Source: Arenicella sp.
GTDB taxonomy: Bacteria > Pseudomonadota > Gammaproteobacteria > Arenicellales > Arenicellaceae
DNA: 35,831 nucleotides
Direction of reading: 5' to 3'
Assembly: GCA_023301745.1 (NCBI GenBank)
Contig: JALZVW010000120.1
Span: forward strand, 1-35,831
Of the stretch, positions 1-35,831 are shown piece after piece. The position numbers were made by a program, and so were the translations under genes. The notes beneath the pieces were generated by a model that did no database searches, was not told where the DNA came from, and saw nothing but the letters and a program-made list of their open reading frames with translations. Position 1 is the stretch's first letter. Each line of letters opens with the position of its first letter.

Positions 1-233
1 TGCATTTTGATCTCGTATTGTGTGCTCAACTCCTCACTCCAATAGCGCCCGTTATACAACTTCAGATCAACATCAAGCGGTGTTATCTGAGGAACCTTGG
101 CTCGCTGTGCGCTCAACCGACCATTGGCGCTAACTAACTAATCGATAGAAGAAGCAAGAAATCAGCAAACAAGCGGTTCGCGATCTTTTGCTGCGATGCC
201 CCAAATAATAAAAAGCAGCTAAGTAACACACAC

Positions 234-458
234 GTGAAAACAATCAAGGTTCTATTAACTTTGACGATTTCACTATGCATGACAGTGGTTCACTCATTGA
301 TTGTTGGTTTGCAGGCACAGTCAGCCCTTTGGGCTAATGAGAAACAATATGCCGCAGCACCTTCACTAATTCAAGACACGTTCAATTGTTCTGACCGCAA
401 GTATTTGATCTACCCACAAGCCGACTTTACTCGAGAAGGTGCCGATAAACCATATTAA
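234..458 (+). CDS. small hypothetical protein, possible N-terminal signal/anchor
   Basis: 74-aa ORF; hydrophobic N-terminus MKTIKVLLTLTISLCMTVVHSLIVGL; no family recognised. Confidence 0.35.
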   Translation: MKTIKVLLTLTISLCMTVVHSLIVGLQAQSALWANEKQYAAAPSLIQDTFNCSDRKYLIYPQADFTREGADKPY

Positions 459-542
459 AAAATCCGCAATGTATTCATTGCAGACAATCAGCAATAGCGT
501 TATCTAACAAACAACTCGAGACAGTTCAAAAAATCAATCACA

Positions 543-806
543 TCATGCTGCAATTGATTTGTAGTCGAACTCGTTGACAGCGCTCATCGTCAACTCGGTC
601 TTAATATGCAAACAGATTGCTCGTAAACGTCGGTCGCTATAGGCGGCCGTATTTTGAAAAATACGAAGAATCACATCACTAGAATTAACATCGATCAGAA
701 TTCCCTGCTGTCGATAAAGTATCAATGCAAATTCTGACACTAAAGCAACGGCTTTGTTCGATAAGAGACTTATTTTAAAGTCATTTTGACTAAGTTTTAC
801 TTCCAT
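543..806 (-). CDS. hypothetical protein
   Basis: 87-aa ORF with plausible composition, not overlapped by a better ORF; no family recognised. Confidence 0.4.
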   Translation of the reverse strand: MEVKLSQNDFKISLLSNKAVALVSEFALILYRQQGILIDVNSSDVILRIFQNTAAYSDRRLRAICLHIKTELTMSAVNEFDYKSIAA

Positions 807-1043
807 TTATCATACCCCCCAGTAAGATAAATATATTACATCACACATTTATTGTTCGAGCAACAGGCTAAGGTCTAATCTTAGTTTAGACCTTTCGCCA
901 TCAACGGCCCGTTTTGCAAGCTTTAACAAAAAAGAGTAATGGCGACGCTAATTAGGGCCACAATTAGTCGAGTACTGTATTCGTATTAGCGCGACCTTTT
1001 ATTGAAAAATTGAGCTCTTGGTCCATCAAAAACGGCAATTCAA

Positions 1044-1226
1044 TTATTGGTTACGCTCTTCGTAGTCTTCTACCATTTTGCGGGTAACTTCAATAATTTC
1101 GGCTCGCAACTCCTTAGCGTTGGTAGGCGCATAAACCGGAATACGTGAATAACCTTTATCTGCCATTGATTTACGAAACTCGGCTTTTTCTTTAGAACTC
1201 ATGCGCGTCATTATCTTGACCCTCAA
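1044..1226 (-). CDS. small charged hypothetical protein
   Basis: 60-aa ORF; charged helical composition (MSSKEKAEFRKSMADKGYSRIPVY...KMVEDYEERNQ). Confidence 0.4.
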   Translation of the reverse strand: MRVKIMTRMSSKEKAEFRKSMADKGYSRIPVYAPTNAKELRAEIIEVTRKMVEDYEERNQ

Positions 1227-1780
1227 ATTTAGTGAGCCACATCATAACGCCTTTCCTTTAGCAGAGTGCGGCTACTTAGTCGAAAGCCTACTTGCTACCT
1301 ATAGAATAAGTTAGCAGTAACGCTTATGCGCTCATGCTTACCTCTATAGTGATCGCCTCAATCTCACAACTTGGCGCACAGATGGCATCGTTAGTCGCGA
1401 TTCTAGTCGCCGCGGGCCTAGCCGTACGAGTCTCCTACGATGTCGATACTATCAATACCTAACAACCATCATCACGTTCTATCAAATTCAGCATCACTAT
1501 GAATCATAGGTGTGCGAATTTACAACACTTAAAAGAATAAGACTCTCAACTTATTGATTTTAAAATAATTATTCCTCTTCGAAAGCCATTTCAAACAAGC
1601 TTTCACATCACCGCGCTTGCGATTACTAATTGCCTGTATTAGGATGACTCTGCTGGGAATTAAGGTACTACTCGATTGGATGAGTAGGTAGTTGGCCCCT
1701 TTTTTTCAGTAATATGGAGCCGCTCGTTAAGGTGAGAGGCAAGTAGTAATCAGTTCATATAAACTCTGGGGGGAGATAAT

Positions 1781-2329
1781 ATGACCAATTTTGACCAACA
1801 ACTTTTTAACGATCGTCCTGAATACGAATATGCTTCATATGATTTTGATCATGAGCCTATTGCAAAAACAAGCGGTATCGTTAAAAAACCAAAAATCGCC
1901 TACGATGATACTTTAATCGATAGCCTTGAAAGACAGCACGAAGTATTAGTCGAAAATTTTGGTACCGCATTAAAAACTGGCTTCGAATCTCAAGACTTTA
2001 CGCTTTTATGCACTCAACTGAGTGAATTCAAGGTGCTACTTCAAAACCACATTATTAAAGAGAATGTAAAACTTTTTTGTTATCTCGAACAACAGATGAA
2101 GAGTAATTCTAAATCGTTGACATCAATGAGAAAATTTCGAAAAGAAGTTAATTATTGGTCTAACGCTCTGATTAATTTTTGTAAGAAGTACGAACAACCT
2201 ATCGACGTTTTCTTTTCACAAGATTCATTTAAAGATGAATACCAGGCAGTTGGTAAAGCTCTAATTCATCGAGTGCAATTAGTTGAGACAGGAATGTATG
2301 CTCGATATGCACCAAACAACCCCATGTAA
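1781..2329 (+). CDS. hemerythrin-like (HHE-type) helical protein
   Basis: 182 aa; 'LIDSLERQHEVLVENFGTALKTG...LLQNHIIKENVKLFCYLEQQM' resembles bacterial hemerythrin-like domains; GGGGGAG-like RBS (ctggggggagataatATG). Confidence 0.55.
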   Translation: MTNFDQQLFNDRPEYEYASYDFDHEPIAKTSGIVKKPKIAYDDTLIDSLERQHEVLVENFGTALKTGFESQDFTLLCTQLSEFKVLLQNHIIKENVKLFCYLEQQMKSNSKSLTSMRKFRKEVNYWSNALINFCKKYEQPIDVFFSQDSFKDEYQAVGKALIHRVQLVETGMYARYAPNNPM

Positions 2330-2449
2330 CCCATGCGCGCGGCTTAGCGGCCAGAAATAAACCGCTAAGTGCATTAGGATTAAGCGGCACAAGCTCACGG
2401 TTGGCGCCGTACCCGCGCTTAGTCATATAAGAAGACAAGGTTTCGCATC

Positions 2450-2480
2450 GCCGGTGATCAAAAATCATCGGCTTTTTATT
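2450..2480 (+). terminator. Rho-independent terminator
   Basis: GCCGGTGAT-CAAAA-ATCATCGGC (9-bp stem with one G-U) followed by TTTTTATT. Confidence 0.65.
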
Positions 2481-2671
2481 GGCTGATCACTATTTTATTT
2501 GACTGACTTTATTTGATTGGTCACTGTGAAAAAGCGAAAAAGTTAACACGGCTTGCATTCATTTAATATATTAGTGCAAATAAGAGTGCGTGAATTTATT
2601 TTTAAATAGGCCACCTATAAGCCATACTCAGCTTATGTCATGCCTTATCAAAGCTAGAGTCGATCATAATC

Positions 2672-3271
2672 GTGAGTGAACAGTCTGTATTTCAAATAGT
2701 CTTAGGTGATGACTGGGCCAACCTAGGCCCTATCATTCAACGCCACTATTTTTTGAAACCTAAATCTAACGATTACGTTTGTGTATCTGGCGAAATGTCT
2801 GAAATAAGCCATTCGCTTATCGCCAAAGCGTTAATTCCATTTGGCTTATTATTCGGAGCGATCGTGCCATTTCAAGGGCAAAACATTCCGACAGATGTTC
2901 ATTACAACTCAAATCCGAACAATCTAAATATTTATTGGGATCGAGTCTTTAAGTTTAGCCATGGCGACTTTCATTTTAAATCGCATATGGAACCAGTCAA
3001 AAAGAACGAAGTTATTGAGTTCGTTCGTTTTGGGGTCGGCATCCGCTTGGCCGTTACAGCCGAAAATGGTGCCTTAGTCTTTCGAGATACGGCTTATCTA
3101 TGGAGGCTATTTGGATTTAAGTTACCAATCCCTGGGCGGTGGCTGATGGGTGAGGTCTATGTTGAGGAACGCCCGATCGATGAACATTACTTTTCAATGA
3201 AAATGACTCTTACGCACCCACTATTTGGTACACTTTTTAAATATACTGGAAAATTTAAGCTAAACGATTAA
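2672..3271 (+). CDS. DUF4166-like protein
   Basis: 199 aa, GTG start; 'LGDDWANLGPIIQRHY', 'GLLFGAIVPFQGQNIPTDVHY', 'GVGIRLAVTAENGALVFRDTAYLWRLFG' match DUF4166-type domains. Confidence 0.6.
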   Translation: MSEQSVFQIVLGDDWANLGPIIQRHYFLKPKSNDYVCVSGEMSEISHSLIAKALIPFGLLFGAIVPFQGQNIPTDVHYNSNPNNLNIYWDRVFKFSHGDFHFKSHMEPVKKNEVIEFVRFGVGIRLAVTAENGALVFRDTAYLWRLFGFKLPIPGRWLMGEVYVEERPIDEHYFSMKMTLTHPLFGTLFKYTGKFKLND

Positions 3272-3329
3272 ACTGGCTCAAATTGTGACATTAAGTACGA
3301 CTAACTCGGTTAGACGAAGTACCTAGAAA

Positions 3330-3878
3330 ATGACGAGCTCAAATAATAATCAAGCCATTCTTATTGTTGAAGATGACCCAGATCAGATGGAGTTATTAGT
3401 TAGCTTTGCGCTAAGTGAGATCCAATCCCTGATCGAGGATGACAATACTACCGATCAACAGTCGCAAAAATTAAAAGATATTAAAATATTGAAGGTGAGC
3501 AATATTAGTACGCTTGAAAAGGCCGTAAGCGTCTATAAAGGCATTTTATTGGCTGTTTTAGATTGCAACATACCCGATACAAAAGACGGCACTTCGCACG
3601 ATCAACTGGTTAAAACAAATTACAGAATTACTGGGCAGCATAAGTCGGTGGATATAGTCACTGAACATTTGCCAAGCACACCAATCACAATGATATCGTC
3701 ATTGAACAGGTTTCAAAAAATCGTCAGTCGGTACTACAAAAGCGAACATGATCTAAACATCAACTTTATATCTAAAAATGATCAATTGATGATTAGTCGG
3801 AATATTGGATATTATTTGAGACAATACCTATCCTCAATGAGTGGGTCGTCGTATCACATAGCAGACGGCGATTTGTGA
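3330..3878 (+). CDS. orphan response-regulator receiver-domain protein
   Basis: 'AILIVEDDPDQMELLVSFAL' acidic pocket, 'LLAVLDCNIPD' phospho-acceptor region, 'FISKND' conserved Lys; no output domain seen. Confidence 0.65.
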   Translation: MTSSNNNQAILIVEDDPDQMELLVSFALSEIQSLIEDDNTTDQQSQKLKDIKILKVSNISTLEKAVSVYKGILLAVLDCNIPDTKDGTSHDQLVKTNYRITGQHKSVDIVTEHLPSTPITMISSLNRFQKIVSRYYKSEHDLNINFISKNDQLMISRNIGYYLRQYLSSMSGSSYHIADGDL

Positions 3879-3982
3879 CCGATACGAGGCGAGTTACTTA
3901 ACCGGCCCCTAATTAAAATCATCATCGCGTAAGGCTAAAATAAAGCCACTAGGGCTCTTGCCACACTCTTTTTATATCTGCT

Positions 3983-4240
3983 TCAGCGTTTATCTATATA
4001 CACATCAAAACCCGCCGCTCTGAGCTTAATTTCGAGCCGTATGAGCTTGCTTAGCGATGCGCTACTCTTAACGCGCTTGCGCTGACCACTGAGCAGTCGT
4101 CGTTTGATCTGCTCCTTAGTTTTGCTCGTCATTGATGCTATCTGCTCAATAGCCGACCGTTCAATAGCGGTCGCCAATAGTGTTCCACTAGAATAAAGTA
4201 TATGTGTCATTTCGTTTTGGCTGTGTCTGTCCATAAACAA
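3983..4240 (-). CDS. hypothetical protein
   Basis: 85-aa ORF, basic C-terminal half; no family recognised. Confidence 0.4.
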   Translation of the reverse strand: MFMDRHSQNEMTHILYSSGTLLATAIERSAIEQIASMTSKTKEQIKRRLLSGQRKRVKSSASLSKLIRLEIKLRAAGFDVYIDKR

Positions 4241-4389
4241 ACCATACCGTTAAATTGCCTATTGGTCTAAAAAACAAATTTTGTCTTTAGCTTACAAAGA
4301 ATGTCACCGCCAATAAGCTTGCTGACAAAATAGACCACAAAGAGTGTCAAATATTGCTCCTGAAAATGACTAAACGATGACATTTCACT

Positions 4390-5067
4390 TTAGTCATCAA
4401 ACCCAACATAGGAAACAAATTCAGCGTTTTCAGCTCGGGTCGAACGAACGTCGTTGGCTTGGAAGTCGTCGTCAGGATAACCCATCGCAATACAAATCAT
4501 GATTGCTTCGTCATCCGGAATATTGGCATATTGATGCACTACATCAGACTGCATAATGCCCTGCCCGTTAATCACACAACCAATTCCACGCTCCCACGCG
4601 GCCAGAACAATGCCATACGCTAAAGAGCCAAGTGAAAATTGACTAATCGCCGCCGGCTCTAGTGATTTATGGTAAGTGAGCACCAAGGAAACAGGCGCAT
4701 CAAACTGACGAAAGCCACGCAACATCCACTCGGTTCGTTTTTCTTTGTCGTCTCGCTCGATTCCCATAACCTCGAACAGCTGAATTGCCACATCAATTTG
4801 ACGTTGTCGATTCACACCATCGTATTGTTCCTTGTATGGAAAATCTCGTACATGAGGCTTGCCCGCAAGTGTGTTGTTTGTGTTCCCTTCTCGGATTTTA
4901 TCTAAGGCCTCACCGGCCACCGCGTGAACTCGCCATGTTTGTGTGTTGTAGGATGACGGCGCCCACTTGGCTGCATCGATAATATCATCGACTGTTTGCT
5001 TAGAAATTGGTTTATTCAAAAAACCCCGTGCGCTTTTTCGCGACTTGGCAAACTCAGTAAACTTCAT
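4390..5067 (-). CDS. nitroreductase family protein
   Basis: 'RKSARGFLNKPISKQTVDDIIDAAKWAPSSYNTQTWRVHAVAGEAL' and 'GIVLAAWERGIGCVINGQGIMQSDVV' are nitroreductase hallmarks. Confidence 0.92.
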   Translation of the reverse strand: MKFTEFAKSRKSARGFLNKPISKQTVDDIIDAAKWAPSSYNTQTWRVHAVAGEALDKIREGNTNNTLAGKPHVRDFPYKEQYDGVNRQRQIDVAIQLFEVMGIERDDKEKRTEWMLRGFRQFDAPVSLVLTYHKSLEPAAISQFSLGSLAYGIVLAAWERGIGCVINGQGIMQSDVVHQYANIPDDEAIMICIAMGYPDDDFQANDVRSTRAENAEFVSYVGFDD

Positions 5068-5891
5068 ATCAACTCTCTGTGTACATTATTGCGACTTAAT
5101 AGATCGTCAGAGACTACTCTATCGCGTGCAAGTTTAGGTCAAGCCCGCACAACTGACTGCAAGGCCAATTAAATAACTGCTCTGACGAGGGCTAATCTAG
5201 AAAGGGGTCGCTTTGTGCATATAGCTTAACGCCTCAATGCGACATGAGTACCATGCTTGAATATTGCTCTGACATGAACTGCGAAACAGGTGATTTGAGT
5301 TGTCAGAGCGACCGCTTTAGTAATAATAATTCAAGCTTTCTAGTATTTTTCCTAATTGAGTCAACATGAAACCCTTTAACAAAAACAACAACATTATTCC
5401 GAAGAGAAATAGAGCGCAGTTAGTCAAAGCAAGAAATCGAAAAATCGAGTTTGGTAGCTTCGCTGGCCAATCACAATAATCAATCAACGCCGCTGCTGTT
5501 GGTTGATGTTATTCACTTCATCAGTAACGTTAATTTTTTGTGCTTTACCTATCGTCCTAGTAATGTTCGGCCTCAGTGCAGTATCGGCAAACGCAAAAGC
5601 ACAAGTTAACTATTACTGTATCAACGGGCGCTATCTCTATTAACAGGCCCAGGTCTGCACCTAAGTCGCTATACTCGTTTGATCACTAATATTTGAGATA
5701 AACGTACCTAATGGGTGGCCAAGCCCATAGCTATAAAGAATAGAAACACAATCACTAGATACATTTAACTCTATCATCATGAGTTATCACTCGCTGATAG
5801 GCTTGATCAATAATCGGGTATGCATAACGATTAATGAATTCGAGAGCTGGTCGTTCGAAACATCGGCAAGCTGTCTTACTACGAAAAAATT

Positions 5892-7238
5892 ATGCAAGCA
5901 AACCTTCTCTCTGACCCGATTGGCCCCACGCTAGCTAAGCTCGCAACCCCAAATATCATTGCCATGTTCGTTGCACTGCTAACCTCAATGGCCGAAGCAT
6001 TCTATGTCGGTCAATTAGGCCTCGCCCCTCTTGCAGGCTTAGCCCTCGCATTTCCGATAGTAATGTTAACCATGACGATGGCTGGAGGGTCAATTGGCGG
6101 CACTATTTCTGGCGCCATAGCGCAACAGCTTGGCGCTGAAAACAAAGCCGCAGCGGAGTCGATCGCACTGCATTCAATTCTACTGACAATTATTTTGGCA
6201 TTGGCGTTTTCGCTTATATTTCTCATACTCGGTAAAGCGTTTTACGCGAAACTAGGCGGAACAGGTGAGGTACTCAGTGAAGCTTTACGTTACTCAAATG
6301 TCTTTTTCATGGGAAGCATTGCGATCTGGGTCACTAGTGCCCTTAACAGTATAATTCGTGCCACGGGTCAAATGAAGGTAGCGGCGGCAACCATGATGGC
6401 CGGCTCTTGTATACAAATTGTAGCCTCTGCCATATTTATCTTTGGACTAGGTCCTGCGCCTGCGCTTGGAATTGCCGGTGCCGCCGTTGGCAATGTTGCT
6501 GGATTCGCCGTTTCGGGAGCCGTTCAGCTATGGTACTTAATGCGCGTATCATCAGTCTTACGCTTACGCTTGCGAGGCATTCCAATTAAGTTTCAAGGAT
6601 TTTGGGATATTCTCAAGATAGCAATGATCTCTGCGGTGTCGCCCTTGTCCTCCGTCGCAACCGTTATATTTATTACCGCGATGATGGCGAGATTGGGCGT
6701 TGATATTCTTGCCGGGTATGGCGTTGGTGCTCGCCTCGAGTTCTTGATGATTCCAATAGTATTCGGTATTGGTTCAGCCTCAATTACAATGGTTGGCGCA
6801 AACTTCGGCGCGGGAGACTACCAACGTGGTGTAAAAATTGGTTGGGTATCGAGCTTCACGGCCGCAGCGTTAGCCGGCGGCGTCGGCATCACCATGGCAA
6901 TATTTCCATCGGCGTGGGCCAATTTATTTTCAGACGTGGAAACTGTGCGACAAGCGTGCCGTAGCTATCTACAAATTGTCGGCCCTTTTTATGCTTTTTT
7001 CGGCATGGGCTTATGTCTATATTTCGGCTCTCAAGGAGCAAGGCGTATGCTATGGCCGGTCATGGGGTCCGTTGCTAGACTCTTAGTGATCGCCATTGGC
7101 GGCCTAATTCTGTCAACACAAACTACGACAACGGCTGAAGACTTCTTTTGGTTAATTAGCCTCTCGATGGTCGCTTATTGCTTGGTTACGGCTATCGCCA
7201 TTCGTCTCGGCGCTTGGACTAGACACCTTCCCAGCTAA
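5892..7238 (+). CDS. MATE family efflux transporter
   Basis: 448 aa, 12 hydrophobic segments; 'LATPNIIAMFVALLTSMAEAFYVGQLGLAPLAGLALAFP' and internal repeat typical of MATE/NorM. Confidence 0.93.
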   Translation: MQANLLSDPIGPTLAKLATPNIIAMFVALLTSMAEAFYVGQLGLAPLAGLALAFPIVMLTMTMAGGSIGGTISGAIAQQLGAENKAAAESIALHSILLTIILALAFSLIFLILGKAFYAKLGGTGEVLSEALRYSNVFFMGSIAIWVTSALNSIIRATGQMKVAAATMMAGSCIQIVASAIFIFGLGPAPALGIAGAAVGNVAGFAVSGAVQLWYLMRVSSVLRLRLRGIPIKFQGFWDILKIAMISAVSPLSSVATVIFITAMMARLGVDILAGYGVGARLEFLMIPIVFGIGSASITMVGANFGAGDYQRGVKIGWVSSFTAAALAGGVGITMAIFPSAWANLFSDVETVRQACRSYLQIVGPFYAFFGMGLCLYFGSQGARRMLWPVMGSVARLLVIAIGGLILSTQTTTTAEDFFWLISLSMVAYCLVTAIAIRLGAWTRHLPS

Positions 7239-7360
7239 GATTTGGGTATCTTAGGCACACTTTACGATAGCAAGCTCTCGGCTATTTGCATGAGAGCCCC
7301 TAACCCTGGGCCTGCTATATACTAGCTCAGGCAACATAACTACGGTACGGAGAAACATAC

Positions 7361-7774
7361 ATGTCAAAGATCACAGGAAATTGCCTCTGCAAATCAGTTA
7401 AATACTCCTGCAACGAAGAGCCGTTGATGACGGCTGTCTGCCATTGCGAAAATTGTCAACGTCAAACAGGAACAGCCTTTTCTATCATTGTTGGTGTGCC
7501 AATCGGTTCAATTGTTTTTGAAAGCGATTCAACACTTACTGAGTACGTAGATCATGGCGAAAGTGGCCGCGCGGTCGGTCGAAAATTTTGCAACAATTGT
7601 GGCTCACCAATCGTGTCTATTGTTGAGTCATCTTTAGGTCTAGAACTGATAAAGGCCGGCACCTTGAACGACAAGTCATGGCTAAAACCAACCATGCAAT
7701 TTTGGTGTGAAACAGCTCAGCCTTGGGTGAAGATTGATGATGAAGTAGAATCGCATCTGCGCAACCCAGGATAA
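7361..7774 (+). CDS. GFA family protein (glutathione-dependent formaldehyde-activating-like, zinc)
   Basis: 'GNCLCKSVKYSC...VCHCENCQRQTGTAFSIIVGVP...FCNNCGSPI' Cys pattern of the GFA family. Confidence 0.92.
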   Translation: MSKITGNCLCKSVKYSCNEEPLMTAVCHCENCQRQTGTAFSIIVGVPIGSIVFESDSTLTEYVDHGESGRAVGRKFCNNCGSPIVSIVESSLGLELIKAGTLNDKSWLKPTMQFWCETAQPWVKIDDEVESHLRNPG

Positions 7775-7870
7775 TAATAAAGTTCAGAAATTGAATCCAA
7801 AAGCGCGAAAATTGTATCTAAGCTTATAAGAACACTAAATTAATGTTGAAACTAACACGAGGACAACTCT

Positions 7871-8221
7871 ATGAGCGCGCTGATCACGACCACTTCTAAC
7901 ATCGGTAGCAATGAATATAAAACGCATGCGCTGGTTTCTTATATCCTACTGGCAATTGGTATGTTTACGGCAATTCCATTATTGTTTGGCGCGATTTGGG
8001 CAATGATTCAGAAGAAAGGCGCCTACGGTAGCATTTACCATAGCCATCTAGTTAACGCCACTCGAGTATTTTGGTGGAGCCTGTTTTGGACTATCGTCGG
8101 AGCGATCCTTGCAATATTTTTCATTGGTTACGCTATATGGGCAATCACTTGGCTATGGGTTCTTTACCGTTTGGTGGATGGCTTAGCAAAAATATTATCC
8201 GACCAGCCTTATCCAATTTAG
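7871..8221 (+). CDS. DUF4870-like small membrane protein
   Basis: 116 aa; three TM segments; 'SYILLAIGMFTAIPLLFGAIWAMIQKKGAYGSIYHSHLVNATRVFWWSLFW'. Confidence 0.65.
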   Translation: MSALITTTSNIGSNEYKTHALVSYILLAIGMFTAIPLLFGAIWAMIQKKGAYGSIYHSHLVNATRVFWWSLFWTIVGAILAIFFIGYAIWAITWLWVLYRLVDGLAKILSDQPYPI

Positions 8222-8238
8222 CGCTTTATAGGTAACAG

Positions 8239-8268
8239 CTTCTACCCCTCAATAGTGAGGCGTAGAAG
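8239..8268. terminator. strong hairpin after DUF4870-like gene, possible terminator
   Basis: CTTCTACCCCTCA-ATAG-TGAGGCGTAGAAG: 13-bp stem with a single mismatch; only a weak T-tract follows. Confidence 0.5.
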
Positions 8269-8393
8269 TTTAGCTTGGCGACTTATAGATTAACCAACTT
8301 ATTAATTTCACTCCGGCTCCGCTTAATACTTATTTTAATTATCTGACTTTTAAAATATAATTAATTATCACAATTGGGAACGGAGATTCAGTC

Positions 8394-8711
8394 ATGCCAA
8401 TTCTTGTTATCTGTCACGACGGCCCCAACGGCACCACTCTCAGGGCACAACACCAGCACACCCACATGGACTATATAAGCAAGGTGGCTCCCATGATTTG
8501 TGTTTCTGGGCCAATGAGACAAGGCGCTCATGCAATCGAAAAAAAGCAATACGATAGCAGCTTTTTCATCTACGACACCAACGACATCGCCATTGCCCAT
8601 AAGTTGCTAAGCAACGACCCCTATGCAAAGCATGGCGTATATCAACATGTCTCGTTTGCTGAAATTGAACCCGACGCAGGTCATTGGATAGGCTCAATAG
8701 GCCAGAAATAA
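8394..8711 (+). CDS. YciI-like (YCII-domain) protein
   Basis: 105 aa; 'R..HQHTHMDYISKVAPMICVSGPM' and 'LLSNDPYAKHGVYQHVSFAEIEP' match the YCII pattern. Confidence 0.8.
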   Translation: MPILVICHDGPNGTTLRAQHQHTHMDYISKVAPMICVSGPMRQGAHAIEKKQYDSSFFIYDTNDIAIAHKLLSNDPYAKHGVYQHVSFAEIEPDAGHWIGSIGQK

Positions 8712-8767
8712 GCCGCCAATTAACATGCTATATTAAATGGATCTAATTATAAAAATAAAGAAGCCGC

Positions 8768-10030
8768 ATGAATAAGGAATCACCAGGTCGTATTTCGGCT
8801 TTTATCACCATGTTCTTACCTGGTATTTTTCTGCTTGGTTTTAACATCGGCACCGGCAGCGTCACCACAATGGCAAAAGCAGGTGCAACCTACGGCATGT
8901 CGTTATTGTGGACCGTTTTGATATCGTGTCTAGCGACCTACTTCATGATCGTTCTTTATGGCCGATACACACTGATTACCGGTGAAACGGCGCTGCAAGC
9001 GTTTCGCAAACATATTCATCCTTGGGTTGGTTTGTTTTTCATCGTCGCGCTGACCGCTGGAGTGGCTGGTAGCGTAATGGGAGTGATGGGTATTGTAGCC
9101 GACATGAGTTCCGAGTGGTCCAAGGCCTTTATCGAAGGAGGCATAGAGCCGCTCTATTTTGCGATATTTTTTATATTGCTGGTCTATTTTATTTTTTGGA
9201 ATGGCCAGACTAAGTTTTTTGAACGAGCGCTGGCCGTGATTGTTGCGATTATGGCAGCGTGCTTTATTTTAAATTTTTTGATACTGATGCCGCCTCCTGT
9301 TGAAATTATTTCTGGCCTGATTCCCAATATACCCGAAGTTGCCGTTGGTGAGTCAAGAGGGCCATTCTTGCTCATTGCGTCAATGGTTGGAACCACGTTA
9401 TTTTCAGGGCTGTTCATCATACGCACAACCTTAGTCAAAGAGTCTGGATGGACGCTCAAAGACGACAAGCAGCAACGTCGCGATGCGAAAGTGGCCGTGG
9501 CATTAATGTTTATTATTAGCGCCTCAATAATGGCGGCTGCGGCCGGAACCCTCTTTACTCAAGGTATTGGCTTATCAAAAGCCACGCAAATGATCGGCCT
9601 TTTAGAGCCGCTTGCAGGTGCATTTGCGGCCTCTATTTTTGCCATTGGCATTATAGCTGCAGGGGTTTCATCGCAGTTCCCTAACATTTTAATGCTGCCC
9701 TGGTTGCTTTGTGACTATAATAATTCCAAGCGTGAAATGACCTTAGCAAAATACCGCATTATGGTTTTCTTCATATCATTATTAGGCTTAGTCGTGCCTA
9801 TTTTTGAAGCGCGTCCATTAGTGGTTATGATTGTCTCTCAGGCATTCAATTCAGTGCTACTGCCGGTCACCGTTGCCTGCATCTTCATCCTAGGCAACCA
9901 GTCACACATTATGGGCGAACATAAGTATTCAGTGGTAACTAACGCGATCCTAATTGGCATTTTCGCCTTTTCAATTATTACCAGCGCGATGGGGATTAAC
10001 GGAGTACTCGGCATGATTAACGGCTCATAA
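8768..10030 (+). CDS. Nramp-fold transporter, non-canonical substrate motifs
   Basis: 420 aa; Nramp-like 'LPGIFLLGFNIGTGSVTTMAKAGATYGMSLLW' (TM1) and 'SIFAIGIIAAGVSS' (TM8); canonical DPGN and MPH motifs not present. Confidence 0.8.
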   Translation: MNKESPGRISAFITMFLPGIFLLGFNIGTGSVTTMAKAGATYGMSLLWTVLISCLATYFMIVLYGRYTLITGETALQAFRKHIHPWVGLFFIVALTAGVAGSVMGVMGIVADMSSEWSKAFIEGGIEPLYFAIFFILLVYFIFWNGQTKFFERALAVIVAIMAACFILNFLILMPPPVEIISGLIPNIPEVAVGESRGPFLLIASMVGTTLFSGLFIIRTTLVKESGWTLKDDKQQRRDAKVAVALMFIISASIMAAAAGTLFTQGIGLSKATQMIGLLEPLAGAFAASIFAIGIIAAGVSSQFPNILMLPWLLCDYNNSKREMTLAKYRIMVFFISLLGLVVPIFEARPLVVMIVSQAFNSVLLPVTVACIFILGNQSHIMGEHKYSVVTNAILIGIFAFSIITSAMGINGVLGMINGS

Positions 10031-10095
10031 ACACTCAGGTATTACGCGACCATCGCGGATCATTGACAATAACAAATATCAACTAAGAGGTAAGC

Positions 10096-11298
10096 ATGCG
10101 AGAGTCATGGAGATGGTTTGGGCCAAACGACCCGGTCACGCTAGAAGAAATTCGCCAAACAGGAGCGACTGATATAGTCAGCGCCTTGCACACGGTGCCA
10201 ACCGGTGACATCTGGAGCATAGACGCAATTGCCGATTATAAGGCGATAATAGAAACCACTGATGAGTCCATGTCTCCATTAACATGGTCTGTAGTTGAAA
10301 GCATTCCAGTGCATGAAGACATCAAATTGGCTAAGCCAGGGCATCAAAAATATGTTGATGCTTGGATTAAATCCTTAGAAAATTTGGCGGCGAACGGTAT
10401 TAAGACCATCTGCTATAACTTCATGCCAGTGATTGACTGGACTCGTACTGATCTAAAATACAAACTACCAAGCGGTGCTTATGCCTTGCGCTTTGACCAA
10501 AAAAGATTCACTGCGTTTGATCTATTTATTTTACAAAGAGACAATGCTCAGGCTGACTATTCACGCGAAGAGGTAAGCGAGGCAGAACAAACATATGCCG
10601 CAATGTCAGAACAAGAAATTGCTCAGCTGACGAAAAACATCATTGCAGGTTTGCCGGGAAAAATGACCTCGGCCTATCACCTAGACGATTTTCGTGAGGC
10701 ACTAGCCGCTTACAAAGACATAGATCATGCAACGCTCAGAGCGAATCTCTACTCGTTTTTAGAGCAGGTATTACCCCGCGCTGAGCAACTGGGTGTGAAA
10801 TTGGCCATTCACCCTGATGATCCACCTTGGGATCTATTTGGTTTACCCCGGGTTATCTGCACCGCTGACAATTTGGAGACTTTATTTGAACACCTACCGA
10901 GCCCTTCTAACGGAATAACGCTCTGCGTAGGCACATACGGCAGCAGGCCAGACAATGATTTGCCCGCCATGGCGAAACAGTTTGGTAAGCGAATTCATTT
11001 TGCGCACCTACGAGGGGTTAGCCGCGACCAAGACGAACAACGCTCGTTCTATGAAGCGAACCACCTCGATAGCGACATTGATATGGTCATGGTGATCCGC
11101 CGACTGTTAGAAGAGGAACAGCACCGCCGCCAAGCGGCTAGTGACGGCGATAATGATATTTTCATTCGCCCAGACCATGGTCATCAAATGATGGGCGACA
11201 TTAATAAAAAGATTAACCCGGGTTATTCAGGTATTGGCCGCTTAAAAGGTTTGGCCGAAATACGTGGCGTCGTCAAAGCACTTTCAGCAAGCCTCTAA
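10096..11298 (+). CDS. uxuA: mannonate dehydratase
   Basis: 'MRESWRWFGPNDPVTLEEIRQTGATDIVSALHTVPTGDIW', 'YNFMPVIDWTRTDL', 'LAIHPDDPPWDLFGLPR' are UxuA hallmarks. Confidence 0.95.
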   Translation: MRESWRWFGPNDPVTLEEIRQTGATDIVSALHTVPTGDIWSIDAIADYKAIIETTDESMSPLTWSVVESIPVHEDIKLAKPGHQKYVDAWIKSLENLAANGIKTICYNFMPVIDWTRTDLKYKLPSGAYALRFDQKRFTAFDLFILQRDNAQADYSREEVSEAEQTYAAMSEQEIAQLTKNIIAGLPGKMTSAYHLDDFREALAAYKDIDHATLRANLYSFLEQVLPRAEQLGVKLAIHPDDPPWDLFGLPRVICTADNLETLFEHLPSPSNGITLCVGTYGSRPDNDLPAMAKQFGKRIHFAHLRGVSRDQDEQRSFYEANHLDSDIDMVMVIRRLLEEEQHRRQAASDGDNDIFIRPDHGHQMMGDINKKINPGYSGIGRLKGLAEIRGVVKALSASL

Positions 11299-11337
11299 AA
11301 GCATCATTGTTAGTAATAAGGGCTAAGATTATGTTTA

Positions 11338-11982
11338 CTAACAATGATTCAGCACTTCTGAAAAATACTTTATTTTTTTAACACCATTTATCTTTGTGTG
11401 AATTTCTTGGGGGTCATATAAAACCGCCTTCATGCCGGCTGTTAGAGCGGCCTCGACCCCAACCAAACTGTCTTCTACAACCAGGCATTCAGTGGGCGTC
11501 ACGCTCATTTTTTTAGCCGCGTAAAGAAATAATTCTGGCTCGGGTTTCCAAGCATTCACCTCATACGCACTAAAGACATTACCGCCAAAATAATCAGCTA
11601 ATCCTGTAACTGATAATGCCAACTTGATTTTTTTTAGCGGCCCGTTTGATGCCACACAAACGGCTAAGTCAATACGCGCCAACGTCTCGACTACGCCACT
11701 ACAGGCAACAAGTTGATCAACAAAAAGAGCGTCCACGGCTAGGCGATAGTCTTTTGTAAATTCATCATCTAAGGTCACTGAATACTCCTCTTCGAGTACG
11801 TTAAGTACATTGCGAAATTTAATTCCGCGAAAACGCTGGAGCAAAATCTCGGGCCCTAAATAGATGCCTAATGCCACCAACTTTTCAGACAGCGCTCGAT
11901 TAAATAAATGTTCGCTATCGACCAAGGTGCCGTCACAGTCAAAAATTATACATTTAATCATTATCGTTTCGGCATTGATCAA
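11338..11982 (-). CDS. HAD family hydrolase (beta-phosphoglucomutase-like)
   Basis: 'CIIFDCDGTLVDSEHLFNRAL', 'VASNGPLKKIKLAL', 'WKPEPELFLYAAKKM...CLVVEDSLVGVEAALTAGM' HAD motifs. Confidence 0.9.
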   Translation of the reverse strand: MINAETIMIKCIIFDCDGTLVDSEHLFNRALSEKLVALGIYLGPEILLQRFRGIKFRNVLNVLEEEYSVTLDDEFTKDYRLAVDALFVDQLVACSGVVETLARIDLAVCVASNGPLKKIKLALSVTGLADYFGGNVFSAYEVNAWKPEPELFLYAAKKMSVTPTECLVVEDSLVGVEAALTAGMKAVLYDPQEIHTKINGVKKIKYFSEVLNHC

Positions 11983-12048
11983 TTACGAGCGTCAATACGA
12001 GTCGCGGCCTACCCCGCATATAATTAGAATTGATTAACTTGCCAATGA

Positions 12049-12972
12049 TCACGTTTCAGCGAAGAGTACCGGTTGGGATAACTCCAATACTTTTTTTCTA
12101 GAATCGTCATCAATCAACGACTCGTGTTGGTAACCGTTTAAGACCTCATTGATCTTTTTTAAGGGTGGTATCAAAAGCTCTTTATCTTTGGCTTTCATAT
12201 CGTATTTATTGATTGATCTAAGTAGCGCTATCGACGCGCTATTGAGACTTATATTTTGTTTTGGTGTCGGGTTGTCATGAGGTGTTGCCAGATCTAATCT
12301 CTGAATAAGTTCTTGCACCACATCACCTTGGTACTTAAAGGCGAAAACACTGTTGTCACCAAACAGTGTTTGGCATTCTGAAACAAAGTCTTGATAATTC
12401 AAGTGTCTCGAAAACCAGTCAATTTCTAACATTTGCGCAAACGACAAGTCTTTTCCATAGCACAGATTATTTTTGATTTGAGGGTTGCGAATGCATTGCT
12501 TGTAATAGCTTTCAATAAACGCTAACGGCTCACGAAACCATACCCAAACTTGCACATCAAAGAGTTCCCCTAGTTGACTTAAAATACGTTTTGACTCACC
12601 AGGAAAATCCCACCAATAATTATAAATGCCCTCGGACGAAAGGATCACAGTATGAGTATCTTTTTTAATTTGCGAGATTATGTTTTCGAAATTTTCAAGA
12701 AAGTGGCGCGTATGTGTCGTGACTAAATTCTTTTCGAACCATTGATGTTTTGGTGCTGAAGGGTGTCGCAATTTTTCTAGGCTATGCGGATAAAGAATTC
12801 CTTTGCCTCTAAGCTTACGTTGTTTCTTATCAAGGTAGGTTTGCAAACTCGTTGTGCCGGTTTTTGGTGTACCCACATGAAGAATTAATTTGAGCTTCTG
12901 CCCATTTAATTGTTCAAGCGATGCAAGCAACATCGCGAGCTCGGCAGAAAAATGACTGTCTATTTTCTCCAT
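12049..12972 (-). CDS. sulfotransferase-like protein
   Basis: 'LKLILHVGTPKTGTTSLQTYLDKKQRKL' is a PAPS 5'-phosphosulfate-loop motif; 'VWVWFREPLAFIESYYKQ' is 3'-phosphate-site-like. Confidence 0.82.
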   Translation of the reverse strand: MEKIDSHFSAELAMLLASLEQLNGQKLKLILHVGTPKTGTTSLQTYLDKKQRKLRGKGILYPHSLEKLRHPSAPKHQWFEKNLVTTHTRHFLENFENIISQIKKDTHTVILSSEGIYNYWWDFPGESKRILSQLGELFDVQVWVWFREPLAFIESYYKQCIRNPQIKNNLCYGKDLSFAQMLEIDWFSRHLNYQDFVSECQTLFGDNSVFAFKYQGDVVQELIQRLDLATPHDNPTPKQNISLNSASIALLRSINKYDMKAKDKELLIPPLKKINEVLNGYQHESLIDDDSRKKVLELSQPVLFAET

Positions 12973-13126
12973 TTAAGCAGATGAAAAACCTATAATGATG
13001 TAATTGAATATAGACGTGACTCTATTATATTCATTGAACAATTACTAATCTATGAAGAACTATTCTCAGGCCCGCAAAGATGAGCATTTACAATATGCTC
13101 ATATGATATCTATACGCTAACAAATA

Positions 13127-13435
13127 ATGACTTTAGAAAGAAAATTGAAAACTATGCGCTTCTGGTTACGTCTGGGCATAGCCAATCATTGTATCGCCAT
13201 CATGGTGGTAGCGTTCGGATGTGTGTACTCGGGGTTCACCTGCGAAGGTGACTCCATGAAAAGTATACTCTCGGCCTATGCGTTCACCTTATTTACACCG
13301 CAATTAGCCTTGGAAGTAATTATATTAATGGCATTACTTTTGGTCACTCAATCGATGCGCGAGTTCCGAGAAAACTGGCCGCTCTTAATACTGTTCGTTG
13401 CCACACTTTTGTCGCTCGTACCATTGGTGTATTGA
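13127..13435 (+). CDS. small membrane protein, hypothetical
   Basis: 102 aa, three hydrophobic segments; no family recognised. Confidence 0.5.
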   Translation: MTLERKLKTMRFWLRLGIANHCIAIMVVAFGCVYSGFTCEGDSMKSILSAYAFTLFTPQLALEVIILMALLLVTQSMREFRENWPLLILFVATLLSLVPLVY

Positions 13436-13562
13436 ACATAGCACGACGAGCCAAAGAGCCATAAAGTCTAAGCATGTAATGGTCTTGAGCTTAGGCCTCA
13501 ATTCTGATGATCATATTATTGTTACGCAAAGCGCATTGTCGTTGATTGCGCTGTTGATTGCT

Positions 13563-13919
13563 CTACAGCGGCGTTCGCTTTGCTCGTTGGCGCTGATACC
13601 ATAACAACCAAAGTTGATAAGCAAGCTCTGAAAGCCAACGTACAACAGGCCATAGCAAGACCTTAGCGACGCTTCGCCACCGAGTATGTTGCCAAGCAGC
13701 GACATTCGCCTCTAAACCAAGCAGTAAGGTTCCATCTGCTTTCAATAAATGTAATTGCGAAAATAATGCGTGTTTATCAGCTGGCACGTGAGTCGCGACA
13801 TTAATGTCGACACAAACAAGGGCGTCGTCAGATTGCGCCTCTAGCCGTGTAACTTCGGCATTACAAATAGGGCATTGGCCATCATAAAATAGGGTGTCTT
13901 TTTGTTTACGGTCAATCAC
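13563..13919 (-). CDS. DCC family thiol-disulfide oxidoreductase-like protein (DUF393)
   Basis: 'DTLFYDGQCPICNAEVTRLE' DxxCPxC signature of the DCC/DUF393 family. Confidence 0.88.
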   Translation of the reverse strand: MIDRKQKDTLFYDGQCPICNAEVTRLEAQSDDALVCVDINVATHVPADKHALFSQLHLLKADGTLLLGLEANVAAWQHTRWRSVAKVLLWPVVRWLSELAYQLWLLWYQRQRAKRTPL

Positions 13920-14053
13920 AAGCGTTTCTTTAATCGTTTACGGCAGTCACTAAATCCTAGCATAAAGAAATTTTCCTTAGCTAATTGCCACATCAATTAG
14001 CCGTCATTCACTCGCGCCGCACAATGATTTCTAGAACCAATCAAACTGCAGGC

Positions 14054-14080
14054 AAAAAAAAGGCCGCTCAAATGAGCGGC
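14054..14080 (-). terminator. minus-strand Rho-independent terminator in element A
   Basis: On the minus strand: GCCGCTC-ATTT-GAGCGGC followed by C and eight T (plus-strand A-run 14054..14061). Confidence 0.6.
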
Positions 14081-14271
14081 ACTTAAAATAACAAAAAGAA
14101 GAGAGAGATATGAAACTAAATACTCATTTATATTTCATGTAAGAAGAATATCCCAACCATTCAAATTAAAATACTTATTTACGGAGTGTTAACTCATCTT
14201 TACGTTTAACTGACAAACACTGTTTGAAAAACAACAAGGTGGTGTGTTTTGTGCCGAAAAATACGGTCATA
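14054..14271. repeat. copy A of a two-copy intergenic element (hairpin + SD-like + short ORF)
   Basis: Aligns with 18766..18979: GGCCGCTCAAAYGAGCGGCACTTAAA, AGAGAGAGATATGAAA-TAAATACTCATTTA-ATTTCATG, TATTTACG-AGTGTTAACTCA, AAAAACAACAA...GTGTG-TTT-T-CCGAA-AAT; ungapped from the ATG (14110) for about 50 codons. Confidence 0.8.
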
Positions 14272-14491
14272 ATTGTGAAAAAATGTCACGCGAATCGATC
14301 GCTGCTCGATGGATGCTGTCGGCTGAAAGTTAAAAACGCCCTAAGCGAGTCATTAGTATGGTTAACAGAGCAATACATGACCAAAAATAGACTCATCTTT
14401 GATCATGTATTACCAGCACGTGTCTATTAATTTCAACGCGCCTCAATTATCATTTAGCGTATAAAAATTAACATTGCTCAGCTCGCTTAAC

Positions 14492-15490
14492 ATGATTAAC
14501 AGAATAAAAACAAAGATTAAAAACAGCTTATTCCCCGAGCAAAAATTTCACTACAATATTGAAAAATTCAGCGAATATAACGACGTCGGATTTGTATCAG
14601 GATGGGCTTTTTTTGACAAAGAACCGATTGCCAGAATCGCTTATCAAACCAAGAATGGGCGTTGGAAATATGTTGAGTTCGAAGTGTCCGAGAGTAAGGA
14701 TGTCGCTCAAGCGTACGATAACCCAGTCGCGAATAAAGCGAGATTCAAGTTAAAAGTATTTGATAGCCTTCCTGAGAAAATTTTGTCTTTAAAGCTTCGA
14801 TTCGAAACGTCGGCATTAATCGGAGCACAAAAACGAGTTTGCGAGCATCTGCATATTCACGGCATCGAACGCGGCCCCTATCGGCAGTATGTACCAAACT
14901 TCTTTAAGGATTTTGTTGAAGGAAAAGGCGTGAAAACAGCTCTAGAAGTTGGCTCTCGGGCACGTTCGGGAGTCAATAACAGAGATACTTACTTACCCGA
15001 AGATATAGAGTTCACCGGTGTCGATGTGCTTGAAGGTGAAGGCGTTGACGTTGTATGCGATGCGCACGAATTATCTAAGCACGTAAGCCACGATCACTAC
15101 GAGTTAGTTTATTCATTAAATGTATTTGAACATTTATTGATGCCATGGAAAGTGGTACTAGAGCTCAATAAAGTAATGAAGAAAGGCGGCGTGGTAATGA
15201 TTTTTACTCACCACGCATTTCCGCTGCATGATCTTCCGTGGGATTATTACCGCTTTTCAGACAACGCTTGGTACTCTTTATTTAACAAAGCAACTGGGTT
15301 TGAAATTATTAAAACTGATTTGATTGACCAAGTTTCAATTGTGCCTAAGTGTATTTACGAAGGTAGTGTCGGAGTAAAAGATGGCGGCGCTTATATTCAC
15401 TCGGCTGTGATTGCACGTAAAATTTCAGACACGACCTTAGAGTGGCCGGTAGATTCAAAAGAAATCATTGAAACAGAATATCCTGAGTGA
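14492..15490 (+). CDS. class I SAM-dependent methyltransferase with N-terminal beta-rich domain
   Basis: ORF 14474..15490, ATG at 14492 preferred over TTG; 'KTALEVGSRARSG', 'FTGVDVLEGEGVDVVCDAHEL', 'YELVYSLNVFEHLLMPWKVVLELNKVMKKGGVVMIFTHHAFPLHDLPWDYYRF'. Confidence 0.82.
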   Translation: MINRIKTKIKNSLFPEQKFHYNIEKFSEYNDVGFVSGWAFFDKEPIARIAYQTKNGRWKYVEFEVSESKDVAQAYDNPVANKARFKLKVFDSLPEKILSLKLRFETSALIGAQKRVCEHLHIHGIERGPYRQYVPNFFKDFVEGKGVKTALEVGSRARSGVNNRDTYLPEDIEFTGVDVLEGEGVDVVCDAHELSKHVSHDHYELVYSLNVFEHLLMPWKVVLELNKVMKKGGVVMIFTHHAFPLHDLPWDYYRFSDNAWYSLFNKATGFEIIKTDLIDQVSIVPKCIYEGSVGVKDGGAYIHSAVIARKISDTTLEWPVDSKEIIETEYPE

Positions 15491-15547
15491 TTTAGAGGCC
15501 CCCGGCAATCAAAGCCGCCTATGCCCGCCACTGAGTGTTAAGAGCGG

Positions 15548-15643
15548 TTATTCTGACTGCTCGTTATTCTTACTACTCGTTATTCTTACTACTCGTTATT
15601 CTTACTACTCGTTATTCTTACTACTCGCTATTCTTGCTACTCA
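15548..15643. repeat. 16-bp tandem repeat (VNTR-like), 6 copies
   Basis: Unit TTATTCTTACTACTCG; four exact copies (15564..15627) flanked by one diverged copy each side. Confidence 0.95.
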
Positions 15644-15855
15644 TAGTCACGCTTAACATTCTTGTTTATATACAAATTTAGTCCACGCCCACCAATGGCA
15701 AGCTTTTTAAGATGTTCAACATGATACTCCCCGGCAGACAAATAACTGTATACGTATGACGCTGCATCACGATTGAACCAAACCTTGATGTACGAAGCGC
15801 CAATTTCATAAGATGAAACACCAGAGTTATTATTTAGATCAGCATAGCGATGCAT
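15637..15855 (-). CDS. KTSC-domain-like small protein
   Basis: 72 aa; 'SSYEIGASYIKVWFNRDAASYVYSYLSAGEYHVEHLKKLAIGGRGLNLYINKNVKRDYE' resembles the KTSC fold consensus. Confidence 0.65.
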   Translation of the reverse strand: MHRYADLNNNSGVSSYEIGASYIKVWFNRDAASYVYSYLSAGEYHVEHLKKLAIGGRGLNLYINKNVKRDYE

Positions 15856-16055
15856 GTTTATTACCTGTGTTACGACGCCTCAAGAATAACGCCTTAGATA
15901 GCCTATGCCTTCTCGACACGATTAATATGTCCAAATTGAATTCTTCAAAAAAAACGCCTCGCAACAAATAGAGATAAGGCAATCTTAGAAACGATTCTAT
16001 ATACAAAAAACTTTGTGCGTTAACGTTTTAACCGAGTCATCAAATTCATGACATT

Positions 16056-16853
16056 TTAGGGGTTATTACTAACCAACTCCAAACTAATCGAACCAATGCC
16101 CTCAAATGCAACGTCGCATGGAACACCAATGGCGGCTTGATGTACGCCAGTAATTGCGCCACTTGAAACATAGGTCCCGGCATCGATAGTGTGGCCTCGC
16201 TTAGCAAGATGCTCTATCAAATAGCTTAGCGCACCTAATGGGCCGCCTAAACCTGGTTTCGCCTTCCCGCTGCCGACAGTTTCATTTGCTACTTTAACTG
16301 ACACGCCAATACTGGATAAATCAAGTTCACGCCAATTGGTGATTTCAGGCCCAACGATAACGCCGGCATTGTTACCAAAATCGCTAATTGGTGAGAACGT
16401 GCCATACGAGTGTGTGTGTTTCATTGGGCTGCTGGCAATTTCTATTCCGATAAACACTTTTGCAATCGCTTTTTGTGCATCTTCAAGAGTTAAATTACTG
16501 GTAGGTAGTGTGGACACATCGGCTAACTCAATAACAAATTCGGCTTCAATCGCTGCGAAGCCTTTAGCAAAAACCGGTGCTAGGACATGATCCTCACCGG
16601 TGCTAAATTGCAGACCCTTTTCAAATACTGGGCCACTTTGACGCTGGGCTTTGAACTGCTCATGTAATTCGGTTTTTAGGCCGGCTACTTTCCACCCAAC
16701 TAACTTATCGTTCCAACCTGCAATGCATAGGTCCTGCACGTGATAAGCATCTTCGGGCGTTTCGGGGAGCACCCCAGGAAACGTATCTAATTGCGAACAT
16801 GACTGTCTAGCAGCGATAAGGTTTTCAGATAAACTAAGGTAGGGTGATGGCAT
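16056..16853 (-). CDS. 2-keto-4-pentenoate hydratase / fumarylacetoacetase-like family protein
   Basis: 265 aa; 'VGWKVAGLK', 'AAIEAEFVIELA', 'VFIGIEIASSPM', 'DFGNNAGVIVGPEI', 'GGPLGALSYLIEHLAKRGHTIDAGTYVSSGAITG'. Confidence 0.88.
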   Translation of the reverse strand: MPSPYLSLSENLIAARQSCSQLDTFPGVLPETPEDAYHVQDLCIAGWNDKLVGWKVAGLKTELHEQFKAQRQSGPVFEKGLQFSTGEDHVLAPVFAKGFAAIEAEFVIELADVSTLPTSNLTLEDAQKAIAKVFIGIEIASSPMKHTHSYGTFSPISDFGNNAGVIVGPEITNWRELDLSSIGVSVKVANETVGSGKAKPGLGGPLGALSYLIEHLAKRGHTIDAGTYVSSGAITGVHQAAIGVPCDVAFEGIGSISLELVSNNP

Positions 16854-17138
16854 GAATTAGCTCTTTAATTCCTTAAAGGTTTAAATAGGCCTTTAAAAGG
16901 TTGGTTTTTGACTTATGAAATAGTTTCGTTGCTCTCAAACTTGAGCATGTTCGAAGTCTATGGTTTTAGCACTTTATACGACAAAAAAATACAATGCTGC
17001 AATTATCTTACCGCGATTCATTCAAATTGAATTAGTCATATTATTAACCAGTATGACTTAGTATAGATTCATTCTATGTTCTATTACAGATAAACATTAT
17101 GCGCCACCAGTAAGACCACCCACTGTGTTTGATACACC

Positions 17139-17501
17139 TTAAAAGCCTTCGCCATAGCCGCCTTGGTTTCACAGACCTGCGCGTTTAAGGTCACCACGGC
17201 TGGTCAAGCCAGCGTTTTGTAAGTACAAGCGCCCTACAGTCAAGCGTCTCTATGTAGATCCAGTGTTCAAGTGGCGCACAAGGACCAAGGTTGGCAGCAC
17301 TACGTGAATCGCTTGGAAGTATTATCACTGGCTGGCGAAGTCCTAGCGACGCGAGAGCTAGCGCACCCTCACGTTAAACAGCAGCTATTTACACGTTCGT
17401 TAGCTAATATTTTGATTACTCAAGAGATAAAAATGGTGATTCTCCGAGTTCATGGCTCTGTCCATGGCTACGGTGGGTTAGAAGTCACGCTGAGGTTATA
17501 G
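17139..17501 (+). pseudogene. remnant of a small secreted conserved protein
   Basis: One frame reads (no start) TLKAFAIAALVSQTCAFKVTTAGQASVL-TAA(17220..17222)-VQAPYSQASLCRSSVQVAHKDQGWQHYVNRLEVLSLAGEVLATRELAHPHVKQQLFTRSL...SVHGYGGLEVTLRL; signal-peptide-like start lacks ATG and an in-frame stop interrupts it. Confidence 0.5.
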
Positions 17502-17607
17502 AAAGACTCTTGACCAAGGGGGCAGGACAAAATCGCAACAAATTTTTCATTATTGAGTTATTGACGCTAGGCAGTTGATTAGTTATAAAATTCAGTTATT
17601 CCCGCCA

Positions 17608-18585
17608 ATGAATAAAATAATGAACAAAAACAACTACATCGTCAGAATGACGCTCCCTCTATTTTTTGTGCTTGTGCCATCTGTGGCATTTCCACAATCA
17701 ATATCATCAGCTATGCCGGCACTAATCGACTTGGTTCTGAGCAATGAACCAGCCAAGGAGTTCAACGTACCTACAGTAACTTATGCCAAACCCGGACAAC
17801 TGAATACAGGCCCGACACAAGAGAGCTTGCTGGTAAATAGCGATAGTGTCCGCGTGCGGGAGAATTGGAGCCATGGCGGTTCAGGCACCCCCGAAGATCC
17901 GTTTATTGTTGAAAACCTGAATATCTCCGGGTCATTGAAAATTGAGGTGCCGAATGTATGGGTACGCAACTTTAGAGCCTCTGCAGATGCTCTATACGTT
18001 GTACAAACCAACTACGATGGTGTGTACAACGTCGTCATAGAAGACGGTGAAATCATAGGCGGGCGTGCCAATACTAGTGCGCCCATCATAGTAAAGGACG
18101 GCGTTACTCTAAGGCGACTCGCAATTCATGAAAGTGGTGGCGATGGTGTCAAAGTTCAAGGCAGCGATTTCACTATGGAGAGCTGCTGGGTATACGACCT
18201 AGGAGCCAAGGTAGACTCTCACGCTGATGGAGTGCAAGGCACAGTCAATTCTGGGCGTTGGAGAAAGCATGTTTATCGTGGTAATTTTTTCGATATGGCC
18301 GTCGATGAGTTAGAAGACCCATACCAGTCCAACGCTACCATTTTTCTGCACGCAAAAAATGACCTTAGCGGCATAGACGGTATTGTCATCGAAAACAACT
18401 GGTTAATTGGAGGTAACTTTTCGCTGCCTATCAACAACAATATGACTGGCATAATCGTGCGAAACAATAAATTTGGGCAAATCGACCAAGAGGTCCGCTT
18501 TGGCTTACTTCAAATCGATAGCGACGATAAAGTTGTCAGTGGCAATACTTTCGAAGACAGTGGGGAGTTGATACCAAACCAATAA
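17608..18585 (+). CDS. secreted right-handed parallel beta-helix protein
   Basis: ORF 17575..18585; ATG 17608 preferred; signal peptide 'MTLPLFFVLVPSVAFPQS'; repeated beta-helix strands 'GVYNVVIEDGEIIGG', 'GVTLRRLAIHESGGDGVKVQGSDFTMESCWVYDLG', 'HADGVQG', 'GIVIENNWLIGG', 'GIIVRNNKFG'. Confidence 0.78.
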   Translation: MNKIMNKNNYIVRMTLPLFFVLVPSVAFPQSISSAMPALIDLVLSNEPAKEFNVPTVTYAKPGQLNTGPTQESLLVNSDSVRVRENWSHGGSGTPEDPFIVENLNISGSLKIEVPNVWVRNFRASADALYVVQTNYDGVYNVVIEDGEIIGGRANTSAPIIVKDGVTLRRLAIHESGGDGVKVQGSDFTMESCWVYDLGAKVDSHADGVQGTVNSGRWRKHVYRGNFFDMAVDELEDPYQSNATIFLHAKNDLSGIDGIVIENNWLIGGNFSLPINNNMTGIIVRNNKFGQIDQEVRFGLLQIDSDDKVVSGNTFEDSGELIPNQ

Positions 18586-18765
18586 AACGAATGTTCTTTA
18601 GCAAATGTTTAGATAAGTTCGGCTGCGTAAGGTTGATCGGGCTTTATTCAGATATTTGCTTGCTCGAAAACCCCAAAGCTAAAATATTCAATACCCAGAT
18701 CGCAAGCGCTTTTTGAAGACTAGTGATTGTTGAGTTGTTTAATCATCACTCCACGAATTTCAAGT

Positions 18766-18792
18766 AAAAGAAAGGCCGCTCAAACGAGCGGC
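18766..18792 (-). terminator. minus-strand Rho-independent terminator-like hairpin in element B
   Basis: On the minus strand: GCCGCTC-GTTT-GAGCGGC followed by CTTTCTTTT. Confidence 0.5.
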
Positions 18793-18979
18793 ACTTAAAT
18801 AAAAATAAGAGAGAGATATGAAAATAAATACTCATTTACATTTCATGAATCAACAATATCGCAAAGTTTCGCCATAACATTCATATTTACGTAGTGTTAA
18901 CTCAACTCCGTATTTTCGCGAAGGCTGCTGTGATAAAAACAACAAAAAAGTGTGCTTTATACCGAATAATGTCGGCCCT
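18766..18979. repeat. copy B of the two-copy intergenic element
   Basis: See copy A (14054..14271); ATG at 18818; same hairpin, SD-like GAGAGAGAT and conserved downstream frame. Confidence 0.8.
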
Positions 18980-19351
18980 ATCGTAGGCAACATTGCGTTA
19001 TCTTGAAAAGACTCACTCTATTTACCTGCGGCCCTAACGTTGCTTAAGCTATTAGTAAAAACGTATGACAACACTGTGATTAAATCGGTGGCCGAACTCA
19101 CAACTAGCCTGACGTTAATCATGTGGCTCTGCCAGCTTCTAGTTAAAGCCGATAGTTAGGCCACTACAACTAAAAAACACTGGACCAAATTTTTTAAAAG
19201 ACAAACATTTTAAAAGACAAAGACACGCACTTTAGGTTAGCCTTACCGTTCGTATGCTGTTGATAAAGCCAAAGCGGTAAAACGCAAGGAACGAAATCAA
19301 TCACCTAAAACAGCACTCAATTGAATAAAATTTTAGTAACCCGGAGTTTTT

Positions 19352-20422
19352 ATGCCTTCTCGACGAACCCGAATTTGGTCTGTCAGCGCCGCCGCGCTTG
19401 CCACGTTTCTAATCTCAGGTTGTGTCTCCAGCACGCCTGAAAAGGTTGAAGCTCCAGCCAATAGGTTTAATTTAGATAATTGGAAAATCACGGTACCGGT
19501 TGACGCTAACGGCGACCAAAAAGTCGACTCAATTAGTGCATCTCAATTAGCGAATTATTCACACCCAGACTTCTTTCACCTAGATTCGCTAGGTCGAATG
19601 GTATTTACCACGCCCAATAAAGCCGTGACAACCAAAAATTCGAGTAACACGCGTAGTGAACTGCGCTATATGAGCAGTGATAAAAATAGCAAAGTTCCAA
19701 GCCATAGTCCTGAGAACAATTTTTCACTCCAAGCGCACCCAACGGCCGGCACGTTCGCGTCAATAGGAAGTAAAATGGAGGCGACCTTGCATGTTGATGC
19801 CGTGGCACTTAATGCCGATAAACCTGAAAAATTTCCAGCATACTCGGCGGTGGTCGGGCAAATTCATGCGGTTAAATTCAGCGGCCCACATGAAACCGCC
19901 GGTTGGGGGAACGAGCCGCTAAAGATTTTTTACAAAAAGTGGCCTGGGCATGAGAAAGGCTCAGTGTTTTGGACCTATGAACGAAACCTAGCGAAAGCAA
20001 ATCCGCAGCGACGAGATATTGCTTATCCGGTTTGGGGCAACACTTGGGACCTTACACAAGACCCAGGCACAAAAGGCATCGCCTTGGGCGAAGAGTTCAG
20101 CTATACGGTGAATGTGTATCAGAATATTATGACCCTCACGTTTGAAACCTCAAACCACGATACGGTGCGTTATGATATTGACCTTTCAAATAATACCGAC
20201 GCATATGGGAATGTAGACGCACAAGACAACCCGCTTGGTTACACCGGCGATTCGTTGTACTTTAAAGCCGGCATTTACGATCAATGCAGCACCAAGAGTA
20301 CTGAAGGTTTTTGGTATGCTGCCTGCGCTGGCACCGGCGACTGGGCGACAGATCATGCAAATGGGGATTTCGCAAGAGCCACGTTTTCTCGATTAGTCGT
20401 GAGTGATGCAACGGCCTATTGA
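19352..20422 (+). CDS. alginate lyase, polysaccharide lyase family 7, lipoprotein
   Basis: Lipobox 'LISGC'; 'FNLDNWKITVPVD', 'NTRSELRYM', 'VVGQIHAV', 'SLYFKAGIYDQCS' match the PL7 motifs RSELR, QIH and YFKAGxYxQ. Confidence 0.93.
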   Translation: MPSRRTRIWSVSAAALATFLISGCVSSTPEKVEAPANRFNLDNWKITVPVDANGDQKVDSISASQLANYSHPDFFHLDSLGRMVFTTPNKAVTTKNSSNTRSELRYMSSDKNSKVPSHSPENNFSLQAHPTAGTFASIGSKMEATLHVDAVALNADKPEKFPAYSAVVGQIHAVKFSGPHETAGWGNEPLKIFYKKWPGHEKGSVFWTYERNLAKANPQRRDIAYPVWGNTWDLTQDPGTKGIALGEEFSYTVNVYQNIMTLTFETSNHDTVRYDIDLSNNTDAYGNVDAQDNPLGYTGDSLYFKAGIYDQCSTKSTEGFWYAACAGTGDWATDHANGDFARATFSRLVVSDATAY

Positions 20423-20434
20423 TCGTCTAACGCG

Positions 20435-21307
20435 ATGAATAGAATAAGTACAATAACAACGTTAGTGACGGCCCTTACGTTGTTATTAACGGCCTGTGCG
20501 CCCGTCACTAAGCCCGATAACCAAAGTCTAATACGCTCTGATTCTCAATCAACATGGCTTGCTATTGATACGTTTGAGTCCAGCAACCTCGATGCTTGGA
20601 CCCTGAGCGACACCAAGAATCAAACGGTACCAAAGATCGCTAAGCCTCAGGTTACCATCATAGAAACAGAGCCATCAGGCAATCACTATTTGCTAAAAAA
20701 ACCGGCGGCTGACGGTATTGTTGGCAACCGAAAAGCACTGAGCTACCGAAGGCTTCCTGCTGCGGTAGCCGTTGGTGAAACCGCCACGTTTTACACACGA
20801 GTCAATGTTGAATACTTCCCCAACAACCATGTCTTTGGCTTGAGCAACCTTCGGCCAGATGAGATTGACCTTCACGATTACAATGCTTTCGAACCCAGCA
20901 TCAGAATTACAGACAAACAAGAATCAAGCGGCCATCGCAACGATGGCACTCTCATGGTTAGAGTGGGCAAAGACTACGTAAAAATTGTTAATCAGCAAGC
21001 ACAAAGACCGGCTCTACCGCTACAAGAAAACCTGTGGTACGAGCTTTGGTATGTTGTCAATAACAGTGCACGTTCTGATGGCGGGCAGCGCTACGATCTT
21101 TATGTGCGAGGCGGCGAGTTCAAAACACAGCAATTAGTTTTCCAAGGCGCTGATTTTCGTATTCAACGTGAACAGCCATTGATTTACTTTTTAGCCAATT
21201 GCAATACCGGCCCAATAGACAAACCTTATGGAAATGGCGGCATTCGCTATGACGACTTATATATGATTGCTGGCACGCATTTAACAACGCCCAAAGCCCA
21301 CCTCTAA
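20435..21307 (+). CDS. lipoprotein, possible carbohydrate-binding/jelly-roll protein
   Basis: 290 aa; lipobox 'LLLTAC'; 13 bp after the PL7 gene; 'FESSNLDAWTLSD...GNHYLLKKPA' and 'IRYDDLYMIAG' are concanavalin/jelly-roll-like edges. Confidence 0.7.
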   Translation: MNRISTITTLVTALTLLLTACAPVTKPDNQSLIRSDSQSTWLAIDTFESSNLDAWTLSDTKNQTVPKIAKPQVTIIETEPSGNHYLLKKPAADGIVGNRKALSYRRLPAAVAVGETATFYTRVNVEYFPNNHVFGLSNLRPDEIDLHDYNAFEPSIRITDKQESSGHRNDGTLMVRVGKDYVKIVNQQAQRPALPLQENLWYELWYVVNNSARSDGGQRYDLYVRGGEFKTQQLVFQGADFRIQREQPLIYFLANCNTGPIDKPYGNGGIRYDDLYMIAGTHLTTPKAHL

Positions 21308-21341
21308 TAAAAGTATCGCCACTCTTTTCGATCCCTATCAA

Positions 21342-22361
21342 TCAAATGACTTTATCGGCTTGAAATCGAGAGCGATACACTCCCGGTGAGACTCCAGCGA
21401 GCCGCTTAAACGCAACCCTGAATGTTTCGCTTGACTGATAACCTGCTTTTTCGGCCACCTTTTCCATCGAATATTGGGTGTTTTCTAGTAACTCTTGGGC
21501 TTTAAACACTCGGTTTCGCTGTAGCCATTCCATCGGAGTATTTCCGACGGCATCGCGAAAACGACGCAGAAATGTGCGCTCACTCATGTGTGCGTGCTCA
21601 GCCATATTTTTAACTGAGACCTTCTCAGTTATTCGTGCCAACGCCCAGTCCATTGATTCACTAATGGCGTGCCGCTCGTTTTTTTCAATCGGGTTCGGTA
21701 TGAATTGAGCTTGACCGCCGTCGCGATGAGGGTGTGCCACCAGCCTTCGAGCGACATCATTTGCGATCTTTGCGCCGAAGTCTTTACGCACTAAGTGCAA
21801 GCAAGCATCAATTCCCGCAGCGCTGCCGGCCGAACAAATAATACTGCCCTGATCGACATAGAGAGTGTCTTCCTCGACCTCAATTTTTGGGTAAAGTGAT
21901 TTCAGCTTGGGAATATGCCGCCAATGGCTAGTGGCTTTTTTACCATCAAGCAAACCGGCCGATGCTAATAAAAAAACACCTGAACAAATTGACAAAAACC
22001 GTGCCCCACGTTGCGACGCTTTTTGCACCGCCTTAATGACTTCTTTAGCGTCATCATCCACCACGCTTCGCCAACTGGGTACCACGATCGTATCTACGTG
22101 CTCAAGGGCTTCTAAGCCACTATCAGCCGTGATACATACGCCGCCAGTTGCTCTGACTGCCATACCCTGAGTATTGACGACCTTAAAGTCATACCAAGGG
22201 AAATCGAACTCGGGCCTCGCGAGCCCGAAGACTTCAACGGCAATACCGAATTCAAAAGTCCCTAAGCCATCACTGATTAACACCGCAACTGAATGAGCGG
22301 CACCGTGAGTTGTTTTCTGTCGTGTCTGCATAGTTGGCGGAATATTACCACAATCTGTCAT
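21342..22361 (-). CDS. GlxA family transcriptional regulator (DJ-1/PfpI + AraC HTH)
   Basis: 'VAVLISDGLGTFEFGIAVEVFG', 'RFLSICSGVFLLASAGLLDGKKATSHWRH', C-terminal 'MSERTFLRRFRDAVGNTPMEWLQRNRVFKAQELLE...GYQSSETFRVAFKRLAGVSPGVYRSRF'. Confidence 0.95.
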   Translation of the reverse strand: MTDCGNIPPTMQTRQKTTHGAAHSVAVLISDGLGTFEFGIAVEVFGLARPEFDFPWYDFKVVNTQGMAVRATGGVCITADSGLEALEHVDTIVVPSWRSVVDDDAKEVIKAVQKASQRGARFLSICSGVFLLASAGLLDGKKATSHWRHIPKLKSLYPKIEVEEDTLYVDQGSIICSAGSAAGIDACLHLVRKDFGAKIANDVARRLVAHPHRDGGQAQFIPNPIEKNERHAISESMDWALARITEKVSVKNMAEHAHMSERTFLRRFRDAVGNTPMEWLQRNRVFKAQELLENTQYSMEKVAEKAGYQSSETFRVAFKRLAGVSPGVYRSRFQADKVI

Positions 22362-22431
22362 TTACGCCACTATCGCGATTCAATGCCGTTATTTAATATA
22401 CAGACTCCATCAACCAATCAATGAAAACATA

Positions 22432-22830
22432 ATGACGACTCCAATTACACAGACCGCCGCCGCTAATTCTGAAGACGCACTTGCCCATTTTTCAAATTTA
22501 CTCAAATTTGAAACTGATTGCTGGGATACCAATGAAAGCTTAAAGGCGGTCGAGCAAGACTTTCTATTAGTCGATGTGCGTTCACCAGAGTTGTTTGCCG
22601 CAAGCCATATAAAGGGTGCGATAAACATACCGCACGGCAAGATGATTGCCTCGTATATGAATCGACACCCAAGCGATAAGGTGTTTGTCGTCTATTGCGC
22701 TGGGCCACATTGCAACGCGGCCGATAAAGCGGCGGTTCGTTTAGCCGGCCTGGGTTTACCAGTCAAAATAATGATTGGCGGCATCACTGGCTGGATCGAT
22801 GAAGGCTTTAGCCTTGTGTCTGCGAGCTAA
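22432..22830 (+). CDS. rhodanese-like domain protein
   Basis: 'FLLVDVRSPELFAASHIKGAINIPHGKM', 'FVVYCAGPHCNAADKAAVRLAGLGLPVKIMIGGITGWIDEGF'. Confidence 0.93.
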   Translation: MTTPITQTAAANSEDALAHFSNLLKFETDCWDTNESLKAVEQDFLLVDVRSPELFAASHIKGAINIPHGKMIASYMNRHPSDKVFVVYCAGPHCNAADKAAVRLAGLGLPVKIMIGGITGWIDEGFSLVSAS

Positions 22831-22832
22831 GT

Positions 22833-23285
22833 TTGGGAGTTACTATTCGCCAGGCAGGCGAGGCCGACATAAACGCCGTGATTTTGTTGATGGAAGAACA
22901 TGCTCTCTACGAAAAAACACGCTTTGACCCAACATCTTTAGCGCCGAGACTAGTGGCCGCGATGCAAGGCCGCGCCCCTCGGTTAACGATTTTCATTGCC
23001 CAAGTGAAGCATAAAGCAATCGGCTATTGCTCTGTCACTCAAGAGTTTTCAAGTTGGCAAGGGCAAGAGTACCTGCATATGGATTGCCTGTTTATCAAGA
23101 GCCAGATGAGAGGCTTGAGAATAGGCGAGAGCTTATTTGAGACGACGGTAGTACATGCAAAAAAAATAGGCCTAGGCGAGCTGCAATGGCAAACTCCAGA
23201 ATGGAATGACAGCGCGGTTCGATTTTACCGTCGCATTGGTGCGACCGATAAGCGCAAGCGACGATTTCAATACCAGGTCGTTTAG
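22833..23285 (+). CDS. GNAT family N-acetyltransferase
   Basis: TTG start 2 nt after the rhodanese stop; 'IRQAGEADINAVILLMEE', 'LHMDCLFIKSQMRGLRIGESLFETTVVHAKKIGLGELQWQTPEWNDSAVRFYRRIGA'. Confidence 0.9.
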   Translation: MGVTIRQAGEADINAVILLMEEHALYEKTRFDPTSLAPRLVAAMQGRAPRLTIFIAQVKHKAIGYCSVTQEFSSWQGQEYLHMDCLFIKSQMRGLRIGESLFETTVVHAKKIGLGELQWQTPEWNDSAVRFYRRIGATDKRKRRFQYQVV

Positions 23286-23452
23286 CCGCGGGTGACGATC
23301 TGCATCAAACGACGATAGTTACCTATGGAGCAAAGAAGTCAGTTAAGCTGAGTGAAATTAGTGGAGATTTCGAGCTTAAAATAACGTTTACGTTTACAGT
23401 GCTGAGTCTTAACTGGTTAAAGTGAGCGAATCTATATAAAATAAGGCGCAAC

Positions 23453-24124
23453 ATGCCTGATAATCATTATCAAAATAAAGAGCAGTTCGTCGCAATCCTC
23501 AAAGAAGGGGCCACAATCGCGTGCCACGAATGTGACTTGCAGATTACACTTCCGAACCTTGGGAATGTAAAGACAGTCTTGTGCCCGAGGTGAGACTATG
23601 TCATAACTCGGTTTCATAAGTTTGCCTTAGCGCGAGGCTTTTCATATGCGCTGGCCGCGATTACATTTTGCTTGATCGCTAATCTCTACCCTTTTTTAAC
23701 AGTCAGTACAGCCTTAAACGCAAACACAATTTCTCTGATTGGGTCGGTATCGGTATTAATTGAAATAGATGAACATCTTTTTGCATTTATCTTTTTAAGT
23801 ATGATTTTAATATTTCCATTACTTATTTTAATACTGCTTTTATATATGTTGAGCGCCATCTATTTTTCAAAACCCTTCCCATTATTGATACAAGCCTACA
23901 AAGCTATCTTTCTGATAAAGGAATGGGCAATGGCCGAAGTGTTCTTGATTTCTGCCTTTATCAGCATGGTGAAAGTGCTAAGCCTGGCTGATCTAGAATT
24001 AGAAATTGGGTTTTGGTCTTATATTTTATTTGCCATCACCTTATCCGTCGCAATCAACTCTATTGATAAATTACAAAGCTGGCGTACCGTCTACAAGCTT
24101 GTCACCAATAAGGCGGCCGTCTAA
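23453..24124 (+). pseudogene. pqiA: PqiA family protein (first subunit/half) interrupted by in-frame TGA at 23591..23593
   Basis: Continuous frame: MPDNHYQNKEQFVAILKEGATIACHECDLQITLPNLGNVKTVLCPR-TGA-DYVITRFHKFALARGFSYALAAITFCLIANLYPFLTVS...NKAAV-TAA; the track shows only the 3' part (23672..24124). Confidence 0.82.
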
Positions 24125-24762
24125 TGCCTGAGTATCAACATTTTTCGCCCGTCTTAATTGCAAAAAACCAATCGATTACGAGTTGCCCTGTTTGTAATGG
24201 TTTGTCTCCCAATTCTGAAAGTCATTGTGCGGCATGCGATAGCGCGCTCCATTCGAGAATGCCAGCAAGCTTACAGCGCACAATCGCATTATTGATTACG
24301 GCTTGCTTCTTATACGTTCCGGCCAATGTCTTTAATATATTGCGGACAGAAGGAGTTGAAGGGTCGATGGAAAAAACCATCGTCGGCAGTATCATCATGT
24401 TTATGGACCAAGGTAGTTACGTCTTAGCGCTGATTGTTTTTACCGCCAGTATTATTGTGCCTACTGGCAAAATAGCCGCGTTGTCTTGGTTATGCATATG
24501 TGCCATTACGCCTCGGTGGAGCCAACCATTAAGTAATACGCGTTTATATCGACTAACTGAGTTGTTTGGCCGTTGGTCTATGATTGACGTGTTCGTCGTT
24601 GCTCTTTTATCGAGCTTAGTACAACTTGATGGACTCATGAGTATTACTCCTGGCGCAGCCGTAATGGCATTCGCTGGGGTGGTTATAGCAACAATGTTAG
24701 CAACAATGTCATTCGACACTCGCTTAATCTGGGATCTATGGGAGAAAAATAATGAGCGATGA
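24124..24762 (+). CDS. pqiA: paraquat-inducible protein A family (second subunit)
   Basis: 'SCPVCNGLSPNSESHCAACDSALHSRMPASLQRTIALLITACFLYVPANVFNIL...LYRLTELFGRWSMIDVFVVALLSSLVQL'; start overlaps the previous stop (TAATG). Confidence 0.92.
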   Translation: MPEYQHFSPVLIAKNQSITSCPVCNGLSPNSESHCAACDSALHSRMPASLQRTIALLITACFLYVPANVFNILRTEGVEGSMEKTIVGSIIMFMDQGSYVLALIVFTASIIVPTGKIAALSWLCICAITPRWSQPLSNTRLYRLTELFGRWSMIDVFVVALLSSLVQLDGLMSITPGAAVMAFAGVVIATMLATMSFDTRLIWDLWEKNNER

Positions 24763-26419
24763 GAACAACTTTGAATCGGCGGGTACGCTTAACACCGCAA
24801 AAGTAGAAGAACATAAGGCGCCCAAAATCTCAACGGTTTGGTTGGTGCCACTATTCGCTGTCTTAATCGGCGCAGCAATGCTTATTAATCACTACTTTAA
24901 CCAAGGCCCCAAAGTTCAAATATTTTTCAAGAATGCAGATAACTTGGTGGCCGGTAAAACCAGAATTAAATACCTAAGTATCGACATCGGCAAAGTAACG
25001 TCGCTTGCCTTAACCGACGATGACACCAGTGTTGTTGCCACCGCTCAACTTGATCAAAGCGTCTCGCATCTACTGGTTGAAGATTCTCAGTTCTGGGTTG
25101 TCAAACCGCGCATTGGTGCCAGTGGCATTTCAGGCCTAGACACCCTCCTCTCGGGTGCTTACCTTGGGCTAATTCCAGGCTATAGTGATACTAAAGTAAG
25201 CTCATTTGTTGGTGCCGATGGAATTCCTCCGGCCGGCAGTGAAGTCGCTGGATGCCGAATAACATTGCGGTCAAATAGCAACCAATTATTGTCAGAGGGC
25301 ACGTCAGTCTATTATCGCGGCTTCCGCGCGGGTAGCATAGAAAAGGTTGAACTTAACCTTGACGACGATGCGACCTATTATCAGGTCTTTATTGAATCTC
25401 CGTACAACGAATTAGTGTCAACTAATACACGTTTCTGGGACGTCAGTGGCGTGACGTTCGAGTCTTCGACAAAAGGCTTTATGCTGCACGCGAACTCAAT
25501 CGAGTCTATTCTCTCTGGCAGCATTACATTTGGCTTGCCCGATGGTGTAGAAGAAGGTGATATCCCCGCTGATGGCGAGCTGTACACTCTCTTCCGTAAC
25601 AGCGATGACGCCTACGCAAGAACCTATTCTGAGGGTTTGAATGTTGCGGCGAGCTTTGATTCATCGCTACGAGGCTTAGCACTGGATGCGCCGGTAGAGT
25701 TTCGCGGATTGGAGATGGGCCGTGTGATCGAGCTTGATAAAGAGCGTTCTGTGACCGCCGACGACGGTTTATCTCGCGCCATAATTAGATTAGAACCGGG
25801 TCGAATTGGGCTTGAAGATTCAGAAACCGGTGTCGCAGAATTAAAAAAGAAAATCGAAGCTTGGGTTGGCAACGGCCTTAACGCGACATTGACAACCGGC
25901 AACCTACTAACTGGGAAGAAATTCGTGGAGCTCAATTTTCCAGCTCAGTTACAAGGCAGAACCCTAAGTACTAAAACTAAGGCCGCCTATACTGACGGGT
26001 TACTGTCGATCCCCACCTACTCCAGCGGGCTTGATTCAATAAAAGATAAGGTGTTGGGCATGTTCAACCGCGCTGAAACACTGCCACTGAGTGACCTGGT
26101 AACCGATACAAGCAAATTGGTTAAAAACTTAGACAGCGCATCAATCAAATTAGAGCAATTGCTCGCGGCTCCTGCGACCGCAGAGCTACCGGCAAACATC
26201 AATAAATCTCTATCTCAATTTGAAGAAACTCTGGCCGGTTTTTCTCCGGACCAGCCTCTGTACCAAGACCTTGAGCAAACAGTTTTTATTCTTAATCAGT
26301 CGCTGTCTAATTTAGATCTATTATTGAAAAAATTAAAAGACAAACCAAATGCGCTTATTTTTAATAGCAAAAACAAACCAGGCATCGCACCAAAAGCGAC
26401 CAAAACGGATGGTGGCTAA
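24752..26419 (+). CDS. pqiB: PqiB/MlaD-family MCE protein
   Basis: 555 aa; N-terminal TM and three MCE repeats ('VQIFFKNADNLVAGKTRIKYLSIDIGKV', 'ITLRSNSNQLLSEGTSVYYRGFRAGSIEKV', 'FDSSLRGLALDAPVEFRGLEMGRV'). Confidence 0.95.
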   Translation: MSDENNFESAGTLNTAKVEEHKAPKISTVWLVPLFAVLIGAAMLINHYFNQGPKVQIFFKNADNLVAGKTRIKYLSIDIGKVTSLALTDDDTSVVATAQLDQSVSHLLVEDSQFWVVKPRIGASGISGLDTLLSGAYLGLIPGYSDTKVSSFVGADGIPPAGSEVAGCRITLRSNSNQLLSEGTSVYYRGFRAGSIEKVELNLDDDATYYQVFIESPYNELVSTNTRFWDVSGVTFESSTKGFMLHANSIESILSGSITFGLPDGVEEGDIPADGELYTLFRNSDDAYARTYSEGLNVAASFDSSLRGLALDAPVEFRGLEMGRVIELDKERSVTADDGLSRAIIRLEPGRIGLEDSETGVAELKKKIEAWVGNGLNATLTTGNLLTGKKFVELNFPAQLQGRTLSTKTKAAYTDGLLSIPTYSSGLDSIKDKVLGMFNRAETLPLSDLVTDTSKLVKNLDSASIKLEQLLAAPATAELPANINKSLSQFEETLAGFSPDQPLYQDLEQTVFILNQSLSNLDLLLKKLKDKPNALIFNSKNKPGIAPKATKTDGG

Positions 26420-26420
26420 T

Positions 26421-27011
26421 ATGTCTAATCGACCGATAAAGTGCCTCACGTTCCTTATCATATCTCTGACGATGGCTTGTGCGAGCACACCTCAAACCAG
26501 CAATTATTATTTAATCGAGAGCCCCGCAGCAGACTCAGTCATTAACTCTGAACACAAAATAGTTCTACACCCTATCGAGTTAAGTGACTATTTAAAATCG
26601 AGCAACTTGCACGTTAAAGACAGTTCTGGGCAAGTTATCTATAGCGCTACTGACTTATGGGCGGAGCAGCCGAGCAAGGTGTTATGGCGTGCGATAGAAC
26701 TCAGCCTTGAAAACCAAACAGGCCATCATGTGCTAGCAAGCCATGAAACCCCAGATAGCTGCGCGCAAATCAAAATACGCATCAACCAACTGTCACCCAC
26801 CTCGGCCGGTAAAGTAGTCAGCGCTGGTCGTTGGTTTATTAGCACTGAAGGCAGCACATTGGAAACACGCGAATTTTCATTCACTGGCCATATCGACACC
26901 GATGGTTACGCGGCTTCAAACCAGGTGATTGCTGGCCAACTCCACCAATTAGCCTCTGAACTCGAAGAACAAATAGAATACCTAGGCTTGTGTCAAAACA
27001 GTGCACGATAA
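26421..27011 (+). CDS. pqiC: PqiC/YmbA-family lipoprotein
   Basis: ORF opens at 26349 but ATG 26421 directly follows the pqiB stop; lipobox 'SLTMACAS'; 'NYYLIESP...IVLHPIELSDYLKSSNLHV'. Confidence 0.88.
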   Translation: MSNRPIKCLTFLIISLTMACASTPQTSNYYLIESPAADSVINSEHKIVLHPIELSDYLKSSNLHVKDSSGQVIYSATDLWAEQPSKVLWRAIELSLENQTGHHVLASHETPDSCAQIKIRINQLSPTSAGKVVSAGRWFISTEGSTLETREFSFTGHIDTDGYAASNQVIAGQLHQLASELEEQIEYLGLCQNSAR

Positions 27012-27137
27012 GTTGATTACTAAAAAGTGTTAGCTTAAATCGCCTTACAAAATCGGTATATTAAAGTAGATGAATTTTTACCGGCTATTTTTTTAGCCTA
27101 AGTCGATAAGACAAATTAATGAGGATAATGAATCTCT

Positions 27138-30131
27138 ATGGTTAAGCTAAACTCTAGCGCAGTAAAAATTAGGTACATCGCATCATTTTGTCTCGCGGCG
27201 TTAATATCAAACGCAAGTGTGTTGCACGCCGCAAGCGACAACGAAAACGCATTTGATACGGAAAAACTGGCTGACTACCGAGCCTCAGTAATACAAATGA
27301 AAGAACAATCGCGAGGCCCGTTTAAACGTCTCAGGTGGTTCTGCGTCGACGGCACAGTTCTGCCACCTAAAAGTGGCGCATGCCGAGACCACGGCGGCGG
27401 TCGCCAGCATGGTCAATGGAGTGACGCGACAATGGAACTACGTGATCACGGTTTCATTATTGGCAATGTTCTTGCGGCAACCAAGCCGATAGAATTAGCC
27501 AATAATTATTCGCCCGACGGCGAACTCCAAGCAATTTTGCTAGAACAATTTTTAATCGATGCCGATGACGGCTGGATCCTTAGAAAGGCACGCTCGTATC
27601 GAGGCGCTTTTCAGATTGAAAACGAACAAGAGATGGGCACCAGAATACTCCAAGCCCTAAGCTCTAAGAGCATTCCGATTGAGCGCCGCTATTTATTAAC
27701 CCTTGAAGCGTTTAAACGCTTGCCGTCAACTTCTGGCGATCAATCACTCGTTAATAAAGTACGTACCAGTGCCAGCAATTTGAATAATGCCGACAAAGGG
27801 TTTAGCAAGTTGCGCAATAGCATTCACGGAAAATTGAGCGCAGACGACGCGGCACGAGTGCGGGCTTACGCCACGAGCAACAAACAGTTACCGGGTTACG
27901 CCAGCATGCTCGAGCTGGCTAACGATATAGACCAGATATTCTCATCAAGTAGCGTCGAGACAACCTTATCTAATTTAGCTAAGTTTGCCCCGGCCGAGTT
28001 TCAAGGCCACCTTGAACAATGGCAATCGAGCGATAGCCAAGATCAAAAATTTAGCGCTTTAGCCGATGCCCTGTTTTGGTTGAGGGAGTATGTAACTCAA
28101 AATAGTCAAACGCGTTTTGAGGGCTTCGGGCTGGTCGCACAGCTGGAGCAAGCTGCATTTTCAAGTGGTAGCTTGCTACGTGAGTCTTACCAGCAAAAGC
28201 CGCTGAATGGTAGCGCAGGTACTTCACGACAGAAGATACTATCGTCATTAATTAGTAGCCACAAAATGCTGTACGGCGTCGGTCTATTAACCAAGGCCGA
28301 ATTTTCTCAAGCTAATGAATGGGTAGAAGCCACTCTCGGCCAAATAGATAACAATGGCCGCGCAGAAACGCCGCTAACGCTAGCCCGTTATCAATCGCTG
28401 CTACGCAACTTAGAACGCATTCCAGTTTGGTCAGAGCGACGCGTGCAATTCTTTTTTGGCGCTCAGGTAAAACGCTTTTCAGCCATCGAGCCGCTTACCC
28501 ATACCTATGTACCCGATCGCTTACGGGGCTCACCATTGCTCACCTACACCGAGCTTCTTAAAACTCTTACTGCAGATGCCGCTACCCTGTCTGGCGTGCA
28601 GCACAACTTCTTTGACGAACCGATCAGCTACGGTTTTAGAGTGTTAAATTCAGGTGTCGCACGCGGCGAACTCCATACTCCAGAAACATTAGCAGCGCTT
28701 AAACTTAAACCAGAAGAACTGGTATTGGTGGTGCCCGAAACACTCGCGGATCTACCCGCGGTCACAGGAATACTTACCGCGTTTGAAGGAAACCAGTTGT
28801 CGCACGTGCAGCTCCTTGCTCGAAATTTGGGCGTTCCCAACGTCGTCGTGACCCAAGACCTGATTAATCAACTTCCCAAATATTATGGCAAACGAATCGA
28901 AATTTTGGCCAGCAGCAACGGCGTTGTATCAGTAATCCTGCTAGCCGATGAGCAACAGCAAAGAAGCAGTGACACTCAGCCAGTGCCCGCGAACCAAGTG
29001 CCGGATTTTCTGATTAAAGTTAACCAAGCTAAGCTTGATCTGACGCAAACAAAATCGATTTCGCTCACAAACCTAGACGCAAACGCGTCGGGGGTAACCG
29101 TGGGCCCTAAAGCCGCTAAGGTCGCGCAACTCAGCAAGCAGTTTAAAGGCAAAGTTCCTCCAGGAATCGCAATTCCTTTTGGAAGCTTTAGAAAATTATT
29201 TGACGACAATTTACACCCAAGTGGTGTGACCATGTTTGACTGGCTTAAAGACCAATACTCTCGAATGAGTTCTTTAAAAGGCGCTGAGTTGAGCGATTTT
29301 CAGAACAAGTTTCTTAATGAGTTATCAGCCTGGTTTTTGACGGTCGAACTCGCCCCTGAGTTCATTGCTGACTTGCGAGAAAAAATGCATTCGGAATTCG
29401 GCGATGATGGTAGCTATGGCGTTTTTGTCCGCAGCGATACTAACGTAGAAGACCTACCTGGATTTACCGGAGCAGGATTAAACCTAACCGTTCCTCATGT
29501 CGTTGGTTTTGATGCGGTTGTCGAATCAATTCGTAAAGTGTGGGCCTCGCCTTTTAGCAAGCGCGCCTTTGGTTGGCGTCAAGCAAGAATGGATAAACCT
29601 GAACATGTATACACCGCCATCTTGTTACATAAGAGTGTCGAGTCAGATAAATCAGGTGTTCTGGTAACCACTGATATTTTCGATGCCCAAGAAGGCAAAC
29701 TGTCCGTGGTATTAAATGAAGGGGTCGCGGGTGGTGTTGATGGTCTATCGGCCGAGAGCGTTAGAATTGATCGAGCTACCGCCGAGATCGACCTGCTGGC
29801 CAGCGCCACGGCTGACGTTAAACGAATATTGTTAGAACAAGGCGGCTCACAATTGGTTCCCGCAAGCGGCGCCGAGCGGCAACTCAATGACAAAAACGTA
29901 CGGGACCTGATCGAGTTCAGCGAGCACGTTGGAGGCTGGTTTAGTGATGACAAAAATGCCATCGCCGATGTTGAATTTGGCTTTAAGAATGACGAATTTG
30001 TGCTATTTCAAATAAGGCCATTGGTTGAATCGTCTGTCGGGCGCTCGGACCCTCGGCTAGTTGAGATGGACCGAGCCTTCAATGAACATGCATCGACATT
30101 GGTCAACCTTAGTCTGGCGCCAGAAAATTAA
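27138..30131 (+). CDS. secreted PEP/pyruvate-binding-domain (glucan water dikinase-like) protein
   Basis: 997 aa; signal peptide 'YIASFCLAALISNASVLHA'; phosphohistidine-type 'GNQLSHVQLLARNLGVPNVVV' (His codon 28803..28805) precedes ATP-grasp 'VFVRSDTNVEDLPGFTGAGLNLTV', 'IRKVWASPFSKRAFGWRQ', 'IADVEFGFKNDEFVLFQIRPLVES'. Confidence 0.88.
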   Translation: MVKLNSSAVKIRYIASFCLAALISNASVLHAASDNENAFDTEKLADYRASVIQMKEQSRGPFKRLRWFCVDGTVLPPKSGACRDHGGGRQHGQWSDATMELRDHGFIIGNVLAATKPIELANNYSPDGELQAILLEQFLIDADDGWILRKARSYRGAFQIENEQEMGTRILQALSSKSIPIERRYLLTLEAFKRLPSTSGDQSLVNKVRTSASNLNNADKGFSKLRNSIHGKLSADDAARVRAYATSNKQLPGYASMLELANDIDQIFSSSSVETTLSNLAKFAPAEFQGHLEQWQSSDSQDQKFSALADALFWLREYVTQNSQTRFEGFGLVAQLEQAAFSSGSLLRESYQQKPLNGSAGTSRQKILSSLISSHKMLYGVGLLTKAEFSQANEWVEATLGQIDNNGRAETPLTLARYQSLLRNLERIPVWSERRVQFFFGAQVKRFSAIEPLTHTYVPDRLRGSPLLTYTELLKTLTADAATLSGVQHNFFDEPISYGFRVLNSGVARGELHTPETLAALKLKPEELVLVVPETLADLPAVTGILTAFEGNQLSHVQLLARNLGVPNVVVTQDLINQLPKYYGKRIEILASSNGVVSVILLADEQQQRSSDTQPVPANQVPDFLIKVNQAKLDLTQTKSISLTNLDANASGVTVGPKAAKVAQLSKQFKGKVPPGIAIPFGSFRKLFDDNLHPSGVTMFDWLKDQYSRMSSLKGAELSDFQNKFLNELSAWFLTVELAPEFIADLREKMHSEFGDDGSYGVFVRSDTNVEDLPGFTGAGLNLTVPHVVGFDAVVESIRKVWASPFSKRAFGWRQARMDKPEHVYTAILLHKSVESDKSGVLVTTDIFDAQEGKLSVVLNEGVAGGVDGLSAESVRIDRATAEIDLLASATADVKRILLEQGGSQLVPASGAERQLNDKNVRDLIEFSEHVGGWFSDDKNAIADVEFGFKNDEFVLFQIRPLVESSVGRSDPRLVEMDRAFNEHASTLVNLSLAPEN

Positions 30132-30180
30132 GTCCTCGATGCAATCCCTAAATTTAACTCTTCAAAAAGGCCGAAGCAAT

Positions 30181-31470
30181 ATGTCACTAAATGTTATTAG
30201 AGCGATGATTAACACAGGCGTTGTAATCAGCCTGCTAATGAGTAGCAATGTATCGCTAGCCTACCCGATTGATGGTTATCCCGAAACGGGTATTCGTCGC
30301 CTCGAGTATTACCGCTTAAGTGATAGCGGTGAAATTAAAGGTAAGTCGTTATACGAAGGCGCCAAACGCTTATCAGATGACATTCGCCCACGCCTGATCA
30401 ACAAAAAAACCGCTGCTAAATTACCACAATTAAATAAAGCTGTGAGCGCTCGGCTAGCACCGTTAATTCCTGAGCAGGCGCACCGTTATAGTATTTCGGT
30501 GCTTGACTTAAGCAACCCAGATACGCCTATTTATGCTGAGCACAATGGTGATTATCGCAGCAATGTCGGCAGCGTCGGGAAATTACTCGTCGCGGTTGCC
30601 TTGTTCTCAAAGTTACAAGAGCTTTATCCAGACGACGTGGAAAAACGGCGCCAGATACTCAAAAACACAGTTGTAACCGCCGACGAATTCGTCAATAGCG
30701 ATCACCATAAGGTAGGGTTTTGGGATGTCGAAAAACGCCAGCTAACGCGGCACTCTTTACATGTCGGCGATCAAGGAAATCTCTACGAATATTTGGATTG
30801 GGCACTTTCGCCCAGCTCAAACGCGGCCGCGGCAATGCTCCAGCGAGAGTTGATATTACTCAGCCATTTTGGCAAAGCCTACCCTGTCAATGACGAGATT
30901 GCTCAATCATATCTCGAACAAACCTCTAAGACAGACCTTGGCACACTTTTTCTGGAGGCCATGGTGGCTCCACTAAAAGCCGCAGGCATTGACACCGAAA
31001 AGCTACGCCAAGGGAGCTTTTTCACCCGCACCGGAAAGAATAGAGTGTTAGGCACTAATAGCTATGGGAACCCACGGGAACTAGTCAAGCTACTCTATTT
31101 AATGGAAACAGGAAAACTGGTAGATGAGTTCTCGAGCACCGAGCTCAAGCGCCTTATCTATTTAACCGAAAGGCGAATTCGCTATGCATCACACCCAAAC
31201 TTAAATCCACATTCTGTGTATTTCAAGTCGGGCTCTCTCTACAGTTGCCAAGCCGAAGAAGGTTTCACCTGTGGTAAATATAAGGGTAATAAACGGAACT
31301 TGTTGGCGTCAGTCGCCATCGTAGAGTCACAAGAAGATGGTAAAAATTACCATTATCTGGTCGTGGTTCAATCCAATGTGTTGAAAATAAATTCGGCGGT
31401 TGCTCATCAAACAATAGCGGCACGGATACACAAACTGATTAAGTCACTGCATCAAGATTCAGCAGAATGA
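30181..31470 (+). CDS. secreted class A beta-lactamase-fold serine hydrolase
   Basis: ORF opens at 30061; ATG 30181 gives a signal peptide; SxxK 'SVGK', 'SSN', 'KSG' motifs. Confidence 0.85.
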   Translation: MSLNVIRAMINTGVVISLLMSSNVSLAYPIDGYPETGIRRLEYYRLSDSGEIKGKSLYEGAKRLSDDIRPRLINKKTAAKLPQLNKAVSARLAPLIPEQAHRYSISVLDLSNPDTPIYAEHNGDYRSNVGSVGKLLVAVALFSKLQELYPDDVEKRRQILKNTVVTADEFVNSDHHKVGFWDVEKRQLTRHSLHVGDQGNLYEYLDWALSPSSNAAAAMLQRELILLSHFGKAYPVNDEIAQSYLEQTSKTDLGTLFLEAMVAPLKAAGIDTEKLRQGSFFTRTGKNRVLGTNSYGNPRELVKLLYLMETGKLVDEFSSTELKRLIYLTERRIRYASHPNLNPHSVYFKSGSLYSCQAEEGFTCGKYKGNKRNLLASVAIVESQEDGKNYHYLVVVQSNVLKINSAVAHQTIAARIHKLIKSLHQDSAE

Positions 31471-32420
31471 TACTCTTCAACTATTCGATCTAAGTACTTA
31501 ATCACTTGCTCTAAAACAGCGCTGCCGTTTGGCATATTAGACAGCGCAACAGCGATGTATTTATGCCCATTTTCTGATTCAATAATAGCGCTGTCGGAAT
31601 GATAGGTGCGCCAAGTGCCTGATTTTCGAAAAATTTCAGCGGTGGGATTTTCACTTTTCAAGCCTTTGACGAACTTATGTTCGATCGCCGAATCGGACAA
31701 AATATCTTTGATTAACGGGCAATAATCTGGATCGGTTAACTCATTGCGTTGCAACATATAATAAAAGCGCGCGACCTGAATACCGGTTGCCGCATGACTG
31801 AAGTTGGTAAGAGGGTCTCGCTTCCACGCAGGCTTCTTGCCATAAGGCTTGCCAACCCAGAGCCCTCCTCCGGCGTTTCTATCATAAAATTGATAACGTT
31901 CAGACTGTAGAATTTCGGCTATCCGTTCGGCCCCCACTAGCTCATAGAGATAGGTCGCATCACGATTCGATGAGTGGCGTATCATATTAACCAGCGCTGT
32001 ATCAATTTCAGGCGTTAAGCTTAAGTTATCTTGATGCACCTCTTCAAACACAGCAAGCATGATCGCAAGCTTCGGTAAACTGGCAGCATAAAAAGAAGTT
32101 CCGCCATTAGCATGTGCAAGCTTAGGACTATTTAGGTCCGTAATATCGACCAAGGTAATTGACAGCTTATTGCCCTTAATATAGTTCGCCAACTTATTTG
32201 CTGCCACCGATTCATTGAGCATATTCTGAAGCGTGTTATCTGCCTCAGCGGGGAACTCGCCCAATGATTTAAGGGAAGTCACCCCAGATAAATTACTCGG
32301 TGCAGCGTTTGAAGAACTCTGTTGAGCGAGTGCTAACGGTGGCTGCAAGAATGCCAACGCCGCGAAAAAAACAATAGAGAACGACCTAACGGCTCGCCGC
32401 ATGAAGAAAACAATATTCAT
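31452..32420 (-). CDS. secreted class A beta-lactamase-fold serine hydrolase
   Basis: 322 aa; signal peptide; SxxK 'SLPK', 'HSSNRD', 'FRKSGTWRTYHSDSAII'; overlaps the convergent gene by 19 bp. Confidence 0.88.
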   Translation of the reverse strand: MNIVFFMRRAVRSFSIVFFAALAFLQPPLALAQQSSSNAAPSNLSGVTSLKSLGEFPAEADNTLQNMLNESVAANKLANYIKGNKLSITLVDITDLNSPKLAHANGGTSFYAASLPKLAIMLAVFEEVHQDNLSLTPEIDTALVNMIRHSSNRDATYLYELVGAERIAEILQSERYQFYDRNAGGGLWVGKPYGKKPAWKRDPLTNFSHAATGIQVARFYYMLQRNELTDPDYCPLIKDILSDSAIEHKFVKGLKSENPTAEIFRKSGTWRTYHSDSAIIESENGHKYIAVALSNMPNGSAVLEQVIKYLDRIVEEYHSAES

Positions 32421-32435
32421 AGTATTTTTATTTAA

Positions 32436-34067
32436 TTACGTTGTTTGCTTCAAGGTGAATTTATTTTCAGTACTAAGCCCTGAGCTATCTCTGGCTATCA
32501 ATTTTACCTCAAGGTCGCTATGACGTTCTGGAACATGGCCGATAAATAACAGATCAGGCTTACTAATAAACTTCAACCAGCCTGGTAGATCATTGCCATC
32601 GCTCAAGGTGGCATCAAACTCAAGATTGTCACTGGGGTCAGCAGGTACAAAGGTGTCAGTCGGCACACGGAAATTCAACTCCCGCCCCGGCGTTACGCTA
32701 ACCATGTCAAACGGTTGGTTTAGTTTAGGCGCTTCATGCGTTTGGGTGTCTAAACGAACTTGATATTCAACCGCGACTTTACGCGCAAAAATCACCCACA
32801 CTACGCCTAGTGCCCCGCAGACAAGCGCCAGCTCTTTGATGCCCCAGCCCAACCAATGCAAGGCAATGTAAATAAGGCCAGCTTGGATTAGGTCGCCCAT
32901 TCTCCAAAACAAGGTATCTATCGCTGTTTTGCCCTCAAATTTTTCTTGGTGAGTGACGGGCAAGAATAGAGTCTGACGAACCGTGTTTGTAATTGAATAA
33001 TCCAAACAATTATCAATCGTCTTTACCACGTAAATTAGGGTAAATATGGGGAAAAAACCACCCAAGCTATAAATCACGGTGATCACCACCGGCATAATCA
33101 TAATCGCCACACTCATCCCAAATGTGATAAGAATTCGACTAACAAAAAACATTTGGAAAAACAAAGTGATCGCAGTCACCCAAAAAGCAAAGTTGGCATA
33201 GACCGCCCCGATATAACGCTCTCGCTCATCTAGGTTCACCAGACCAAGCTCATTGACCTTAATCAGCAAGGACTCGGCAAATAGATATTCGCCGGTACTG
33301 TTTATGATATTCAACAACAGCGCATAAATGGCAATTAGAATCATAAACTTGGAGTTCAGAACAACGCTCACACTGCCCAATAGACTCTTGTTCTTGGGTT
33401 TATGCATATCGCAATCAACACACCTAGATTCATTTGGAACTAGCTTACGCGACGCATAAGGCAATACGGCGGTGACACCAATAACCAATGATGCCAAATA
33501 CAAACCTGAACCAAGCCCCATCATGCTGATGACATCACCCGCAATTTTAGAACCAATCAACCCACCCAGAGAGGCACCTATCAAAATCACAGGAAATATA
33601 CGTTTGCCACTTTTTACATTAAAGGAGCCGGTGGTAAACACCCAGAACTGCGACACCATCATCACGCCATAAATCGATACCCAAACATAGTATGGGTAAC
33701 CAATCGCAACATTCATGTTGTAAAGCAAGGCAAAGCCAAAGCCCATGGCCGAGAACATTAATGCCAGCGACATAACCAGCTTTTCACGCGAGCAGCGTTG
33801 AAACATTCGGCTGTAAATCGGCATAAACAAGAGCAACACTAGTGCAGCAACCCCTGTAGCGTAGGCTTTTGCGTCCGCTGAGCCAGACGATATAAGAAGC
33901 GGCTCACGTATCGTTTTAAAAATATAATACGAAATCACAATCAAACACGCGTATATAAAGTAGATCGCAATAGACCAACCCTCGCCGGCACGAACCTTAG
34001 TGAACAGGCTGATAAACCGTTCTAAACTATTAAGTTTTGGAGTGACTATATTGCTTGTTTGATTCAT
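32436..34067 (-). CDS. NTP/NDP exchange transporter-like (ADP,ATP carrier/Tlc-type) membrane protein with C-terminal cadherin/dystroglycan-like domain
   Basis: 543 aa; 'SYYIFKTIREPLLISSGSADAKAYATGVAALVLLLFMPIYSRM', 'TAIDTLFWRMGDLIQAGLIYIAL'; C-terminal 'LNFRVPTDTFVPADPSDNLEFDATLSDGNDLPGWLKFISKPDLLFIGHVPERHSDLEVKLIARDSSGLSTENKFTLKQT' matches the CADG pattern. Confidence 0.8.
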   Translation of the reverse strand: MNQTSNIVTPKLNSLERFISLFTKVRAGEGWSIAIYFIYACLIVISYYIFKTIREPLLISSGSADAKAYATGVAALVLLLFMPIYSRMFQRCSREKLVMSLALMFSAMGFGFALLYNMNVAIGYPYYVWVSIYGVMMVSQFWVFTTGSFNVKSGKRIFPVILIGASLGGLIGSKIAGDVISMMGLGSGLYLASLVIGVTAVLPYASRKLVPNESRCVDCDMHKPKNKSLLGSVSVVLNSKFMILIAIYALLLNIINSTGEYLFAESLLIKVNELGLVNLDERERYIGAVYANFAFWVTAITLFFQMFFVSRILITFGMSVAIMIMPVVITVIYSLGGFFPIFTLIYVVKTIDNCLDYSITNTVRQTLFLPVTHQEKFEGKTAIDTLFWRMGDLIQAGLIYIALHWLGWGIKELALVCGALGVVWVIFARKVAVEYQVRLDTQTHEAPKLNQPFDMVSVTPGRELNFRVPTDTFVPADPSDNLEFDATLSDGNDLPGWLKFISKPDLLFIGHVPERHSDLEVKLIARDSSGLSTENKFTLKQTT

Positions 34068-34590
34068 TTTTATATTTTACGCATCTGTTTACAGAGAATA
34101 TTCATACATAGCAAAAATGGTTACGGGCTGATAATCCCCACGAAGCAACGATTGTCTGCTACAACAGATAAATAGGTTCTCAAGTCGTGACGCAAACTAA
34201 CAACAAGAAGCTTGTTCTTACTTAGACCTGAGATGCAATAAAAAACACACTTCCTAATTTATCATTTCACTCATCTACCGTTGACCACTATAGTAAAATT
34301 GGCATTGCTTTCCTACCCGCTCGACTACTAGAAAATCATTCGCTTTGGATATTTTTGGTCAGATCAGTGAATCTCGCCAAAGACAACAAAGGCTGTTAAA
34401 ACAACGTATCAACCGAAAAATAAGAATTTGACGCCTACCTTTTATTCTCTGAGCCAATATTAATCACAATAATCTTCAATGACGCCTACTTTTTAGTGAT
34501 CAGGCTCCGTTTAGATTAAATCGCGGTTGACTAAGGCCGCCCTGCCTCTCAAACTACTTAATTGTATTGATGCGCACTCTGGTTCTGAAA

Positions 34591-35076
34591 ATGAAATTAA
34601 AACTAATTCTAGTCTTGTCTCTTACATTGCTTTTTATAAGCGCCTGTTCTCAGAAAAGAAAGGTGACGGTTTCCGGCACAAAAAAGAGTGATATCTTAGA
34701 AGCCTCTAAGCAACCAATATACAGCGTTAATTTGATTAAAAAAGAAATTCCTGAAACCCTAAAAGACTTAAAAGTGGTATATCAGGCTCCCAAAGACTGC
34801 GCTGAATATAAACAAGAACTATTATTGTTAGACTCAGTTTTAGGCGAAGATTTGATCGACAAGGCCGATGAAAAAAACAAAAAGACCACCGTCAATCTTG
34901 GTAAAGCGATAGGCAAACAAGTTGAATCGACCATCCCATTTAATAGCGTTATCAAGTCACTCTCGGGCGCTAAAAAACATGAGAAAGCACGTTTATCAGC
35001 ATTTATCAGAGGGCAATCTCGTCGATCGTACTTAAAAGGCTGGGCGGCGGCTAGAGACTGTCAGACTAAAGACTAA
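34591..35076 (+). CDS. lipoprotein, hypothetical
   Basis: ORF opens at 34567 (TTG); ATG 34591 gives 'MKLKLILVLSLTLLFISACSQ' lipobox. Confidence 0.65.
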   Translation: MKLKLILVLSLTLLFISACSQKRKVTVSGTKKSDILEASKQPIYSVNLIKKEIPETLKDLKVVYQAPKDCAEYKQELLLLDSVLGEDLIDKADEKNKKTTVNLGKAIGKQVESTIPFNSVIKSLSGAKKHEKARLSAFIRGQSRRSYLKGWAAARDCQTKD

Positions 35077-35167
35077 CTATCATGCTTAATGTGAAGCTGA
35101 CCCGCTTATCAGCCTCAAGCATAATTAACTGTGCGGCGTTAATAGAACCTACCAAAGACAGGGTTTA

Positions 35168-35659
35168 TTAAAAACCTTGTTGGTAGGTTAGCCAGTTATT
35201 GTCACGTTTAGATTTTGCCTTAGTAAATGAAATATCACTTTTTTTGACATCTCTTTCTCCAAGCTTTTCTTTTGTATAAAGATACAATTTATCGTCTCTG
35301 ATAGTGAAGGCTTGGGGGTCAGAAACAATCAGTTTGTTGTTTGCGATTGAATACGCGCAATAGCCACCATATTGCGGTGAGAATTTTTCTGGGTTGTCTA
35401 GAAATCGATCTCGATTTTCGGCAGAAGAAAAATACCAAGTAACGTTATTATATTCACAAGTATGATCAGTATTTCCTTTAACAGCCCGTTCTTGGTCAAA
35501 ATACGCAACCGGATCATAACCGTCAATAGCGACACCAGCCACATTTGTCGATACCCGAGCAGGCTTATCAACTGGACTAAAATTTTTCGGCGTTTCAGCC
35601 GCAAATAAAGGCAGTGACAACAGGATTACTAGTGAAACCAAATGTTTAGCGATTTTCAT
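35168..35659 (-). CDS. YHS domain-containing secreted protein
   Basis: Signal peptide; 'VAIDGYDPVAYFDQERAVKGNTDHTCEYNNVTWYFSSAENRDRFLDNPEKFSPQYGGYCAYSI'. Confidence 0.92.
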   Translation of the reverse strand: MKIAKHLVSLVILLSLPLFAAETPKNFSPVDKPARVSTNVAGVAIDGYDPVAYFDQERAVKGNTDHTCEYNNVTWYFSSAENRDRFLDNPEKFSPQYGGYCAYSIANNKLIVSDPQAFTIRDDKLYLYTKEKLGERDVKKSDISFTKAKSKRDNNWLTYQQGF

Positions 35660-35831
35660 TTTTTATTCTCTTTAATTATACCAAGGCCCGACTACGCAAG
35701 GTTACATTACCACAAATGGTTAAAACCTTAACATGCGCCGAATCATCTATACTCTATAGGACCAGTGTAAACATAAGTTTCTTGCGCCCCAACTAAACAG
35801 CCATAACCCGAAAGCCTTACTAGTCACCTTA

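Follow-up and report, generated by a model that had tools for sequence, protein, structure and literature searches.

A conserved module of a secreted dikinase, two serine hydrolases and an ATP/ADP-translocase-family carrier: candidate machinery for ATP-driven phosphorylation outside the bacterial cytoplasm

Four genes of an Arenicella sp. genome, encoding a secreted dikinase (DIK), two secreted serine hydrolases (SH1 and SH2) and a carrier of the ATP/ADP-translocase family (NTT), are a real, conserved module, linked far beyond chance. What might the module do? The reading preferred here, to which sequence comparison lends a probability of roughly 0.6, is that the four genes form one module for ATP-driven phosphorylation outside the cytoplasm, which would be fed by ATP exported through the NTT.

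ATP is normally assumed to be absent from the periplasm, and a review (PMC7432876) describes how it gets there from the bacterial cytoplasm as unknown. NTTs, HEAT and cNBD fusions among them, occur in many free-living bacteria; the survey that describes them (Major et al. 2017, PMC5381601) leaves their role open and, in the portions consulted, does not connect them with secreted kinases. A literature search, with most subscription journals and all preprints outside its range, found nothing on a secreted dikinase with these partners. Each part has a known family. As a system, the coupling of ATP export to secreted kinases in free-living bacteria appears to be undescribed.

Layout of the locus

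The window, i.e. the whole 35,831-nt stretch of DNA analysed, carries the four genes at 27138-34067 in two convergent transcription units, DIK and SH1 on the + strand and SH2 and NTT on the - strand. All four open reading frames called in the sequence-only reading are present. DIK (997 aa; 27138..30131) is separated by 49 nt from SH1 (30181..31470), and NTT (543 aa; 32436..34067) by 15 nt from SH2 (31452..32420); the 3' ends of the two units overlap by 19 nt (31452-31470). That reading had also proposed that each operon pairs one ATP-related protein with one hydrolase. This is so in the window but is not conserved, the 41 complete four-gene loci showing 16 arrangements. An in-frame TGA in pqiA was considered as a selenocysteine codon and ruled out, as the genome has no selA and relatives have no stop at that position.

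Conservation of the module

When 99 relatives were searched for DIK and afterwards for NTT, the two genes lay close together in many genomes. Scanning public genome contigs turned up 336 DIK relatives. The 80 retained form a set biased to close relatives; they come from Gamma- and Zetaproteobacteria, Desulfobacterota, Myxococcota, Nitrospirota and others. Six-frame profile searches of 40 loci with at least 6 kb on both sides, a set in which some genomes are present twice, found SH1 in 37, SH2 in 36 and NTT in 31. In the 32 such loci from the contig scan alone, DIK has SH1 as a neighbour in 30, SH2 in 29 and NTT in 24. Locus annotation shows DIK, SH1, SH2 and NTT as the only families that recur widely around DIK; PqiABC, the YHS protein and the SDF symporter do not recur widely there and are not counted as members. 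The four-gene set persists while gene order changes, and this is strong evidence for a shared function.

The association is also seen from the carrier side. A sample of 114 Gammaproteobacteria drawn across the class and searched with PF03219 gave matches in 15 genomes, three with canonical parasite-type carriers and 12 with non-canonical ones; in nine of these 12 the NTT lies flush with SH1, SH2 or DIK. Together with the 24 of 32 contig-scan loci, this bears out the conserved association of the dikinase with NTT-type carriers that had been proposed, and the lack of such an association in related genomes, named beforehand as evidence against the proposal, is not what was found.

DIK does occur without its partners nearby. 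Lone copies exist at three loci (L063, L067 and L070), whose mixed neighbours give no consistent hint of a substrate. Twelve DIK genomes, picked because DIK had no NTT beside it or sat in a short locus or near a contig end, were searched whole, and 11 carry an NTT elsewhere; the one with no match is a draft. DIK is rare in the genus of the window (the window genome and one of 17 others) and thus has probably been gained and lost often.

The carrier and its kinase neighbours

The window NTT scores 28.4 bits against Pfam TLC, above the cut-off of 21 (E 9.3e-7), and a PDB search with the NTT family profile was significant only for the two solved NTTs, 9j3n (6.8e-38) and 9j3j (2.8e-29), over nearly the full profile. 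A He_PIG-like C-terminal tail (residues 456-540; 32448..32702, - strand; Pfam 1.9e-4, just under the cut-off) is also present in some relatives (L080, L083 and L085). The carrier of L083, from Pseudomonas marincola, is 65% identical to that of the window.

How much of the NTT substrate site is kept? The charged residues essential in Arabidopsis NTT1 are K155, E245, E385 and K527. Mapped with a single offset, all four positions fall on K, E, E and K in 9j3j. The window NTT has T71, S131, E260 and D392 there, so that E385 alone is kept; in other DIK-linked NTTs the E245, E385 and K527 positions are often D, E and K. K155, E245 and K527 are variable positions. The acid equivalent to E385 behaves otherwise: E or D is present in all DIK-, CotH-, HipA-, PI3/4K- and Omp85-linked rows of the alignment and in all canonical rows, against an E in just five of 22 unlinked NTT paralogs. 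The kinase-linked rows also retain R389 and K51, the latter replacing a canonical R.

In a 99-row carrier tree the window NTT falls in a 24-row clade with support of 99. Members of this clade adjoin DIK, CotH, a HipA fusion, a PI3/4K-like kinase or an Omp85 fusion, with one exception, and the genome of the exception carries DIK elsewhere. The rows adjoining DIK were partly picked for that; the CotH, HipA, PI3/4K and Omp85 rows were not picked by neighbour. DIK-linked carriers are also found in a second large clade, in a HEAT-type clade, whose NTTs also occur beside DIK, and in a small fourth clade. Starred branches require the DIK label to change at least seven times, which points to several DIK-NTT pairings or to swaps of the NTT. 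A related but separate NTT-like clade, which includes a copy in the window genome (G000:C52), has no adjoining kinase. The generic NTT-like paralogs of the genus were tried as additional support and rejected, as they adjoin hydrolases, regulators and oxidoreductases rather than kinases.

The kinases beside the NTTs are diverse. The Mariprofundus neighbour has a signal peptide, bacterial SH3 repeats (SH3_3) and a CotH kinase domain (E 1.9e-44 to 7.4e-53 in three proteins); in a wider sample of 20 fetched NTT loci, CotH adjoins in nine, nearly all from Mariprofundus, and the DIK/SH cassette in six. In Parahaliea a metallophosphatase and a HipA_2-like kinase (6.9e-7) are joined in one secreted protein beside the NTT, and in a genome of the window's genus (G016) the neighbour is a secreted PI3/4-kinase-like protein (4.6e-5). 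The Granulosicoccus neighbour is a secreted protein that joins a kinase-like motif (GDWDRH..N, PEDRDQAF) to an Omp85 barrel; DIK of Granulosicoccus is 73% identical to that of the window. This Omp85-fused protein can be called kinase-like at the level of motif only. Its domain was modelled with a pLDDT of 39, a PDB search with it came back empty, and a profile comparison with the PI3/4K-like protein gave a weak match (E 0.005). Relatives of it occur in three of the 99 genomes, all three with DIK and an NTT-type carrier. A secreted family at L064, L095 and L156 was considered as a further kinase and rejected, the case resting on a motif while its PDB matches looked like chance and lay in the wrong region. 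The L080 kinase had no match in 369 Gammaproteobacteria.

ATP is the common denominator of these unrelated secreted kinases beside the same NTT clade, which makes ATP export the best reading of the carrier. It would also best explain why an exported enzyme whose ATP site is intact is repeatedly linked to a carrier of the ATP/ADP-translocase family. The claim that the carrier supplies ATP to the dikinase thus gains from the comparison of neighbourhoods, the relatives of the carrier adjoining unrelated secreted kinases.

Three of the four residues essential in NTT1 are nevertheless changed, and the substrate of the window carrier could therefore differ. The module might then be real and the NTT move something else, e.g. 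take up the phosphorylated product of DIK, or carry NAD or another nucleotide, with the kinases getting ATP in another way. Family members with other substrates have been reported, PamNTT4 with NAD being one (Major et al. 2017, PMC5381601). This explanation is rather unlikely. One clade of carriers is common to unrelated kinase families, whose products should differ while ATP is common to all, and the acid at the E385 position is retained where NTTs are kinase-linked but mostly missing from unlinked paralogs. Exchange of ATP against AMP or ADP plus phosphate could itself be the source of the altered binding site.

The carrier could, alternatively, belong to a salvage device that imports scarce extracellular nucleotides, while the secreted enzymes act in the periplasm on nucleotides or on compounds linked to them. 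Characterised parasite NTTs do import ATP or nucleotides (PMC5381601). Dikinases and protein-kinase-like enzymes consume ATP, however, and neither a nucleotidase nor a nucleoside transporter recurs beside the module, so that salvage is improbable.

The dikinase and the hydrolases

In Pfam, DIK (PPDK_N 1.3e-27, PEP-utilizers 2.7e-5) consists of a signal peptide, about 450 aa of unassigned family, a PEP-utilizers phospho-His domain and a C-terminal PPDK_N domain, all on the + strand. The signal peptide covers about residues 1-33 (27138..27236; VLHA/AS), by sequence and a crude rule. The ATP-binding domain (about residues 640-965; 29055..30032) was delimited by Pfam, Foldseek and a 57-sequence alignment, in which K658, R765, E946, Q958 and R960 of the ATP site are invariant. 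So is H556 of the swivel domain, the presumed phosphorylated histidine, which lies in the motif LSHVQLLAR (codon 28803..28805) inside the PF00391 match. DIK thus has what marks the PEP synthase/PPDK type, an ATP-binding domain with its catalytic residues and a phospho-His domain. The PEP/pyruvate-binding barrel PF02896 is absent (no Pfam match at E<=1), GWD1_pHisD reaches 13 bits against a cut-off of 27, and Pfam finds no starch-binding CBM. A PHROGs search gave no match.

The AlphaFold prediction, made with the same alignment, is confident (pLDDT 88, pTM 0.88). Foldseek matches its ATP domain to rifampin phosphotransferase 5hv1 (8e-14) and to PEP synthase, and finds no convincing PDB match for the mostly helical N-terminal region (residues 41-485; 27258..28592). 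This region has its own invariant positions in the alignment (W67, C69, D71, C82, G88, Q90, R155, G156, R209 and H230) and, from alignment and model, is a candidate acceptor site. Export of the dikinase, also proposed from the window sequence, agrees with the homologues, 70 of 75 of which begin with a signal-peptide-like stretch by eye and by the crude rule.

Both hydrolases carry the SxxK, SxN and K(S/T)G motifs of active-site serine penicillin-recognising and class A beta-lactamase-like enzymes. In SH1 (Pfam Beta-lactamase2 5e-5), which has a class A beta-lactamase-like fold, the motifs are SVGK, SSN and KSG, and S131, K134, S212, N214 and K349-S350-G351 are invariant among 42 homologues. 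In SH2 (Beta-lactamase2 1.5e-18) they are SLPK, SSN and KSG, and S114, K117, S150, N152 and K266-S267-G268 are invariant among 38. The best PDB match of SH2 by profile is TLL2115, a weak one (3e-4). Inspection of the window open reading frames predicts Sec-type signal peptides in DIK, SH1 and SH2. The crude rule is positive for 49 of 50 SH2 homologues and for 46 of 58 SH1 homologues; in several of the SH1 misses a hydrophobic leader clearly precedes the conserved YPLDGY start.

Could the locus be an island that inactivates drugs or other xenobiotics, with DIK phosphorylating an antibiotic in the manner of rifampin phosphotransferase and with beta-lactamases as the hydrolases? The fold of the hydrolases would fit, and 5hv1 is the closest solved relative of the DIK ATP domain. 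The homology to it is confined to that domain, however, and the domain order is reversed. Against NCBIfam bla_class_A, the class A beta-lactamases proper, SH2 scores 20.6 bits with a cut-off of 200 and SH1 is unmatched. The modules occur on contigs from numerous environmental lineages, neither mobile nor resistance genes are recurrent neighbours, and plasmid records hold no match to most of DIK, only its ATP domain (about 30% of the query) being matched. A drug-inactivating island is very improbable.

Chance neighbourhood, or linkage from recent common descent alone, has a negligible probability, for although some loci come from related genomes and the 80 kept of 336 favour close relatives, the linkage extends across several phyla, 16 arrangements, several NTT lineages and the class-wide sample.

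Proposed mechanism

In the ATP-export reading, the NTT would carry ATP across the inner membrane, probably against ADP or AMP plus phosphate; such an exchange is plausible because a dikinase yields AMP and phosphate. DIK would bind the exported ATP in the periplasm and phosphorylate its own His556 with the beta-phosphate, AMP and phosphate being released. The phosphoryl group would then pass to an acceptor in the envelope or at the surface, e.g. a hydroxyl of a glycan, of part of peptidoglycan or of a small molecule, which the N-terminal region of DIK may hold. The two PBP-like hydrolases prompt the guess of an envelope glycan or of a hydroxyl linked to peptidoglycan. SH1 and SH2, as acyl-serine hydrolases or transferases, may work on that same envelope material.

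Other secreted kinases (CotH, HipA- and PI3K-like) would be served by this carrier family too, so that ATP export for extracytoplasmic kinases may be the general role of the clade. On a wider reading, which seems to us an even bet, free-living Gram-negatives run an extracytoplasmic phosphorylation economy, in which NTT clades export ATP and each locus has a different secreted kinase: the PEPS-type dikinase with its two serine hydrolases, CotH, the metallophosphatase-HipA fusion, the PI3/4K-like protein or the Omp85-fused kinase-like domain.

Relation to known systems

The window NTT resembles the NTT/TLC carriers (Rickettsia Tlc, Chlamydia Npt1, plastid NTT1; PF03219) in family profile, in R389 and in the E385-type acid. 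It is altered at the K155, E245 and K527 positions, and export is the direction proposed for it; NTTs of the window type are in free-living hosts, form separate clades and adjoin secreted kinases. The NTTs of free-living bacteria, including NTT-HEAT(-cNBD) fusions, belong to the same broad group (PMC5381601).

DIK has ATP-binding and phospho-His domains in common with GWD, PEP synthase, PPDK and rifampin phosphotransferase. The order, His domain and then C-terminal ATP domain, is that of GWD and unlike that of PEP synthase. DIK differs in being secreted, in having neither a PEP/pyruvate barrel nor a detected starch-binding domain, and in its new helical N-terminal region. The CotH spore-coat kinase and the eukaryotic Fam20C-type secretory kinases likewise act outside the cytosol, but DIK does not have the protein-kinase fold, and CotH is absent from the window. 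In eukaryotes, kinases in the lumen of the ER and Golgi are fed by ATP carriers. The logic proposed here is the same, with other carrier families and with the bacterial periplasm as the compartment. The hydrolases share SxxK, SxN and KSG with PBP-A, i.e. the class A beta-lactamase-like DD-peptidases such as TLL2115; what differs is that two diverged copies are kept with DIK.

Significance

With NTTs and secreted kinases conserved as pairs, the role of NTTs in free-living bacteria and the route of ATP to the periplasm both become directly testable in culturable hosts. If the ATP-export reading is correct, bacteria drive envelope chemistry with ATP sent out of the cytoplasm, as is otherwise known from the secretory pathway of eukaryotes, and there is a function to seek in a so far uncharacterised class of secreted dikinases. 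The wider reading would explain the NTT genes of many free-living bacteria and name a route by which ATP enters the periplasm.

Genes adjoining the dikinase module

Directly upstream of the module that contains the secreted dikinase (DIK) lies a PqiA-PqiB-PqiC-type lipid-transport operon (24124-27011, + strand), an association that is not kept in the other DIK loci compared. The first pqiA-like open reading frame (23426-24124, + strand) carries an in-frame TGA (23591-23593) at the expected position of a zinc-ribbon cysteine (CPR*DY). Does this codon specify selenocysteine? That is the less likely reading, as selA was not found in the window's genome and no relative compared has a stop at the matching position; the TGA more probably stems from a point mutation or an error in sequencing.

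The window also encodes a YHS-domain protein with a signal peptide (35168-35659, - strand). Its Granulosicoccus homologue (L081:5723-6262, 30% identical) is flush with SH2, a secreted serine hydrolase of the module, with no gene for the ATP/ADP-translocase-family carrier (NTT) between them.

Other secreted proteins and kinases

A secreted protein of no assigned family, with QQDRIGNIDY and NDND motifs (L095:4929-7410, L156:6445-8915, L064:1-2158), pairs with a secreted calcineurin-like phosphatase next to DIK or NTT. At a few loci, a dCache-Ser/Thr kinase of ~710 aa (L064:7162-9303 and relatives) adjoins HEAT-type NTTs close to DIK. A putative kinase-like domain is fused to an Omp85 barrel (L211:2652-5255, L212:10258-12846, L242, L243); these proteins have no Pfam kinase match, and the structure model of the domain gave no confident fold (pLDDT 39).

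Diverged copies and relatives

Second, diverged DIK copies (L063:439-3405, L067:3399-6572, L070:8012-11092) are accompanied by none of SH1 (the other secreted hydrolase), SH2 or NTT; one of the three adjoins a PtsP-like PEP-utilising protein with a GAF domain. Separate from the kinase-linked carriers is an NTT-like clade (L079, at G000:C52:48-1331 in the window's own genome, and L036-L060), common across the genus and order to which the window belongs. Most members lack the acid aligned with E385 of Arabidopsis NTT1, none adjoins a kinase gene, and frequent neighbours are alpha/beta-hydrolase or aldo/keto reductase genes.
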